From NCBI RefSeq assembly GCF_014803405.1, contig NZ_JACYFG010000051.1, forward strand, positions 434,001-498,000: a stretch of DNA of 64,000 nucleotides. The letters run 5' to 3'. Positions 1 to 64,000 of this stretch are shown one piece after another; position 1 is the stretch's first letter; the number at the start of each line of letters is the position of its first letter. The notes beneath the pieces were generated by a model. It searched no databases. It was given only the letters and a program-made list of their open reading frames with translations, and was not told where the DNA came from. Source of the DNA: Pelagicoccus enzymogenes (GTDB taxonomy: Bacteria; Verrucomicrobiota; Verrucomicrobiia; Opitutales; Opitutaceae). The position numbers and the translations under genes were made by a program.

Positions 1-30
1 GATGGGCTTGAAAAAGTCTTCTTTTTTCAT
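1..30 (-). CDS. Start of a probable LutC-like protein (partial)
   Basis: An ATG on the minus strand at 30 opens a frame (MKKEDFFKPI) that runs off the window. It begins 28 bases after the lutB stop on the same strand. In most lut operons lutC follows lutB, so this is probably the LUD-domain protein LutC. Only ten residues are visible, there is no convincing ribosome binding site, and the identity rests on gene order alone. Confidence 0.4.
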   Translation of the reverse strand, partial: MKKEDFFKPI

Positions 31-58
31 CTGTGGAGGTGCGTTGCAGCTTTCGGGA

Positions 59-1468
<1,410 letters not shown>

Positions 1469-1496
1469 GGTCGAAATTTGGTGGCGGGGTCCAGGG

Positions 1497-2258
1497 TTAC
1501 TGCTTTTGCCCGTTACGCAGGGCTTTCATTAGGATCTCGGCAACGTGAAGCTTGTTGAGGGGGCGTCCTTGTTTCTGGGCGATGCCGGAAAGATGCATCA
1601 TGCAGGCCATGTCGACGGCGCCGACGATGTCGGGCTTGCTGGCGGTGAGCATTTCGATCTTCAGCTTGCCCATAGAGACGGAGGTATTTGGGTAAGCCAC
1701 GGAAAAGGTGCCTCCGAAGCCGCAGCATTGTTCGCTCTCGTCGAATTCGACCAGCTCGACTCCTTCTATGGAGGAGAGGAGCTTTACGGCGGATTGGTAG
1801 GTTTGGGTGCCGCGTGTATGGCAGGAGCGGTGCAGCGATATCTTTGCGTCGAAGCGTCCGGGCCAGCGCTCTACGCCAAGGCCGTTGACGAGGAAGTCGC
1901 AGAGTTCCCAGACACTCTTGCTGAAGGTTTGCACTTCGCCGAGGTCGTCCTCCTTTTCGAAGGCGAGGTCGTAGCCGTGGGCGACCATGTGAGCGCAGGA
2001 GCCGGAAGGAAGGATGGTGGGCTTGCGAGCGTCAAAGGTCTTGCAGGTGTGGCGAACGACCTTGCGGGTAGAATCCCAGTCGCCTGAGTTGAAGGCAGGT
2101 TGGCCGCAGCAGGTTTGGGCTTCGGGAACTTCTACGTTGCAGCCAACGTGCTCGAGCACCTCTACGGTGGCTTGGGCAACGCTGTCGAAGAAAGTGTCGC
2201 AAAGGCAGGTCATCATGAGCTGCACTTGAGTGCCGGTGGTTCGTTCGGTCTGGGACAT
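1497..2258 (-). CDS. lutA: LutA-like lactate utilization protein, CCG-domain
   Basis: Subunit A of the LutABC lactate oxidation complex. The 253-residue protein carries two cysteine-rich CCG modules (TCCGQPAFNSG near residue 50 and QCCGFGGTFSV near residue 180) that in this family bind an iron-sulfur cluster, as in heterodisulfide reductase and glycolate oxidase subunits. Additional cysteines (CLCDTF, GSCAH, RSCHTRG) are typical of LutA/YkgE. The gene lies 45 bases downstream of the DeoR regulator and 28 bases upstream of lutB. Confidence 0.93.
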   Translation of the reverse strand: MSQTERTTGTQVQLMMTCLCDTFFDSVAQATVEVLEHVGCNVEVPEAQTCCGQPAFNSGDWDSTRKVVRHTCKTFDARKPTILPSGSCAHMVAHGYDLAFEKEDDLGEVQTFSKSVWELCDFLVNGLGVERWPGRFDAKISLHRSCHTRGTQTYQSAVKLLSSIEGVELVEFDESEQCCGFGGTFSVAYPNTSVSMGKLKIEMLTASKPDIVGAVDMACMMHLSGIAQKQGRPLNKLHVAEILMKALRNGQKQ

Positions 2259-2303
2259 GTTGGGAAATGTTTGCTTTGCTGGAAAGGGTTTAGGTTTGCG
2301 AGG

Positions 2304-3068
2304 TCAGTCCGCGTAAACGATTTGGGTTCCGCTTTGTTCGAGGGTAGACAGCAGCGGATGCGTGGCGTCGCGTGTGGTGACGAAGGTGTTGATCTGCTCG
2401 CACTGGGCGAAGAAGTAGGTGGAAGACGCTCCGAGTTTGGTGGGGTCTGCCAGTAGGATGGCGTTGGCGCAGCGGGGGATGACGAAGTCTTTGATGTGGG
2501 CTTGGGCCTCGTTCACTTCGCTGATGCCTCGGATCTCGTCGACACCATTGCCGGAAAAGAAGGCTTTATCAACTCGGTAGCGTCGAAGGGTGGCGATGGT
2601 GGCGGGTCCGATGAAGGAGTGGGATTGGCGATCGAGCACGCCGCCCGCGATGATGACTTCGATTTCGGGGTAGGGGGCGAGCTCCGCAAGCACGAGGGCG
2701 GAGTTGGTGATGACGGTGGTGCCAGCGAACTTGCTGGGGTGGCTGGTGAGTTGGAGGGCGGTCGAGCTCGCGTCTATGAATATGCGATCGCCCGCTTGGA
2801 TGAGTTCGGAGGCTGCCTTGGAGATGCGACGCTTGGGCTCTATGTTCTGGATGCTGCGTTCCTCGAAGGAGCGGTCCTTGTTCAGATGCTGGCTTGCTAC
2901 CGCCCCGCCATGGGTGCGTTGCAGGCGGTCCTCCTTCTCCAGTTTCTCCAAGTCTCGGCGGATGGTTTCATCGGTGACGTCCAGTTGCTGGGCGAGGTCA
3001 ACGGTGCGGACGCTGCCCTCCTTTTCTAGAAGATCGATGATTACTTGGTGTCTATTAGCCGCGATCAT
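2304..3068 (-). CDS. DeoR-family transcriptional regulator
   Basis: Probable sugar-phosphate-responsive repressor of the divergent BMC operon and of the lut genes it precedes. The 254-residue protein has an N-terminal DeoR helix-turn-helix (VRTVDLAQQLDVTDETIRRDL, about residues 19-39, split here only for description) with the family motif RTHGGAV. A C-terminal DeoRC effector domain follows (FIDASSTALQL, ITNSALVLAEL, IIAGGVLD). DeoR-type regulators are regular members of PVM-type BMC loci. The start codon faces that of pduL across 121 bases containing AT-rich inverted repeats. Confidence 0.92.
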   Translation of the reverse strand: MIAANRHQVIIDLLEKEGSVRTVDLAQQLDVTDETIRRDLEKLEKEDRLQRTHGGAVASQHLNKDRSFEERSIQNIEPKRRISKAASELIQAGDRIFIDASSTALQLTSHPSKFAGTTVITNSALVLAELAPYPEIEVIIAGGVLDRQSHSFIGPATIATLRRYRVDKAFFSGNGVDEIRGISEVNEAQAHIKDFVIPRCANAILLADPTKLGASSTYFFAQCEQINTFVTTRDATHPLLSTLEQSGTQIVYAD

Positions 3069-3096
3069 TTGTGGGAAAATCTGTGATTATGTTGGG

Positions 3097-3163
3097 AATT
3101 TTGGATTTTAGGGTTGATAGGTCAAAGAAAAAGCAACAAAACCAAAATTAAACCACATTTGGT
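3097..3163. promoter_or_regulatory. Inverted-repeat sites between deoR-like and pduL genes
   Basis: The divergent intergenic region contains AATTTTGG at 3097-3104 and its exact complement CCAAAATT at 3142-3149, plus ACCAAA at 3141-3146 facing TTTGGT at 3158-3163. Such AT-rich repeats are plausible operators for the adjacent DeoR-type protein. Promoter boxes could not be assigned with confidence. Confidence 0.4.
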
Positions 3164-3189
3164 CTCTCTCTTTCCCCAACTTTTCCGGT

Positions 3190-3864
3190 ATGCAAGGTAC
3201 TCAAAACTTAAACGCACTCGAGGAGCTCGTTCGCCAAAGCGTCTATCGCCAGCTTGGTTTGGACAAATCGACCGCTGCGACTGCTCCGAACAAGCTTTTG
3301 GTAAACATCAGCGCCCGTCACTGTCACCTCACGCAAGAAGCCGTTGAGATCCTGTTTGGCGAGGGGCATCAGCTAACGCCCAAGAAGTGGCTTTACCAGG
3401 ATGGCCAATATGCCGCCGAAGAGGCGGTCACTCTGATTGGTCCGCGCAGTCGCATCATTTCTAACCTCCGTATTCTCGGTCCTTGCCGCGACATCAATCA
3501 GGTTGAGATCGCTTATACGGACGCTCGGGCTTTGGGCTTTGACGTCCCTGTTCGCCAGTCTGGCGACATCGAAGGCACGCCCGGTTGCATGCTGATGGGG
3601 CCCAAGGGCTACTTCAAGATGGACAAGGGAGTGATTCGGGCCGCCATCCACGTGCACATGTCGCCGGAAGACGCCGCACACTACGGGGTGAAGGACAAGG
3701 ATTTCATGCAGCTCAAGGTGCACGGCGAGTGTGGCCTGACTTTCGACAAGGTGTTCGTGCGTGTAAATCCAGACTTCAAGCTGGAGGTGCACCTTGACAC
3801 GGACGAAGGCAATGCATGTGGCCTCGGAGAAAACACTGTCTGCGAGTTGAAGAAAATTAAATAA
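3190..3864 (+). CDS. pduL: PduL-type phosphate propanoyltransferase (BMC cargo)
   Basis: Acyl-CoA phosphotransacylase that recycles CoA inside the shell, converting lactyl- or propionyl-CoA to the acyl phosphate. The 224-residue protein shows the metal-binding NISARHCHL motif near residue 40, the AAIHVHMSPEDA segment in the middle, and LEVHLDTDEGNACG near the C-terminus, all characteristic of PduL. Before the catalytic domain sits an amphipathic helix (ALEELVRQSVYRQLG, about residues 9-23) joined by an Ala/Thr-rich linker, the arrangement of an encapsulation peptide. First gene of the plus-strand BMC operon, 41 bases before the first shell gene. Confidence 0.95.
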   Translation: MQGTQNLNALEELVRQSVYRQLGLDKSTAATAPNKLLVNISARHCHLTQEAVEILFGEGHQLTPKKWLYQDGQYAAEEAVTLIGPRSRIISNLRILGPCRDINQVEIAYTDARALGFDVPVRQSGDIEGTPGCMLMGPKGYFKMDKGVIRAAIHVHMSPEDAAHYGVKDKDFMQLKVHGECGLTFDKVFVRVNPDFKLEVHLDTDEGNACGLGENTVCELKKIK

Positions 3865-3905
3865 CCGTAACCAAAATTTAAGTACAAAATTAACCCATAT
3901 AAGTC

Positions 3906-4175
3906 ATGAGTGAATCAATCGGAACAATCGAAACCAAGGGCTTCGTCGGTAGCGTCGAAGCAAGTGACGCAATGAGCAAGGCGGCTGGCGTGGAAATCGT
4001 TAAGCAAGTCCAGATCGGCGGCGGTTTCCTAACGGTCATCGTCAAGGGCGATGTCGGCAGCGTTAAGGCTGCGGTAGAGGCGGGCGCGGAAGCGGCCAAC
4101 CGAGTCGGCGAGCTCGTCAGCTCCAACATTATCGCGCGTCCGCACAGCGATCTGCTCAAGCAGTTCGGCTTCTAG
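3906..4175 (+). CDS. BMC-H shell protein 1
   Basis: Hexamer-forming microcompartment shell protein of 89 residues, a single BMC (Pfam00936-type) domain. It starts SIGTIETKGFVGSVEASDAM and contains the conserved GDVGSVKAAVEAG segment and the terminal IIARPH motif. The pore loop reads IGGGF, different from the other two BMC-H proteins here. It lies between pduL and a second BMC-H gene in the same operon. Confidence 0.95.
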   Translation: MSESIGTIETKGFVGSVEASDAMSKAAGVEIVKQVQIGGGFLTVIVKGDVGSVKAAVEAGAEAANRVGELVSSNIIARPHSDLLKQFGF

Positions 4176-4227
4176 TCCAAGGGACCGGCACGCTTTATCT
4201 AGAACACTTTAAAAGAGAATTATACAC

Positions 4228-4506
4228 ATGGCTTCACAAGCATTAGGAATGATCGAAACGAAGGGCCTCGTAGCTCTCATCGAAGCGAGCGACGCTGCTC
4301 TCAAGTCGGCCGACGTAACTATGACGGGTTGGGAAAAGGTAGGTAGCGGTCTGGTATGCGCTATCTTCACCGGCGACGTCGCATCCATCAAGGCAGCCGT
4401 TGACGCGGGTGCGGAAGCGGCTTCTCGCGTTGGCGAAGTGACAGCGGTCCAAGTGATTGCTCGTCCGCATGACGACCTCAGCAAGCTTGGCAGCTTTATC
4501 GGGTAA
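4228..4506 (+). CDS. BMC-H shell protein 2
   Basis: Second hexameric shell protein, 92 residues, single BMC domain ([20 protein letters not shown]). The pore loop KVGSGL is the canonical form, followed by [15 protein letters not shown] and VIARPHDDL. It follows the first BMC-H gene after 52 bases and precedes acetate kinase by 43 bases. It is a paralogue of its neighbour rather than a recent duplicate, since the pore loop and C-terminus differ. Confidence 0.95.
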
Positions 4507-4549
4507 TGTACCCAATCGGTAGATACGAAAGCTTCACAGCGAACGCAGC

Positions 4550-5734
4550 GTGAAAATTCTGGTAGCCAACCTCGGTTCGACATCCTTCAAGTACTCATTG
4601 TACGAGGGAGATGACTCTGCTCTGACGCTTTTGGCCCGCGGCGGTTACGAACGCGTGAGCGACTATGGGGAAACCATTCGCGATGCCATTTCTTCCATGA
4701 AGAAGGACGGGCATATCGATTCGGTAGACTCGATCGATGCGGTTGGTTTCAAGACCGTGCTCGGTTTCGAAAAGACGGGATGCGTTGCTGCTGACGATTC
4801 GGTGGTCGCCGACCTTCGCGCTTCAGCGGAACTGGCGCCAGCCCACAATCCAGCTTACGCCAACGGTATCGAGCAGTTTGCCAAGGAGATGCCCAACGCT
4901 CAGTTGGTTGCCCTCTACGAAACGGCTTTCTACCAGTGGGCCTCCAAGCCGAGTCGCCGATACGCGGTGCCCAAGGCTTGGTACGAAGCGGGAGTGCGTC
5001 GCAACGGTTTCCACGGTGCGAGCCACAAGTTCGTAGCCGAGCGTTCGGCTGAATTGCTCGGGCGAGAGGACGTGGCTCAGCAAGTCCGTTTTCTCTACCA
5101 GAAGGATCAATCCGAGCTCCCAGGCAAGCCGCTCCGGGTTGTCTCCTGCCACCTCGGCGGAAGCAGTTCGGTAACAGGTATTCGCAACGGCGTCGCCATC
5201 GATACCAGTATGGGGCTCAGCCCGCAAAGCGGTCTTCCGCAAAACAATCGCGTCGGCGACCTCGACTCCATGGCCGTGACTTACGTCATGAAAAAGCTCG
5301 GCCTGAGCATCGAGGAAGTGGAGCGTCAGCTCACCAAGGAGTCCGGTCTTCTCGGTCTCTCAGGCAAGAGCAACGACGTTCGCGATATTTGGGCGGCTGT
5401 GGATGCTGGCGACGATGACGCGAAGCTCGCAATCGATTCGCTCGTGTATTCTATCCGTCAATACGTCGGTTCGTACATGCTGCAGCTTGGTGGCCTCGAC
5501 GCTCTCGTCTTCACAGCAGGCATCGGCGAAAATGACACGCGCGTCCGCGAACGTGTTTGCCAAGGGCTCGAGGATCTCGGTCTAGAGCTCGATCTCGATA
5601 AGAATGCGGTTACGCGAGGCGAGGAAACTTGCATCAGCGCCGCGAACAGCCGGATCAAAATCTTTGTGATCCCCGCCAACGAGGAACTCGTGATCGCTCG
5701 CGAGACCAGTCGTTTTCTATCTCACAACAAGTGA
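4550..5734 (+). CDS. ackA: Acetate/propionate kinase family protein
   Basis: ATP-forming acyl-phosphate kinase completing the PduL route. In this locus the substrate is expected to be lactyl- or acetyl-phosphate. The 394-residue length matches AckA. It has the N-terminal phosphate loop VANLGSTSFKYSLYEG, the RRNGFHGASHKF signature, the HLGGSSSVTGI segment and FTAGIGEND near the C-terminus. No terminal amphipathic extension is seen, so the kinase may work outside the shell. It is embedded between BMC-H genes. Confidence 0.95.
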   Translation: MKILVANLGSTSFKYSLYEGDDSALTLLARGGYERVSDYGETIRDAISSMKKDGHIDSVDSIDAVGFKTVLGFEKTGCVAADDSVVADLRASAELAPAHNPAYANGIEQFAKEMPNAQLVALYETAFYQWASKPSRRYAVPKAWYEAGVRRNGFHGASHKFVAERSAELLGREDVAQQVRFLYQKDQSELPGKPLRVVSCHLGGSSSVTGIRNGVAIDTSMGLSPQSGLPQNNRVGDLDSMAVTYVMKKLGLSIEEVERQLTKESGLLGLSGKSNDVRDIWAAVDAGDDDAKLAIDSLVYSIRQYVGSYMLQLGGLDALVFTAGIGENDTRVRERVCQGLEDLGLELDLDKNAVTRGEETCISAANSRIKIFVIPANEELVIARETSRFLSHNK

Positions 5735-5776
5735 TCAAAACTCACGAAAAACTCTAAAAACAAATCTATTATTAGT

Positions 5777-6079
5777 ATGAAACAGGCAATCGGAATTCTC
5801 GAAACCAAAGGTCTCACCGCTCTCATCACTGGCACTGACGCCATGCTCAAGTCCGCAGACGTGCAGATCACGGGTCCTGTAAAGAATGTTGGTAGCGCCA
5901 TGGTAAGCGTCACCGTTGAAGGTAATGTGGCAGCTGTTAAGGCAGCCATCGAGTCTGGCGTAGAAGCCGCTCAAGCCGTAGGCGAAGTGTTGAGCGCCCA
6001 CGTCATCGCTCGTCCTAGCGAAAGCCTCGCTTCCGTTATTCCACAGGCTCCAGCAGCAAAAAGCCGCGCCTCTAAATAG
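5777..6079 (+). CDS. BMC-H shell protein 3
   Basis: Third hexameric shell protein, 100 residues, single BMC domain starting AIGILETKGLTALITGTDAM. The pore loop reads NVGSAM, replacing the usual second glycine with alanine. The C-terminus carries a short Ala/Ser/Lys/Arg tail (QAPAAKSRASK) absent from the other two. It lies 42 bases after acetate kinase and 12 bases before the first pentamer gene. Confidence 0.94.
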   Translation: MKQAIGILETKGLTALITGTDAMLKSADVQITGPVKNVGSAMVSVTVEGNVAAVKAAIESGVEAAQAVGEVLSAHVIARPSESLASVIPQAPAAKSRASK

Positions 6080-6091
6080 GGACCTCGGGCC

Positions 6092-6406
6092 ATGTTTGTT
6101 GCCAAGGTTATAGGCCAAGTCGTTTCGACCAAGAAGGAGGAAACCCTTCGTGGTCGCCGGCTCGCCATGCTCCGCCCTTTGCTAGCGGATCCCGACAATC
6201 CGAAGAAATTCCTCGAGGGGAGTAATACGATTGTGGCGATCGACACGCTAGGGGCGGGTACCGGAGAGGTTGTCCTCTTCGTGCAGGGCAGCTCTGCCAG
6301 GCAAGTGGATGGCCTGAAGTCGGCCCCCGTGGATGCCTCGATCGTGGGCATTGTAGATTCGGTCAGCGTGCTGGGCGAAGCAACCTACCAAAGCGGAAGT
6401 AAGTAA
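6092..6406 (+). CDS. BMC-P (EutN/CcmL) pentameric shell protein 1
   Basis: Vertex protein of the microcompartment. The 104-residue protein begins MFVAKVIGQVVSTKKEE, has the central AIDTLGAGTGEVVLFVQGSSAR motif and ends with a VDASIVGIVDSV strand, all typical of EutN/CcmL. The stop overlaps the start of the aldehyde dehydrogenase by one base (TAATG), so the two are translationally coupled. Confidence 0.95.
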   Translation: MFVAKVIGQVVSTKKEETLRGRRLAMLRPLLADPDNPKKFLEGSNTIVAIDTLGAGTGEVVLFVQGSSARQVDGLKSAPVDASIVGIVDSVSVLGEATYQSGSK

Positions 6407-7848
6407 TGAATCAGCAAATTATTTCAGCAGTGGTGAGCGAAGTGCTTGCCAAGATCAAGCAAGAGAACCTCGGTGGAAGCGTTGCTGCCCCGGCAGTTGT
6501 CTCGCGTCCGTCCAAGCGTATGGGCGTTTTCGATACGGCCGAAGCGGCAGCTCAAGCGGCCCGCAAGGGACAGGAGCAACTTCGCAAGAAGGGCATCGCG
6601 ACCCGCGTCGAAATCATCAACTTGGTTAAGAGCATCTGTACCGAGAAGGCGGAAGAGTGGGGCAAGCTCGAGTTTGCGGAAACCAAGATCGGCCGCCTCG
6701 ACCACAAGATTGCCAAGCTTACCGGCATCAAGGACATTCCCGGAATCGAGTGGCTCAATCCGTATAGCCTGAGCGGCGACAACGGAATCATGATGGAAGA
6801 GTATGCTCCTTTCGGAGTGATCGCTGCCATCACCCCGGTGACGCACTCTGTCCCAACCATCTCCGGCAATATCGTGAGCATGGTGGCGGCCGGGAACGGC
6901 GTCGTCTTCAATGCTCACCCGGGCGGAGCCGGATGCGCTGCGGACGCAATCGCATTCTTTAACCAAGCCATCTACAACAAGACAGGTATCGAGAATTTGG
7001 TGACGATCATCGAGAAGCCATCCCTCGATTCCTTCAACGACCTCTGCAAGTCGTCCTATGTCGACTTGATGTGCGTTACCGGTGGACCTGCGGTTGTGAA
7101 TGCAGCGATGCAAAGCGGCAAGCGCGCGATTTGCGCCGGACCGGGCAACCCTCCTGTGGTTGTCGACGAAACGGCGGATCTCGACCACGCAGCTCGCTCC
7201 ATCATCTTGGGCGGCGGTTTCGACAACAACCTGCTTTGCATCGGCGAGAAGCAAGTTTTTGTGGTCGACTCGGTGCACAGTCAATTCATGGACGCTTTCA
7301 AGCGAGCAGGCGCTCATTTCTTGCCTCGCGAAAACATGAAGAAGCTGGCTGGCGAAGTTTTCACTTACAAGGAAGACGGCGGTGGTTGTTCGCATCCTGT
7401 ATTGAATCGCGACTACGTGGGCGCGGACGCGACCAAGCTTGCTCAAGTAGCGGGTACCAGCGCGCCTGCTGGTACGGAGGTTCTGTTCGGCGATTGTCCA
7501 GGCGACTGTCCTTTTGTTGAGGAAGAGCAGATGATGCCGGTCATCCCGGTTGTACGTGCCAAGAATGTAGACGAAGCAATCGAGCTCGCCTACCAGTCCG
7601 AGCACGGTTACCGCCACTCCGCTATCATGCACTCCAAGAACTTGGACAACCTGACCAAGATGGGGCAGAAGATGGACTGTACGCTTTTCGTGAAGAACGG
7701 CGCCAGCATCGCCGGTCTCGGAATGGGCGGCCATGGATACGCGAACTTCTCTATCGCTACGACTACCGGCGAAGGGATTGTCACGACTCAAACCTTCACC
7801 CGCAAGCGTCGTTGCGTGATGGTTGATAGCCTCAATATCATCCGGTGA
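6406..7848 (+). CDS. CoA-acylating aldehyde dehydrogenase, PduP/EutE-like
   Basis: NAD-dependent oxidation of an aldehyde to acyl-CoA inside the shell. In PVM-type loci the aldehyde is lactaldehyde from deoxy-sugar cleavage. 480 residues, normal for PduP/EutE. The nucleophilic cysteine lies in GGGFDNNLLCIGEKQ, and the cofactor region includes GPGNPPVVV. The N-terminus (QQIISAVVSEVLAKIKQE, residues 3-20) is a predicted amphipathic helix followed by a flexible Ser/Ala/Pro stretch, the usual PduP encapsulation peptide. It is coupled to a pentamer gene on each side, TAATG upstream and GTGA downstream. Confidence 0.95.
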   Translation: MNQQIISAVVSEVLAKIKQENLGGSVAAPAVVSRPSKRMGVFDTAEAAAQAARKGQEQLRKKGIATRVEIINLVKSICTEKAEEWGKLEFAETKIGRLDHKIAKLTGIKDIPGIEWLNPYSLSGDNGIMMEEYAPFGVIAAITPVTHSVPTISGNIVSMVAAGNGVVFNAHPGGAGCAADAIAFFNQAIYNKTGIENLVTIIEKPSLDSFNDLCKSSYVDLMCVTGGPAVVNAAMQSGKRAICAGPGNPPVVVDETADLDHAARSIILGGGFDNNLLCIGEKQVFVVDSVHSQFMDAFKRAGAHFLPRENMKKLAGEVFTYKEDGGGCSHPVLNRDYVGADATKLAQVAGTSAPAGTEVLFGDCPGDCPFVEEEQMMPVIPVVRAKNVDEAIELAYQSEHGYRHSAIMHSKNLDNLTKMGQKMDCTLFVKNGASIAGLGMGGHGYANFSIATTTGEGIVTTQTFTRKRRCVMVDSLNIIR

Positions 7849-8120
7849 TCCTCGCCAAAGTAGTCGGAAACGTAACCTCTGCGGTATGCCACCCAGGTTT
7901 GGATGGCATCCGTATGCTCCTGTGCGAAGTCTTGGATCCCCAAGGCGAGGGCTCTGGGCGTATCATTGGTTCGGCCGACTGGATTGGCGCTGGCGACGGA
8001 GATACTGTCTTGATCAACGCGGACGGCGATGCCGTGCAAACCTATGCAAAAGATCCGCAGGCTCCATTGCGCAATGTCGTGATGGGGATTGTGGACGACT
8101 TGGAGGAAAAAGGAGCATGA
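7845..8120 (+). CDS. BMC-P (EutN/CcmL) pentameric shell protein 2
   Basis: Second vertex protein, 91 residues. A GTG start overlaps the aldehyde dehydrogenase stop by four bases. It begins MILAKVVGNVTSAVCHPGL and has SADWIGAGDGDTVLINADGDA and VVMGIVDDLE, the EutN/CcmL pattern. The stop overlaps the next pentamer start (ATGA). Three different pentamers per locus is the known PVM pattern. Confidence 0.93.
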   Translation: MILAKVVGNVTSAVCHPGLDGIRMLLCEVLDPQGEGSGRIIGSADWIGAGDGDTVLINADGDAVQTYAKDPQAPLRNVVMGIVDDLEEKGA

Positions 8121-8413
8121 GGTTTGGCAAGGTGATTGGTCGCGTAGTGCTTGGGCAAACACTGCAGTCTTTGGCTGGGGCGCGTTGGCTTATGGTGAAG
8201 CCGTTGAGCCGTGCCCAGTTCAAGGATACGGAAAGCAAGGAATCCTCCACAGAGCCATCGCTGGTCGTTTACGACAAGCTAGGCGCTGGACTAGGAGATG
8301 TTGTTGGATTTACAGAAGGGGGAGAGGCGATGCTTCCCCTTCCTAGGGGCACCCCTGTCGATGCCTACTGCGCTCTCATCGTCGATCGTATCAATTTTTT
8401 TGGTACGAAATAG
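8117..8413 (+). CDS. BMC-P (EutN/CcmL) pentameric shell protein 3
   Basis: Third vertex protein, 98 residues. The frame is open further upstream, but the ATG at 8117 overlapping the previous stop (ATGA) gives a proper EutN start, MRFGKVIGRVVLGQ. The central motif is YDKLGAGLGDVVGFTEGGEA and the last strand is VDAYCALIVDRI. An insertion of about ten residues (TESKESSTEPS) before the central motif sets it apart from the other two pentamers. Confidence 0.93.
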   Translation: MRFGKVIGRVVLGQTLQSLAGARWLMVKPLSRAQFKDTESKESSTEPSLVVYDKLGAGLGDVVGFTEGGEAMLPLPRGTPVDAYCALIVDRINFFGTK

Positions 8414-8449
8414 AATTAAAGAAAAACGAACATTTCACACGAATCTGTC

Positions 8450-9589
8450 ATGAAAAAAGTACTCACAGAAAGCGATATCGAAGCTCTTTTGGCTCAAGGC
8501 AAAGGTGCGGACTCAATCCCAGCTGGCACCATTCTTACCCCTACCGCTAAGGATCGCCTCAAGCAAGCCGGTGGTTCGGCCAAGCCTCGCTCAATCGCTT
8601 CGAAGTCGTCGGCTGCTCCCGCGGGTAACGTGACTATGACCGACCACGAACTCTTCGGAGTTCCTGTGGTGCCGGACTACGAATTCAAGTGGACGCCTGG
8701 CAAGGATCCGCAAAGCCGCGACGAGATTCGCGCTTTCTATTTTTCGCCTGAGATCACTGCCATTCGCCAGCGTATGGCTGACATGGGCAAGCGCATGTGG
8801 GATCGTGAGTACACCGACGGAAACGGTGGTAACCTGACCGTTCGCGTCGGCGACAACCTCGCTCTCTGTACGCCAACCTTGATTTGCAAGGGCTTCATGA
8901 AGGCGGACGATATGGCCTTGATCGACCTCGACGGCAACCAGATCGCCGGTCGTCTCAAGCGTACCAGCGAAGCCATGACGCACCTTGCGATCATGAAGCG
9001 CCAGCCCAAGGCCAAGGCTTGCTGCCACGCTCACCCGCCTCACGCGACTGCATATGCGGTGGCCAAGGTCCAGCCGCCTACATGCTTGATTCCAGAAGCG
9101 GAGGTGTTCCTCGGCCAGATCGGTGTTGCCGAATACCGCACGCCCGGTTCTCCTGAGAACGCGGAAGAAGTTGGTACTGTCGCTATCGATCACATGTCCG
9201 TTCTCATGATCAACCACGGTGTGATCACTTGGGGCAAGGACATCGAAGACGCTTACTGGAAGATGGAAAACACCGAGTCGTATTGTAAGACGGTTTGGGT
9301 GGCCTCGATGCTCGGCAAGAAGCTCGATCCGATCAAGGCTTCCGAAGCCAAGACGCTGATCGAGCTCCGCAAGTCCCTTGGTATGGATGACAAGCGTGAA
9401 GGTTGGAAGGAATGTGAGCTTTGCGACAACTCGGACTTCCGCCCGGGCTTTTTCACGGATCGTGACGGTGGCGCTTGCGAAATCGCCTGCGGTTGCAATG
9501 GCGATAGCAAATCTGGCGCTAGCATCGCTGATGCGGAAGAGCTGGTGAAGACGATTACAGCTGAGATCCAAAGCCAGCTGGGACGGTAA
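8450..9589 (+). CDS. Class II aldolase of the PVM microcompartment
   Basis: Signature enzyme of the compartment. Homologues cleave L-fuculose- or L-rhamnulose-1-phosphate to DHAP and lactaldehyde. The class II aldolase/adducin core (about residues 95-300) has metal-ligand motifs [12 protein letters not shown] and [17 protein letters not shown] and the GGNLTVRV phosphate-binding segment. At 379 residues it is much longer than FucA (about 215). The N-terminal 45 residues ([27 protein letters not shown]) resemble the small N-terminal module of EutT/EutQ-type BMC proteins. The C-terminus has a Cys-rich stretch (CELC, CEIACGC) and a terminal amphipathic helix ([18 protein letters not shown]), probably an encapsulation peptide. 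Confidence 0.92.
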
Positions 9590-9644
9590 GAAAAGAGCGA
9601 CTCAGGAGGAGCCGCGCCCCCTAGAATCAAAACAGATTGAAACG

Positions 9645-10658
9645 ATGAATACCTTCTCTTCTAAGAAAGAACCGATCCGTGTAGCTGTTACCGGAGCCGC
9701 AGGAAATATTGGATACGCATTGCTCTTCCGAATCGCTTCGGGAGCTATGTTCGGTCCGGACCAGCCTGTCGCTTTGAACCTCATCGAAATCGAGCCTGGC
9801 ATGAAGGCTCTGGCTGGGGTTGCCATGGAATTGGACGACTGCGCGTTTCCTCTTGTTACTGAAATCGTGCAAACCGACGACTTGAGCGTCGGATTCAAGG
9901 ATGTCGATTGGGCTCTTTTGGTCGGTTCCGTACCTCGCAAGGCGGGGATGGAGCGTGCGGATTTGCTGGGAATCAACGGCAAGGTCTTCGTAGGTCAGGG
10001 CAAGGCGATCAACGACAACGCCAAGCCCAGCGTGCGCGTACTCGTGGTCGGAAATCCGTGTAATACGAATGCCTTGATCGCGATGAAGAGCGCTCCGGAT
10101 ATCCCGAACGAGCAATTCTTTGCGATGACGCGTCTCGATGAAAACCGTGCCAAGACTCAACTTGCTCAGAAGGCGGGCGTGCCAGTGAAGGAAGTTTCCC
10201 AGCTTTGCGTATGGGGTAATCATAGTCCTTCCATGTATCCAGATTTCGAGAACGCGAAGATTGGCCGCCAGAAAGTTACGGATGTGATTCAAGATCAAGC
10301 GTGGCTTCGCGACACCTTCGTCCCGGTTGTCGGCCAGCGCGGCAAGGCGATTATCGACGCCCGTGGCGCTTCTTCCGCGGCCTCTGCAGCAAATGCGGTG
10401 GTGGACACGGTTCGCGATCTTTCTTCTCCAAGCCATGGCGAGATCCACAGCGTGTGCGTTGTCTCTCGCGGCGAATACGGAACGCCGGAGGGCATCATCA
10501 CTTCGCTTCCCATCCGCGTAGATGGCGCGGGGCAGTGGCGCGTGATGGAAGGTGTAAAGCTTTCTGAATACGCGAAGGAAAAGATTGCTGCTTCGAACAA
10601 GGAGCTTCTCGAAGAGCGTGAAGTTGCCTTTGGTCAGCTAGGTCTGAGCATCTCCTAG
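9645..10658 (+). CDS. Malate dehydrogenase-type (lactate/malate) dehydrogenase
   Basis: NAD-dependent 2-hydroxyacid dehydrogenase, 337 residues. The Rossmann motif is [15 protein letters not shown] (residues 16-30). The active-site loop [17 protein letters not shown] keeps both arginines of malate dehydrogenases, and VWGNHSPSM holds the catalytic histidine. The whole protein reads like type-2 malate dehydrogenase (Thermus/cytosolic type). PVM BMC loci normally carry a gene annotated lactate/malate dehydrogenase at this place, proposed to recycle NADH. The residues seen here favour a dicarboxylate substrate, so a lactate role is open. No encapsulation peptide is visible. Confidence 0.9.
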
Positions 10659-10671
10659 GGAGTTGGCTGCG

Positions 10672-11889
10672 GTGGAGTCTTCTGAAATATCTCGTATCGT
10701 TCACGAGGTACTGGCCAGCAGGGGCCTTGTGGGCTCGGCTCCAGCGATTCCTTCTGCGGAGGTTGCTCACGTCTCCGGAAAAACGGGGCGAGCAGCTGTG
10801 CTCGCTGAACCGAGGAAGCTAGAGATTCGAGAGTTTCCGCTGCGCGAGATCGGTCCCAAGGAAATTCTCGTGAGAGTGGAAGCCTGCGGTGTTTGCGGCA
10901 CCGATGTGCACTGCTACAAGTCGGATCCGTTTGGGCTGACCCCGAATGTGCTCGGCCATGAGGGCACCGGCGAGGTGCTGCAAGTGGGCGCCGAGGTGAA
11001 GATGGACAGCGTGGGGAAGCCTGTGAAGGTAGGCGACAAGGTCGTTACCAGTTTGATGGAAACCTCGCCAGATTGCCTGATTGCCAAGTACAACCCGGCC
11101 AAGGCGAACTTGAGCGACGATTTGAAGGTTTATGGCTTACTTCCTGACGAGCCGAACAACCACTTCAATGGCTATTTTGGCGAGTACCTCATCATTCGTC
11201 CGGGATCTTCGTTTTTCGTAGTGAACGACATGAGCGTGGAGCTGCGCTGCTTGATCGAACCTGCTGCGGTGGTTTGCCATGCCTTGGAGCGGGCCAAGAG
11301 TTGCGGTGGGAACAAGTTGAACTTCCGTTCCCGAGTCGTGGTTCAGGGCTGCGGTCCAATCGGTCTGCTCATGATTGCCGTGTTGAGAACCCAAGGGGTG
11401 AACAACATCATCGCGCTCGATGGGAATTCAGATCGCCTTGAGCTGGCTCGCTCTCTAGGGGCGGACGAGTTGATCAACTACAAGGAGTATTCTGGGATCG
11501 ACGAGATTGCCGACAAGGTGAAGCTCTTAACGAAAGGCTTGGGCGCTCATTGGGGCTTTCAGGTTACGGGCGTCCCGGTAGCTCACGCTAATTTGTACAA
11601 GTTGATTCGTCGTGGCGGCGGTATTTGCGAGGTAGGGCACTTTGTGGATGGCGGTGAGTGCGCGATCAATCCTCACCGCGATATTTGCGCCAAGGAAATA
11701 ACGCTCGTCGGGAGTTGGGTGTATAACAGTTTTGAATACCCGAACGCTTACCATTTCTTGCAACGAGCGGAGCGTATCGGCCTGCCGGTGACTTCGTTGA
11801 TTACGCATAAGTTTCCCCTCGAACGCATTGAGGAAGCGTTTCAGGTAAACCTTCGTCAGGAAGGCGTCAAAGTCTTGGTAGAGGTGTGA
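10672..11889 (+). CDS. Zinc-type alcohol dehydrogenase (MDR family), putative BMC cargo
   Basis: Medium-chain dehydrogenase of 405 residues, perhaps reducing lactaldehyde to 1,2-propanediol to regenerate NAD. The catalytic zinc site is ACGVCGTDVHCYKSD and GHEGTGEVLQVG. The cofactor motif is GCGPIGLL with IALDGNSDRLELA (Asp favouring NAD). The four-cysteine structural zinc loop is missing. A TTG at 10663 is also possible, but AGGGAG ends nine bases before the GTG at 10672, so I chose that. The first residues (SSEISRIVHEVLASRG) form an amphipathic helix and a linker before the catalytic domain, like an encapsulation peptide. Last gene of the operon. Confidence 0.9.
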   Translation: MESSEISRIVHEVLASRGLVGSAPAIPSAEVAHVSGKTGRAAVLAEPRKLEIREFPLREIGPKEILVRVEACGVCGTDVHCYKSDPFGLTPNVLGHEGTGEVLQVGAEVKMDSVGKPVKVGDKVVTSLMETSPDCLIAKYNPAKANLSDDLKVYGLLPDEPNNHFNGYFGEYLIIRPGSSFFVVNDMSVELRCLIEPAAVVCHALERAKSCGGNKLNFRSRVVVQGCGPIGLLMIAVLRTQGVNNIIALDGNSDRLELARSLGADELINYKEYSGIDEIADKVKLLTKGLGAHWGFQVTGVPVAHANLYKLIRRGGGICEVGHFVDGGECAINPHRDICAKEITLVGSWVYNSFEYPNAYHFLQRAERIGLPVTSLITHKFPLERIEEAFQVNLRQEGVKVLVEV

Positions 11890-11927
11890 CTTTCTAGAAT
11901 TTGTTTAGGTCGTACATTGCGATATGG

Positions 11928-11968
11928 GGGTGCTTGGATGTGGGTCGTCCAGGCACCCTTTCGTTTTT
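11928..11968 (+). terminator. Rho-independent terminator of the BMC operon
   Basis: An 11-base-pair stem (GGGTGCTTGGA with TCCAGGCACCC, one G-U pair) and a 9-base loop are followed by TTTCGTTTTT. It lies 38 bases after the alcohol dehydrogenase stop and marks the end of the plus-strand BMC operon. Confidence 0.85.
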
Positions 11969-11972
11969 GGAT

Positions 11973-12049
11973 TGTAGGGCTGGCGCTTGCGCCACGCCGC
12001 ATTGCAGATGATTAAGTCAATGCGGCTTGCCGCAAGCGGCAGCGCTACG
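11973..12049. repeat. REP-like palindromic element
   Basis: Imperfect inverted repeat between convergent genes. The left arm (11973-12004) and right arm (12018-12049) share GTAG, GCTG, CGCTTGCG and GCCGCATTG blocks when one is reverse-complemented, around a 13-base loop. Each arm also contains its own small palindrome (GGCGCTTGCGCC; GCCGCAAGCGGC). The layout resembles REP/BIME sequences mobilised by RAYT transposases, but no RAYT gene is in the window. Confidence 0.6.
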
Positions 12050-12053
12050 ATTT

Positions 12054-13904
12054 TCATCCGGCCTCCAGGGCTTGTTCTTCGCCCTCGCGGCGGAACTGGT
12101 TGACGTAGAGTTCGTAGTAGTGACCGCGTTGGGCGAGCAGCTCTTCGTGGGTGCCTTGCTCTTCGATTTCGCCTTTCTGAATAACTAGGATCTGGTCGGC
12201 TGAACGAATAGTGGAGAGCCGATGGGCGATTACGAAGCTGATGCGACCGTCGAAGACGCGTTGCATGCCGTCTTGGATGAGCTTTTCCGTTTCGGTATCT
12301 ATGGACGAGGTGGCCTCGTCCATCACGAATATTTGCGGATCCGCCAGCAGGGCTCGGGCGAAGGATATGAGTTGTCGCTCCCCGGTGGAGAGCCGAGCTC
12401 CGCCTTCGCCGATTACAGTATCGTATCCGTTTTCCAACTTCATGATGAAGTCGTGAGCATTAACCAGAGTGGCTGCTTCCCGGATTTCTTTGTCGGTGGC
12501 GTCGAGGCGTCCGTAGCGGATGTTCTCGATGACGCTACCGTTGAAGAGGTGAGGCGTCTGCAGCACGATGCCCAGCTGGCCTTGCAGCCAGTCGAGGCTG
12601 CGCTGCCGGTAGTCGATCCCGTTAAAGCGGATTTCCCCGGATGTCGGTTCGTAGAATCTGGATACGAGACTGACGATGGTACTCTTGCCTCCGCCCGAAG
12701 GTCCGACAAGGGCGATGGTTTGACCGCGCTTCACGGTGAGGTTGAAGCGTTTGAGCACTTGCTCCTTCTCGTTATAGGAGAAAGACACGTCGGCGAACTG
12801 GATCTCGTCGATGTGCTTGGGGTGGCCGTCGATGGCGAGGAGGGGATCGTGGCCAAGGTCGTTCCTGCCTGCTATTTTTTGCAGGACTTCCTCGGAGTCT
12901 TTGATTTTTGGCTCGGTAGAGAGCAGACCCATGACCCGCTCGCCGGCGGCTTGGGCTCCTTGGATTTCAGCCAGGATTTGAGCCACTTGGTTGATTGGGT
13001 GAAAGAAGTTGCCGGCGTAGCTGATGAAGGCGACGAGGATGCCGAGGGTGATGCTTCCACTAAGGACGTTGAGGCCGCCGTACCAGAGCGCGAGGCCGGA
13101 ACCGAGGCTGCCGATGAGCATGACGAGCGGCAGGTAGATGGCGCTGAAGAAGGCGCGACGCACCGAAGCGGAGTACATGTCGGTAGACATGCCTTCGAAC
13201 TCGTTGAGGTTTTCCGTTTCGCGGCCAAGGGTCTTGGTCGTTTTCACGCCGGCGATGCCTTCGTTGTAGGAGGCGGTGATGCGGGCGTTGTGCTTTCGGA
13301 TCTGACGCGAAGCGACGAGCATCTTCTTTTGGAAGTAGATGCTGAGGACGATGAGGGGCGGCAGGGTGGCGAGCACGACCAAGGCGAGCTTCCAGTGGTA
13401 GATGAACATCATGATCGACATGGCAGCCACGAAGAAGCTGCCCCAAAGCACGTCGAGAAAGCCCCACGCTAGGATGCGGGAGAGGCGGTCGCAATCTGCG
13501 GTGAGGCGCGAGATGAGCCAGCCGGTGGGTTGCTTGTCGTAGAACGAGAATTCGAGCTCTTGCAGCCGTTTGAAGCAGTCACGCTTGATGTCGAAGGCGA
13601 TATGATGGGAGATGCTGCCAGCGCAGCGAATGAAGACGTAGACTAGGGTCGCAAGGGTTAGGGAGAGTCCGAGATACCAAGCCGCAACCGGTATCAAGTC
13701 TTTGGCTACGCCTCCTCCTTGTACGATGTCGATCGCTTTCATGGTGACGATGGGATAGGCGGCGTCGATGAGGCTGAGCACGAAGGCGCTGGCCATAAGT
13801 GGATAGAGGAGCCGCTTGTGGTTGAGGGCGAAGCGGAAGATGCGTTTCCAGAGATCGATATCGATCTTGGTGGCAATGGCTTCGTTGTCGGGTGGGTGAG
13901 TCAT
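12054..13904 (-). CDS. ABC exporter subunit 2 (heterodimer, catalytic Glu intact)
   Basis: Half-transporter of 616 residues with six transmembrane segments (residues 30-330) and a C-terminal ATPase. Walker A is GPSGGGKST, the H-loop is IAHRLST, and Walker B is IFVMDEATSS with the catalytic glutamate. Its signature motif is degenerate (LSTGERQL rather than LSGGQ). Together with the upstream subunit, which has the opposite defect, this is the known asymmetry of heterodimeric exporters such as BmrCD, LmrCD and TM287/288, most of which export drugs or lipophilic compounds. Second gene of a two-gene operon, 58 bases after its partner. Confidence 0.93.
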   Translation of the reverse strand: MTHPPDNEAIATKIDIDLWKRIFRFALNHKRLLYPLMASAFVLSLIDAAYPIVTMKAIDIVQGGGVAKDLIPVAAWYLGLSLTLATLVYVFIRCAGSISHHIAFDIKRDCFKRLQELEFSFYDKQPTGWLISRLTADCDRLSRILAWGFLDVLWGSFFVAAMSIMMFIYHWKLALVVLATLPPLIVLSIYFQKKMLVASRQIRKHNARITASYNEGIAGVKTTKTLGRETENLNEFEGMSTDMYSASVRRAFFSAIYLPLVMLIGSLGSGLALWYGGLNVLSGSITLGILVAFISYAGNFFHPINQVAQILAEIQGAQAAGERVMGLLSTEPKIKDSEEVLQKIAGRNDLGHDPLLAIDGHPKHIDEIQFADVSFSYNEKEQVLKRFNLTVKRGQTIALVGPSGGGKSTIVSLVSRFYEPTSGEIRFNGIDYRQRSLDWLQGQLGIVLQTPHLFNGSVIENIRYGRLDATDKEIREAATLVNAHDFIMKLENGYDTVIGEGGARLSTGERQLISFARALLADPQIFVMDEATSSIDTETEKLIQDGMQRVFDGRISFVIAHRLSTIRSADQILVIQKGEIEEQGTHEELLAQRGHYYELYVNQFRREGEEQALEAG

Positions 13905-13962
13905 GGTTTGTTAGGTTCCGAGGAGATCGCGGCACAAGGCCGCTTCCCACGATGGGTTGGTG

Positions 13963-15849
13963 CTAGGCGGAGGTTGTGGTTTCGCGACCATGGTCGCCCC
14001 TGCCTTCCGTTTCTTTTGCTAGGGTGGCTTCGAGTTGGGTTTGAATAGCCCAAAGGCGACGGTAGAGGCCGTCCTCTGCGGTGAGACTTTGGTGGGTGCC
14101 GAATTGGGTGATCTTGCCGTTTTCGAGCACCACGATTTTGTCGGCGTGGGCAAGGGTGGAGAGGCGATGGGCGATGACGACCGTGGTTTGCTTACCGTGG
14201 CGGTTTTGCAGGGCGTCGATGATGGAGGACTCGGTTTCGTTGTCGACGGCGCTGAGGGCGTCGTCGAGCAGAAGGATGGGCGGGTTCCTCAATATGGCTC
14301 GGGAGAGGGCGACTCGCTGGCGTTGTCCACCGGAGAGGGTGATTCCCTTTTCGCCGATCTCAGTATCGTATCCATCGGAAAAATTTTGTATGGTTTCGTG
14401 GATACAGGCCATATTTGCAGCGGCTTCGATGTCGGATTGCTGGGCATCGCTGACGCCGAATTGGATGTTGTTGCGAATGCTGCGCGAATAGAGGAAGGGC
14501 TCTTGCAGCACGACTCCGAATTGGGCTCGAAGATAGGCTCGGTCGAGCTCCTTCACGTCCATGCCGTCAAGTTTGATGCTTCCGCTGTCGCAGTCGTAGA
14601 AGCGAAGCAGCAAGTGCATGAGGGTGGTCTTGCCCGAACCGGAGGGGCCGAGGATGGCCAGCGTTTCGCCGGGCTCGACCTGCAGGCTGATGTCTTGCAC
14701 GGTGGGCTCGGTTTCGTTGTGGGCGAAGGTGACCTTGTCAAATTCGATGCGCCCGCTCACGGGGCGATCGGGAGTGAGCGTGACTTGGTCGCCCTCTGTT
14801 TCGAAGGGCTGGGTGAGGATTTCGTTGATGCGTTGCAGGGCGACGGCGGTTTTTCCGAAGTCGGTAAGGATACGGCCGATCATGCGCACGGGCCAGAGCA
14901 CCATATTGAGCAAGGCGAGGAAGGCGAAGATCGTTCCGATCGTTACGCTGCCTTGCATGGCGAGGTAGCTGCTGGCGATGAGGGCGATACCGATTTGTGT
15001 GAGGCTGGCGATGTCGGCGACCGACCAGAACCAAGACATGATGTTGATGAGCTTGATGCTAGAGTCGCGGTATTCGGCGTTGGGCTTTTCGAATTTCGCG
15101 ATCTCGAAGTCGTGTCGCCCGAACGCCCGTACGACGCGGATGCCGGTTATGTTTTCCTGCACCACGGAAGTGAGGCGCCCTTCCGCTTCGTCCACCTCGG
15201 TGAAGAGGTGTTTCACCTTCTTGATGTAGAGGTAGCTGTAGAGGATGATGACCGGGATGAGGGCCATCGATGCGATGGTAAGGCCGACGTGCATGGAGAG
15301 CATGATGGGCAGCACGGTGGCGATGAGGATGAGCCCGCGGCCGATTTCCACGATGTGAGCCGCTAGGAAGATGCGGGTCGTCTCCACGTCGGAGGTGCAG
15401 CGTTGCACGAGGTCGCCGGTCTGGGTCTGGTCAAGGTGGCGGTTGCTCATGCGTTGGATGTGGTCGTAGAGCTGATCCTTGAGGCGTTTGCAAATGCCGT
15501 CGGAGGCCTTGGCGGCGGCCAGCTTTTGGTAGTAGTTGAAGAGACCGCCGAGAGCTGCTAAGGCCAGCATAGCCACGGCGGGGATCCAGAGGTTTTGCCC
15601 GACGCGTTGGGGACCGCCGATGAGGGTGATGACGGATTGGAGCAGCGGCTCGTCATGCTTGGGTTGGTCCATCAGGACGTAGTCGATGGTGGCGCTGCCG
15701 ATGAGGGGGATGACGAACTGGAAGGCGGTGGCTACGAACAGGGCGAGGGCTGCCCAGAGGTACATGCTGCGGAACCCGGAGATGAGGGTCCAGACGAGCT
15801 TGGGGCCAGACAAGGTTTTGCCGGAGGCGTCGTGAAGTTTTAGAGTCAT
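13963..15849 (-). CDS. ABC exporter subunit 1 (heterodimer, degenerate ATPase site)
   Basis: Half-transporter of 628 residues, six transmembrane segments and an ATPase. Walker A is GPSGSGKTT, the signature is LSGGQRQRVALSRA (canonical), and the H-loop is IAHRLST. After Walker B the catalytic Glu is replaced by Asp (ILLLDDALSAVD), marking the non-hydrolytic site of a heterodimer. The frame is open back to a TTG at 15918, but that codon lies in the terminator hairpin's T-run. I take the ATG at 15849 (MTLKLHDASG), which fits the usual exporter N-terminus. It is preceded by a leader peptide and attenuator. Confidence 0.92.
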   Translation of the reverse strand: MTLKLHDASGKTLSGPKLVWTLISGFRSMYLWAALALFVATAFQFVIPLIGSATIDYVLMDQPKHDEPLLQSVITLIGGPQRVGQNLWIPAVAMLALAALGGLFNYYQKLAAAKASDGICKRLKDQLYDHIQRMSNRHLDQTQTGDLVQRCTSDVETTRIFLAAHIVEIGRGLILIATVLPIMLSMHVGLTIASMALIPVIILYSYLYIKKVKHLFTEVDEAEGRLTSVVQENITGIRVVRAFGRHDFEIAKFEKPNAEYRDSSIKLINIMSWFWSVADIASLTQIGIALIASSYLAMQGSVTIGTIFAFLALLNMVLWPVRMIGRILTDFGKTAVALQRINEILTQPFETEGDQVTLTPDRPVSGRIEFDKVTFAHNETEPTVQDISLQVEPGETLAILGPSGSGKTTLMHLLLRFYDCDSGSIKLDGMDVKELDRAYLRAQFGVVLQEPFLYSRSIRNNIQFGVSDAQQSDIEAAANMACIHETIQNFSDGYDTEIGEKGITLSGGQRQRVALSRAILRNPPILLLDDALSAVDNETESSIIDALQNRHGKQTTVVIAHRLSTLAHADKIVVLENGKITQFGTHQSLTAEDGLYRRLWAIQTQLEATLAKETEGRGDHGRETTTSA

Positions 15850-15916
15850 GTGTCCGCGAGGAGTTGGAAGAGTTGTTTTGAACGAGGAACGGTGTCCTCC
15901 GGCTTCAAACGCGGAC

Positions 15917-15945
15917 AAAAAAAGAGGCCCGCCGTGAGGCGGGCC
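15917..15945 (-). terminator. Attenuator terminator in the ABC exporter leader
   Basis: Read on the minus strand, a perfect 8-base-pair GC stem (GGCCCGCC, loop TCAC, GGCGGGCC) is followed by TCTTTTTTT. It sits 67 bases upstream of the first exporter ATG, so it can stop transcription before the operon. Its 5' arm (15938-15945) overlaps the 3' arm of a competing hairpin. Confidence 0.85.
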
Positions 15946-15980
15946 AAGGGGATGGGAGGGAAATTGTATGCTTGGCCCGC
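15939..15980 (-). promoter_or_regulatory. Antiterminator hairpin competing with the attenuator
   Basis: A perfect 10-base inverted repeat, GCGGGCCAAG (minus strand 15980-15971) with CTTGGCCCGC (15948-15939), has a 22-base loop. Its 3' arm contains the 5' arm of the terminator, so the two structures exclude each other. Its 5' arm can alternatively pair with 15992-15997 (GGCUCG with CGGGCC), linking it to the hairpin at the end of the leader ORF. Confidence 0.7.
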
Positions 15981-15990
15981 GAATTTTGTG

Positions 15991-16028
15991 ACGAGCCTTC
16001 TGATCTGCTAAGTCCTAGAAGCGCTCGT
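15991..16028 (-). promoter_or_regulatory. Leader hairpin overlapping the leader-peptide stop
   Basis: ACGAGCGCTTCT (minus strand 16028-16017) pairs with AGAAGGCTCGT (16001-15991), leaving one bulged G, with a 15-base loop. The 5' arm covers the last codons and stop of the putative leader peptide, so a terminating ribosome would open it and free the 3' arm to pair with 15974-15979. Confidence 0.65.
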
Positions 16029-16074
16029 TCCTCATGGAGAGGAGTGGGTTGTTAATAATTACCGTGAGCTTCAT
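16015..16074 (-). CDS. Putative leader peptide of the ABC exporter operon
   Basis: A 19-codon frame, MKLTVIINNPLLSMRNERF, ends inside the 5' arm of a hairpin and is followed by antiterminator and terminator hairpins before a heterodimeric ABC exporter. This matches ribosome-mediated attenuation as known for BmrB-bmrCD in Bacillus and for erm leader peptides. No strong Shine-Dalgarno precedes the ATG, though many genes here also lack one. The rest of the 373-base gap between the exporter and gluQRS shows only the structures listed separately and a small palindrome at 16163. Confidence 0.5.
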   Translation of the reverse strand: MKLTVIINNPLLSMRNERF

Positions 16075-16162
16075 AGTCTTAAGTTTGATCAGGTGTCTGA
16101 AAAAGTTAAGTTAGGCGAATAAAGCTACGTGAATCTGTTCAGGCAAGAAAAAGTTTGTTTAA

Positions 16163-16176
16163 ACTACACTTGTAGT
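16163..16176. promoter_or_regulatory. Operator-like palindrome upstream of gluQRS
   Basis: ACTACA-CT-TGTAGT, a perfect 6-base inverted repeat, lies 45 bases before gluQRS and 88 bases before the divergent leader ORF. It may be a repressor site for either promoter. There is no direct evidence of the binding protein. Confidence 0.3.
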
Positions 16177-16221
16177 GCTCAGGGTATGACAGGTGGACGA
16201 ATGGTGAATGGTTGAAGGAAA

Positions 16222-17052
16222 ATGAAGAGTGAGTTTGGACAATATGTGGGAAGGGTAGCGCCGACTCCGACGGGTTATATGCATTTGGGGCATGCTTGTA
16301 CTTTCTTGGAGGCTCAACGGCGGGCTCGGGCAGCGGGGGGCAAGTTGCTCTTGCGTATCGAGGATTTGGATCAGGCTCGTTGCAAGGCGGAGTTCGTGGA
16401 CGCCTTGGAGGAGGACTTGGCCTGGGCGGGGTTGCGTTGGGAGCCCGAGGTGCTGCGCCAGAGCGAGCGCTTGTCTTGGTTTCGGGAGGCGCTCGGTCGC
16501 TTGCGCGAGGCGGGGGCAGTGTATCCTTGTTCCTGCTCGCGTAAGGACGTAGCGGAGGCGATTCGGGCTCCCCATGTGGAAGGGCAGGAGCCTGTCTACC
16601 CGGGAACCTGTCGGGAGCGTCGCTTCGTCTTCGGGACTGAAGCGGACGCCTTGGCTATCAACTGGCGCTTTCGGGTGCCGGATGGCGAGGCGATCGCCTT
16701 CGTGGACGGGCGTATGGGAGAGCAGCGTTTCGTGGCGGGGGAGGACTTTGGCGATTTCCTCGTATGGCGAAAGGATGGCTTCCCGTCCTACGAGCTGGCG
16801 GTGGTGGCGGACGACTTGGCGCAAGGCGTCACGGAGGTGGTGCGAGGCGAGGACTTGCTGGCGTCCACGGCGCGGCAGCTTTTGTTATACCGCGCATTAG
16901 GAGAAAAGGCACCGGACTTTTTTCATTGTCCTTTAATATTGGATACAGAGGGAAGGCGCCTTGCTAAGCGGGCTGGCTCGCTGGGGTTGCGTGAATTGAG
17001 GGCTCGAGGGACGAAGCCAGAGGACTTGCTTTCGCTTGCGGGCAGAACTTAG
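16222..17052 (+). CDS. gluQRS: Glutamyl-Q tRNA(Asp) synthetase
   Basis: Attaches glutamate to the queuosine base of tRNA-Asp. The 276-residue protein is a catalytic core of GluRS without the anticodon-binding domain. The HIGH motif is HLGH in APTPTGYMHLGH, and the KMSKS equivalent is RLAKRAG. Zinc-ligand cysteines occur in YPCSCSRKD with YPGTCR, typical of YadB. A Shine-Dalgarno (GAAGGA) precedes the ATG. First gene of a plus-strand run with a MarC-family protein 36 bases downstream. Confidence 0.95.
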   Translation: MKSEFGQYVGRVAPTPTGYMHLGHACTFLEAQRRARAAGGKLLLRIEDLDQARCKAEFVDALEEDLAWAGLRWEPEVLRQSERLSWFREALGRLREAGAVYPCSCSRKDVAEAIRAPHVEGQEPVYPGTCRERRFVFGTEADALAINWRFRVPDGEAIAFVDGRMGEQRFVAGEDFGDFLVWRKDGFPSYELAVVADDLAQGVTEVVRGEDLLASTARQLLLYRALGEKAPDFFHCPLILDTEGRRLAKRAGSLGLRELRARGTKPEDLLSLAGRT

Positions 17053-17088
17053 TTGATTTTTTCCGGGGGGAGGGGTGAGGATTGGTGG

Positions 17089-17748
17089 ATGGCGTTTTCC
17101 ATCGAGTTCCTGCTCCTGTCTGCGGTCTCCTTGTTCACGATCGTGAACCCTTTTTCGGTAGTGCCTGCTTTTTTGGCGATCACTCCGGGAGATACTCTGC
17201 AGGAGCGTCGCGCGGCGGCTCGAATGGCGTGCACGATCGGCACCTGCTTGTTGATCCTGACCGCTCTGGCGGGCGAGTTCGTCTTCAGTCTGTTGGGGAT
17301 CACCTTGCCCGCTCTGCAGATCGCGGGGGGAATCATCTTGTTTTCTATCGGCTTTGAGATGGTGAGGGCTCCGGATGCTCCGAAGCGTTTGAATGAGAAG
17401 GAGCGTGCGGTCGCTCGCGACAAGGAGGATGTGGGGGTGACGCCGCTTGCGGTGCCCTTGCTTTGCGGGCCTGGGGCGGTGTCCACGGTGATTATCCTCA
17501 AGAGCCAAGCGACGTCATTTTGGGACAGCGGGATGCTTTTGCTGAGTATTCCTGCAGTTTATTTCGTGAGCTACCTGGTGCTCAGCGCCTCTGCTCAAGG
17601 GGGAAACTGGCTTAATCCGATTTTGCTGCGGATTTTGCGTCGGGTGATGGGGTTGCTTTTTGCGGTGATCGCGGTTCAGTTTGTTGTGAACGGTGTTGAG
17701 AAGCTTCCTCTGTTGAAAGCGCTCTCGACCGCGGCGCCGAGTGGATGA
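17089..17748 (+). CDS. MarC/NAAT-family integral membrane protein
   Basis: UPF0056 (MarC) family inner-membrane protein of 219 residues with six predicted transmembrane segments. Diagnostic motifs are LFTIVNPFSVVPAFLAITPG at the N-terminus and TPLAVPLLCGPGAVSTVI in the middle. The frame opens directly after the gluQRS stop, but the ATG at 17089 has a good purine-rich ribosome site (GGTGAGGA) and gives the family N-terminus. Family substrates are poorly defined; some members transport neutral amino acids. Confidence 0.9.
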   Translation: MAFSIEFLLLSAVSLFTIVNPFSVVPAFLAITPGDTLQERRAAARMACTIGTCLLILTALAGEFVFSLLGITLPALQIAGGIILFSIGFEMVRAPDAPKRLNEKERAVARDKEDVGVTPLAVPLLCGPGAVSTVIILKSQATSFWDSGMLLLSIPAVYFVSYLVLSASAQGGNWLNPILLRILRRVMGLLFAVIAVQFVVNGVEKLPLLKALSTAAPSG

Positions 17749-17763
17749 CCGCATTTCGTTGAA

Positions 17764-17775
17764 TCCTCTAGAGGA
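17764..17775. promoter_or_regulatory. Perfect palindrome containing the ribosome site of the BCCT gene
   Basis: TCCTCTAGAGGA is a 12-base perfect palindrome. Its right half GAGGA is the probable ribosome binding site for the ATG at 17787. It could be a DNA operator or chance. Confidence 0.25.
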
Positions 17776-17786
17776 ACGACCGGCTT

Positions 17787-19778
17787 ATGGAAGAGAATGA
17801 AAAGGGACAACAAAAGCGGTTTTTCCGCATGGAAATCAACCCGCCGGTGTTTTATGGATCGGCTCTGCTCATCCTGGTCTTCGTACTTTTTGGGGCAGTT
17901 TTACCGGAGCAGGCCCAATCCGTTTTTGGCGGTATGCAGGATCTGGTCACGGAGAAGTTTGGCTGGTTCTATGTTTTGGCGGTGGCGGGCTTCCTCGTTT
18001 TTGTGCTTCTGGTCGCCGTCTCTCGATATGGAGATATTAAGCTAGGGCCGGATCACAGCGAGCCTGACTACAGCTATACCTCTTGGTTCGCGATGCTATT
18101 CTCGGCGGGCATGGGAATCGGGCTTATGTTTTTCGGAGTGGCAGAGCCGGTGATGCACTTTGCGGCTCCGCCGGAGGCTTCGGCAGAAACGGTGGAAGCG
18201 GCTCGCGATGCGATGCGAATCACGTTTTTCCACTGGGGCATGCATGCTTGGGCGATCTATGCGGTGGTGGCCTTGTCATTGGCGTATTTCGCGTTCCGCC
18301 ACAATTTGCCTCTGACTATAAGGTCGGCATTCTATCCGTTGATTGGGGATCGAATCTATGGACCGATTGGCCACGCAGCTGACATCTTCGCGGTCTTGGG
18401 TACTTTGTTTGGCGTGGCGACTTCCCTTGGTTTCGGCGTGATCCAAGTGAATTCCGGGTTGAACTACTTGTTTGGCATGCCGGTTTCGCCGACAATGCAG
18501 GTCGTGCTGATCGTGGTCATCACTGGCTTTGCTTCGTTGTCGGTGGGCTTGGGCCTGGACTCTGGAATTCGTCGCATATCTGAGCTGAACGTGGTGCTCG
18601 CCCTTTCTCTGCTGTTGTTTGTCCTGGTTACGGGACCGACATTTTTTATCGCGGAGACCTTTGTTCAGAACACGGGCAACTACCTTTCGAACCTCTTCGA
18701 GAGTACCTTCAACTTGTATGCGTATGAGCCCCGCGGCTGGATTGGCGGTTGGACATTATTCTACTGGGGCTGGTGGATCGCGTGGTCGCCGTTTGTGGGC
18801 ATGTTCATCGCTCGGGTTTCGCGCGGGCGGACGATCCGGCAGTTCGTGATTGGCGTTTTGTTCGTGCCGGTGGGCTTTACCTTTCTTTGGCTGACCGTGT
18901 TTGGAGATACGGCCTTGCACATGATTCTGGAACAGGGAATCGCGGAGCTGGCGACGGCAGTGTCGGCCGACACCTCGGTCGCCTTGTTCAAGTTTTTCGA
19001 ACACCTGCCATTTTCGAGTATAACGTCTTTTGTCGCAACTCTGCTGGTGATCACCTTCTTCGTCACTTCTTCGGACTCCGGTTCCTTGGTGGTCGATATG
19101 TTGACTTCGGGTGGCAAGGCGGAGTCGCCTCTTTGGCAGCGGCTCTTCTGGGCCTCGGCCGAGGGCGTGGTGGCGATCACTTTGCTGCTGGCGGGCGGCT
19201 TGGGCGCTTTGCAAGCAGCGACCATTGCGAGCGCCTTACCTTTCGCCTTGGTTATGGTATTCATGTGTTGGGGACTGATGCGTTCCCTGCGAGTTGAGTC
19301 TGCTAAGATGGGGGCTCGGCCAGTGGGACGACCGATCTTGTCGGGTGAAGGTAAAGGGGTCGCTTGGCAGCACCGATTGGGGCAGTTGCTTTTTCATCCG
19401 AAAGAGCAGGAGGTTCTGCGTTTCATCGACCAAGTGGTGGAGCCGGCGTTCGAAGATGTAAAGAGGGCGTTTGCGGAGAAGTCGGTGGAGGGCCGGGTGG
19501 CTCGTGGAGAAGACGGGCGTTGTTGGTTTGAGGTCGGGCATGGCGAGGAACCCGACTTTTATTACAGCATACGTGTCGTGCCCTATGAAGCTCCTGCGTT
19601 TGCTATGGTGGATACAAAAGGTAAACGCCTCGAGGAACTTCGGTACTGTCGGCCCGAGGTTTATCTGATCGAGGGAGGGCAGGGCTACCAAGTGATGAAT
19701 TGGAGCAAGGATGAAATTATACATGACGTACTTGACCAGTATGAGCGTCACTTGAATTTCATGGAGGCGATTCGCTAG
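17787..19778 (+). CDS. BCCT-family betaine/choline transporter
   Basis: Secondary transporter of quaternary amines (choline, glycine betaine or carnitine), 663 residues. It has the BCCT framework: SWFAMLFSAGMGIGLMFFGVAEP near residue 100 (described in two parts: the glycine-rich MGIGLMF and AEPVMHF), the tryptophan-rich WTLFYWGWWIAWSPFVGMFI box near residue 330, and FFVTSSDSGSL. The roughly 150-residue cytoplasmic C-terminus is like that of BetT, where it takes part in osmosensing. A porin follows 20 bases downstream with its own strong ribosome site, suggesting a joint uptake route across both membranes. Confidence 0.94.
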   Translation: MEENEKGQQKRFFRMEINPPVFYGSALLILVFVLFGAVLPEQAQSVFGGMQDLVTEKFGWFYVLAVAGFLVFVLLVAVSRYGDIKLGPDHSEPDYSYTSWFAMLFSAGMGIGLMFFGVAEPVMHFAAPPEASAETVEAARDAMRITFFHWGMHAWAIYAVVALSLAYFAFRHNLPLTIRSAFYPLIGDRIYGPIGHAADIFAVLGTLFGVATSLGFGVIQVNSGLNYLFGMPVSPTMQVVLIVVITGFASLSVGLGLDSGIRRISELNVVLALSLLLFVLVTGPTFFIAETFVQNTGNYLSNLFESTFNLYAYEPRGWIGGWTLFYWGWWIAWSPFVGMFIARVSRGRTIRQFVIGVLFVPVGFTFLWLTVFGDTALHMILEQGIAELATAVSADTSVALFKFFEHLPFSSITSFVATLLVITFFVTSSDSGSLVVDMLTSGGKAESPLWQRLFWASAEGVVAITLLLAGGLGALQAATIASALPFALVMVFMCWGLMRSLRVESAKMGARPVGRPILSGEGKGVAWQHRLGQLLFHPKEQEVLRFIDQVVEPAFEDVKRAFAEKSVEGRVARGEDGRCWFEVGHGEEPDFYYSIRVVPYEAPAFAMVDTKGKRLEELRYCRPEVYLIEGGQGYQVMNWSKDEIIHDVLDQYERHLNFMEAIR

Positions 19779-19798
19779 CCCGCAAAGGAGAAGTCATT

Positions 19799-21103
19799 AT
19801 GAGAGTTAAGGGTTTTTGTACGGTATCGAGAAAGCTGATACTGGGTTGCGTGGTTGTCGCATTGCATGCGACATCAAGCGCTCAATCCCGTGTTGAGCTG
19901 GAGCAGCGGATCGCTCAATTGGAAACTGAACTAGCGGAAGCGAAGGCTGCTCTAGCGGCTGTGGATGAGCGAGCGGCTGAGGATTCTTCGGGAACCGAAG
20001 GATTAGGGAGCGGGATAACAGTCGAAGATGCGAGCGGAGGTGTGCTGCAGATCGGCGGAGCGGTTCGGGTAAACTTCGTTTTAGGAGATTACCCTGGCGG
20101 GGGCGATGCTCCCTCGCGTGGAGGGCACGGAGGTGTCGCTGAGCTGGATACGTTTCGCTTCAACGTAGACTATGAGAACGGGCCGTGGCTGGCGAAGGGA
20201 GAGTATCGCTTCTACAGCGGATACAATTTTTTGCATACCGGCTGGCTGGGGTATCGCACCGACGACACGAGCCATATCGAAGTGGGCATGACGCGGGCGC
20301 CGTTTGGCGCTGGCCCGTATGGCGTTTCTCAAAGTTGGTTTTTCGACCAGCATTATTATGTTGGCTTGGCCGACGATATGGATCTCGGCGTCAAGTATCA
20401 CACGCGGCGCGGAGACTGGACTTACGACTTCGCTTATTTCGCTCGAGCAGAAGGAAATTGGCGGGGAGCGACCCGACGGAGCGCTCGCTATTCCTATGAT
20501 GTCGTCGCGGAGGGGGGAGTTGGCTTCGAGGAGCGCAACCAAGTTAACTTCAGGGCTCTGCGTGCGTGGGAGTCAAACGAGGGTATGTCTGGTACCTATG
20601 GCGTGTCGCTACAATTGGGCGAGCTCGATGGAATGGGAGGCTTGGAAGACGGTAGCCATTGGGCTGCATCTGCTCATGCGGTCACCGATATCGGGAACTG
20701 GAAGTTGGGTACTCAGTTGAGTTACTACGAGCTGGACGGGGTGGGTGACGTCACGACTTTCGGCGCTTATGATTTTCCAGTCGAGACGGCCGCTCGGGCC
20801 TATGTACCTGCCGTATCGGTGAGTTATCTTGTCGATACTCAGAACCTGGAATGGCTCGATTCGCTGCGCCCGTATTTTGAATACAGCTCGGTCGTTAAGC
20901 CTGACGATGGGCTAAACGACAGCGAGTTCGTTACCTTTGGAACGGCCTTCGCCCGCGGCCCGTGGTATGTTTATTTGGACTGGGTCTTCTCCAATGGAAA
21001 CGAATTTGTGGGAGGAGAGGTTCCTTACGGGCAACGCATGGGGAGAAATCCGTTCGACGATTGGCAGCAGCGGATCAATCTGAACTTCGGGCTCTACTAC
21101 TGA
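19799..21103 (+). CDS. Outer-membrane porin with N-terminal coiled coil
   Basis: Probable outer-membrane beta-barrel of 434 residues. A signal peptide (residues 1-29, ending SAQS) is followed by a coiled coil (RVELEQRIAQLETELAEAKAAL) and then by many alternating aromatic/hydrophobic strands. It ends in FGLYY, with the C-terminal aromatic residue used for barrel assembly. The coiled-coil-plus-barrel plan is common in this phylum, where the coiled coil may contact peptidoglycan. AAAGGAG precedes the ATG by eight bases. Operon position suggests it serves the BCCT transporter (inference). Confidence 0.82.
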   Translation: MRVKGFCTVSRKLILGCVVVALHATSSAQSRVELEQRIAQLETELAEAKAALAAVDERAAEDSSGTEGLGSGITVEDASGGVLQIGGAVRVNFVLGDYPGGGDAPSRGGHGGVAELDTFRFNVDYENGPWLAKGEYRFYSGYNFLHTGWLGYRTDDTSHIEVGMTRAPFGAGPYGVSQSWFFDQHYYVGLADDMDLGVKYHTRRGDWTYDFAYFARAEGNWRGATRRSARYSYDVVAEGGVGFEERNQVNFRALRAWESNEGMSGTYGVSLQLGELDGMGGLEDGSHWAASAHAVTDIGNWKLGTQLSYYELDGVGDVTTFGAYDFPVETAARAYVPAVSVSYLVDTQNLEWLDSLRPYFEYSSVVKPDDGLNDSEFVTFGTAFARGPWYVYLDWVFSNGNEFVGGEVPYGQRMGRNPFDDWQQRINLNFGLYY

Positions 21104-21127
21104 GCCTTACCGGTGGGAGGTTAATCT

Positions 21128-21607
21128 TTAGGGAGCGAGATTGAAGGAAGGCATGGCTTTGGCTTTGCGGACAACTTCGAGGGCTTGTTGCTCGGCGCGG
21201 CGCATGAGGGCGCGGTCTGCGTCGTCGATGTCGTCGAAGCCGCAGAGGTGCAGGTAGCCATGGATGAGGTAGAGGGAGAGTTCGTCGCTGAAAGAGAGGT
21301 TTTCCTTTTTCGCGAATTCGCGGGCGACTTGGGGGCAGACGATTATCTCGCCTGCTTGGTCGGTGTCGGGATCGGGCGGAAAGGTGATGACGTCCGTGGG
21401 CGAGGGGTCGCCCATGAACTGGTCGTGCAGTTGGGCGATGTAGTCTTTTTCGACGAAGGCGATAGACAGTTCGCCGGGAGGGGCGTCGAATGCTCCTGCT
21501 TTATCGAGGACGTTGATGAGGCGTTCTATTTCGGACTCTTCGTATTCGAGTCTTGGGCACAGACTATTTACTTGTACTCGCGCTGGCGCGTTCTGTTTTT
21601 CGGTCAT
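21128..21607 (-). CDS. ybeY: Endoribonuclease YbeY
   Basis: Metal-dependent rRNA-processing and quality-control nuclease, 159 residues from the ATG at 21607 (MTEKQNAPARVQ), which overlaps the end of pgpH by 44 bases. The frame is open further upstream inside pgpH, but that part is low-complexity and not YbeY-like. The family region SPTDVITFP is present, and the metal motif reads HGYLHLCGFDD. The third histidine of the usual H-x3-H-x5-H is replaced by Asp. The hit-phoH-pgpH-ybeY order is a classical neighbourhood. Confidence 0.92.
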   Translation of the reverse strand: MTEKQNAPARVQVNSLCPRLEYEESEIERLINVLDKAGAFDAPPGELSIAFVEKDYIAQLHDQFMGDPSPTDVITFPPDPDTDQAGEIIVCPQVAREFAKKENLSFSDELSLYLIHGYLHLCGFDDIDDADRALMRRAEQQALEVVRKAKAMPSFNLAP

Positions 21608-23936
21608 CCGACTTGGTCGAGGTTTTCTTGGAAGCTTTTTCGCCGCTCGCTTGTCCGGGGTAGGCGATGCGGGTGTGGAGCGAATTGAGCAAGGTGAAGA
21701 TGAACGATTCGCGGACCTTGGCAACTTCGGCGATAGTGATAGGGCAGTTATTCAACTGCCCGTCCTCGATGTTTGCGGCAAAAATACGGTCGACCAGTTC
21801 CTCCACGTTCTGGGGAGTCACCTTGGCGAGAGAGCGGGAAGCGGCTTCAACGGAGTCGGCTAGGAGGATGACGGCGCTTTCCTTGAACTGTGGCTTGGGA
21901 CCGTCGTAGCGATAGGTCGACTCCTGCACGTGCGAAGGGTCTTCGGCCTGCTGTTTCGCCTTATGGTGAAAGAAGCGGATCAGGTTGGTGCCGTGGTGTT
22001 GGCGGATTACGTCGATGATGGGCCGCGGCAGCTTGTAGGTAAGACCGAGGTCGACGCCTTCCTTGACGTGGGACTTGATGACGAGGGCGGAGAAGGAGGG
22101 AGTCTTTTCGTTGTGCGGGTTATATCCGTCGAGCTGGTTTTCGGTGAAATACTCCGGTTTTACGAGCTTTCCGATATCGTGGAACATGCAGGCTACGCGG
22201 GCGAGCAGTCCGTTTGCTTCGATGGCGTTGGAAGCGTTTTCGGCGAGGTTGGCGACCATGAGGGAGTGGTGCCAGGTGCCGGGGGCCTCCAGTTGCATGC
22301 GGCGCAGCAAGGGGTGATTGTAGTCGGAGAGCTCCAGCAAGGTAATGTCCGTGGTACGCTTGAAGAGCCCTTCTAGGATGGGGAGCACGCCGACCACTAC
22401 GACGCCTTCGACGAGGCCGGTGGCTAGGCCGCCTACCATTTGGTAGATCAAGGTGGACCAAGGCATGCCGTCCACCCAGTTGAAAAGCAGGGTGAAGGCG
22501 GCGACGCTGGCTCCGGCGAAGAAGCCGGCGGTGACCACGCGCCCGCGCTTGCGCAGGTTGCGGGAAACGTAGATGGCCACGGTGGAGGCGAGGAAAGACA
22601 TGACCAGCAGGTCGAGTCGGTTACCGAACATGACCGCGGTGAAAAGGCTGATCATGAGGGCCATGAGCAGGCCGGGGCCGGTGCCGATAAGGATGGCGAC
22701 CAGCATGGGCGCGAGCACGGTCGGCGTGATGTAGGGCAGGATGGCCGAGAGCTGGTTGTCGTAGAGGAAGGTTTCGATGTTTCCGAGCTCGAAGCAGGTG
22801 CGCACCAGCAGCAGGTTCACGAAAACGACCAAGGAGAGGAGGGCGAGTCGTCCGTTTGACTGGAAAGTGCGCCGGTGCTCGAGGCGGATGTAGAAGGTGG
22901 CGGCGATCACCATGGCGAGCACCAGGAGGATGCGGCCCATGAGCTGGTTGTCTACGGTCCCCGCGTTCTTGTCGGCGATATGGCGTTGGTATTCCTTGAG
23001 CTGTTCGTGTTGCTCCTGGGTGACCGGTTGCCCCGGCTCGATGATGGAGGCGCCCTCTTGCACGTTGACGATGACCGGCTTCAGGGAAGCCAGCAGTTCC
23101 TGCCGGCGGATTTCCATCTCGGCCTCGCTTTTGCGGAGGTTGGGCTTGATGGCGTCGCGGAAAATGCGGATGACGGCGTCGGCCGTCTGCGGTTGGACGT
23201 TGGAGGCGCGCAAATTGATGCGCACGGAGCGCAGGGCGTCCTCGATGGATTCGACCCGCTTTTGCCCAATGTTGCTGTCTTGATTGGCGATGTGGAAGAT
23301 GGCGACGGCCCCCTTGCTGAACTTGAAGGTGGGATCGTTTTCGTCGTAGATGCCGAGCTTGAAGCTTTCCTCAATGCTGATCAGTCCGGTCTCGATGAGG
23401 TTTTCGAAGGTCTTTTGGTCGGTGTTTTCGACGATTTGGGACAGGCTCTCGGGGGTGAGGCGGTAGTTTCCCTTGGCGTTGAAGTCGCTGGTGATGGCCG
23501 CGATGCGGTTTTTCGCTTGGCCGACAATCAGGTCGTCCTTGATTTCGCGGAACGCCGCGATGTCTCTCACGAGCTGCTTAACGTGCGTCTTGAAGGCGTT
23601 GTAGGGCGCCATGTCTATGCGGTAGACGTGGGGGGCCTCCTTGAGCAGTTGCTGGCGTCGGCGCTCGGTCAGGATGGGCGAGCTGTAGGAGAAGGAGTCC
23701 GCTGCGACGATGCGGATGGACGCGACCTGGTTGGGCAGGATTTGGAATCCGCTGGGCTTGATGCCGACGAAGCTGGTCACCACGATGAGGGCCACGGTCG
23801 TCAGAAAGACCAAGGCGCCCACGAGGGAGCTTTCCTCAAGGAAACGAGGCAGGGTCGAAGGCGTCTCAGTGCGCCGTTTCCTCTTCTTGGGGAACGTCTT
23901 CTGGAACCATGCCTTTAGTTGCTCGGAAACGGGCAT
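21564..23936 (-). CDS. pgpH: 7TM-HD family phosphohydrolase (PgpH-like)
   Basis: Membrane protein of 790 residues. An N-terminal transmembrane segment is followed by a large extracytoplasmic 7TMR-HDED domain (about residues 70-330), seven transmembrane segments (about 340-530) and a cytoplasmic HD domain. HD ligands are seen in WHHSLMVANLAENA, MFHDIGKL near residue 585 and RQHHGTN. Characterised PgpH proteins hydrolyse cyclic di-AMP. Whether this bacterium makes c-di-AMP cannot be told from the window. A Lys/Ser-rich tail ends the protein and overlaps ybeY. Confidence 0.93.
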   Translation of the reverse strand: MPVSEQLKAWFQKTFPKKRKRRTETPSTLPRFLEESSLVGALVFLTTVALIVVTSFVGIKPSGFQILPNQVASIRIVAADSFSYSSPILTERRRQQLLKEAPHVYRIDMAPYNAFKTHVKQLVRDIAAFREIKDDLIVGQAKNRIAAITSDFNAKGNYRLTPESLSQIVENTDQKTFENLIETGLISIEESFKLGIYDENDPTFKFSKGAVAIFHIANQDSNIGQKRVESIEDALRSVRINLRASNVQPQTADAVIRIFRDAIKPNLRKSEAEMEIRRQELLASLKPVIVNVQEGASIIEPGQPVTQEQHEQLKEYQRHIADKNAGTVDNQLMGRILLVLAMVIAATFYIRLEHRRTFQSNGRLALLSLVVFVNLLLVRTCFELGNIETFLYDNQLSAILPYITPTVLAPMLVAILIGTGPGLLMALMISLFTAVMFGNRLDLLVMSFLASTVAIYVSRNLRKRGRVVTAGFFAGASVAAFTLLFNWVDGMPWSTLIYQMVGGLATGLVEGVVVVGVLPILEGLFKRTTDITLLELSDYNHPLLRRMQLEAPGTWHHSLMVANLAENASNAIEANGLLARVACMFHDIGKLVKPEYFTENQLDGYNPHNEKTPSFSALVIKSHVKEGVDLGLTYKLPRPIIDVIRQHHGTNLIRFFHHKAKQQAEDPSHVQESTYRYDGPKPQFKESAVILLADSVEAASRSLAKVTPQNVEELVDRIFAANIEDGQLNNCPITIAEVAKVRESFIFTLLNSLHTRIAYPGQASGEKASKKTSTKSDDRKTERASASTSK

Positions 23937-23993
23937 ACGATGAGAGACTCTCTAGTGATCAAATGATTCAAATTCGGGCAAGCTTTGCCCCCC

Positions 23994-24956
23994 TCACTGG
24001 TGCGTGTCGCGGTAGCGATCGTAGGCTTGGATGATCTTCTGCACCAGGTGGTGGCGCACGACGTCGCCTGCTTCGAAAAAGTGGAAGTTTATGCCTTTCA
24101 AGCCTTTGAGTATGTTTTTGACCTCGAGGAGACCGGAGGAGCGATGCTTAGGAATATCGACCTGAGTGAGGTCGCCTGTAATGACCATGCGGCTGCCTTC
24201 GCCCAGGCGGGTAAGAAACATCATCATTTGCTCGGAGGTGGTGTTCTGGGCTTCGTCGAGAATTACGAAGGAATTGCTTAGGGTACGGCCGCGCATGTAG
24301 GCGAGCGGGGCGATTTCGATGATGCCGCGTTCGGTGAGCTTTTCGATGTCGGACGGGCTGAGCATGTCGTTGAGGGCATCGTAGAGCGGGCGAAGGTAGG
24401 GCAGGATCTTTTCCTGGAGGTCTCCGGGGAGGAAGCCCAAGGTCTCGCCCGCCTCGACCGCGGGGCGGCTGAGGACGATGCGTTCGACTTTGCCTTCGAT
24501 GAGCAGGGAGACGGCGGCGGCCATAGCGAGATACGTTTTACCCGTACCTGCAGGTCCTATGCCGAATACGATGTCGTTTTCAAAAACGGACCTCAGGTAT
24601 TGCTTTTGGCCTAAGGTCTTGGGAACGATGCTCTTGCGTTTGGTCTTGATGACGGTGCCACGTTCGAAAAGGGAGCGCAGCTCGTCTTGCTTGCCTGCGG
24701 AGACGCCGGCTACGGTCTTCTGGAAGTCTGCCTTCTTGACGGATAGCCCTTGCTCGCGCCCTTCCAGCAGCAGCTCGAAAACGTCGGCTACGGCGTCGAT
24801 AGAGGACTCCTTGACGGCGTCGATTTGGACCCAGTTGTCGCGAGAGACGACGGTGGCGTGGAAGGTGGACTCCAGCAAATCCAGGTTGTCCTGGTCGCCG
24901 CAGTAGAGCTCGCTCAGCTGTCGCGGGCTTTGGAAGTGAATCTTGCGGTTGGGCAT
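23994..24956 (-). CDS. phoH: PhoH-like ATPase (YbeZ type)
   Basis: Predicted RNA-associated P-loop ATPase of 320 residues. An N-terminal KH-like segment (residues 1-110) is followed by Walker A GPAGTGKTYLA near residue 140 and Walker B FVILDEAQNTTSEQM near residue 240. Sensor residues follow in MVITGDLTQVD. In bacteria it acts with YbeY in rRNA maturation and is usually encoded beside it, as here, with pgpH in between. Confidence 0.95.
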   Translation of the reverse strand: MPNRKIHFQSPRQLSELYCGDQDNLDLLESTFHATVVSRDNWVQIDAVKESSIDAVADVFELLLEGREQGLSVKKADFQKTVAGVSAGKQDELRSLFERGTVIKTKRKSIVPKTLGQKQYLRSVFENDIVFGIGPAGTGKTYLAMAAAVSLLIEGKVERIVLSRPAVEAGETLGFLPGDLQEKILPYLRPLYDALNDMLSPSDIEKLTERGIIEIAPLAYMRGRTLSNSFVILDEAQNTTSEQMMMFLTRLGEGSRMVITGDLTQVDIPKHRSSGLLEVKNILKGLKGINFHFFEAGDVVRHHLVQKIIQAYDRYRDTHQ

Positions 24957-25014
24957 TTCAAATAGTGAGTGACGAGGAGTGAGTTTTTGGAGGCGTCGGG
25001 CAGGGCGCTTCCGT

Positions 25015-25506
25015 CTAGAACTCTTTCTTCAGCACTTCCTTGAGGTGCTCCCACATGGCTTCCAGCGACTGGGGGAGGACTCGTGTAGAACCGAGGACCG
25101 GCATGAAGTTGGTGTCGCCGCTCCAGCGGGGGACGACGTGTTGGTGCAGGTGCTTGGGCACTCCGGCTCCGGCAGCCTCGCCGAGGTTGATTCCGATATT
25201 GAAGCCGTTGGGATTGAGGGCCTTGGCTAGCAGGTTCTTGGCCTTGAGGGTGGTCTTGGTGAAGCAGAGCAGCTCCTCGTCGCTAAGATCCTCTAGGTCA
25301 GGCACTTCTCGGTAAGGGAGAATCAGTAGGTGCCCGGCGTTGTAGGGGTAGCGGTTCATGAGGATGAAGCTGTGCTCCTCGCGAGAGAGGATCAGGGTTT
25401 CCTTGTCGTTGTCCATCTTGGGCAAGTCGACAAAGGGGCGCCGTTGAGCAGGTGTCTTTTCCTGCTTCACGTATTCCATTCTCCAGTATGCGTGAAGGTG
25501 ATCCAT
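25015..25506 (-). CDS. HIT-family nucleotide hydrolase/phosphorylase
   Basis: Histidine-triad protein of 163 residues with the catalytic HLHQHVVPRW motif and the upstream NRYPYNAGHLLILPY segment, typical of Ap4A phosphorylase/hydrolase-like HIT proteins. It probably acts on dinucleoside polyphosphates or nucleotide conjugates; the exact substrate is unknown. First gene of the hit-phoH-pgpH-ybeY run, 58 bases before phoH. Confidence 0.93.
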   Translation of the reverse strand: MDHLHAYWRMEYVKQEKTPAQRRPFVDLPKMDNDKETLILSREEHSFILMNRYPYNAGHLLILPYREVPDLEDLSDEELLCFTKTTLKAKNLLAKALNPNGFNIGINLGEAAGAGVPKHLHQHVVPRWSGDTNFMPVLGSTRVLPQSLEAMWEHLKEVLKKEF

Positions 25507-25690
25507 CTTGATTTAGAAAGGCGCAGAATAGGTTCGAGGGGTGGCTTGTCAATGAGGGCTTCTGGGGGTGAAGGGGCCCCGGACAGGGCTGGAAAGCTGG
25601 GGCGGGCGAGAGGTGGCGGCAGTGGTTCGGATTGTGATTATGGCGAGAGGGAGGCTTGCCTTGCGTCGGTAGACTTGGTTTTGAGGGCGG

Positions 25691-26983
25691 GTGTTTATTT
25701 GGATTTATAGAGTCCTTTTTCTGCCGCTTTGGCTGCTGACCTTGCCGGGGTATCTGCTGCATATCCGCAAGCGGGGCGGGTATCGGGAGCGCTTTGGAAC
25801 GCGTTTTGGTCTCGGTTTACAGGTCCCGCAAAAGAAAGCCGGTTCCAAGCGCATTTGGATACAGGCGGTGAGCCTAGGGGAGATGCTGGCGATCGAGCCC
25901 TTGCTGAAGGCTTTGGCCGCTGACGAGCGTATCGAGATTTATCTTACGGTTACGACGAGTACCGGCTACGCCTTGGCGCTGGAAAAATACAGCGAGTTAG
26001 CGGTGGGGATCTCTTACTTCCCGATCGACTTTTGTCCGTTCAGCTCCTGCGTTTGGGATCAGATTGATCCAGATTTGGCTATCTGCGCGGAGACGGAGCT
26101 CTGGCCAGAGCACACGCATCAAGCCGTGAAGCGAGGGGTGCCATTTCTTCTGGTCAATGGCCGCCTCTCGGATCGCTCCTTCAAGCGAGCCATGAAGTTG
26201 CGTGGCTTTTTTCGTACTGTACTTTCGAATACAAGCCAAGTTTTCGCTTGTTCGGACTTGGATCGAGAGCGTTACCTCGCCCTCGGGGCTCCAGAGGATC
26301 GGGTGACGACGACGGGGAACATCAAGGTGGACGTGACCATCGAGCCCATCCTCGACGCGGTCACCTGCGCCTCGATGCGGGCGGAGATGGGCTTGAGCGA
26401 TGGGTTCTTGCTTTTGGGCTCGTCCACCTGGCCCGGGGAGGAAGAGATGCTGGTCGATGCCTTGCGGGCGATTCGCGAGCGCGATTCCAAGGCGCGTCTA
26501 TTGATCGTGCCGCGCCACGCGGAGCGTCGTCACGAGATCGAAGCCATGCTGCGCCAGCGCGCCAGCGACCTTCGTTTTCATTTCAAGAGCCGTGGAGCGC
26601 CGGAGGATGAACTCGATATTCTGGTGGCCGATACGCATGGGGAGTTGAGAGCTCTCACCCAGTTGTCCGACTTGGCTTTCGTGGGCAAGTCCTTGCCGCC
26701 TCATACTGAGGGGCAAACGCCGGTGGAGTGCGGCGTATTGGGAAAACCTATGGTTTTTGGTACGGGTATGTCCAACTTCCGCAGCATCCGGGAGGGGCTG
26801 CTGCAGCGCGGGGCGGCCCGGGAAGTGAGGGACGAGGGCGAGGCCATCCAGACGATTGTAAGCCTAAGCCAAGACCTGGAAGCGCGAGCTAAAATGAGCG
26901 CCGGAGGATTGGCTTGGCATGCCGGGAGCCGCGGGGCGGTGGAGCGTACTGCCAAGGGGGTGCTTAGCTGGTTGGATCGTTAG
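25691..26983 (+). CDS. waaA: 3-deoxy-D-manno-octulosonic acid (Kdo) transferase
   Basis: GT30 enzyme that adds Kdo to lipid A precursor at the inner membrane, showing that the organism makes LPS. 430 residues. An N-terminal membrane anchor (FIWIYRVLFLPLWLLTLPGY) is followed by the catalytic glutamate region RKRGGYRERFG, the ASVSLGE-like QAVSLGEMLAIEPLL segment, SSTWPGEE, and PHTEGQTPVECGVLGKPM near the C-terminus. A GTG start is used with GAGGG upstream. A ferredoxin gene follows after 47 bases. Confidence 0.94.
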   Translation: MFIWIYRVLFLPLWLLTLPGYLLHIRKRGGYRERFGTRFGLGLQVPQKKAGSKRIWIQAVSLGEMLAIEPLLKALAADERIEIYLTVTTSTGYALALEKYSELAVGISYFPIDFCPFSSCVWDQIDPDLAICAETELWPEHTHQAVKRGVPFLLVNGRLSDRSFKRAMKLRGFFRTVLSNTSQVFACSDLDRERYLALGAPEDRVTTTGNIKVDVTIEPILDAVTCASMRAEMGLSDGFLLLGSSTWPGEEEMLVDALRAIRERDSKARLLIVPRHAERRHEIEAMLRQRASDLRFHFKSRGAPEDELDILVADTHGELRALTQLSDLAFVGKSLPPHTEGQTPVECGVLGKPMVFGTGMSNFRSIREGLLQRGAAREVRDEGEAIQTIVSLSQDLEARAKMSAGGLAWHAGSRGAVERTAKGVLSWLDR

Positions 26984-27030
26984 CGCTCGTATCTTGACAG
27001 GGCGGGGGAAATTTAGGTTTAAACGCAGAT

Positions 27031-27267
27031 ATGGCAGACAAATCCGATAAGTGGTCAGACAACGCAGCCGGCAAGTTTTACGTAGATGAGCAGTGCATCG
27101 ACTGCGACCTCTGCCGTGAAACCGCCCCAGACTTCTTTACCCGCAACGACGACGAGGCCTACTCCTTCGTCTACAAGCAGCCGGAAGACCAGGATGGCAT
27201 CGACCTCTGCATGGAAGCGCTCGAAGGCTGTCCCGTAGAAGCGATCGGTGACGACGGCGACGAGTAG
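27031..27267 (+). CDS. Single-cluster [4Fe-4S] ferredoxin
   Basis: Small acidic electron carrier of 78 residues. Cysteines lie in QCIDCDLCRETAPDFF (C-x2-C-x2-C) and CMEALEGCPVEAI, the pattern of single-cluster ferredoxins. Its partner is unknown; neighbours give no redox enzyme. A strong terminator follows. Confidence 0.92.
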   Translation: MADKSDKWSDNAAGKFYVDEQCIDCDLCRETAPDFFTRNDDEAYSFVYKQPEDQDGIDLCMEALEGCPVEAIGDDGDE

Positions 27268-27297
27268 TCCGCCTGCTGATACGCCAAGACTTTCCAG

Positions 27298-27328
27298 AAC
27301 GCGTTCCCGCAAGGGAGCGCGTTTTTTT
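27298..27328 (+). terminator. Rho-independent terminator after ferredoxin
   Basis: The stem AACGCGTTCCC / GGGAGCGCGTT (one G-U pair) has a GCAA tetraloop and is followed directly by TTTTTTT. It ends the waaA-ferredoxin unit and insulates the BLUF gene. Confidence 0.92.
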
Positions 27329-27463
27329 GTGCCCAAAATGGGTGCACAACCGGAATGTTTTGTATTATGTGAACCACTAATGAAGCGAAGGATATAAATG
27401 TTGAAATTGTTTTGTTCAAAAAAATGAGTAGAGAGCTTCAGTTTTGGATGTGCTGAACGATGT

Positions 27464-27934
27464 ATGAACGTTATGGGCAATCTTCTAGAAATCGTTAATC
27501 AACAGAATCTCAGCTGCCTCGTTTATACGAGCCGTGCCACAAGGCCATTTGACGAGGCGGAGCTGCGTGCCTTGTTGCAGAAATCAAGGTTCAACAACAG
27601 CCGCGACGGTATATCCGGCATGCTCACGTACGTTAAAGGTATGTTCTTTCAGATGTTGGAGGGTCCGGAGGATAAGGTAGAGGCTACTTACAAGCGCATC
27701 ATGCGGGATCCGCGGCACGGTGAGCTGCGACTCGTAAAGACGTCTCGGATAAAGAGTCGGCATTTCCCTCAATGGACCATGGGGTTCCCGACTCCCAACG
27801 CCAAGATGCTATCTCGTTTTACTGGCTATTGTGATTTGAGCAACGGCAGCTCGTCGGACTTGGCCCGTTTGAAAAGTCATGACAGCGGAATTTTCAAGAT
27901 CATGTGCGAGTTTGGTAAGTCATTGAAAAGTTAG
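27464..27934 (+). CDS. Stand-alone BLUF blue-light photoreceptor
   Basis: FAD-binding blue-light sensor of 156 residues with one BLUF domain (about residues 15-110) and a short C-terminal tail. With this start the key residues are Tyr21 (LVYTSRA), Asn45 (SRFNNSRDGISGML), Gln63 (FFQMLEG), Trp104 and Met106 (FPQWTMGF), the same numbers as in AppA, which supports the start. There is no output domain, so it must signal by protein contact. It is a monocistronic gene behind a terminator, convergent with trkH. Confidence 0.93.
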   Translation: MNVMGNLLEIVNQQNLSCLVYTSRATRPFDEAELRALLQKSRFNNSRDGISGMLTYVKGMFFQMLEGPEDKVEATYKRIMRDPRHGELRLVKTSRIKSRHFPQWTMGFPTPNAKMLSRFTGYCDLSNGSSSDLARLKSHDSGIFKIMCEFGKSLKS

Positions 27935-27965
27935 CTCGCAGGCGGACTTGGAGTTGACTTGTCGT

Positions 27966-29441
27966 TCAGGAGAAGCGCTTCCAGAGCGGCGGGGCGAAAA
28001 GGGCGAGGATGGCGTAGAGTTCGAGGCGTCCCATAACCATCAGCAGGGAGAGGAAGAGCTTGGTGTGGTAGTGCAGGAAGCCGAAGTTCTCCGTAGGGCC
28101 GACCTCTGCGATGCCGGGGCCGACGTTGAAGAGGCAGGCGAAAACGATGCTGAGGTTGGTATCGATCGCGTGGCTGGTTTCGAAGACGGAGACAAGGAGG
28201 ATGGAACCGCAGATGACGCTGGCGATGAGCACCAGGTAGGAATTCACGTCGCTGATCGATTGCGAGCTGAGGGTTTGTCCGTTGACCCTAATCTGACGGA
28301 CGACTCGCGTACGGAAGGATCGCTCGATGGTGAGAATGGACTGGCGCACGGCGATTACGAGCCGGGAAATCTTGATGCCGCCGGCGGTGGAGCCCGTGCA
28401 GCCGCCCACTAGCATAAGGAAGAGCAGCATCATTTGGGGCAATGAAGTCCACTGAGTGAAGTCTTCGGTGGCGAATCCGGTAGTCGTCATGATGGAAACG
28501 ACTTGGAAGGTCCCGGCGCGGATGGCGTGTTCGGTGGACCAGCCGGTCCCGTCGAATCGGAGGAAGGCGCTCACCAGCACGCAGGCGATCACGAGGATGG
28601 TGATGTAGGCCGCGAACTCCGTGTTGCGCAGGACGAAGCGGAAGCGGCCCATGCAGATGCGTAGGATCAGAATGAAGTTCAGGCCAGCCAGGGTCATAAA
28701 AATGATCGATATCCACTCGATGGTGGGGCTATCGAAGGCGGCGAAGCTCGTGGAGCGGGTGCTGAAACCGGCGGTAGACACGGTGGTGAAGGTGTGGCAG
28801 ATGGCGTCGAACCAAGGCATGTCGGCGCCCCAGTAGGCGAGGCAGCATGCGGCGGAAAGGCCAACGTAGACCCAGACGAGCTTGGCGACCGTTGACTGGA
28901 TGCGGCTTTCTTCGAATTCGCTGACGGTGCCGGAGGCTTCGTTGGCGTAGAGCATTTTCGCTCCGACTCCGATGAAGCCGAGCACGGCTACGAAGAAGAC
29001 TACGACCCCCATGCCCCCCACCCACTGGCTCAGGCAGCGCCAGAACATCAGGCTCGGAGGGAATCTCTCCAGGTCGCCGAATACGGAGGCTCCAGTGGTG
29101 GTCAGTCCGGAGCTGCTCTCAAAGATGGCGTCCGCCATGTCGGCGTCAGGAAGCACCATGACGTAGGGAACGGCTCCGATGAGGCTTGCGAGCAACCATG
29201 CTAGGCCGATGGTGCAGAGGGCCTCCTTGCGAAAGAACTTTTTGGTGTGGCTGCGACCGACCCAGAAGAAGAGGGCGGCGGCGAAGAGGGAAATCCCCAC
29301 GGATGCCACGAAGGCTCGGATGGTGAGCTCCAGCTGCTGCGGAGAATCGAGCCAGAATGCGGTGGCGAGGCATACCGCGAAGGCGATCGCGAGGATGAGC
29401 ATCACGACGCCGAGAAGTTTCGATACGAGAGGGAAGTTCAC
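27966..29441 (-). CDS. trkH: TrkH-type potassium uptake channel subunit
   Basis: Membrane subunit of the Trk potassium uptake system, 491 residues. Four pore-loop repeats are visible: SSGLTTTGASV, TTVSTAGFSTRS, SIMTTTGFATED and FNVGPGIAEVGP. A GTG start is inferred at 29441. It lies 76 bases after trkA, which encodes the regulatory subunit, in one operon. Confidence 0.94.
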   Translation of the reverse strand: MNFPLVSKLLGVVMLILAIAFAVCLATAFWLDSPQQLELTIRAFVASVGISLFAAALFFWVGRSHTKKFFRKEALCTIGLAWLLASLIGAVPYVMVLPDADMADAIFESSSGLTTTGASVFGDLERFPPSLMFWRCLSQWVGGMGVVVFFVAVLGFIGVGAKMLYANEASGTVSEFEESRIQSTVAKLVWVYVGLSAACCLAYWGADMPWFDAICHTFTTVSTAGFSTRSTSFAAFDSPTIEWISIIFMTLAGLNFILILRICMGRFRFVLRNTEFAAYITILVIACVLVSAFLRFDGTGWSTEHAIRAGTFQVVSIMTTTGFATEDFTQWTSLPQMMLLFLMLVGGCTGSTAGGIKISRLVIAVRQSILTIERSFRTRVVRQIRVNGQTLSSQSISDVNSYLVLIASVICGSILLVSVFETSHAIDTNLSIVFACLFNVGPGIAEVGPTENFGFLHYHTKLFLSLLMVMGRLELYAILALFAPPLWKRFS

Positions 29442-29517
29442 TTTTGAGGAGTGAGGGCTGGGAAATGAGGATTGAAACCGGTAGGCATGTCAGAGGAGAG
29501 GATGCGCATGCCGCGGC

Positions 29518-30879
29518 TTACTTCGTGAGCTTGAGCAGCTCTTTGATGCGGCCTTTGCAGATGATGGCGATGATGGAGTCGCCTGCCTGCAAGATGTCGT
29601 CCCCGGTCGGGGTTTTGGGCATGTAGTTGTGCTCGTGGCCGACGATCACGCACTCGGCGGGCCACTTGATGTCCCTAATCCGCTTGTCGACGACCTCCGA
29701 CTTTTCCGCGATATCGAGCTCGATGATCACGTTGTTGTCGGCTTCTTGGCGAACTTGGTCCTCGAGCTCGATAAAGGGCTTCTTGCCGATGTAGCGCAGG
29801 ACTTCGTTGGTGGCGGCGATGCGTGGGGAGACGGCGAGCTCGACGCCGAGGTTGGTGTTCAGCTTCTCGAGGATTTCGATGTAGTCCGCTCGGTTGATGG
29901 CGAGCATGGTGTGCTTGGCTCCTAGCTTGAAGGCTTGGAGGCAAGTCATGATGTTGTCCTCGTCGTCTTTGCGGCAGGCTACGAAAAAGTCGGAGTGGCC
30001 GACTTCCTCTTCCTCCAGCACGCGCAGGGAGGTTCCGTCGCCGTGGATCATGGTTACGCTGGGCAACCGCTCGGCGAGGGTGTGGCAGAGCTTGAGGTCC
30101 TTCTCGATGATGCGGATCTTGAAGCGCGGGTTGGAGAGGAGTCGGGCGAGGGAGATAGCGATCTCGGTGCCGCTGAGGATGGTGACGGTGATCTTGGCTG
30201 ATCCTTTGGAGGAGGGATCGAAGAGGGCCTTGGTCTCGAAGAGGGAATCGGGATGCCCGAAGACGGTCACCTGGTCGCCCACCGTGAGGGTGGTATTGGC
30301 GTTGGCGACGATGTTGCTCTCTCCCCGTTGGATGAGGCCGATGCGGATGTTGCCGGGCAGTTTCAGATCCTTGAGCGGGACGTTGCAAACCTTGGCGCCC
30401 GGCTGGATTTCGATGGACTTTACCTCGATTTGGCCGCGTCCGAAGTCTTCGACGGCGACGCGGCCGGGATTGCGGATGCGCTTGGCCAGCTCGACCGCGG
30501 CGAGGGCCTCCGGGTTGACCAAGTGGTCGATGCCGAAGTGGCGCTGATGGTTGATGAGCGAGTTGTCGCGGTAGGTGGCGTCGTGGGCTCGAGCGAAGGT
30601 TTTGGTGGCGCCGAGGGCTTTGGCCAAGGAGGCGGAAACGAGGTTGGTCTCGTCGCTGCTGGTCATGGCGAGGAAGAAGTCGCATTTGTTGGCCCCTGCT
30701 TTGAGGAGAGTGCCTGCGGAGGCTCCGTTGCCCTTGACCACCCGCACATCCACCGTTTCGGAAAGGGTATTGGCGAGCGTGTCGTCGCGCTCGATCACGG
30801 TGACGTCGTGGTCGGCGATGCTCAGGGTTTCGCTCAAATGGGTGCCGACTTCGCCGGCTCCAACGATAACGATCTTCAT
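29518..30879 (-). CDS. trkA: TrkA potassium uptake regulatory subunit
   Basis: Cytoplasmic NAD(H)-binding gating protein of the Trk system, 453 residues with two RCK units. Each has an N-domain (IVIVGAGEVGTHLSETL at residue 3; ITVTILSGTEIAISLARLL near residue 230) and a C-domain. The second Rossmann motif is degenerate (LSGTEIA), as often seen in TrkA. It is followed by trkH. Confidence 0.94.
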   Translation of the reverse strand: MKIVIVGAGEVGTHLSETLSIADHDVTVIERDDTLANTLSETVDVRVVKGNGASAGTLLKAGANKCDFFLAMTSSDETNLVSASLAKALGATKTFARAHDATYRDNSLINHQRHFGIDHLVNPEALAAVELAKRIRNPGRVAVEDFGRGQIEVKSIEIQPGAKVCNVPLKDLKLPGNIRIGLIQRGESNIVANANTTLTVGDQVTVFGHPDSLFETKALFDPSSKGSAKITVTILSGTEIAISLARLLSNPRFKIRIIEKDLKLCHTLAERLPSVTMIHGDGTSLRVLEEEEVGHSDFFVACRKDDEDNIMTCLQAFKLGAKHTMLAINRADYIEILEKLNTNLGVELAVSPRIAATNEVLRYIGKKPFIELEDQVRQEADNNVIIELDIAEKSEVVDKRIRDIKWPAECVIVGHEHNYMPKTPTGDDILQAGDSIIAIICKGRIKELLKLTK

Positions 30880-31065
30880 TGGAGAGAGCCTTTAGGGGAT
30901 CCGTTGTCGCTGGGCAAGGATTGCTTTTGGGGGGACAGAGGCGGCTCGATGAGAGGGGCGGGGCTCCAGGTTGGCTTTCATTCTCATATAAGAGGGCAGA
31001 TCACCCAGCAGGGGAGTTGGCCTTATCCGTAGCTTCGGTTTAGCTGTTGGCAGTCTACTTGTTTT

Positions 31066-33828
31066 ATGAGCTTCCAAAAATTCCCTACCCTCCTGGCGAT
31101 CGTGGCGGTCGCGCTGTCTACCTTCAACGCCTCGCAGGCCTCCGGTCGTTCGCGGGAGCGAATCAACGATGGCTGGCGCTTCGCTTTGGGTCATGCCACC
31201 GATAAGCAAAAAGACTTTGGCCATGGCTTGGGCTATTTTTCCTACCTCGCCAAAACGGGCTTTGGAGACGGAGCGGCGTCGGCGACCTTTGACGACCGGG
31301 CCTGGCGGGTGGTGGATTTGCCGCACGATTGGGCTGCGGAGGCTGGCTTCGATGCGAAGGCGAGCTACAGCCATGGCTTCAAGGCGATCGGTCCCGGATT
31401 TCCAGAGAGCAGCGCGGGCTGGTATCGTCGGGAGATCGACATCGCAGCGGATGACTTGGGAAAACGGATACGGATCGAATTCGATGGAATTTACCGGGAC
31501 GCCGCGGTTTTCGTGAACGGATTTTTCGTGGGGCAGGAGCCGAGCGGTTTCGTCTCCCAGAGCTACGACATCACGGAGTACTTGGACTTCGGAGGACGCA
31601 ACGTGATCGCGGTGCGGGCGGACGCCTCCATGGAGGAGGGCTGGTACTACGAAGGGGCGGGAATCTATCGCCATGTTTATTTGCTGAAGACCGATCCGGT
31701 ACATGTGGCCCGCTATGGAACCTTTGTGCGAACAGCGATGGAAGGGGAAGACGCGGCGGTTTCCATCTCGACGAAGGTGAAAAACGATGGGGACACTCCC
31801 GCTGCAGTTCGCGTGTCGCAGGAGATCGTCGATGAAAACGGAAACGTGGTGGCCAAAGCGGATGCGGCGTCGCTGGTAATTTCAGCGGGTCAGGTGGAGG
31901 AACTCGACCAAGCTCTTCGTATTGTGGATGCACGTGTTTGGGATTTGGATACGCCTTACCTTTACGAGATGCGTACGTTCGTTCTGTCGGGTGAGGGCAC
32001 AGTGCTCGATGAATACCGGACTTCGTTCGGCGTGAGGGAAATCCGTTTCGACCCGAATGAAGGCTTCTTTCTAAACGGCCGCTCGGTGAAGCTCAAGGGC
32101 TCGAACAATCACCACGACCACGCGGGCATCGGCGCGGCCTTGCCGGATGCGATGCAAGAATATCGCATTCGCAAGCTCAAGGAGATGGGCATGAACGCGT
32201 ATCGAGTTTCTCATCACCACGCTTCGCCAGCGCTGTTGGAAGCGTGCGACCGTTTGGGGATGCTGGTGATCGACGAGACGCGTTTGATGGGAATCAACGA
32301 CTACCACTTCGACCAGCTCGAGCACTTGATCGTACGTGGACGCAACCATCCAAGTATCATCATGTGGTCGGTGGGGAACGAAGAGTGGGGCATCGAAGGA
32401 AACATTTCAGGCGCCCGTATCGCCAAGCGCATGCAGGACTTCGCTCATCGGCTCGATCCGACGCGTCGCGTTACGGCGGCGGTCAGCGGCGGTTGGGGTG
32501 GTATTTCGACGACCATCGAAGCCTTTGGGGTTAACTACATTCGACATGGCGACGTAGACAAGCAGCACCGCGAGTTCCCGGAGCAAATCATCCTCGGTAC
32601 TGAAGAAACCACTACGCAGCAAACGCGGGGCATCTATTTCGAGAACGCCGCTTTGGCCCACCAGCATCCGAGGGAAGATGGATCCTCTGGTGGCAATGCG
32701 GAACGCGGCTGGCGCTTCTATGCGGAGCGCGATTACACGGCAGGCGTGTTTTTCTGGACCGGCTTCGACTATCGCGGGGAGCCGACGCCATACGGTTGGC
32801 CAGCGGTGTTGTCTCAGTTTGGAATTCTGGATACATGCGGATTTCCAAAAGACGGCTATTATTACTTGAAGTCTTGGTGGACGGATGAACCTGTGTTGCA
32901 CGTCTTCCCGCATTGGAATTGGCCCGGCAAGGAGGGCGAAACGATCGAAGTGCGGGCCCACTCGAACTTTGATGAGGTGGAGCTTTTCGTGAATGGTGTT
33001 TCGCAAGGTCGCAAAGCGATGCCGCTCAATGAGCACCTCGCTTGGCAGGTGGAATACCAGCCCGGCGAGCTGCTGGCTCATGGATACAAGGATGGAGCGC
33101 TGGCCATGGAGAAACGGGTACGCACGACTGGCGAGTCGGCGGCGTTCCAACTGGAGGCTGACCGTGGCGTGATCGCAGCGGATGGTGCAGATGTATCCGT
33201 CGTTACCTTACGCGTTGTGGACGAGCGGGGCGATGTGGTGCCCACTGCGGATGATCAAGCGTGGTTCAGCATTTCAGGCCCGGGTAAGATCATTGGCGTG
33301 GGCAACGGGAATCCTTCTTCTCACGAGGCGGACCAGTTTCATGGGAGCTATGGATCGATCCAGCTCGGTAAGGATTGGCAGGCGCCTGCTGCGTGGGAGA
33401 CGGACAAGCCCTTGAGTTTCGAGGCGCGTTTCGACGCGCCGGAAGTGGCGGAGGGTGGTTCGGCCTTCTTGCTGCTCAATGGGATTGGCAAGAATTTGGA
33501 GCTTAGCCTGAACGGTAAGGCCTTGCCGCTGGAGATGCTGGCGAGGAGGACGCCGCTAGCGGAGCTGGGCCTGAAGCCAGAAGGCAACGTATTGCGAATG
33601 AAGGCGGATCATTTCGACGATTGGGGGGATCGCGAGGATGTGGCCATGCTTTCGCCCGCTCTGATCGCCCTCGAATCGCCTGCGGAGCAGTATCGCCGCA
33701 AGGCTTTCAACGGAATTGCTCAGATCATCGTGCAGAGCACGGGGGAAGCAGGGTCGATTGTTTTGAAGGCGGAAGGCGAGGGGCTGAAGGCAGCTACGGT
33801 GAGGATCGAGGCTGAGTCGTATCACTGA
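31066..33828 (+). CDS. Exported GH2 glycosidase, beta-galactosidase-like
   Basis: Secreted or periplasmic glycoside hydrolase of 920 residues. A Sec signal (residues 1-26, cut near SQA/SG) is followed by the GH2 sugar-binding jelly roll (SSAGWYRREIDI, EGAGIYRHVYL), an Ig-like domain, the TIM barrel, a DUF4982-like domain and further beta domains. The acid/base is Glu439 in SVGNEEW, and the nucleophile is Glu513 or Glu514 in LGTEETTT. Substrate is not fixed by sequence; related enzymes act on beta-galactosides in polysaccharides. It is a single gene with no SusCD or sulfatase beside it. Confidence 0.92.
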   Translation: MSFQKFPTLLAIVAVALSTFNASQASGRSRERINDGWRFALGHATDKQKDFGHGLGYFSYLAKTGFGDGAASATFDDRAWRVVDLPHDWAAEAGFDAKASYSHGFKAIGPGFPESSAGWYRREIDIAADDLGKRIRIEFDGIYRDAAVFVNGFFVGQEPSGFVSQSYDITEYLDFGGRNVIAVRADASMEEGWYYEGAGIYRHVYLLKTDPVHVARYGTFVRTAMEGEDAAVSISTKVKNDGDTPAAVRVSQEIVDENGNVVAKADAASLVISAGQVEELDQALRIVDARVWDLDTPYLYEMRTFVLSGEGTVLDEYRTSFGVREIRFDPNEGFFLNGRSVKLKGSNNHHDHAGIGAALPDAMQEYRIRKLKEMGMNAYRVSHHHASPALLEACDRLGMLVIDETRLMGINDYHFDQLEHLIVRGRNHPSIIMWSVGNEEWGIEGNISGARIAKRMQDFAHRLDPTRRVTAAVSGGWGGISTTIEAFGVNYIRHGDVDKQHREFPEQIILGTEETTTQQTRGIYFENAALAHQHPREDGSSGGNAERGWRFYAERDYTAGVFFWTGFDYRGEPTPYGWPAVLSQFGILDTCGFPKDGYYYLKSWWTDEPVLHVFPHWNWPGKEGETIEVRAHSNFDEVELFVNGVSQGRKAMPLNEHLAWQVEYQPGELLAHGYKDGALAMEKRVRTTGESAAFQLEADRGVIAADGADVSVVTLRVVDERGDVVPTADDQAWFSISGPGKIIGVGNGNPSSHEADQFHGSYGSIQLGKDWQAPAAWETDKPLSFEARFDAPEVAEGGSAFLLLNGIGKNLELSLNGKALPLEMLARRTPLAELGLKPEGNVLRMKADHFDDWGDREDVAMLSPALIALESPAEQYRRKAFNGIAQIIVQSTGEAGSIVLKAEGEGLKAATVRIEAESYH

Positions 33829-33867
33829 GCTTCAACCGGAGTCCGTAGCGAGGGGAATTTGCAATGC

Positions 33868-33887
33868 GGACGACGTGGAAGTCGTCC
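33868..33887. repeat. Hairpin between convergent genes
   Basis: GGACGAC-GTGGAA-GTCGTCC is a perfect 7-base-pair inverted repeat between the GH2 gene and ydbL, with no T-run. It could be a weak bidirectional terminator or a short palindromic repeat. Confidence 0.45.
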
Positions 33888-33900
33888 CTCCAGGCGGGCG

Positions 33901-34293
33901 TCAGGCTTTTTTCGACCAGGAGCCGTCGGGGGCTTGTATCCAGACTCCGGATGCCGATTTTTTGCGGAGTTCTTCGGCGCGGCCTTGGCCGACGACGGTG
34001 GCGGTAAGGCCGAGGCGTTGTCCTACTAGCGTGTAGAGGGCGCGGCGGTCGGCGTTTTCTGCGTTCATGAGCTTGGTTTCATCTGGCTTGAGCATGGCGC
34101 GTTGCTCCAGCAGGCCGGCGTTGTTTTCGCCGACTTTACCGGCGAGCTTGAGGGCGTCAATGCTGGCGACGCGGTCGATGAGGCGTTGCTTGATCGCTTC
34201 TTCGTCTGCGGATTGGGCGGAAGCGAAACTGGGCAGCAGGGCGCAGAGCAACGCGAAAAGGGGAAGGATGCGAAGGAATGAAACGGTTTTCAT
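33901..34293 (-). CDS. ydbL: YdbL-like periplasmic protein (DUF1318)
   Basis: Exported protein of 130 residues with a signal peptide ending FASAQS and a DUF1318-like core (IKQRLIDRVASIDALKLAGKVGENNAGLL). In E. coli YdbL is encoded with ydbH and ynbE and assists their envelope assembly. The order ydbH-ynbE-ydbL is kept here, and it starts 27 bases after the lipoprotein gene. Confidence 0.86.
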   Translation of the reverse strand: MKTVSFLRILPLFALLCALLPSFASAQSADEEAIKQRLIDRVASIDALKLAGKVGENNAGLLEQRAMLKPDETKLMNAENADRRALYTLVGQRLGLTATVVGQGRAEELRKKSASGVWIQAPDGSWSKKA

Positions 34294-34320
34294 AGTCGTA
34301 GAAAAATGGGTTGGGGGTCG

Positions 34321-34521
34321 TTATTCGGTTTCGTTTACGGTCGCGGAGGCGGCGTCGATATCGCCGAAGACGTCGGCGAGCTCCTTTTGGAGTTTAACGC
34401 GGAGGTCGATGGTGAGGTTCATGTAAATGGGGTCGAAGCTGCTGTGGGTGCGCACGTTTATGCAGCCGCTGCTGGCGAGCGCTACGAGCGCGAGTGAAGT
34501 GAGGACGATGCTTTTTTTCAC
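34321..34521 (-). CDS. ynbE: YnbE-like outer-membrane lipoprotein
   Basis: Small lipoprotein of 66 residues. The lipobox is LASSGC (cleavage before Cys19), and the mature part has a YnbE-like strand (YMNLTIDLRVKLQKELADVF). In E. coli YnbE stacks onto the C-terminus of the AsmA-like protein YdbH to bridge periplasm and outer membrane. Assignment rests on size, lipobox, the strand motif and position between ydbH and ydbL. Confidence 0.84.
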   Translation of the reverse strand: MKKSIVLTSLALVALASSGCINVRTHSSFDPIYMNLTIDLRVKLQKELADVFGDIDAASATVNETE

Positions 34522-34628
34522 GAGACTGGATAGGGTTGGCGTAGTGTTGGTTTGACCGTGTGAACTGTGTCTTGTTTCGGAAAGTGTGTAGCTTGCAGGA
34601 GAATAGACGGCGGCGCACGCTCCAAAAT

Positions 34629-37568
34629 TCAGAGGGAATTGAGGCGGATGACGAAGTTGTAGAGTTCGGTGAGGGAGCCGTGCAGTTGGGTGTTGATGAC
34701 GACGGGGACGTCGCCGAGGTCGGTATGGGCGGTGCCGCCGATGCGGATTTTTATGGGAGTCTCGGGTTCGTTTTCGGGGAAGAGGTCGGCGTAGAACTCG
34801 GTGATGGTGATGTTGCCGATGGCTTGTTCGGCGGTTTTTTCGGGGTTGATTTTGAGGAATTTGAGGATGCGGTCGGATAGGGTGGGCTTGGTTCCCGGCA
34901 TGGCGTTGGCGTCTTGGGTGAGCAGCCCTTGGGTGTTGTAGCGGAGGGAGGCGGGGGCTCCGTCGGGCAGGCGGAGGTCGCCGCGCAGCAGCTCGAAGGC
35001 GCCGTCCCTAAGGCGGAAGGGCAGGTGTCCGCTGACCTTGCCTTGCATGCGGCCGTCGAAGAAGTCGATGTAGCGGGCGATTTGGTCGAGGTCGAAGTTT
35101 TCGAGGTCGAGGGTGCTTTGGAAGTCGGAACCATCGATGGGGATTTGGGCGGAGCGGAGCTGGGCTTGCCCGCCGAAAAGGGAGACGGTGGCGAAGTCGA
35201 CGGCAAGTTGGGTGCCGTTTTGGAAGGAGAACTGGCTTTCGGCTTGGAGGGATTTCAGGTCGCCGGCTTCGATGTCTTCGATGCGGAGGCGGGAGCTGAG
35301 CGGGCCGCTGTCGAGCTGGGCGAGAGAGGCGAGGTGGAGGTCGAGCTCGAGCCCGCGGGCGTTCACTTGGGAGGCGGGGTAGGCGATGGCTCCGTCGCGT
35401 AGCGTGAGGGAGAGGCTGGCGTCGGCGTCTTGGGCGTTGGCTTGAAAGTCGCCCTCGGCTTGCAGGGCGGCAGAAAGGGAAAGGCCTGCTAGCTCGGGCA
35501 GGAAGCGGGCGGGCAAGTCGGAGTGAACGAGTTGGAAGGGGGAGAGCGTGTAGTTGCCCGACAACGACAGCTCGGAAAGCGGCGAATCGATTTGGTGCTG
35601 GGAATCCGCTTGCAGGGTGACGCCTTCGAGCATGGCGGAGAAGGAGGCGGTGCCGCCAAGCTGGGCGAGGGTGCCGCGGTGTTCGTTTTCGATGTAGACT
35701 TGGTCGAGGCGGAGCTTGTCGTAGCGGAGGATGCCTGCTCCGAAACTGGTGGAGATCTTCAGCTGTTCGTCTTGAGGGGCGAGGGCTAGGCTGCCGCCGG
35801 ACCATTGGGCGGAGAAGGGAGGGCTGGAGAGCTTGTTGGCCTGCCAGTCGAGGCTGGCTTGGGTGCGACGGAGGAGTGAATAGAGGGCGGCTTCGTTTGT
35901 GAGATCGATATTGGAGAGCTCATTGGTGTCCCATTGCTGGAAGCTGAGTTCGCTTTGTATGGCGATTCCGTCGCCGTTTAGCTGCTCCGATTGTATCGAG
36001 ATATTGGATGCGTCGAGCTTGACGTTGCCGGAAGCGAGGTCGGAGTCGCTGGGTTGCTCGAGGAAAAGGTCGAGCTTGAGGTCGCCCGCGAGCCGGGCGA
36101 TGCCGGGGAGTTGGGTGAGGGGATCTGACTGCAGGGAAGCGAGGGAAAGCTTGGTTTCGGTGCCGGTCTCGAAGATAAGGCTTTCGAGTTGGAGGGCAGC
36201 TTGCGGAAGGAAGGCTTCTTCGCCGTTGAGGGCGAGAGGGGCGGGATGGAGCGTGCCGGTGAGGGCCAGCACGATGGGCTCCGCCGGAGCTTCGGGGATG
36301 TTGAGGGTGCCAGTGACGCCCTCGAGGGTGGCGGGGCTGGCGTTTGCGAGAGAGAGTGGGCTGGTTTGGAAGTTCAGTTGATCGGTCGTGCCGCTGGCGG
36401 TAAGGGAGAAGGGGGCGAGCTCTTGGTCGTCTAGCTGGAGGCGCAGGGTCTCTATTTGGCCTTGCAGGGGGCGGAGGGTGTTTTCGAGTTGGTAGCTGAG
36501 TTGGAAGTTACTGGCGGCGGAAAGGTAGCCGGAGTCGTAGGTCCAGCTGATCGGGCTGCGTGTTTGGATTTCGAATACGTTCAGGTTTGAGAGCGTGATG
36601 TCCAGGTCGAGGGTTTGTTCCGGGAGGACGGCGAGGGTGTCGCGTAGGATGGATTGAGGCGTCGCGGTGATGTGGAGCGGGATCTCGTTGAAATCGAAGA
36701 AAAGCGTTTCGAGCGTGAGGAGGGGGAAGGAGGCGGTTGCTTCCTCGTAGTTTGCAGCGAGGGAGTGGAGCCGGAGGGTGGCTTCGAGCTGAGCGGGGCT
36801 GTCGAGCGGTTTGCTTAGGGTGGCTTGTAGCTCGAGGGAGGAGAGGGAGAGTTGGTGCAGGTCGGGGAGATCGCTTTTCCAATGCGGCAGGTAGCGATCG
36901 AGGAAGGCGACGGGGGCGTCGACCTGGAGATGGGCTTGGAGGCGGGTGCGGGCAGGATCGGCGAGGGTGGCCTCGAGTTCGAGCGTGTGGGAGGCATGCT
37001 GCAGGGTGGTTGCGATTTGCAGGGAATCCGCTGAGTCAGCAGCCGCTTCGATCTCGAAGGGGAAGGTGAGCGTTTCCTCTGGTGTTTTTAGGTTGAGCGT
37101 CGAATCCGCTATCTGGATACGGTCGAAGGGAAGGGGGAGGAAGGGGCTCGGGTCGAGGAGCTGGAATACTTTTTCGAGAGAAAGCGGTTCGGGGGCAGGT
37201 TGGGAGTTGTCGGCGGGGAGCTGCGACGCGTCGAGGCTGAGGGTCAGGTTTTGCAGGGTGGCGGAGCCGATGCGGTAGGAGTTGAGCAGCTCGGAGAGGG
37301 TGAAGGTGAGCTGGAGGCGATCGGCGGCGAGTGTTGCCTGCGGGTGGCGCAGGGCGATGGATTCGATGGTGAGGGAATCGGTTTGCAGTTGGCTGATGGT
37401 GAACTGCGGTTCCTCGATGCCTTGTTCTTGCAGGTAGTCTTTGGCGAGAGCGGTGGCGATGCGGGCTCGCAGTCCCCATGCGGCGAGCGCTCCCAGCAGT
37501 AGGATTAGGAATAGGGCAGCGAGGGAGCGAAGAAGGATGCGGCTAAGCTTTCGGAGGCGGGGATTCAC
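34629..37568 (-). CDS. ydbH: YdbH-like AsmA-family envelope lipid transport protein
   Basis: Large periplasmic protein of 979 residues anchored by one N-terminal transmembrane helix (ILLRSLAALFLILLLGALAAW). It consists of long repeated beta strands (for example LSLSSLELQATL, FQSTLDLENFDLDQIARYI, DGRMQGKVSGHLPFRL), as in YdbH and other AsmA-like proteins that form hydrophobic grooves for phospholipids. The C-terminus (INTQLHGSLTELYNFVIRLNSL) ends in a strand as in YdbH. A GTG start is inferred. It is first in the ydbH-ynbE-ydbL operon and somewhat longer than the E. coli protein. Confidence 0.86.
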   Translation of the reverse strand: MNPRLRKLSRILLRSLAALFLILLLGALAAWGLRARIATALAKDYLQEQGIEEPQFTISQLQTDSLTIESIALRHPQATLAADRLQLTFTLSELLNSYRIGSATLQNLTLSLDASQLPADNSQPAPEPLSLEKVFQLLDPSPFLPLPFDRIQIADSTLNLKTPEETLTFPFEIEAAADSADSLQIATTLQHASHTLELEATLADPARTRLQAHLQVDAPVAFLDRYLPHWKSDLPDLHQLSLSSLELQATLSKPLDSPAQLEATLRLHSLAANYEEATASFPLLTLETLFFDFNEIPLHITATPQSILRDTLAVLPEQTLDLDITLSNLNVFEIQTRSPISWTYDSGYLSAASNFQLSYQLENTLRPLQGQIETLRLQLDDQELAPFSLTASGTTDQLNFQTSPLSLANASPATLEGVTGTLNIPEAPAEPIVLALTGTLHPAPLALNGEEAFLPQAALQLESLIFETGTETKLSLASLQSDPLTQLPGIARLAGDLKLDLFLEQPSDSDLASGNVKLDASNISIQSEQLNGDGIAIQSELSFQQWDTNELSNIDLTNEAALYSLLRRTQASLDWQANKLSSPPFSAQWSGGSLALAPQDEQLKISTSFGAGILRYDKLRLDQVYIENEHRGTLAQLGGTASFSAMLEGVTLQADSQHQIDSPLSELSLSGNYTLSPFQLVHSDLPARFLPELAGLSLSAALQAEGDFQANAQDADASLSLTLRDGAIAYPASQVNARGLELDLHLASLAQLDSGPLSSRLRIEDIEAGDLKSLQAESQFSFQNGTQLAVDFATVSLFGGQAQLRSAQIPIDGSDFQSTLDLENFDLDQIARYIDFFDGRMQGKVSGHLPFRLRDGAFELLRGDLRLPDGAPASLRYNTQGLLTQDANAMPGTKPTLSDRILKFLKINPEKTAEQAIGNITITEFYADLFPENEPETPIKIRIGGTAHTDLGDVPVVINTQLHGSLTELYNFVIRLNSL

Positions 37569-37681
37569 AAGGCGTGGTTGGACGATCCGACAAATGATTG
37601 CCGGAAAGGCTCCTGCATTTCAACAGGTCCTTGCGAAATCTTGCGGTGGAGCGGAGAGGCGCGTTGGGCGATCGACTGTCG

Positions 37682-38518
37682 CTATATTTGGTAGTGCTCC
37701 TGCATGGCTTGCACGGCGCGGGCGAAGGAGGTTTCGGGGGGACCGTCTGGGGTGACGAGGGTGGCTGCTTGCTTGGGGGCGGCCCAGGCTCGGTCCATGG
37801 CGGCGGAGAATCCGGAGAATTCGAACATGGGGATGTCGTTGTTGCCGTCGCCGAAAGTGGCCAACTCGGAGGCGTCGATGCCGAGGTGGGCGATGAGCGG
37901 CTTGAGGGCGGACGCTTTGGAAGTCTTGGGATCGGCTTGCTCGAAGATGTTGTCCATGGAGCGCACGGTGTAGAGCTGGCTGTCGCGCAGGAACGGGTGT
38001 TTTTGCACGGAGTCGAGTCGTTCGCTCTCCTCGAAGTAGACGATCTTGAAGATGGATTCCTCGAGGATGGCCTCCGGCGTGGTGGGCGTGGGAGTGATGC
38101 CGGCGAGCTTCGTATAGTAGTCGAGCCACTGGGAGGGAGGGGTGAGGGAGTAGAGGCCGGTGGCGGCGTAGGCGACGATGGAGAGCTCGTTTTCGAGGCC
38201 GAATGCGATGGCTGCCTTGGCGTCGGCGGTCGGCATGTGCGACTCGAAGAAGGTTTGGGTGTTGTCCACGTCGGAGGCGTAGGCGCCTTGGGCGGAGACC
38301 ATGTAGCGGACTTGCGGTAGGCTGCGGGCGAAGGGCAGCATGCTTTGGTAGTGGCGGCCGGAGGCGAGGATGATTTCCACTCCGGCGTCGTGCATGGCCT
38401 CGATGGCGGCCCGGTTTTCGGCGCTGATGCTGTGGTCGGGCGAGAGCAAGGTGCCGTCGAGGTCGATGGCGACGGCCCGGATTGGGTGAAAAGGAGAAGT
38501 GCTGGTGGACGTGGTCAT
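37682..38518 (-). CDS. Cof-type HAD phosphatase
   Basis: Predicted sugar-phosphate or nucleotide phosphatase of 278 residues. HAD motif I is AIDLDGTLL, motif II is ILASGR, and motif IV is TFGDGNNDIPMFE, with a C2B cap between II and III. The ATG at 38518 is chosen over a GTG 18 bases upstream. It lies last in the ebo-type run but need not belong to that pathway. Confidence 0.9.
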   Translation of the reverse strand: MTTSTSTSPFHPIRAVAIDLDGTLLSPDHSISAENRAAIEAMHDAGVEIILASGRHYQSMLPFARSLPQVRYMVSAQGAYASDVDNTQTFFESHMPTADAKAAIAFGLENELSIVAYAATGLYSLTPPSQWLDYYTKLAGITPTPTTPEAILEESIFKIVYFEESERLDSVQKHPFLRDSQLYTVRSMDNIFEQADPKTSKASALKPLIAHLGIDASELATFGDGNNDIPMFEFSGFSAAMDRAWAAPKQAATLVTPDGPPETSFARAVQAMQEHYQI

Positions 38519-38521
38519 TTT

Positions 38522-38551
38522 GCCCACGAAGGACACGAAGGATCACGAAGG
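38522..38551. repeat. CACGAAGG intergenic repeat copy 1
   Basis: Three near-copies of CACGAAGG occur in tandem (CCCACGAAGGACACGAAGG, then TCACGAAGG) directly upstream of the HAD gene. A related copy lies at 40049, also just upstream of a gene. Such short intergenic repeats are common in this phylum; function unknown. Confidence 0.45.
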
Positions 38552-38673
38552 AGAGCGAGGAGATTTTTTGTTACGAGTTGGAGGAAGGGGGAGTGGGAGG
38601 ATGAAGGTTGAATGGATCGCGACCAAGGTCGTGTCTCGTCACTACGCTCCTCGAGTGTCGCGGTGCTCGGTAC

Positions 38674-40038
38674 CTACCTCTGGAAGTGGGCGAGGAGTTG
38701 GTGGTGGACTTGGGGGGAGGTGAGTTGGTCGGGCAGGTTTTGCGGGGAGATGTAGACGGGCCAGTCGGAGCGGTTTTTTGGGCAGGTGCCGTGGGAGCCT
38801 TTGACGAGGGTGGCGTCGAGGGGGATGACGTCGAGCAGGGCGCGGAAGCCGAGCTTTTTCTTCAAAAGGAACTTGGCGATCTTGGCGGGCGGAAATTTTA
38901 TCTTGGGGTCGATGAAGAGCTCGACGGGGTCGTAGCCGGCTTTGCGGTGGATGTCGATGGTGCGGGCGAAGTCGGGGGCGAGGGCGTCGTCGAGCCAGTA
39001 GTAGTAGGTGAACCAGGCGTTTTCTTGTGACACGGCGATGAGGTCGCCGCTACGCTCGTGGGCGATACCGGCGTCGGCTTGCTGTTGGCGGTCGAGGACC
39101 TGGGCGACGCCGGGGAGGGCGGCCACGGCTTCGCGGACTTGGGGTTCGAGCTGGGGATCGTTGAGGTAGATGTGGGCGACTTGGTGGTCGGCGACGGCGA
39201 AGGCTTTGCTGGCTCCGGCGTCGAGTTGTTCGAGGCCGAGCTCGTCTTTGACGGTGATCCAGCCTTTTTCTCGCAGGGCGCGGTTGATGTGGATGGGGGT
39301 CTCTACTTGGGTGATGCCGTATTCGGAGAGCAATACGACTTGCACGTTTCGAGATTCGAAGAAGTCGAGTAGCTCGCCGACGACGGTGTCGATTTCTTGC
39401 AGGTCTTGGGCGATGTCGGGGTGAATGGGACCGAGGCGCTGGAGATTGTAGTCGAGGTGGGGGAGGTAGACGAGGTTGAGGTCTGGGCTGTGTTTTTCTT
39501 CGACCCATTGGGCGGATTTGGCGATCCATTGGGAGCAGGGGATTCCGGCTTTTGGGCCCCAGAAGGTGAAGAAGGGGAAGTCGCCGAGGTCGGACTTGAT
39601 CTCCTCTCGCATGCCCATGGGCTGGGTGTAGACGTCGAAGACTTTGCGTCCGTCGGCGGGATACATGGGCCGGGGGGTGATGGTGTATTCGGCGCTGGAA
39701 TACATGTTATACCACCAGAAAAGCTTGGCGGTTGTGAAGCCGGGGTTGGCGTCGCGGAGCTTTTCCCAGAGCTTGGGTTGCTGGACGAGGTGGTTGGATT
39801 GTTTCCAGAATTGGATCTCGGAGTAGTCGCGGTTGTACCAGCCGTTGGCGACGATGCCGTGTTGGGATGCGGTGGTTCCGGTGAGGTAGTCGGACTGGGC
39901 GGTACAGGTGACGGCGGGGAAGGCGGGCTTGACGTAGGCGGAGTTATGAGCGGTAGCGTGTTTTTGGATACGGGGCGTGTGGGGGCCGATGAGGCCTTGG
40001 GTGAGTCCGACTACGTTGATGACTGCGAGACGTTGCAT
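38674..40038 (-). CDS. EboF-like alkaline phosphatase superfamily protein
   Basis: Nucleotide pyrophosphatase/phosphodiesterase-like protein of 454 residues. The nucleophile region is PAFPAVTCTAQSDYLTGT (Thr nucleophile), with metal ligands in YLPHLDYNLQRLGP, LLSEYGIT and ADHQVAHI. A protein of this kind is the F component of ebo clusters, which help move secondary-metabolite precursors to the periplasm. It follows an eboD-like gene after 52 bases. The ATG at 40038 is chosen over an upstream GTG. Confidence 0.85.
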   Translation of the reverse strand: MQRLAVINVVGLTQGLIGPHTPRIQKHATAHNSAYVKPAFPAVTCTAQSDYLTGTTASQHGIVANGWYNRDYSEIQFWKQSNHLVQQPKLWEKLRDANPGFTTAKLFWWYNMYSSAEYTITPRPMYPADGRKVFDVYTQPMGMREEIKSDLGDFPFFTFWGPKAGIPCSQWIAKSAQWVEEKHSPDLNLVYLPHLDYNLQRLGPIHPDIAQDLQEIDTVVGELLDFFESRNVQVVLLSEYGITQVETPIHINRALREKGWITVKDELGLEQLDAGASKAFAVADHQVAHIYLNDPQLEPQVREAVAALPGVAQVLDRQQQADAGIAHERSGDLIAVSQENAWFTYYYWLDDALAPDFARTIDIHRKAGYDPVELFIDPKIKFPPAKIAKFLLKKKLGFRALLDVIPLDATLVKGSHGTCPKNRSDWPVYISPQNLPDQLTSPQVHHQLLAHFQR

Positions 40039-40048
40039 TTGTTTTTGC

Positions 40049-40068
40049 CCACGAAGGGGCACTAAGGA
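40049..40068. repeat. CACGAAGG intergenic repeat copy 2
   Basis: CCCACGAAGGGGCACTAAGG, related to the repeat at 38522, lies in the short gap between eboD-like and eboF-like genes, eleven bases upstream of the eboF-like ATG. Confidence 0.4.
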
Positions 40069-40090
40069 ATTGGTTTGTGGGATCGCGTTT

Positions 40091-41245
40091 CTACCTCGGC
40101 AGGTCTTGGATGGATTGGAGGATTTTTTCGGTATCCATTTCGTGGACTTCGAAGCGTTGGCCGATTTGTTTTAAGAGAGTTATTGTGAGGAGACCGCCGA
40201 GGTGTTCGCGGAATTCTTCGAGTCCGGCGAGGGTGGCGTTTTGCTGGTCGGCGGTTTTTTGTTCGAGCTCGGGGGCGTAGGTGGGGAGCTTGAGCTTGGT
40301 AATGAGGTTTAGGATACGGTCGACGCTGGCTTGGTCGAGGTAGCCCATCTTTTGGGAGTAGAGAGTGTCGATGGCGATGCCGATGGCGACGGCCTCGCCG
40401 TGGGAGATGCGGAAGTCGGAGAGTTGCTCGAGCTTGTGGGCGGCCCAATGCCCGAAGTCGAGGGGGCGAACGGAGCCCATCTCGAAGGGGTCGCCGGAGG
40501 TGGCGATGTGGGTGACGTGGTGTTGGGCGGAGCGGTGCACGAGCTCGCGCACGGCGGCGGGCTGGAAGGCGTTGAGGGCGTTGGCTTGGCTTTCGATCCA
40601 GTCGAAGAAGGTGGCGTCGCGGATGAGGGCGACTTTGATGGCTTCGATATAGCCGTTGCGCAGGTGCTTTTCGGGAAGGGTGTCGAGGAAGGCGAAGTCG
40701 TTTACGACGGCGAAGGGCGGGGCGAAGGTGCCGACGAAGTTTTTCTTGCCGCGGAAGTTGAAGCCGTTTTTGACCCCGACTCCGGCGTCGCCTTGGCCGA
40801 GGGTTGTAGTGGGAAAGCGGATATGGCGGATGCCGCGGTGGGCGGTGGCGGCGGCAAAGCCGACGGTGTCGAGCAGGGCTCCGCCTCCGATGGCGATGAG
40901 GTAGGAGTGGCGGCAGATCTTTTGCTCTTCGATCTGGGCGTAGATTTCCTTGAGGTAGTCGGTGTTGTTCTTGATGGGTTCGCCGGCGGGGAGCAGGTGG
41001 ATGCCGCGCAGGTTTAGGTCTTCATTGTGGTGTTGGAAGTAGGCTTGGATCTGGGGGACGAGCTGGGGATTGGCGGCAGCGACGCCTTCGTCGAGGTAGA
41101 AGATGGCTTTGCGGCGGGAGCCGGATTCCTTGGAGCAGAGCAGGTTGCGCAGGAGCGGGTTATCGGTGGCGAAGGCGTTTTCGGTGAAGAGGACGCGCAG
41201 CTGGTAGGGGATGGCGATGGCGTGTTCGATGCTAGCAAAAGTCAT
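40091..41245 (-). CDS. eboD: EboD-like 3-dehydroquinate synthase family protein
   Basis: Sugar-phosphate cyclase-like protein of 384 residues. It has the NAD site AIGGGALLDTVGFAAA, and the metal-ligand positions are Glu in YIEAIKVALI and His in FGHWAAHKLE and ISHGEAVAIG. It is DHQS-like but occurs with prenyltransferase, TIM-barrel and phosphodiesterase genes as in ebo clusters, so it is more likely EboD than shikimate AroB. The gene is 80 bases after eboC-like. Confidence 0.88.
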   Translation of the reverse strand: MTFASIEHAIAIPYQLRVLFTENAFATDNPLLRNLLCSKESGSRRKAIFYLDEGVAAANPQLVPQIQAYFQHHNEDLNLRGIHLLPAGEPIKNNTDYLKEIYAQIEEQKICRHSYLIAIGGGALLDTVGFAAATAHRGIRHIRFPTTTLGQGDAGVGVKNGFNFRGKKNFVGTFAPPFAVVNDFAFLDTLPEKHLRNGYIEAIKVALIRDATFFDWIESQANALNAFQPAAVRELVHRSAQHHVTHIATSGDPFEMGSVRPLDFGHWAAHKLEQLSDFRISHGEAVAIGIAIDTLYSQKMGYLDQASVDRILNLITKLKLPTYAPELEQKTADQQNATLAGLEEFREHLGGLLTITLLKQIGQRFEVHEMDTEKILQSIQDLPR

Positions 41246-41270
41246 TGAGAGTGTGAGTCGGGAATTTTTT

Positions 41271-41291
41271 TAACCACTGAATTACACTGAT
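41271..41291. repeat. Interspersed ATTACACTGA-type repeat
   Basis: TAACCACTGAATTACACTGA resembles the second repeat type in the window (CAGATTACGCAGATCTCTGA at 60191). It sits in the 80-base gap between eboC and eboD. Confidence 0.35.
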
Positions 41292-41325
41292 GAGCTCTGA
41301 TTTTGATTGAGTTGGAACTGTGGGC

Positions 41326-42207
41326 TCAGGTTGCGGGGATCAAGCGTTGGGCGGCGGTGGTGAGGGCAAAGAGGACGGCGAATAGGACGAGGTGTCCATG
41401 GGTGGCGAGGCTGAGGGTGGCGAGAATGGTGAGGTCGAGCAGGGGGATGGAGGCGAGCAGGGGGCCGATGGTTTTTCCGATGACGAGACGTCCGTCGACG
41501 CGGGCTCGCAGGAAGGAACGGGCGATCCAGGCGATAAAGAGGGCGAGGGCGGCGGTTTGTTCCGCGGTGAAACCGTGGCTGTTGTAGTAGATAGCGCCGA
41601 GAGCGGGAGCTGCGATCATGGCGAGGGCAGGGTAGTCGATGGCATTGGTGGTGGCTTCGGTGCGGGCGAGGAAGGTGACGCCCATGACGAAGACGAAGAT
41701 GGTGCCGGTGGCGATGAGATTGTTGGCGTCGATGCCGTTGGCGAAAGCGGAAGCCACGGCCAAGTAGAGCAGGGCGCGGCAAGCTGCCATGAAGATGGGG
41801 GCGATGGGGTTGCCCTTGTGGTTGGTGTCGTAGAGGACGATGCAGAGGACGACGCCTGCGGCGAAGGCAGAGGGGAGCCATTGGGTGGGGCCGGGGTCGT
41901 TGAGCAGGCCGGTCCAGGCGATGGCGGCGAAGCCGAGGGCGAGTTGGGCGAAGGCGAAGTTGCGGACGGTGGCGGCGGCGATTTTTCCGGTGGGGATGGG
42001 GCGTTCGGCGCGTTGCAGGGCGTCGATTTCGCGATCGCAGTAGTCGTTGAGGTACATGCCGCCGATGTAGAGGAGGCTGGCTCCGACGAGGTAGCTGGCG
42101 AGTTGCAAGGTGCTGTAGCCGCCGACGATGATCCAGGCGCAGAGGATGTTGGACCAGACGGTTGGCAAGTTGGAGGCGCGTGCAAGGGTTAGATGAGTAC
42201 GGAGCAT
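41326..42207 (-). CDS. eboC: EboC-like UbiA-family prenyltransferase
   Basis: Polytopic membrane prenyltransferase of 293 residues. The first Asp-rich motif is NDYCDREIDALQRAERPIPTG, described as NDxxDxxxD near residue 54; further signature parts are VLYDTNHKGN and eight predicted transmembrane segments. UbiA proteins transfer prenyl groups to aromatic acceptors. In ebo clusters EboC is a constant member with unknown acceptor. It lies 39 bases after eboE-like. Confidence 0.88.
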   Translation of the reverse strand: MLRTHLTLARASNLPTVWSNILCAWIIVGGYSTLQLASYLVGASLLYIGGMYLNDYCDREIDALQRAERPIPTGKIAAATVRNFAFAQLALGFAAIAWTGLLNDPGPTQWLPSAFAAGVVLCIVLYDTNHKGNPIAPIFMAACRALLYLAVASAFANGIDANNLIATGTIFVFVMGVTFLARTEATTNAIDYPALAMIAAPALGAIYYNSHGFTAEQTAALALFIAWIARSFLRARVDGRLVIGKTIGPLLASIPLLDLTILATLSLATHGHLVLFAVLFALTTAAQRLIPAT

Positions 42208-42246
42208 GGGAAGTGGAATGCGGATGTGGGACCGAAGGGGGAAGGC

Positions 42247-43434
42247 TTAGATCAGGCTGCGGTTTTTGAGCTGAGGGATGAGCCACTGGTATTCGGCGGT
42301 AACTTGCTCGACCACAGTTTTGCTGTGTAGTTGAGGTGGCATTACGGCCCAAGTATAGGTCTCCATTTCGAAGTGTTGGCAGATTTTTGGGTTTCTTGAG
42401 ATGTAGTCGAGGGTGCCGAGGAGATGATCGTTAGTCGAAAGAAGGGGGGCTTGGGGGGCTGAGTGGAGGGGGATGTGAAAGTGGATACGCCATTCGTCGG
42501 CTGTGTCACGGTCGGCGCGGTGGGCGTCGAGGGCGTCGGGGAGGTCTTCGTAGCGCTGAATGGTGAATTCTGAAGCGTGAGTTGGCGAGTGGGTGGCGGC
42601 GAGGACTTGGTGGAGGTAGGTGGGCTCGCAGAAGGTTTCTAGTTGGTCGAGAGTGGTGGGGTTGAGTTCGCGTACCTTGAGGGCGGAGGAGAGGTGGATT
42701 TTGGAGATGCGAATGTTGTGGGCGGAGAAGCGCTCGAGGGCGGTGGCGGGGTCTTCGTATTCGAGGGCGAAGTGGCAGGTGTCGTAGTTGATGCCGATGC
42801 GTTGGCGGATGGCGTCGGCGTCGGCGCGTCCTTGGAGGAATTGCTCGTAGAATGCGAGGCTTTCGTCGGTATTTTCGAAAAGCCCGAGGGGTTCGGGTTC
42901 GAGGCCGAGGTGAAGGTCGTGCCCGGTTTTTTCGGAGAGTTTCTCGATGTGTTGGTAAAGCTGATACAGGTTTTGGTGGATGGCTGCGTGTTGCTCGGGC
43001 GAATCGATGAAGCGCTTGAAGGAGCCGGGCAGGGTGGATACGGAGCCGGATTCGCCTTTGGGGAGGAATTGAGTAAGCAGCTCGAAAAGCAGCTTCGTGT
43101 AGTCGAGGCGATCTTGGGTCGTCCAATCGGGGCGATAGACTTGTTCTTTCACGCGGGTGCCGTGAAAGTCGCCATAGGGGAAGCCGTTGATGGTGAAGAC
43201 GTAGCAGTGGTTGTCTTCGAGCCAGCGTTTGAAGGCGGTGAGGGCTTGGGCTTGGGAGAGCTCTTGGGCGGCGGAAGCGCTGAGGCGTAGTCCGATAGCG
43301 TATTCGCTGTCTGGGCACACGTTTCGGCGAACGGCGAGCACGTCTTGCTGGAGTGAGCGGAAGGTTTGTTCCCAGTCCTTTCCCGGGTGGACGTTTGTGC
43401 AGTAGGCGAGGTGAGCGTTGTGCTGAAGGCGCAT
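42247..43434 (-). CDS. eboE: EboE-like TIM-barrel (xylose isomerase-like) protein
   Basis: Metabolite-traffic protein EboE type, 395 residues, AP endonuclease/xylose isomerase-like TIM barrel. It starts with the typical LAYCTNVHPGKDWEQTF segment, with metal-ligand residues in LHLGLEPEPLGLFE, GINYDTCHFALEYEDP and ISKIHLSSALKV. It is followed closely by eboC, eboD and eboF. The substrate is unknown. Confidence 0.9.
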   Translation of the reverse strand: MRLQHNAHLAYCTNVHPGKDWEQTFRSLQQDVLAVRRNVCPDSEYAIGLRLSASAAQELSQAQALTAFKRWLEDNHCYVFTINGFPYGDFHGTRVKEQVYRPDWTTQDRLDYTKLLFELLTQFLPKGESGSVSTLPGSFKRFIDSPEQHAAIHQNLYQLYQHIEKLSEKTGHDLHLGLEPEPLGLFENTDESLAFYEQFLQGRADADAIRQRIGINYDTCHFALEYEDPATALERFSAHNIRISKIHLSSALKVRELNPTTLDQLETFCEPTYLHQVLAATHSPTHASEFTIQRYEDLPDALDAHRADRDTADEWRIHFHIPLHSAPQAPLLSTNDHLLGTLDYISRNPKICQHFEMETYTWAVMPPQLHSKTVVEQVTAEYQWLIPQLKNRSLI

Positions 43435-43442
43435 GAAGGGGT

Positions 43443-43462
43443 CGGTTAATCGTAGTTAACCG
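43443..43462. promoter_or_regulatory. Inverted repeat upstream of eboE
   Basis: CGGTTAA-TCGTAG-TTAACCG, a perfect 7-base inverted repeat with a 6-base spacer, lies nine bases before the eboE-like start on the minus strand. It may be an operator or an RNA hairpin affecting eboE translation. Confidence 0.4.
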
Positions 43463-43505
43463 AAGGTGTAGAGCAGGAGCTGTACGAGGCAAGGCTACGC
43501 TGCGC

Positions 43506-45929
43506 CTAGCTACGCCGGGCGAGGTACTCTCTCGCTCGCTTAAGGGCGGCTTGAAGCCGCTCGGGGCGGATGGGCTTTGTGAGGTAGTCGTCCATGCCGG
43601 CCTCGAGGCAGCTTTCCTTGTCGCCCTCCATGGCGCCCGCAGTGAGGGCGATGACCCAAGGTTTGGGGGAGTCGGGGGAGCGTTGGCCTTGGATCTTATG
43701 GTGGGCCTCGATGCCTGTCATTCCAGGCATCTGAATATCCATGAAAATGATGTCGTAGGGCTTTTTTGCGCAGAAATCGACGGCAGCGAATCCGTTGTCA
43801 GCGAGATCGGAGTGGTAGCCGAACTTCCTGAGCAGCCGGCTTGCTACCAGTTGGTTCACTTCGTTGTCCTCTACGATGAGCACGTTTTCGGGATGGATCA
43901 GCTCGGTGGCTTTGCCTAGGTTCTTATTGCTCACGGGAGCCCCTCTGCGAGGGGCGCTGCGTATCTCGTTGATGATGGAGGCTAGCTGGTAGGGAGCGAT
44001 AGGCTTTATCAAGCGGCTATGGAATTCGCTGTCGATGGACGTGCTTCTATGATTCTCTAGGGAGTGGATGCGAACGAGGGGAAGTGGGAAGGGGGGGCGG
44101 GAGTTCTCGATTTTTTGGGCGAGAGCGGTGGCCTGTTCGCTGCTTGCTTCGAGGTCGATGAAAACGCAGTCGAAGCGGGCCTCCTTCTGCAGGATTTCAA
44201 GGGTTTGTTCCGGGGCTTCGACTTCGGTGACTTGTAGGCCAAGGTCGCGGAGCGTTTGGCAGAGTATCTCTTTGTCGCGTCCAGAGGGAGCGATGGCGAG
44301 GACTCGCATGGGAGAGAATTCGGGGTGAGTGGGCAGGGACGGCTTTCGCTTTTCGGTTTCGAGAAGGGCGGTGCAGGTGAAGGTGCTGCCCGTTCCGCAT
44401 TCGCTTTGCACGGTGACGGAGCCGCCCATGAGGGTGGCGAGCTTTTGGCAGATGGCGAGGCCCAGGCCGGTTCCTCCGAATTCTCGGGTGGTGGAGGCGT
44501 CGGCTTGGGTGAAGGGTTGGAAGAGTTTGTCCAAGCTTTCAGGAGGGATTCCTACGCCGGTGTCTTTCACCGCGAAACGGTACTCGCAACGGGGCTTGCC
44601 GCGCGGGCTCGGCGTTGCGGCGCTGGCGGAGAGCGAGAGTTCGATGGCTCCTTCTCGGGTGAACTTGACGGCGTTTCCGAGGATGTTGACGATGATTTGG
44701 CGGAGACGCGTTTTGTCCCCGATCACCTTTCTCGGGGTGCTGGCGTCGACCGAAAAGTGAAGCTTGAGGCGTTTTGCTGAAGCGAGGGGACGGATGACCT
44801 CGAGGGCCTGGTGCAAGCACAGCTCGATATCGAAGGTCTCCTCCTCGAGAGCGACGCCGCCGGCCTCCAGCTTTGAGAAGCTGAGGATTTCGTCGATGAT
44901 GGTGAGAAGGGAGTCGCCGCTCTCGCTGATCGTTTTCAGGAAGGCTCTTTGGTTTTCGTCCAGCTCGGTATCGGCCAGTAGGCTAGCCATGCCGAGAACG
45001 CCGTTCATGGGAGTGCGGATCTCGTGGCTCATGGCTGCCAGGAACTGGCTTTTCGACTTGCTGGCCTCCTCTGCCCTGAGTCGGGCTTGTTCTAGTTCTC
45101 GTTCCGTTTTCTTGCGTTCGGTGACATTGAGCATGCTACCGAGAATTTTGCTGGGGGCGCCGTCTGCGGAGTAGGTGACTTTTCCTCGGAGAAGGATCCA
45201 GACCCATTGCCCTTTGACGTCGCGGATGCGGCCTTCGAATTGCAGCGTGCTGGCTCGGTCGGATCGAATGGCTTCGATTGCTTGGTCGAGCGCAGGCTTG
45301 TCCTCGGCATGCAAGTCGCGGCCGAGATTGGCGAGGGTTTGCAGCTCCTCGCGTTGCGGGCGACCCAGAATCCATTGCCAGCGGGGAGACGTCCAGATTT
45401 CGTCCTTTGCGATATCGATTTCCCATACGCCCTCTTCGCTGGACTCCATGGCGTTGACCCAGCGGTTGGCGATGCCGTGGAGTTTGTTCTGGTCTTCGGT
45501 TTGCTCCTGAACCTTGTCGAAGCCGATGGCGCAGCGAACTCCGTTGATTTCCGTGAAGGTGAGATGGTACTCGATCATCACGGTGGAATCGTCCTTGCGG
45601 CGATGAAGCGACATGCCCCGAATGCTTTCGCCTTGGTTGGGCGTGTTGAACCAATCGCGATCTACGGTTGGGGTCCAAGGGACGGCATGTATCAAGTCCA
45701 TGGATTGCCCGACCAACTCGTCCCGGGTGTAGCCGTGGGTTTCGCAAACGGCGGGGTTGCAGTCTCCGATGAGAATGGGGTGTTTGTCGTCGGGACCCGG
45801 AACGATGATGATGATCCCAAGCGGGGAGTTTTGCCAGAGTTCCTTGAGCAGTGGAACCTGGGCCGCGGAATCTTTCAAGAAATCGGGGGATTTGGGGTGA
45901 TTTCCCGGTGGGTGGGGTGAAAGCAGCAT
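43506..45929 (-). CDS. Hybrid sensor histidine kinase (PAS-PAS-HK-REC-REC)
   Basis: Cytoplasmic hybrid kinase of 807 residues with no transmembrane segment seen. Two PAS domains (about 30-145 and 160-280) precede HisKA with [15 protein letters not shown] (phospho-His), then an HATPase ([21 protein letters not shown]). A degenerate receiver (starts [12 protein letters not shown], without the acidic pair) and a normal receiver ([27 protein letters not shown]) follow. It sits between eboB-like and eboE-like genes with gaps of 66 and 71 bases on the same strand, so it may sense a signal relevant to the cluster. Confidence 0.93.
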
Positions 45930-45995
45930 ATTCTTGATCGCGTATTTCCACGTAGTTTCGGGTAAATACGCCAGAAAGGCAAACTGCTAAGGGCC

Positions 45996-46799
45996 TTAGT
46001 TCAGCTTAAAATTGGGGCATTGGCTGAGGAAGGAGCTGGGGGTCTTGAAGAAAACCTGGTCAATCGTTTCGTCGTCGTAGCCGCGTCGCCTCATTTCCAT
46101 GGCGGCATAGGGGACGGCGAGGGGGACGGAGACGCCCCAGTCGCAGGCGGAGTTCATCCAAAGGCGATCCGCTCCGTAGGTTTCGATCATGTCGATGGCC
46201 CGCGGAGAAGTGGCTTTCGACTCGGGATAAAGCGTGATGCCGCCCCACATGCCGGCGTCCATGACGTACTTTGCGGTGTGTTCCTCCACGTGGTCGATGA
46301 GGACGCGGGAGGGATCGATGCGGGAGTCGGACTTGATGAGGTCGACGATCAACTTCGTGCCCTTGAGCTTGTCCTCGAGATGGGGCGTGTGGACGAGGAT
46401 GAGCTGTTGGTGTTTGGCGGCGAGGTCGACATGCCGTTCCAAGATTGTCATCTCGTTGCGGCTGTTCTTGTTGAGTCCGATTTCGCCGATGCCGAGGACG
46501 TTTGGCTTGTCGAGGAATTCGGGGATGAGGTCGAGGACTTCGTTGGCGAGGACAAGGTCCTCCGACTCCTTGGGATTGATGCAAAGCCAGCAAAAGTGGG
46601 GCAGGTGGAACTTGGCGGCGCGGGCCGGCTCGTACTCGGTCAGTTGACGGAAATAGTCGTAGAAGCCCCTCGATGAGCTACGGTCGAAGCCGGCCCAGAA
46701 GGCCGGTTCGCAGACGGCCTTGCAGCCGGCTGTGACCATGGCGACGTAGTCGTCCGTGGTGCGACTTACCATATGGGCATGGGGTTCGATGTAGCGCAT
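45996..46799 (-). CDS. eboB: EboB-like TatD-family hydrolase
   Basis: Metal-dependent amidohydrolase-fold protein of 267 residues. It begins MRYIEPHAHMVSRTTDDY (HxH metal motif), with GIGEIGLNKNS, LVHTPH, IDHVEEHT and NSACDWG as further metal-site strands. TatD relatives of this subtype are the B component of ebo clusters. Here it is separated from eboE by one hybrid kinase gene. Substrate unknown. Confidence 0.87.
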   Translation of the reverse strand: MRYIEPHAHMVSRTTDDYVAMVTAGCKAVCEPAFWAGFDRSSSRGFYDYFRQLTEYEPARAAKFHLPHFCWLCINPKESEDLVLANEVLDLIPEFLDKPNVLGIGEIGLNKNSRNEMTILERHVDLAAKHQQLILVHTPHLEDKLKGTKLIVDLIKSDSRIDPSRVLIDHVEEHTAKYVMDAGMWGGITLYPESKATSPRAIDMIETYGADRLWMNSACDWGVSVPLAVPYAAMEMRRRGYDDETIDQVFFKTPSSFLSQCPNFKLN

Positions 46800-46861
46800 A
46801 CCACGATTGCTGCGCGACTGGCATGTCTTGGCAAACCGGAAAGCGAATCAATGCAGCGTCT

Positions 46862-48775
46862 CTAGGAGGGAGATGCTGTCGCGGTGCTTGCGACCAAGGC
46901 TTCTTGCTCGTGTGGGCAAGCTTGTGAAAGGGCTTCGAAGAGGCGTAGCTTGTTGACGGGCTTGGTGAGGAAGCCGTTCATGCCCGCTTCACGGCATTGT
47001 TTCTCCGAGCTGCGATAGGAGTGGGCGGTGAGGGCGATGATGGGTAGCTTGTCTAGGTGGGGCTGGAGCCGGATTTCGCGGCTGGCTGTTATCCCGTCCA
47101 TCACAGGCATGCTTAGGTCCATCAGCACCACGTCGTAGCTTTGCCGATCCAGCAATTCGAGGGCGACCTGACCGTTTTCGGCGCAGACTGCCTTTGCTCC
47201 AATTCGCTTCAGGAGAGTGGTGACGACTCTCTGGTTGGTGTAGTTGTCCTCGACGACGAGGACCTCCAGTGGTTGCGAGAGTTTGAGTTTCTTGTTCAGC
47301 GGGGGCTTGGGCGTGGAGGGGCGTTTTTCCGAGAGCGCTTGAACGGGGACTTCCACAATCGCTCGGGTGCCGACCCCAACTTCGCTTTGCAACTCCAAGG
47401 TGCCGTCCATTGACTTCAGCATTTGCTGGCAGAAGGACAGGCCCAATCCGAGCCCGCCGCTGGATCGCGTGCGATCGTTCTCGGCTTGGATGAAGGGGTC
47501 GAAAATGCTTTTTCTCTTTTCTGGAGGGATGCCGACACCGGTATCGGAAACGAGGATACGAAGCTTTGCGTTTGGATCGGTGTTTGGCTGGTGCAGCTCG
47601 ATGTTAAGGGTGACTCGCCCTTGCGTCGTGAAGCGAATCGCGTTCGTCCCGAGTTCCGTGATGACCTGCGAAATTCGTCGCTTGTCGACCAAGATGAGCT
47701 GCTCGGGGTTTCCCGTTGTTGCGACTTTCAAGTCGAGCCGGTTCAGCTGAGCGAGGTTGGTTAGTGTCTCGACTGCTTCCTTTTCCAATTCGCTCAAGCT
47801 AGTAGGTGCGGGACTGAAGGTGAGTTCTCCGCGATCGAGTTCCGAGAAGTCGACGATTTGGTCGATGAGCTTGAGCAATTGCTCGCTCGATTGCTGCATG
47901 AGCTCGATCTGGTGGCGGCTTTCCTCGCTGAGATTTCGCTCCTTTTGCAATATGTCGAGAAAGCCGATGACAGGATTGAGGGGAGTGCGCAGCTCGTGGC
48001 TGACGATTGAGAGAAACTGGTCCTTGGCTCGGGCCGCGATTTGTGCTCGGTCCCGTTCCTCTGCTAGCAGGACGGCTTGCTCCTCCAGCTGGACTGCCTG
48101 CTGCGTCAATTGTTGGTTGGAGTGTTCGAGTTCCTCCTCTCGCGCTTGCAAGGTGAGAATCGAGCGTTGCAGGGATTTGGTCATCCATGAAACGACCAGG
48201 CAGACGAGGGCGCCGATCATGCTCAGGTGGAGGGCTCGGTTTACCCAAGGAGAAATTGTATTGAGGTGGGCGATTGCGTCGAATCGGTAGGACATGACGC
48301 CGTTCGTGTAACGCTCCCCAATGAAGAGGGTGACGGCGGTGGCGAGGGCAACGATGGCCAGCGACCAACGTGTGCCCAGCATCACGGCGGCGATCACGGC
48401 GAACCCGACTACCACGATGGGGCCGCTCGCGAAAAGTCCCCAGGCTATGATGCCGCTGAGGCCTGCGACCACAATGCAGCAAATGACAATGGCTGAGGTG
48501 GCTCTTACTCCCAGCTTGGCTCTCAGCAGGACGGCGCAGACCAAAACCAGAAAGACAGATGTCTGAACGGTGGTGGACCATCCCCAGTGCACGGTCAGCC
48601 CTCGGTAGATTATCATCAGTTCGAGAGGAAAGGCGAAGGCGAGCGTGTAGGCAGAAGCGAGCTCTACGAAGCGTTCGCGGAGTGAGGGCAGGTCCGGAAG
48701 CAGGTCGCCTTCTTTTCGAGGCAGCAGTCGTTTTAAACAGTCTCTCATTGCTGATACCGAGGAGGTCAGAACCAC
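46862..48775 (-). CDS. Membrane hybrid sensor histidine kinase
   Basis: Protein of 637 residues: an N-terminal membrane sensor of about six segments (residues 35-200), a coiled coil (EEELEHSNQQLTQQAVQLEEQ), HisKA with VSHELRTPLNPVIGF, an HATPase (DTGVGIP, GLGLGLSF) and a receiver with VEDNYTNQ and VVLMDLSMPVM. A GTG start at 48775 follows AGGAGG by 14 bases; an ATG 27 bases further in is equally possible. The next upstream gene on this strand is another hybrid kinase, 103 bases away. Confidence 0.92.
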   Translation of the reverse strand: MVLTSSVSAMRDCLKRLLPRKEGDLLPDLPSLRERFVELASAYTLAFAFPLELMIIYRGLTVHWGWSTTVQTSVFLVLVCAVLLRAKLGVRATSAIVICCIVVAGLSGIIAWGLFASGPIVVVGFAVIAAVMLGTRWSLAIVALATAVTLFIGERYTNGVMSYRFDAIAHLNTISPWVNRALHLSMIGALVCLVVSWMTKSLQRSILTLQAREEELEHSNQQLTQQAVQLEEQAVLLAEERDRAQIAARAKDQFLSIVSHELRTPLNPVIGFLDILQKERNLSEESRHQIELMQQSSEQLLKLIDQIVDFSELDRGELTFSPAPTSLSELEKEAVETLTNLAQLNRLDLKVATTGNPEQLILVDKRRISQVITELGTNAIRFTTQGRVTLNIELHQPNTDPNAKLRILVSDTGVGIPPEKRKSIFDPFIQAENDRTRSSGGLGLGLSFCQQMLKSMDGTLELQSEVGVGTRAIVEVPVQALSEKRPSTPKPPLNKKLKLSQPLEVLVVEDNYTNQRVVTTLLKRIGAKAVCAENGQVALELLDRQSYDVVLMDLSMPVMDGITASREIRLQPHLDKLPIIALTAHSYRSSEKQCREAGMNGFLTKPVNKLRLFEALSQACPHEQEALVASTATASPS

Positions 48776-48878
48776 ATCGTCTGATTCGTCCTCCTACCTA
48801 GCGATCCGAGGCAAAATGAGGAACCAGGGATGTCGCTACTTGGGGAAATGTCCCTAGCTCGGTCAGCGGCGCGGACTT

Positions 48879-51800
48879 TCAGCTGAGCGCCTTTGCCTGT
48901 TCGGCAAGCCAGGCGTAGGCGCGCTGGAGGACGCCTTCGATTTCTGGAAGTCGGGCCGGCTTGGCCACGAAGTCGTGCATGCCGACCTCCTGGCAGGCTT
49001 CGCGGTCCTCGGCCCGCGCATTTGCGGTGAAAGCCGAAATGTAGATCGGGTGTTCGATGGATTCGGAGCTGAGGATGTGGCGGGCAGAATCGAGCCCATT
49101 CATTACCGGCATTTGTAGGTCCATCAGAACTACGTCGAATACCATCGATTCTGCTGCGGCGAATCCTTCTTCCCCGTTTGCGGCTGTCTCTGCGGTGTAG
49201 CCCAGCTTTTTGAGGAACTTCAGCAGGACCTTGGTATTGATGGGATTGTCTTCGACAACGAGAATGCGTAGGGGGTGCTGGTCCGCGAATGACTCGCTCT
49301 CTTTAGTTTCCTGTTTCCGTTTTGTGGCCATTGCAGGGAGGCTTTCTGGAGTATCCGGATTTTCGTTACCAACGAGTTCTTGGCTGAATACGCGGACTGG
49401 CTTCTCGGTCGAGTCTCTGATCTGTCGGTTCAATCTTCGGAGCGACAAGGGACGTGGAAGGGAAATGCAAGTCTCGCTGTGCATAAGTTCGCTTTCGGAA
49501 TGGGATTCGACGAAGCGGATGATGTGCGGAAAGTTTTCTTTCAGGATGGATCGGGTGTCGATGATGGCTCTGACGGTATCGGGACGAGTGGCAGATGGAT
49601 CGACCAGCAGCAGTTGATAGTCGCCGTTTTCCAAGGCGTTCTTCAAGGGGCCCGGATTTGAGCTTTTGCAATCGAGATCCATGCCCCAGGCTTGTAGCTG
49701 GATCTTCAATGCGGCCGCGGCGATTGGGTCGTCGACGAGCAGGAGCGTTCTAAGTCCGGGGTAGTGAGCGAATGCCGGCACGGTCTCCAGCTTCTGGGCA
49801 TTGAGGGAAATCGTGAAGGTCGATCCGTCGCCCACTTCGCTTTCCACGCTCAAGCTGCCGTCGAGGAGGCGAAGCAGGTTGCGGGAGATGGCCAGCCCCA
49901 GTCCGGTGCCTCCGAACTCTCGGGATGCGGAGGACTCGACTTGGTAAAACGGCTCGAAGAGCTTCTCCTGTTTTTCCAAGGGAATGCCGATGCCTGTATC
50001 CGTAACGGCGATACTGAGGCGGGAAAGGTAGGAGTCGTAGTCAACGGATACGGTGACGCCGCCGTGATGCGTGAACTTGATCGCGTTTCCGACGACGTTG
50101 ACAATCACTTGGCGCAGTCGATTGGGATCGGTCACGATGCTGGCGGGCACCTCGTTCTTGATTACGAGATGGAGTCCGATTCCCTTCTTTTCGCAATCCT
50201 CTTGGAAAAGAGAAAGGGAGTCCTCGATGGTCTCGATCAAGTTGGTGGCGGAAGTTGAAACCTCCAGCTCGCCTGCTTCGATCTTTGAGATATCTAGGAC
50301 ATCGTCGATGATGGAGAGGAGGTTGTCAGCGCTGACGCGAATGGTTTCCGTGAATTCGCGTTGCTCCTCGGTGAGCTCGAGAGAGGACAGCAGTCCTGCC
50401 ATGCCGATGATGCCGTTCATCGGGGTGCGGAATTCGTGGCTCATATTGGCGAGGAATTCGCTCTTGGCTCGATCGGATGCTTCGGCCGCGTCCTTTGCTT
50501 GGCGCATGGCGGTTTCCGCTTCGTGACGGGCAGTGATGTCGCGCGTTATCTCCACGAAGCCTCCATCCTCCAGCCTCGAAAGCGTGACGTCTGCCCAGAA
50601 CAGGGAACCGTCTTTGCGACGCCTCCAGTCTTCGAAGATCGCTTCGCCGTTGGACGCGGCTTCTTGAAGTCGCTTTTCGGCGTCCGCTTTAGCCGTAGGA
50701 CGGTCTTCGAATAAGACTTCGTAGTCTAGCTCTTGCGCTTCTGTCGTAGTGAAACCGAGGATACGCTCAGATGCAGTATTCCAGCGTACGACCTTGCCAT
50801 TGGAAGCGATCGTGAAGATGGCGTGGTCGCGGGCCCCCTCGATGATGAGGCGGAGCCCTTGTTCGCTCTCGCGGAGGAGCTTTCCGCGCTCGATAAGTTG
50901 ATCCTGAGTCTCTCGCAGCTCGCGCACGGTGGTTTCCAAGTCTTGGCGGGAGGCGCAAAGATTGCTGGTCATTTGGTTGAAAGCGCGAGCGAGGTCGCCG
51001 CATTCGTCGTTGCTTGAGCAATGGACTCGGTGGGTCAGGTCGCCTCGTCCAACCGCGTCCGCTCCCTCCTTCAAAAGGCGCAAAGGGCTGGTGATGCGGC
51101 GAATGAGCAGGTAGATGATCAGGGCACTGACAGCGATCCCTCCGGCGCTGACGAAGAGCAGAAGGAGTCGGGTGCGTTTGAGGGCGTTGAGCTCTGTTTC
51201 GTAGGAAGAGAGCAGCACGTAGCTGAGGGGCTTGCTCGTGTTGAAGTTGGGGGCCAGGGAATTGCGCAGCGCGTGGAAGTGTTCTTCGAAGGCGAGGGCG
51301 CGGTTTACGGATCCGATTTCCAGTCTTTCGTTTTCCGCCAAAAAGGTTTGGGCCGTTTCGTGATCGAGTGAACTGGCAAGGATTCCCGAGTCGATTGCGA
51401 GAATGATGTCGGTGTGGGTGAGGGATTTGAGTTCTGCAACTGCTTGGTTGCCAAACGCGATGGCGATACTTAAACACCCGTTCGGGTAACCGGCGTTGGC
51501 GAGGAAGACGGGCACGGTAATGGTATTGTATGCGGAATTAGAATACACAGACAAGGCATTGTTGAGCTCGCCTCCCAGGGCAGCCTCGATGTTGGGCCCG
51601 ATCGATTTCTCGAAGTTTGCCAAGTCGAAACGCGAGCTCCGTCGCACGGAGCTGCTGGGGCTCCCGTCGATAGGAGTGTAGAGCAATGCTTCCACGTCGG
51701 TACCGAATTCGTCGAGCGCGTCGCGGAGGTAGGCCCGCATGGTGTTGGCGTCGCGGAGTTGGCTGACTGCCTTGAACCGGGGTTCGTTGACGGCGTTCTT

Positions 51801-52046
51801 GAACTGCTCCTGCAGAGCGCGTTCGCGGATTTCCAGGGAATTGAGCAAGACCGCTTCAGCGGCGGAGAGGCGTTCTTGGGCGGCCAGCAGAGTACGTTGC
51901 TCGACGTGCTCGTCTACGAGCGAAACGGTAATGATGGGGAGCGCCGCCAAAATCGCCAAGACGGGTAGCAGAACCTTGGTGTGGAAGGGGAGATGGCTGA
52001 TGCGGCGGGCGAAGGTCACGAGGCTATATTTTGGGTAGGTCTGCAA
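48879..52046 (-). CDS. Hybrid sensor kinase: periplasmic sensor-HAMP-PAS-HK-REC-REC
   Basis: Protein of 1055 residues. Two transmembrane helices (about 25-45 and 290-315) flank a periplasmic CACHE-like sensor domain. HAMP (LIRRITSPLRLLKEGADAV), PAS (IIEGARDHAIFTI), HisKA (MSHEFRTPMNGIIGM), HATPase ([16 protein letters not shown]), a degenerate receiver and a final receiver (VEDNPINT, VVLMDLQMPVM) follow. A TTG start at 52046 overlaps the upstream cupredoxin-like gene by 23 bases; a GTG at 52019 is an alternative. Overlap with the periplasmic protein and a porin upstream suggests a common signal. Confidence 0.92.
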   Translation of the reverse strand: MQTYPKYSLVTFARRISHLPFHTKVLLPVLAILAALPIITVSLVDEHVEQRTLLAAQERLSAAEAVLLNSLEIRERALQEQFKNAVNEPRFKAVSQLRDANTMRAYLRDALDEFGTDVEALLYTPIDGSPSSSVRRSSRFDLANFEKSIGPNIEAALGGELNNALSVYSNSAYNTITVPVFLANAGYPNGCLSIAIAFGNQAVAELKSLTHTDIILAIDSGILASSLDHETAQTFLAENERLEIGSVNRALAFEEHFHALRNSLAPNFNTSKPLSYVLLSSYETELNALKRTRLLLLFVSAGGIAVSALIIYLLIRRITSPLRLLKEGADAVGRGDLTHRVHCSSNDECGDLARAFNQMTSNLCASRQDLETTVRELRETQDQLIERGKLLRESEQGLRLIIEGARDHAIFTIASNGKVVRWNTASERILGFTTTEAQELDYEVLFEDRPTAKADAEKRLQEAASNGEAIFEDWRRRKDGSLFWADVTLSRLEDGGFVEITRDITARHEAETAMRQAKDAAEASDRAKSEFLANMSHEFRTPMNGIIGMAGLLSSLELTEEQREFTETIRVSADNLLSIIDDVLDISKIEAGELEVSTSATNLIETIEDSLSLFQEDCEKKGIGLHLVIKNEVPASIVTDPNRLRQVIVNVVGNAIKFTHHGGVTVSVDYDSYLSRLSIAVTDTGIGIPLEKQEKLFEPFYQVESSASREFGGTGLGLAISRNLLRLLDGSLSVESEVGDGSTFTISLNAQKLETVPAFAHYPGLRTLLLVDDPIAAAALKIQLQAWGMDLDCKSSNPGPLKNALENGDYQLLLVDPSATRPDTVRAIIDTRSILKENFPHIIRFVESHSESELMHSETCISLPRPLSLRRLNRQIRDSTEKPVRVFSQELVGNENPDTPESLPAMATKRKQETKESESFADQHPLRILVVEDNPINTKVLLKFLKKLGYTAETAANGEEGFAAAESMVFDVVLMDLQMPVMNGLDSARHILSSESIEHPIYISAFTANARAEDREACQEVGMHDFVAKPARLPEIEGVLQRAYAWLAEQAKALS

Positions 52047-52710
52047 AGCCCATCTCGATGTCGATCTCGATTTCCCCCTCTGCGGGAACCTCGATGTCGA
52101 TGAACTTGCTGGGGAGCCGCTCGTGCCAAGCTTTCAGGCGGTATTTTCCAGGCGGCACGTCAGGAATTTCGAATCGCCCCTTGCGATCGCTCTTGGAAAA
52201 CCAGGGGTTGGGAAGGACCAGCACGACGCAGTGCATTTGGCTGTGAATGGCGCAGAAAACGTCGATCTTTCCCGTTTTTTCGAAGACAAGGCTTTTTGCG
52301 TCGTCAGAGCTCTTGTACATGCCCAAGTCGAAGGGCTTCACATCGGACATCGAAAAAACGTTGTGGTAAATGTCGTCTCGGTTTGGCCATTCGATCTCCG
52401 AACCTGCCACGATGGGTGTGATGTGAGGGAAGAAGCTTCCGTCTCGCTGCACGACGCTGGCCTTGGGGCGGCCGGATGCTTCGGTAGCGGGATGCTCGAC
52501 CTCGTCGATGCTAACCACAAAATCGCCGAGGGAATCGTAGTCGATCTGCTCCAGGAACTTGTATCTGCGGCTTTGATACGCTCCTCCAGGACTGCTTTCG
52601 TCGCTTGCGGGACGGGAGGCTTGTATGGTGCCTTTGATTGTGCCCGCAATGAGGTTGGCAGGAAGAGTGAGGACGCTGCAGAGCGAAGTGATGGCAATTA
52701 GAACGCGCAT
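52024..52710 (-). CDS. Exported cupredoxin-like protein
   Basis: Periplasmic protein of 228 residues with a signal peptide (ending LIAG). A plastocyanin-like fold has potential type I copper ligands: His in DIYHNVFSMS, then Cys, His and Met in DVFCAIHSQMHC. A C-terminal carboxypeptidase-regulatory-like beta domain follows (GRFEIPDVPPGKYRLKAWHE). Proteins of this make-up are often labelled methylamine-utilization-like. It overlaps the porin stop by one base and the sensor kinase start by 23 bases, so the three are tightly coupled. Copper binding is predicted only. Confidence 0.82.
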   Translation of the reverse strand: MRVLIAITSLCSVLTLPANLIAGTIKGTIQASRPASDESSPGGAYQSRRYKFLEQIDYDSLGDFVVSIDEVEHPATEASGRPKASVVQRDGSFFPHITPIVAGSEIEWPNRDDIYHNVFSMSDVKPFDLGMYKSSDDAKSLVFEKTGKIDVFCAIHSQMHCVVLVLPNPWFSKSDRKGRFEIPDVPPGKYRLKAWHERLPSKFIDIEVPAEGEIEIDIEMGFADLPKI

Positions 52711-54047
52711 TAGAAACGGACTCCTACTTCAGCTGCGATTTGGTCAGTGTCCTTGCGATCTCGCCCATTGGTTTGGTCGCCTTCCTCGATGCTGTATTCG
52801 AGTTTGAATACGACATCGTCGAAGGCCCAGTAGCCGAAGCCTAGGGACAGGCGCTCTAGCTTTTCGGTCAGGATGCCTCCGAAGAGGTAGATGCTGCGGG
52901 CCCCGTTGCCGGAGAATGGGTAGCCTCCATCGACCTCCATGGCGCTGTAGCGCGCCGCCGCGTAGAAGCGTTCGCCGAGGGTCTGGCGCGCTTCGATGCT
53001 GTAGAACTCGAAGTCGCGGCTGCTGTCGCCTTGAGGGTCGTTGTTGTCGTACCAGGCTTGGCCGTAGTGGCCGGTGAGTAGTCCGCTATCCCATTCGTAG
53101 GTGAAGTCGAGCTCGGCAAGGTCGGCCCAGAACTTGGTGGTTTGAGTGGAGCCGAGGGAGAGGAATACTACGTTGCCGATCCAAAGCTCGGATTGGGCGT
53201 CGCCGGCGACGTCGATGTCGCCCGTTCGCATGAGGCTACCGCTGAGCTTGAAGTTTTCGTTGAATTGGTAGGCGACGCGTCCGGCGATCGACTTGTCGCT
53301 GTCGAAATCGCGCAGCAGCGAAGTGCCTCCGTTTTGGATGGCGACTGCGTAGGAAAAGTTTCCTTCGTCTCCGTAGAGTTCGATCCCTTGGTCGATGCCC
53401 CAGAGGTCGGCGACGCTGTGGGAAACGAGTGGATTCTCCATTACATAGCGGTTCAGGTATTCCTCGCCGAAAGGGATGTCGAAGCGTCCGATGCGGAAGT
53501 TGAAAAGGTGGCCGTAGTCTGGTCCGAAGATGTTTTCCACGTCGAGGTAGAGCGAGCCGACCTCGATGGATTCGTTTCCGGACTCGCGGCGAAAGAGCTC
53601 GAGGGTGGAGACGAGGTAGGCGTTGTGATGGACCTGTGCTTCCACAGTGAGGCGTGCGTCGTCGACTCGAAACTCCTCGTTGGGGAATTCGTTGTTTGCT
53701 TCTCCGGCGAAAAATGCGAATCCGGCGTCCCCGGAAATAAGGATGCGGTCGCTGCCTCGCGAAGGGGCGAAGGTGCTGGCGGGGAGGCTTGTTTCTCGCA
53801 ATTCCGCGATCGCCTCCTCTTGTTCGGCGACCTCCAAGGCTTGCGAGTCGAGCCGAGCTTTGAGCTCGGCGATCTGCGCCTGCTGTTGCTGGGCCAGCTT
53901 GAGCAAAGCTTCGTTCTGCTCGGCCAAGGCGGCGAGACGTTGCTCGAAATCGTCTGCGAGGAGGCAAGGCAGAAGGGCAAGCGCTGCCCCGACAGATGGC
54001 AAGAGACGTCGAGTGGGCGTGGTGGAGCAGGCGGTAAGGGAGGTCAT
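52710..54047 (-). CDS. Outer-membrane porin with N-terminal coiled coil
   Basis: Beta-barrel porin of 445 residues. After a signal sequence (LLPSVGAALALLPCLLA) comes a coiled coil (EQRLAALAEQNEALLKLAQ and onward to about residue 85), then a phosphate-porin-like barrel (FNFRIGRFDIPFGEEYLNRYV, described by GRFDIPFG). It ends in EVGVRF with the terminal Phe used for barrel insertion. First gene of the porin-cupredoxin-kinase operon. The transported solute is unknown. Confidence 0.85.
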   Translation of the reverse strand: MTSLTACSTTPTRRLLPSVGAALALLPCLLADDFEQRLAALAEQNEALLKLAQQQQAQIAELKARLDSQALEVAEQEEAIAELRETSLPASTFAPSRGSDRILISGDAGFAFFAGEANNEFPNEEFRVDDARLTVEAQVHHNAYLVSTLELFRRESGNESIEVGSLYLDVENIFGPDYGHLFNFRIGRFDIPFGEEYLNRYVMENPLVSHSVADLWGIDQGIELYGDEGNFSYAVAIQNGGTSLLRDFDSDKSIAGRVAYQFNENFKLSGSLMRTGDIDVAGDAQSELWIGNVVFLSLGSTQTTKFWADLAELDFTYEWDSGLLTGHYGQAWYDNNDPQGDSSRDFEFYSIEARQTLGERFYAAARYSAMEVDGGYPFSGNGARSIYLFGGILTEKLERLSLGFGYWAFDDVVFKLEYSIEEGDQTNGRDRKDTDQIAAEVGVRF

Positions 54048-54185
54048 TACCCCTCTATTAACGGCTGCTACTCAAACGCTTTTAGCGAAAAGGCCTGTTG
54101 ATGGTAGGAATTAGAACGCGTTATCGCCCCGGCAAGCCTCCGCCCGGTTCCTCTCTATCGATAGAGCGCAAACCGGTTTCAAAAC

Positions 54186-54455
54186 CTAAGCGTGGCCGGG
54201 CCAAGCTCCGCAAGCGGCTTTGGTCGTGGCGGCGGGGATGAGCTCGGTGGTGGGGTCGCTGAGGGAGAGGAGAACCGAGGTGGCTCGATCGCCTTTGCCG
54301 AGTTCCTGGAGGGCTTGGAGGAAGGCTTGGTAGCGGAAGTCTCCGGTGGCTCCGTCGCGCTCGACGCGGTCCATGAAAGCGGCGATGTCGATCAGCTTGG
54401 ACCGGGCGTCCATGAAATACAGGTCAACGGGGTTTTGCGGTTTCGCGGGCTTCAT
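54186..54455 (-). CDS. Small conserved-looking hypothetical protein
   Basis: An 89-residue protein whose ATG overlaps the stop of the aminotransferase (ATGA), so it is translated with it. It looks helical (DARSKLIDIAAFMDRVERDG, FRYQAFLQALQEL) and ends ATTKAACGAWPGHA. I recognise no named domain. The tight coupling and protein-like composition support a real gene. The frame is open upstream inside the aminotransferase, but that part is basic and low-complexity. Confidence 0.72.
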   Translation of the reverse strand: MKPAKPQNPVDLYFMDARSKLIDIAAFMDRVERDGATGDFRYQAFLQALQELGKGDRATSVLLSLSDPTTELIPAATTKAACGAWPGHA

Positions 54456-55660
54456 GAGGCCGACTCTGCGCAGGCGGCGGTCTGATGCAAGTCGCGGACG
54501 ACCGCGGCGAGGATGCGGATGCCTTCTTCCATGCGCTCGGGGGAGACGAGGGAGAAATTTAGGCGCATGCTGGTGCCGACATCCTCTGGATCTGCGAAAA
54601 AGGGAGCGCCAGGCATGAAGGCGACGCCACGGGAAAGTGTGTCGTTGAGGGCTTGGGCGAGGTCGATTCGTTGGGTGAAGCGTAGCCAGAAGAACATGCC
54701 GCCGCTCGGAACTTCCCAGCTGGCGAGGCCCGAAAAATGGGCGGCGAGCAGCGTTTGCATGAGGTCCCGTTTCTGGCGGTAGTGTTGGCAAAGGCCGTCG
54801 ATGCGGGCTTGGTTGACGGCGGGATCAGCCAGCATCTGGGTTGCGATGAACTGGGCGGGGCGGTTGCTGTGCAGGTCCGCCGCTTGCTTGAGCTTGAGCA
54901 AGGGCGAGAAAAGTTCGGGAGAACAGGTCAAGCTGCCGAGGCGTAGTCCGGGTATGAGGGTCTTGGAGACGCTTGCCAAGTAGATCCAGGGACTGGTTTG
55001 CAAGAAGCTGGCGATGGGAGGTGGGGGCGGTGCGTCGTAGGCGATATCTCGGTAAGGATCGTCCTCAAGCAGCAGGGTTGCGTGCTTATCTAGAACGGCG
55101 GCGATTTGCTTGCGTCGCTCGAGGCTGTAGCTGGTGCCGGACGGATTCTGGAACGTCGGATTCAGGTAGATTACGGGCGCTTGCGTTTCGTTTAGAAGTC
55201 GATCGAGAGCTCGCGGACAGATACCTTCGCTATCGAGCGGCAGACTGTGCAGGTCGGCCTGGAAGAGCTTGAAGACTTGGATGGCCGCTAGGTAGGAGGG
55301 CGCTTCCAGTATGATGGGGGTGCCCGGTTCCAAGATGAGCTTGGCGGCGAGGTCGAGGCCTTGTTGGGAGCCGGAAGTGATCAAGGTGGTGTCGGCGTTG
55401 GCGGGCAAGCCGAGGCCTTTGCTGCGTCGCGCGAGGATCTCGCGGAGGCTTCGTTCTCCCTCGGAGGGGCCATACTGGAAAGCGCTGGGAGGAACCTCGG
55501 GCAGCTTCAAGTCGCGCCAAAGCGAGGCGTCCGGCAAGCCTCCGGCGAAGGATATGATCTCTTTGTCCTGGGTGCGGGAAAGGATGTCGCGAGCGACGGA
55601 GCCGGTAAGCTTGTCGATGCGAGACGCTAGGCGTGGTGAAGGCGCAGTCGGGGTTTTCAT
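54452..55660 (-). CDS. PLP-dependent aminotransferase, class I/II (2-aminoadipate type)
   Basis: Fold-type I aminotransferase of 402 residues, closest in feel to the LysN/aminoadipate and MocR-like group. Pyridoxal lysine is in ASVSKTLIPGLRLG, with IYLNPTFQNPSGTSY and LLEDDPYRDIAYD as cofactor-binding segments, and GGMFFWLRF near the C-terminus. The ATG at 55660 is chosen over one five codons upstream. Divergent from a LysR regulator that may control it. Confidence 0.9.
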   Translation of the reverse strand: MKTPTAPSPRLASRIDKLTGSVARDILSRTQDKEIISFAGGLPDASLWRDLKLPEVPPSAFQYGPSEGERSLREILARRSKGLGLPANADTTLITSGSQQGLDLAAKLILEPGTPIILEAPSYLAAIQVFKLFQADLHSLPLDSEGICPRALDRLLNETQAPVIYLNPTFQNPSGTSYSLERRKQIAAVLDKHATLLLEDDPYRDIAYDAPPPPPIASFLQTSPWIYLASVSKTLIPGLRLGSLTCSPELFSPLLKLKQAADLHSNRPAQFIATQMLADPAVNQARIDGLCQHYRQKRDLMQTLLAAHFSGLASWEVPSGGMFFWLRFTQRIDLAQALNDTLSRGVAFMPGAPFFADPEDVGTSMRLNFSLVSPERMEEGIRILAAVVRDLHQTAACAESAS

Positions 55661-55749
55661 GCCGCATCTTAGCAAAGTTCTTTAAATAACGAAAATATCA
55701 GTTTTATCTACTAAAGATAACAAAAATGGTATGAGTTGGGTGTCGAGAG

Positions 55750-55818
55750 GAAGAAGAAGAAGAAGAAGAAGAAGAAGAAGAAGAAGATGAAGAAGATGAT
55801 GATGATGAAGATGAAGAG
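55750..55818. repeat. GAA/GAT trinucleotide microsatellite
   Basis: Twelve perfect GAA units (55750-55785) are followed by eleven GAT, GAA and GAG units up to 55818. The tract fills the space between the divergent aminotransferase and LysR genes and ends 12 bases before the LysR ATG, overlapping its ribosome-site region. Confidence 0.92.
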
Positions 55819-55830
55819 GGAGAGGTGGGG

Positions 55831-56715
55831 ATGAAGGGGCCGACGCATCGGCAGATCGGGGCCTTCTTGGAGGTGTGCCGGGATTTTCACTTTTCGCAGG
55901 CGGCGAGGCGCTTGGGAATGGCTCAGCCCCAGCTAAGCCGTACTGTGCGGGAGCTGGAGGCTTACATCGGGACCAAGCTTTTTGCGCGGCAGGGGCGCAA
56001 GGTGTCCTTGAGCCCAGCGGGAGAGGTTTTCCTGCGGGAGGTTTTCCAGCTGCCGGCGATTTTAGGCAGGGCTGTTGAAGGGGCGAGGCGGGCGGCTGCG
56101 GGAGAGGAGTCGGTGCTTCGCCTGGGATTTGTGGGAGCGTTGATGGGGGAAGAGCTGTTGGAGGTTTTTGAACGCTACCGTAGCCAGCATCCGGATACGC
56201 AGTTGAGCCTGTTCGATTTGCCTCCGTCCGACTTGCTTCGCCAAGTGGAGTCGGCGGAGCTGGATGGCGCCTTTCTCGGAGTTAAGCCCAAGGAGTTGCC
56301 GAAGGGGCTTTCCAGTTTCCAGTGGAAGGAAGAGCCGGTGTTGGCTTGCTTGCCGCGGGAGCATCGCTTGGCGAACCGGAAGCGGATCAAGGTCGCCGAC
56401 TTGCAGGATGAAACGGTCGTGGTGTTGGCTGCTTCCCTCGCTCCCTCGTATCGAGATTTCTTGGACGAATTGTTGGAGACGGAGGGTGGGCGGAACGGTC
56501 CCTACCTGGAGACAAATGGAGCGGACGCAATTTTGAGTATGGTGGTGGCGGGTTGCGGAGTGGCTCTGTTGCCTCGCTCCGCCTTGCGAAAAGCGGAAGG
56601 GCGATTGGTCGCGGTGCCGCTTGCTGGGACGCAGGCGCGATTGCGGGAAGTCTTCTTGTACCGCTCGGGCGAAAGCCGTGTCGTTTCGCCTCTTTTAGAG
56701 CTTTTGAGAGGCTAG
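55831..56715 (+). CDS. LysR-family transcriptional regulator
   Basis: DNA-binding regulator of 294 residues. The winged helix is at residues 5-65 (FLEVCRDFHFSQAARRLGMAQPQ, described as the AARRLGMAQPQLSRTVREL region), and the effector domain is LRLGFVGALMGEELL through CGVALLPRSAL. The ATG at 55831 is preceded by GGGAGAGG; a GTG two codons upstream is possible. In-frame translation upstream would read an acidic Glu/Asp tract, but no start codon exists there. Divergent from the aminotransferase. Confidence 0.92.
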   Translation: MKGPTHRQIGAFLEVCRDFHFSQAARRLGMAQPQLSRTVRELEAYIGTKLFARQGRKVSLSPAGEVFLREVFQLPAILGRAVEGARRAAAGEESVLRLGFVGALMGEELLEVFERYRSQHPDTQLSLFDLPPSDLLRQVESAELDGAFLGVKPKELPKGLSSFQWKEEPVLACLPREHRLANRKRIKVADLQDETVVVLAASLAPSYRDFLDELLETEGGRNGPYLETNGADAILSMVVAGCGVALLPRSALRKAEGRLVAVPLAGTQARLREVFLYRSGESRVVSPLLELLRG

Positions 56716-56719
56716 GGAC

Positions 56720-57721
56720 CTATTCTCCCTTCAGCATTTTGAGGAGGTCCTCGCGGTCGGCTTCGCTTACGTTCCGCCGGGGTTCGAAGGCTGCGTGGCC
56801 AGCTTCGTTTATTTGGGCGAGGTTCAAGCCCCAGAGGGGGGCGATGGAATTGGGAACGGCCGCGTAGCGGAGGTCGGTGACGTAGCTGGGCTCGCTTGGC
56901 AAGGAGGCTAGGTAGCCCTCGGAAAAGTGGTCGAAGCGACGGAGGTCGGAAGCGAGGGGCGAATCCGGAGGGAGGTTCGCCAGGGCTGCGGAAAGATCGA
57001 AGGCGGGCAGTTGGGTTCCAGGATAGGTTTTGTTGGGGCTGAGGAAACCAACGCGTACCGCGTCGACAAAGTACTGCCCCTCGTAGAGATAGACGCTGCG
57101 CCAGAGCAGGAGGTTGGCGATGGAGGGCTTGACGGTTAGCCGGGTGGCGGAGCGGTGTCCCCGCTGGTCGATGAGCTCGCGCTGGTAGGAGCTGGCCCTT
57201 AGGTTTTGAGCGATCCCTAGGCTAAGGTAGGCGAGGGCATAGCAAGCAGCGGCCTTTCCGAAGAGGGGGCGGTTCTTGAATGCGGAAAAGAGAGCCAGCG
57301 CGAGCAGGGGGATTGTGAAGAGTGGATCGATGATGGAAATGATGCTCCACGAAACTCTCAGGTCGGAAAAGGGCCACAGCAACTGGGTTCCGTAGCTCGT
57401 GCAAGCGTCGAGCAGTCCGGCGGTGGCGTATCCGATTGTTGAATATAGGTAGAGTCGCGCCGGAGGAATACGCCGACGAAGGAAGGGAAAGAATGCCAGC
57501 GCGACGAGCAAGCCGCCGAATGGAATAAAGCTCAAGGAATGGCTGAAGTGGCGATGGTACTCGATGTTCAGCAGCGGATCCGCGCTCGAGGAGATGAGAA
57601 TGTCGAGGTCGGCCAGCATGCCTCCGGCAGCTCCGACGAGCGCGGCGATGCGGGAGTGCGTTGGTTTGGCGACGGAGATGGCGGCGACAGCGCCGAGCAC
57701 GCCTTGGCTAACAGGATCCAT
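56720..57721 (-). CDS. Membrane-bound metal-dependent hydrolase (DUF457/YdjM-like)
   Basis: Integral membrane protein of 333 residues. The N-terminal region is MDPVSQGVLGAVAAISV, with metal-site residues in MLADLDIL and EYHRHFSHSLSFIPFGG and a third motif in LLDACTSYGTQLLWPFSD, the pattern of the LexA-regulated YdjM family. The C-terminal 150 residues are soluble. The biological substrate is unknown. It is convergent with the LysR gene, with only four bases between them. Confidence 0.88.
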   Translation of the reverse strand: MDPVSQGVLGAVAAISVAKPTHSRIAALVGAAGGMLADLDILISSSADPLLNIEYHRHFSHSLSFIPFGGLLVALAFFPFLRRRIPPARLYLYSTIGYATAGLLDACTSYGTQLLWPFSDLRVSWSIISIIDPLFTIPLLALALFSAFKNRPLFGKAAACYALAYLSLGIAQNLRASSYQRELIDQRGHRSATRLTVKPSIANLLLWRSVYLYEGQYFVDAVRVGFLSPNKTYPGTQLPAFDLSAALANLPPDSPLASDLRRFDHFSEGYLASLPSEPSYVTDLRYAAVPNSIAPLWGLNLAQINEAGHAAFEPRRNVSEADREDLLKMLKGE

Positions 57722-57839
57722 GGGAGGAGAGTGGAGCGTGAATCCTGAAGAGTGAAGAGGTAATTTGGGATCGCAACCGGGCGCATTGCTCGACGCTTGT
57801 TGCGGGGCGGCAAGCAGAGGGAGCAGATACGCGCTACAG

Positions 57840-57868
57840 AAAAAGGCGACCTCGATTCTGAGGTCGCC
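57840..57868 (-). terminator. Rho-independent terminator after the spondin-type gene
   Basis: On the minus strand GGCGACCTC / GAGGTCGCC form a perfect 9-base-pair stem with a 6-base loop, followed by TTTTT. It is 27 bases beyond the stop of the spondin-type gene. Confidence 0.85.
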
Positions 57869-57895
57869 GGCGAGATTTTTCGGTTCGCTTGCCTG

Positions 57896-58705
57896 CTAGG
57901 CTTTGGATTGGCCCATGCGTCGTTTGCTCGCGTAGCGGAAACCGATCAGGGCGATTGCTCCCATAAGTCCTATGTACTGTGTCGAGTCAGGCACTTGCTC
58001 GACTGAGATGCGAGCTAAGGGCGTGTCGCTGCCGAAGGTGGTGTTGAGTGTCCCGAGCCCGGCTGGCAGCTGCGATCCTTCGAAATTAACCAAGCCTCCG
58101 TGTTGCTCCACGGTGAGGGAGGTGGGGGTGCCTGTTCCGCCGAGGGTGGAGAAGGCGGCCCCAAAGGTGTCGTTGGCTTCCGTCCCGGCGTCCCATACGT
58201 TGCGGCCGTAGAGGTCGAAGGAAATGTTGCCGGTGAAGTTTCCGCTTCCGTCGAAAAGCATATGGGCCATGTCGTTTCCAAGGAAGGCGTCGTTAGAAGG
58301 GATCACCATGGAGGCGAAATTGAAGTAGAGGCTGGAGCCCGGGTTCAGGCTGAGCAGGGTGTAGGCCATGCTTCCCGGCGCGAAGAGGACTCCTGGAGGA
58401 CCGTCGCTTCCCGTGAGTACGGCGCTGTGACCGTAGGGGGCGATTTCCGAAGCGAGCCCGCTAGGAACTCCGTCTTCCGCTAGCATCTCGAGCCCCGGCG
58501 AAGCTGCGGATCCTGCCTCGAACAGGTCGAAGCCTCCGTCGTGGAAGCCGAGGAAGAACGGGGTGAGCCAGAGTCCGCCCGGCTCGCTCAAGTTTTCGAC
58601 CTTGATCTTCAAGTTGATGGCGTGGGCGCTGACGGCGGCGAAGCAGGCAGCGGCGGCTAGGCCGCGAACTGCGGCCCGGGATAGGGTGCGTGTTAATTTG
58701 TACAT
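57896..58705 (-). CDS. Spondin-domain exported protein with VPD-type C-terminal anchor
   Basis: Exported protein of 269 residues from the ATG at 58705, which gives a clean signal peptide (MYKLTRTLSRAAVRGLAAAA, then CFAAVSAHA). The spondin-type core reads LTPFFLGFHDGGFDLFEAG and APGSMAYTLLSLNPG. It ends with VPDSTQY, a hydrophobic helix and KRR, the layout of VPDSG/PEP-CTERM sorting signals used by exosortase systems in this phylum. Two upstream in-frame starts would add residues before the signal and are less likely. Confidence 0.85.
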   Translation of the reverse strand: MYKLTRTLSRAAVRGLAAAACFAAVSAHAINLKIKVENLSEPGGLWLTPFFLGFHDGGFDLFEAGSAASPGLEMLAEDGVPSGLASEIAPYGHSAVLTGSDGPPGVLFAPGSMAYTLLSLNPGSSLYFNFASMVIPSNDAFLGNDMAHMLFDGSGNFTGNISFDLYGRNVWDAGTEANDTFGAAFSTLGGTGTPTSLTVEQHGGLVNFEGSQLPAGLGTLNTTFGSDTPLARISVEQVPDSTQYIGLMGAIALIGFRYASKRRMGQSKA

Positions 58706-58955
58706 GTGTGATACTGAGACGAGTTGTTTCAGATCGATCTTGTAGAAGGGCTTCATTGCCCGGCGCCGATTAAGAGAGGGGAAGGCCTTGGTTCTTATTC
58801 CAGGCAAGGGGCTGTTTTTTCTGTATTGTGGGTTTAACTACGTGGGAGCAGGCCTCCGGATTGGGGAGAGGAAGGTCTCGCTTGGCAAAATAGGTGGAAA
58901 AACGCGTACAATTTTTCAGGTTGCTTAGACGAGGGGCTACGCATTCGATGCACCC

Positions 58956-60179
58956 ATGAGCGCGAGCCCGAACACTTCTATCGACAAGTCAGCTTTGCCC
59001 GACCAACGCGGGCGCTTTGGCCAGTTTGGCGGCAGTTACGTGCCCGAAACCTTGGTCACTGCCTTGGAGGACCTGACCAAGGAGTATGAGGTGGCCAAGA
59101 AGGACCCAGAGTTTCAGGCAGAACTGGCTCACTACTTGAAGGAATTTGCCGGCCGTCCAACGGGGCTTTACTTCGCGGAGAACCTCACTCGAGAACTCGG
59201 AGGGGCCAAGATTTACCTCAAGCGGGAGGACCTGTTGCACACCGGAGCTCACAAGATCAACAACGCGATCGGGCAGGCTTTGTTGGCGAAACGCATGGGC
59301 AAGAAGCGGGTGATCGCGGAGACGGGCGCGGGCCAGCACGGGGTGGCGACGGCTACTGTTTGCGCTCACTTCGGTCTCGAATGCGTGGTTTACATGGGGG
59401 CGGTCGACATGGAGCGCCAAAAGCTCAACGTCTTTCGCATGGAGCTGTGCGGAGCGGAGGTTCGCGGGGTGGAAAGCGGACAGAAGACTTTGAAGGACGC
59501 GGTCAACGAGGCGATGCGAGACTGGGTTACCAACGTTCGCGACACGCACTACATCCTAGGATCGGCCTTGGGCGCTCACCCGTACCCCATGATGGTGCGA
59601 GACTTCCACAAGATCATTGGCGAAGAGACTCGCAAGGAAATCCTCCAAAAGGAAGGTCGTCTTCCCGACGAGCTCGTAGCCTGCGTGGGCGGCGGCAGCA
59701 ACGCGATCGGACTGTTCTACGATTTCCTCGACGAAGATGGAGTGCGGATGGTCGGCGTGGAGGCCGGCGGTCACGGTATCAAGCTCGGCGAGCACGCGGC
59801 ACGTTTCGAAGGCGGACGCCTCGGCGTCTTGCAGGGATCCAAAACTTACATTTTGCAAAACCCGGATGGTCAGATCGAGCTGACGCATTCCATCTCGGCG
59901 GGCCTTGACTACGCGGCGATTGGACCGGAGCACGCCTACTACCGAGACACGGGGCGAATCGAATACGCTTATGCCACGGACGAGGACGTGCTGGAGGCAT
60001 TCAAGACATTGAGCCGTACCGAGGGGATTATTCCAGCCTTGGAGTCGAGCCATGCGCTGGCCTACGTGCTCAAGCGGGCTCCTGAAATGGACAAGGACAA
60101 GATCTTGGTGATGAGCTTGAGCGGTCGCGGCGACAAGGACGTGAATCAAGTCGCAAAAATGTTCGGGGCGGACGTGTGA
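58956..60179 (+). CDS. trpB: Tryptophan synthase beta chain
   Basis: Joins indole and serine to tryptophan. 407 residues, the TrpB1 length. Pyridoxal lysine is Lys100 in [11 protein letters not shown], the phosphate loop is GGGSNAIG, and the N-terminal [13 protein letters not shown] and the ESSHAL segment are conserved. trpA is not adjacent in the window, so the pathway genes are scattered. A pair of interspersed repeats follows the stop. Confidence 0.96.
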
Positions 60180-60190
60180 ATCTTTTACCT

Positions 60191-60275
60191 CAGATTACGC
60201 AGATCTCTGAGAGTATTCTGAAGTGGGATCTCTCGGTTCGGTCGGAGTTAATCTGAGAGATCTGTGGTTAATGGC
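60191..60275. repeat. Inverted pair of interspersed repeats after trpB
   Basis: CAGATTACGCAGATCTCTGA and, inverted, TTAATCTGAGAGATCTGTGG enclose 60213-60251. Arms CAGATCTCTGAGA (60200-60212) and TCTGAGAGATCTG (60252-60264) pair over 12 of 13 bases. The hairpin may end trpB transcription, though no T-run follows. The motif is of the ATCTGTG-TTAA type found scattered in intergenic regions of related genomes. Confidence 0.6.
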
Positions 60276-60295
60276 ATTCTTAGTTATTTGTTAGT

Positions 60296-61168
60296 ATGAG
60301 GAGCATGACTGGATTTGGCCGCTGCGAGGTGGCGGCGGATGGGGTTGTGGTATCGCTGCGCGTGAGTTCGGTGAACCGCAAGAACCTGGAAGTGGTGTGC
60401 TCTTTGCCCAAGGAGTTGCAGCAGCTAGACCGCCAGGTGCAGGAGCGGGTACGAGAAGTCGCAGCTCGAGGACGTTTCCAGTTTTCTCTCGATGTCAGCC
60501 AGGACGGCGCCGCCAGCGGAGGCCTTCCGAGCGACGAGCAAATTGACGCAGCCATCGAACGTCTGCAGGCGATTGCGGGCCGTCACGGGGCTGATTTCAA
60601 GGTGGATGCGGACTTGCTGGTGCAGGTTTCGCGTCTGCTGGAAAAAGAGGATGCAGGCCTACCGGAAAAGACTGCGGAAAAGCTTTTGTTTCAAGCGGTG
60701 GATACGGCCCTCAAGGAACTCGTCGAGATGAGGGAAAAGGAAGGGGCAGCCTTGAAGGCCGATCTCGAGTCTCGTCGCCAAAATATGGTGACGCTCGTTG
60801 CGCAGATCAAGGAGCAGGCGCCCGGCATGGTCGCCAAGTATCGCGAAAACCTTTTGGCTCGGCTCGAGCAAGGCGGCCTAGAGTTGGACGTGAACGACGA
60901 CCGCGTTTTGCGCGAAATCGCTCTCTTCGCGGACCGCTGCGACATTTCGGAGGAGATCACTCGCTTGGACAGCCATTTTGAGCAGTTCGCGGAACTGATC
61001 GCAAAGGAAGAGCCGGTGGGGCGTCCCTTGGAGTTCCTGCTGCAGGAAGTTGGGCGCGAGATCAATACCAGCGGAAGCAAGGCGAGCTCCATCGAAGTAT
61101 CGCGCTTGGTCCTCGAGATGAAGAACGAGCTGGAACGGATTCGCGAGCAAGTCGCGAACGTGGAATAG
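60296..61168 (+). CDS. yicC: YicC-family endoribonuclease
   Basis: YicC/YloC family protein of 290 residues with the diagnostic start MRSMTGFGRCEV, SSVNRKNLEV, and the C-terminal DISEEITRLDSHFEQF and GREINTSGSKASSIEV motifs (DUF1732). YicC was described as an endoribonuclease affecting small RNA stability in E. coli. It is monocistronic here and convergent with lspA. Confidence 0.94.
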   Translation: MRSMTGFGRCEVAADGVVVSLRVSSVNRKNLEVVCSLPKELQQLDRQVQERVREVAARGRFQFSLDVSQDGAASGGLPSDEQIDAAIERLQAIAGRHGADFKVDADLLVQVSRLLEKEDAGLPEKTAEKLLFQAVDTALKELVEMREKEGAALKADLESRRQNMVTLVAQIKEQAPGMVAKYRENLLARLEQGGLELDVNDDRVLREIALFADRCDISEEITRLDSHFEQFAELIAKEEPVGRPLEFLLQEVGREINTSGSKASSIEVSRLVLEMKNELERIREQVANVE

Positions 61169-61200
61169 GGCGCGACGGGGACTGGGGCGGGTGCTCCGTT

Positions 61201-61689
61201 CTAATTTTCTTTCTCTTGGCGGAAGGAAAACCAGATGTAGAGGATCACGCCGACGGTGATTCCCGAGTCGGCAATATTGAAACTAGGGAAGTGGTAGTCT
61301 CCGAATTGGAAGTCTAGGAAGTCTATCACTTTTTGGATACGTATACGGTCGATCATGTTGCCGATGATCCCGCCGATGATGAGCCCGTAGCCGAGCTGTA
61401 TCTTTGGCTTGTCGAGCTCGAGCGCCTTGCGGAAAAAATAGAGGAAGCCAAGGACCACGAAGCCAACCGCGGTGAGCGGCCATGTGTATCCAGAGAACAT
61501 GGACCATGCTGCCCCCGTGTTCGTGACGTGCACGATGTGGAAAAAACCGCTGATGACGTCGATGCGTTGAGGCTCCCAGAAGGAGCCTTCGGGCAAGGTG
61601 TATACGACCCAAAGCTTCGTGGCTTGGTCGAGAAACAAAACGGCTGCTGCCAAGATGAGCAGCAGCCTGTATTTGGAAAACTTGGACAC
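61201..61689 (-). CDS. lspA: Lipoprotein signal peptidase
   Basis: Inner-membrane aspartyl protease that removes lipoprotein signal peptides. 162 residues with four transmembrane segments. Motifs are VTNTGAAWSMF, GGIIGNMIDRIR (first catalytic Asp) and PSFNIADSGI (second catalytic Asp). Last gene of the ileS-dksA-lspA operon, ten bases after the dksA-like gene. Confidence 0.95.
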   Translation of the reverse strand: MSKFSKYRLLLILAAAVLFLDQATKLWVVYTLPEGSFWEPQRIDVISGFFHIVHVTNTGAAWSMFSGYTWPLTAVGFVVLGFLYFFRKALELDKPKIQLGYGLIIGGIIGNMIDRIRIQKVIDFLDFQFGDYHFPSFNIADSGITVGVILYIWFSFRQEKEN

Positions 61690-61699
61690 GCGGGGCGTA

Positions 61700-62467
61700 C
61701 TAGTTGTCGTCGTCGTCGGAGCCGTAGTTGAGCGAATCTTCCGAGGATGCGTCAGCGAAGACGCCGCCCGCTTGGGCTCGGGTGCGGAAGGTGTTCTTCT
61801 CGATCTGCTCTTGGGTCTTCATCGAGTAGCGCGTGAAGGGAACGGCCATGAGTCGCTCGTCGCGGATGCGCTTTCCGGTCATTTCGCAGATCCCGTAGGT
61901 GCCGGCGAAGATGCGGTCGATAGCGGCTTCGATTTCGTGCAAGGCATCTTGCTCGGAAGACACCATGCTGAGGGCGAAGTCGCGGTCGAAGGTATCGGTG
62001 CCGGCGTCGGCCATGTGTTGGCTGTAGCCGGAGAGGTCGCCTGCGTCGTCCTTGCTGGAGCGCTTGAGCGTTTCTTCAGCGTGGGCGTTGAGCCCGTGCT
62101 TCACGTGGTCGCGCAGCTCGATCAGCAGATCGTAGAAAACTTTCAGGTCGGCGGGCACCTTGCTGGCGTCGCGCTTCTTTGTTTCCTGGGCGGGGGCTGC
62201 GGGGTTGTAGCCGAGAATGTCGGCGAGGGAGGCGGCGCCGAAGCTTTGCTTTTGCTTCTTGGCTTCTGCTTCCTCGAGGGCCTTGCGAGCCTTTTCCTTA
62301 GCCGCGATGTCCGCCTTGCTTTGGGATTCTTCTTCGCCGCGAGTGCTGGCTACTGCGAGCGCATCGTCGAGCGAAAAGCCGCCTGACGCTGCAGCTGACT
62401 TTTTCTTAGCTGCTTTGTTGGCTACTTTCTTGGCGGCTTTTTTGGCGGAGGTCTTCTTTTCGGGCAT
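61700..62467 (-). CDS. DksA/TraR-family protein with lysine-rich N-terminus
   Basis: Protein of 255 residues. The N-terminal 25 residues are Lys/Ala repeats (KKAAKKVANKAAKKK), followed by a charged coiled region and a DksA-like C-terminal half (LHEIEAAIDRIFAGTYGICEMTGKRI, described as the FAGTYGICEMTG motif). Only one cysteine is left of the four-Cys zinc finger. The role may be transcriptional through RNA polymerase, as for DksA, but the acidic coiled-coil tip is not evident. It sits between ileS and lspA, a recurring arrangement in this phylum. Confidence 0.85.
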   Translation of the reverse strand: MPEKKTSAKKAAKKVANKAAKKKSAAASGGFSLDDALAVASTRGEEESQSKADIAAKEKARKALEEAEAKKQKQSFGAASLADILGYNPAAPAQETKKRDASKVPADLKVFYDLLIELRDHVKHGLNAHAEETLKRSSKDDAGDLSGYSQHMADAGTDTFDRDFALSMVSSEQDALHEIEAAIDRIFAGTYGICEMTGKRIRDERLMAVPFTRYSMKTQEQIEKNTFRTRAQAGGVFADASSEDSLNYGSDDDDN

Positions 62468-62473
62468 TTGATA

Positions 62474-64000
62474 TCAGGCTTTCTTTAAGGCTTGGTCGCA
62501 GCGTGAGCATGTGCGCTCGTTGTCGGTTCCGTTGTTAAGTTGCGGTTCCCATCTCCAGCAGCGAGGGCAGCGGCCGCCGCTAGCTTTTTCTGCAGAAGCC
62601 GTTAGCTCGGAGCCATCGACGGCCGCGAGTTCGACTTGAGAGACGATGAGGAGTTCCTCGAGAATGTGTTGGTAGCGATCGAGGCGGAGGTAGTTTTCCG
62701 CTTTGGGATCGCCGGAGATGGTCACGAACGCGTCAAGGGACCGTCCGATTTCACCTGCGGAGCGAAGTGCTTCGAGTTTTTCGTTCACCTGGTCGCGGAA
62801 GGCGAAGAGCTCGACGAAGTCGTCTGCCAGGTTAACGTCTTGCCATTCCTTGGCATCCGATGGCCAGTCTTGCAGGACGAGGGCGTCTTCGGTGAAGTCC
62901 TCGCCGGCGGTGAAGTAAGACCATGCCTCGTCGGTTGTGAACGGGATTACCGGTCCCATCAAGCGGACGAGGGTCTTGAAGATGTGGTAGATCGCAGTCT
63001 GCGAGGAGCGGCGCAGGGGAGCGTCGGCGGCCAGCGTGTAAAGGCGATCCTTCAGGATGTCGTGGTACAGGGAGGAGAGGGTAACGGACGCGAACTGGTT
63101 GCAGAGCTGGTAGACCTTGTGGAACTCGTAGTTGTCGTAGGCCTTTTCGACGGCTTCGGCGAGTTCGCCGACCTTGTGCACAGCCCAACGGTCAAGCTCG
63201 TGAAGTTCGTCTATTTTGAGGGCGTCCTTCTCGTAGTCGAAGTCGTAGAGATTCGAGAGCTGGAAGCGGAAAGTGTTGCGGAACAAGCGGTAGGCGTCGC
63301 CCACGCCGGCGAGGATTTGCTCGGATATGCCGATGTCGGCTCGGAAGTCGGTGGAAGCGACCCAGAGGCGTACCACGTCGGAGCCGAACTTGTCCATGTA
63401 GTGCATCAGGGTCATGGCTCCGTCGCTCTTGGAGAGCTTGGATCCGTCCTGGTTTACGAGGAAGCCGTGTGTGAGGATGCTCTTGTAGGGAGCTCCACCG
63501 GAGCGGATGACGCCGGTCCAAAGGGAAGATTGGAACCAGCCGCGATGCTGGTCGCTTCCCTCTAGATAGAGATCGCAGGGCCAACCGAGGCCGTTCTCGC
63601 CTTGTAGGACGGAGAAATGGCTGGAGCCGGAGTCGATCCAAACGTCGAGCGTGTCGGTGCCGGCCTTGAGCTTCTTGCCGTTCCAAGATTCAGGGAGAGC
63701 GATACCGTCCAGAAGTTCTTCGACGGACGAAGTGTACCAGAGGTTGGTTCCGGCAGTGGCGACCTTGTCGGCGATGGCTTTGATGACGGCTGCGTCGAGG
63801 TAGGCTTCGCCGTCCTCGTCGTAAAATGCGGGAATGGGAACGCCCCATGAGCGTTGGCGGCTGATGCACCAGTCGGGGCGAGCTTCCACGTTGGCGGTGA
63901 TGCGCTTTTGGCCCCAGTCCGGGATCCATTTGACCTTCTCGATGGCGGCGACTGCCTTTTTGCGGGTGTCGTTCTTGTCGATGGCGACGAACCATTGGTC
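62474..64000 (-). CDS. ileS: Isoleucyl-tRNA synthetase (C-terminal part, truncated by window)
   Basis: The visible 508 residues cover the end of the editing region (DQWFVAIDK), the class I catalytic part (RPDWCISRQRSWGVPIPAF), the KMSKS loop as KLSKSDGA, the anticodon-binding domain and a C-terminal zinc finger (CPRCW and CSRCDQ). The frame continues past position 64000 without interruption. It is followed six bases later by the dksA-like gene and then lspA. Confidence 0.97.
   Translation of the reverse strand, partial: DQWFVAIDKNDTRKKAVAAIEKVKWIPDWGQKRITANVEARPDWCISRQRSWGVPIPAFYDEDGEAYLDAAVIKAIADKVATAGTNLWYTSSVEELLDGIALPESWNGKKLKAGTDTLDVWIDSGSSHFSVLQGENGLGWPCDLYLEGSDQHRGWFQSSLWTGVIRSGGAPYKSILTHGFLVNQDGSKLSKSDGAMTLMHYMDKFGSDVVRLWVASTDFRADIGISEQILAGVGDAYRLFRNTFRFQLSNLYDFDYEKDALKIDELHELDRWAVHKVGELAEAVEKAYDNYEFHKVYQLCNQFASVTLSSLYHDILKDRLYTLAADAPLRRSSQTAIYHIFKTLVRLMGPVIPFTTDEAWSYFTAGEDFTEDALVLQDWPSDAKEWQDVNLADDFVELFAFRDQVNEKLEALRSAGEIGRSLDAFVTISGDPKAENYLRLDRYQHILEELLIVSQVELAAVDGSELTASAEKASGGRCPRCWRWEPQLNNGTDNERTCSRCDQALKKA

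Follow-up and report, generated by a model that had tools for sequence, protein, structure and literature searches.

The window, a stretch of 64,000 nucleotides from the genome of Pelagicoccus enzymogenes, carries on its minus strand two consecutive genes for half-transporters and, beside the putative promoter of their leader, a divergent plus-strand gene for tRNA glutamyl-Q synthetase (GluQRS) (Table 1). Both half-transporters match ABC exporters, with YheI and YheH among the solved-structure matches. Subunit 1 is 89% identical to its match in Pelagicoccus sp. SDUM812005, the nearest named relatives being Pelagicoccus; P. mobilis belongs to the class Opitutia of the phylum Verrucomicrobiota. 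An Asp after Walker B together with a degenerate signature is typical of heterodimeric exporters in which one of the ATP sites is degenerate. A preliminary description of this DNA had proposed a heterodimeric ABC exporter, which is borne out by LLLDDALS in subunit 1 and LSTGE in subunit 2. By eye, other members of the genus have similar sequence upstream, at the position of the GluQRS gene.

Followed downstream on the minus strand, the promoter-like pair precedes a leader ORF, the pairings 1:2, 2:3, 3:4 and 4:5, a T-run and the two half-transporter genes. The preliminary description had laid out this five-segment attenuator, and every element that it named was found at the bases it gave. The stems of the window were compared with 300 dinucleotide shuffles (RNAduplex), and the p-values of 0.010 (1:2), 0.010 (2:3) and 0.003 (3:4) speak against chance. 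The anatomy as first described is thus confirmed as real, and the element is single-copy in its own genome. A consensus promoter scan did not list the putative CTTGCC/TTTATT promoter; CTTGC occurs 45-85 bases 5' of the leader ATG in 43 of 47 orthologues (see below). GGAG or GAGG is absent from the 18 bases 5' of the leader start in all eight leaders of the genus. A second promoter-like site inside the attenuator (15992-15963) was considered and rejected: one such site was found where 0.4 would be expected by chance, and relatives do not share its TACAAT. An Rfam search of positions 15500-16500 gave three hits, all under the gathering score, the best being suhB with 26.8 bits against 41.

Table 1. 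Features of the exporter locus and its upstream region in the window.
Feature	Position	Strand	Description or basis
Putative promoter	16147-16118	-	CTTGCC 16147-16142, spacer of 18 bases, TTTATT 16123-16118
Candidate segment 0	16062-16083	-	hypothetical; might pair with segment 1 if the leader is untranslated
Leader ORF	16074-16015	-	ATG at 16074, 19 codons (MKLTVIINNPLLSMRNERF), stop TAG 16017-16015
AUU AUU, leader codons 6-7	16054-16059	-	Ile, 5' of segment 1; codon position
Extra hairpin within leader (Pelagicoccus)	16029-16043	-	TCCTC/GAGGA; predicted fold
Segment 1	16017-16028	-	pairing with segment 2, conservation
Segment 2	15991-16001	-	pairing with segments 1 and 3, conservation
Segment 3	15971-15980	-	pairing with segments 2 and 4, conservation
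C/U-rich linker between segments 3 and 4	15949-15963	-	TTTCCCTCCCATCCC; near-invariant in three genera
Segment 4	15939-15948	-	terminator 5' arm and antiterminator 3' arm; pairing, conservation
Segment 5 and T-run	15917-15933	-	3' part of the intrinsic terminator; terminator stem of 8 pairs, all G-C
Stem 1:2	16028-16017 with 16001-15991	-	11 pairs, one bulged G
Stem 2:3	15997-15992 with 15979-15974	-	6 pairs including one G-U
Stem 3:4	15980-15971 with 15948-15939	-	10 pairs, perfect
Terminator 4:5	15945-15938 with 15933-15926	-	followed by TCTTTTTTT to 15917
ABC exporter subunit 1	13963-15849	-	LLLDDALS (Asp after Walker B), signature LSGGQ; motifs by eye
ABC exporter subunit 2	12054-13904	-	MDEAT, degenerate signature LSTGE; motifs by eye
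GluQRS gene	16222-17052	+	divergent, beside the leader promoter; protein match

Nucleotide searches gave matches in 8 of 95 genomes (that of the window included), all within the genus, and orthologues beyond the genus were found via the exporter protein. Our sample comprised the upstream DNA of 59 exporter orthologues from the window's family. A short leader ORF was located in 52 of them, 51 within the cut and one (G038) further up. A terminator, sought only 3' of the leader, was found in 48 of the 51; its 5' arm lies 51-80 bases past the leader stop in 47 of these and 30 bases past it in G052. All four pairings are present in 47 of the 59 orthologues (46 of the 48, and G038). Among the other 12, G012 and G052 have three segments, the leader start of G213 falls outside the cut, and G048, G020 and G226 have a leader with no terminator found; the remaining six (G014, G282, G098, G101, G059 and G035) have neither a leader of this kind nor a strong terminator. 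In the three-segment form of G012 (L021) and G052 (L032), the leader end could, by eye, pair directly with the terminator 5' arm; the number of segments is again odd, and the same logic could apply.

The leaders of the 47 five-segment orthologues are 15-26 codons long. In 47/47, an ATG ORF ends within the loop of 1:2, against 1.9 expected from shuffles, a figure that is not blind, as the 47 were picked partly for having a leader. A short ORF thus overlaps the first of several alternative stems, and an antiterminator and an intrinsic terminator with a T-run exclude each other, as is expected of an attenuator. With 300 dinucleotide shuffles per searched stretch, p was at most 0.05 for stem 1:2 in 29, for 2:3 in 18 and for 3:4 in 46 of the 47, and the region around the leader stop (1:2) has a mean folding z of -2.6, with z < -1.64 in 36/47. 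The leader stop lies 5-24 bases 5' of the segment 2 core in every case, and the core starts a median of 14 bases past the first base of the stop. The front of a ribosome lies about 12 bases ahead of its A-site codon, so a ribosome at the stop would cover segment 1 and leave segment 2 free.

Covariation was measured on a 47-row MAFFT alignment, with slid controls in which the partners were shifted by 1-3 columns. In stems 1:2 and 3:4, 71.1% of cells are paired and 134 cells have changed on both sides, compared with 77 in shuffles, a comparison that kinship inflates, and with 35-83 in the slid controls, which keep kinship. Pair types vary in 1:2 (e.g. UA 15/CG 12 and AU 14/GC 12), and compensatory change lies mostly in this stem and in the inner extension of 3:4 (GGAAA with TTTCC), which occurs in only part of the family, with 45.6% of its cells paired. 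Counted by pairs, two-sided change in 1:2 and 3:4 was at the level of the shuffles (20 against 18.3, reached by 77 of 500), as it was in 2:3 and 4:5 (reached by 249 of 500), and the number of pair types was not above shuffles (reached by 17 of 500 for 1:2 and 3:4 and by 401 of 500 for 2:3 and 4:5). In 2:3 and 4:5, 95.7% of cells are paired, against 25-50% in slid controls. The core of segments 3, 4 and 5 is nearly invariant, and 2:3 changes only to G-U, with zero two-sided changes in this alignment, though both its segments are shared with other stems; such near-invariance is expected of segments held by two partners. Covariation in the three alternative stems had been named as a check, and it was found mostly in 1:2 and in the inner extension of 3:4, with no two-sided change in 2:3. 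The preliminary description had named the absence of a conserved ORF and of compensatory change as evidence against it; the ORF and two-sided changes are both present among the orthologues.

We consider it likely that the element is a ribosome-mediated transcription attenuator of the heterodimeric ABC exporter operon, turned on when elongation of the leader slows or stalls. RNA polymerase would start 5' of the leader of about 20 codons. A ribosome reaching the leader stop would cover segment 1, so that segment 2 would pair with segment 3, segment 4 would stay free, and 4:5 would form and end transcription ahead of the pump genes. If the ribosome were delayed or halted early in the leader, segment 1 would stay free; 1:2 would then form first, segment 3 would pair with segment 4, and transcription would read through into the pump genes. 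Slow or arrested elongation in the leader would be the signal; its most likely causes would be translation inhibitors exported by the pump or some other stress on translation, and the frequent Ile (AUU) codon 5' of segment 1 would act as a natural pause point. We infer the transcription start, the actual translation of the leader, its coupling to transcription, the inducer and the substrate of the pump as parts of this model. A ribosome-targeting drug as the inducer is our guess, and our preferred interpretation is that whatever slows elongation on the leader acts as the signal, with control by isoleucine as a rival.

To follow the choice between stems during synthesis, we used cotranscriptional folding with our own script, run at 30 bases/s with findpath barriers and a single, untuned set of constants. 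Over the 47 leaders, terminator formation averaged 0.73 when the stop codon occupied the A site; with codon 5 or codon 8 there, the averages were 0.26 and 0.33, respectively, and without translation the average was 0.40. The value at the stop exceeded that at codon 5 by more than 0.1 in 38/47 and was lower by more than 0.1 in 5/47 (Wilcoxon p 3e-9); compared with codon 8, six of the 47 leaders went the wrong way. When the 3' part of the leader was shuffled (one shuffle each), termination at codon 5 rose from 0.26 to 0.40 (p 0.007; a change of more than 0.1 upwards in 27 leaders and downwards in 11). In the window, simulated termination was 0.90 at the stop and 0.81 without translation. Placing codons 3-5 in the A site gave 0.00, and the Ile codons 6-7 gave 0.31 and 0.23; the values were then 0.81 and 0.90 for codons 8-9, ranged over 0.06-0.74 for codons 10-17, with read-through at 11 and 13, and were 0.91-0.95 for codons 18-19. 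This simulated curve is uneven and rough and supports the direction of the switch, not the numbers. Equilibrium folding of the 47 gave no such effect of the ribosome position on the terminator: folded to the end of segment 5, the terminator value was 0.67 without translation, 0.62-0.67 with codons -14 to -12 in the A site and 0.59 at the stop, and the late value exceeded the early one by more than 0.2 in 9/47 and fell short of it by more than 0.05 in 13/47. We can only guess at the cause: segments 1, 3 and 5 are alike, as are 2 and 4, so that equilibrium folding would mix pairs of non-neighbours. The ribosome position thus alters the choice of stem in kinetic folding but not in equilibrium folding. 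The direction of switching put forward earlier is accordingly backed by conservation, compensatory change and folding kinetics, and not by equilibrium folding.

The peptide itself shows no sign of being kept. In three subsets (22, 10 and 7 sequences) there was no excess of variation at third positions; codon positions 1, 2 and 3 vary alike, so the act of translating seems to be kept rather than the peptide, and an arrest peptide is not favoured by the sequences. The leader end SMRNERF, earlier pointed to as a stretch whose conservation was worth checking, is exact only in the window's genome (G000) and G007, and since it lies partly within the genus-specific hairpin at 16043-16029 and segment 1, likeness there can be an effect of the RNA. 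A run of control codons for one amino acid, as in trp- or ilv-type leaders, is absent from the 47 leaders, adjacent pairs being few, and no amino acid is common to them all. Ile occurs in 44/47, and an Ile codon, usually AUU, 5' of segment 1 is a new observation beyond the preliminary description. At codons -15 to -10 from the stop, 38/47 leaders have Ile (AUU in 30), as have 29 of the 32 GC3-rich genomes (exporter GC3 of at least 0.75). In these 32 genomes, Ile in the leader is encoded by AUU 29 times and AUC 11 times, compared with 110 and 986 times in the exporter gene. At codons -15 to -10, A- or U-ending codons make up 25/33 for Ile (AUA counted) and 57/148 for other codons (p 1.7e-4); the pattern was noticed after the fact and kinship inflates its p values. 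AUU or AUC cannot matter to the peptide, and the bias therefore points to codon speed, tRNA supply or openness of the RNA. From the last Ile codon (codons -15 to -9, 42 leaders), the distance to segment 1 is 6-17 bases in 34 leaders, 2-4 in four and 24-28 in four members of the genus; in the 34, the Ile codon would be close to the last pause site that leaves segment 1 free.

Pelagicoccus and its relatives have additions of their own. The linker TTTCCCTCCCATCCC, which the preliminary description does not mention, is near-invariant in Pelagicoccus and two other genera (slight deviations in G005 and G054; further copies at L017, L039, L040, L041, L139, L188, L189, L190 and L197) and absent from G015 and the remaining aligned family members, which keep the rest of the element. 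It may serve as a binding site for a protein or as the seed of a small RNA, and has one exact copy in the genome. We rejected the linker as a repeated genomic site, as 14 matches with up to two mismatches were found against 14 for a control pattern. Of the eight genus members, seven (all but G005) are predicted to fold the extra leader hairpin just 5' of segment 1, and base changes in G003, G004 and G006 keep its pairing.

A covariance model built from the 47 orthologues and searched against 252 family genomes gave hits in 57 of them, in 17 of 49 genera, the 47 being found by construction; in 195 of the 252, no exporter match reaches E <= 1e-150, a threshold that loses hits which the search had split. 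The element lies 5' of this exporter or its remains in 55/252. Of the ten further hits, two lie before an intact orthologue (G164, G279), two before orthologues already known (G213, G226) and two before other genes (G120, G255). In G054, G238, G239 and G245 (L197, L189, L188 and L190), the exporter is decayed or has an internal deletion, yet the attenuator RNA is still present in front of it and looks intact in the last three. In G054, segments 3 and 4 have changed along with the decayed exporter, as has the start codon, which argues against an independent small RNA in that genome. A class sample of 236 genomes gave six matches (G000, G022, G010, G054, G460 and G432). G460 (L198), from another family of the class, has a diverged leader copy before a 55% identical orthologue (E 1.8e-5), a score only slightly better than those of five weaker hits without such an exporter alongside (G432, second hits in G224 and G221, G120 and G255; E 4e-5 to 5e-4). 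In the G120 hit (L195:167-325), the leader has 28 codons, many of them for Tyr, Phe or Trp (MNRSAAYYFSFGFWSFYAPKSLGGCPKQ, by-eye translation), and comes with a terminator; the gene directly 3' of it has a match to 3-deoxy-7-phosphoheptulonate synthase that rests on a partial protein and falls below the curated cut-off. By its sequence, this resembles a classical attenuator for aromatic amino acids, within the same family.

Several other explanations have to be weighed. The GCGGGC and GCCCGC motifs form easily in GC-rich genomes, and five weaker model hits stand without an exporter, which would suit chance GC repeats or a gene-end terminator with no regulatory role. We find this hardly credible, because the upstream GluQRS gene is divergent, so that the terminator serves no gene end, and the shuffle, slide and ORF controls all disfavour it. 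A protein or metabolite might instead drive the terminator and antiterminator, with the ORF incidental, and the near-invariant C/U-rich linker in the antiterminator loop could be its binding site. This is improbable given the ORF with its stop in the 1:2 loop in every five-segment orthologue, the restriction of the linker to three genera while others keep the rest, and the lack of any Rfam family at the gathering score in 15500-16500.

Two further explanations keep the ribosome and alter what it reports. The leader might sense AUU decoding, i.e. charged tRNA-Ile or an inhibitor of Ile-tRNA synthetase, and not ribosome drugs, a pause at Ile leaving segment 1 free. The position of Ile and the AUU bias in GC3-rich genomes agree with it, as does simulated termination in the 38 leaders with Ile at codons -15 to -10, which is 0.28 with the Ile codon in the A site and 0.71 at the stop (31 lower, 4 higher by more than 0.1). 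We nevertheless regard it as unlikely: the codon is usually single (five adjacent Ile pairs in 47 leaders), 9/47 lack Ile there, Leu is nearly as common (34/47), and the stretch is A/T-rich in general and perhaps merely kept unfolded. A sixth segment is a possibility that we hold more doubtful than probable. In the absence of a ribosome, segment 0 would pair with segment 1; an untranslated leader would then terminate as well, and only a ribosome stalled inside it would allow read-through. The high simulated termination of the untranslated window recurs in the genus (0.61-0.96 in 7/8 members), and complementarity of segment 0 to segment 1 has p <= 0.05 in 11/47 leaders, with 2.4 expected; in the window itself, however, p is 0.21, and termination without translation hardly responds to shuffling of the first 36 bases (0.40 to 0.34 over the 47, p 0.09; 0.81 to 0.85 in the window). 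The evidence for segment 0 is suggestive only. One far-reaching speculation, to which we give a very small chance, combines these elements into a band-pass response throughout the family: with the front of a ribosome paused at AUU close to segment 1, the pump would answer failing isoleucine decoding, e.g. caused by isoleucyl-tRNA synthetase inhibitors of marine neighbours, both the untranslated (through segment 0) and the finished leader would be OFF, and the terminated RNA of Pelagicoccus, with its unpaired C/U-rich stretch, may act in trans as a small RNA.

In all likelihood, the element is a real, conserved ribosome-mediated attenuator. If so, Verrucomicrobiota have a BmrB-like attenuation of an efflux pump, built on an RNA architecture of its own that is kept in 17 of the 49 family genera covered. 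There are dozens of natural variants, with five segments, with three, as decayed copies and as the Pelagicoccus form with the extra hairpin and linker, and these would allow comparative tests of how the position of the ribosome determines which RNA structure is chosen, and could also reveal the translation stress that the exporter answers. Searches of the open-licence PMC literature gave no such system for Verrucomicrobia, Opitut- or Pelagicoccus among the matches listed, and 'Verrucomicrob' and 'Opitut' are absent from the main text of a 2010 survey of premature terminators (PMC2965389).

The closest parallel, already drawn in the preliminary description, is BmrB-bmrCD of Bacillus subtilis. 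Judged by its description in PMC4191407, the two share a leader ORF, alternative structures including a terminator and an antiterminator, and a two-subunit ABC exporter; BmrB, which controls a multidrug exporter, has a terminator, an antiterminator and an anti-antiterminator, and in its model slow translation of the leader leads to read-through. The exporter of the window is likewise heterodimeric with one degenerate ATP site, judged from motifs read by eye. The parallel holds for the logic and the kind of pump, and we claim no likeness of leader sequence. It does not hold for the layout: the three structures of BmrB lie inside bmrB, at nucleotides 60-162 (PMC4191407), whereas the terminator and its rivals are not inside the leader ORF here, which has 15-26 codons and ends in the first stem, the rest lying mostly past the stop. 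Drug induction is shown for BmrB in that source, and the present element is known from sequence and folding. The macrolide attenuator of mef(E)/mel, as described in PMC4335068, shares a leader peptide 5' of a Rho-independent terminator in an efflux operon; its antiterminator is a predicted long-range pairing of distal repeats, in contrast to the chain of neighbouring segments seen here. The toiL uORF of topAI in Escherichia coli is described in PMC12121999 as a leader on which stalling occurs at different positions, so that several classes of ribosome inhibitors are sensed; it acts on translation with Rho-dependent termination, unlike the intrinsic terminator of our element. With trp-type attenuators, as summarised in PMC4191407, the element shares the choice between alternative stems by ribosome position, and it differs from them in having no run of control codons and more segments. 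We therefore regard it as a known mechanism in a new architecture and lineage, and as an RNA family undescribed as far as open-licence PMC searches reach.
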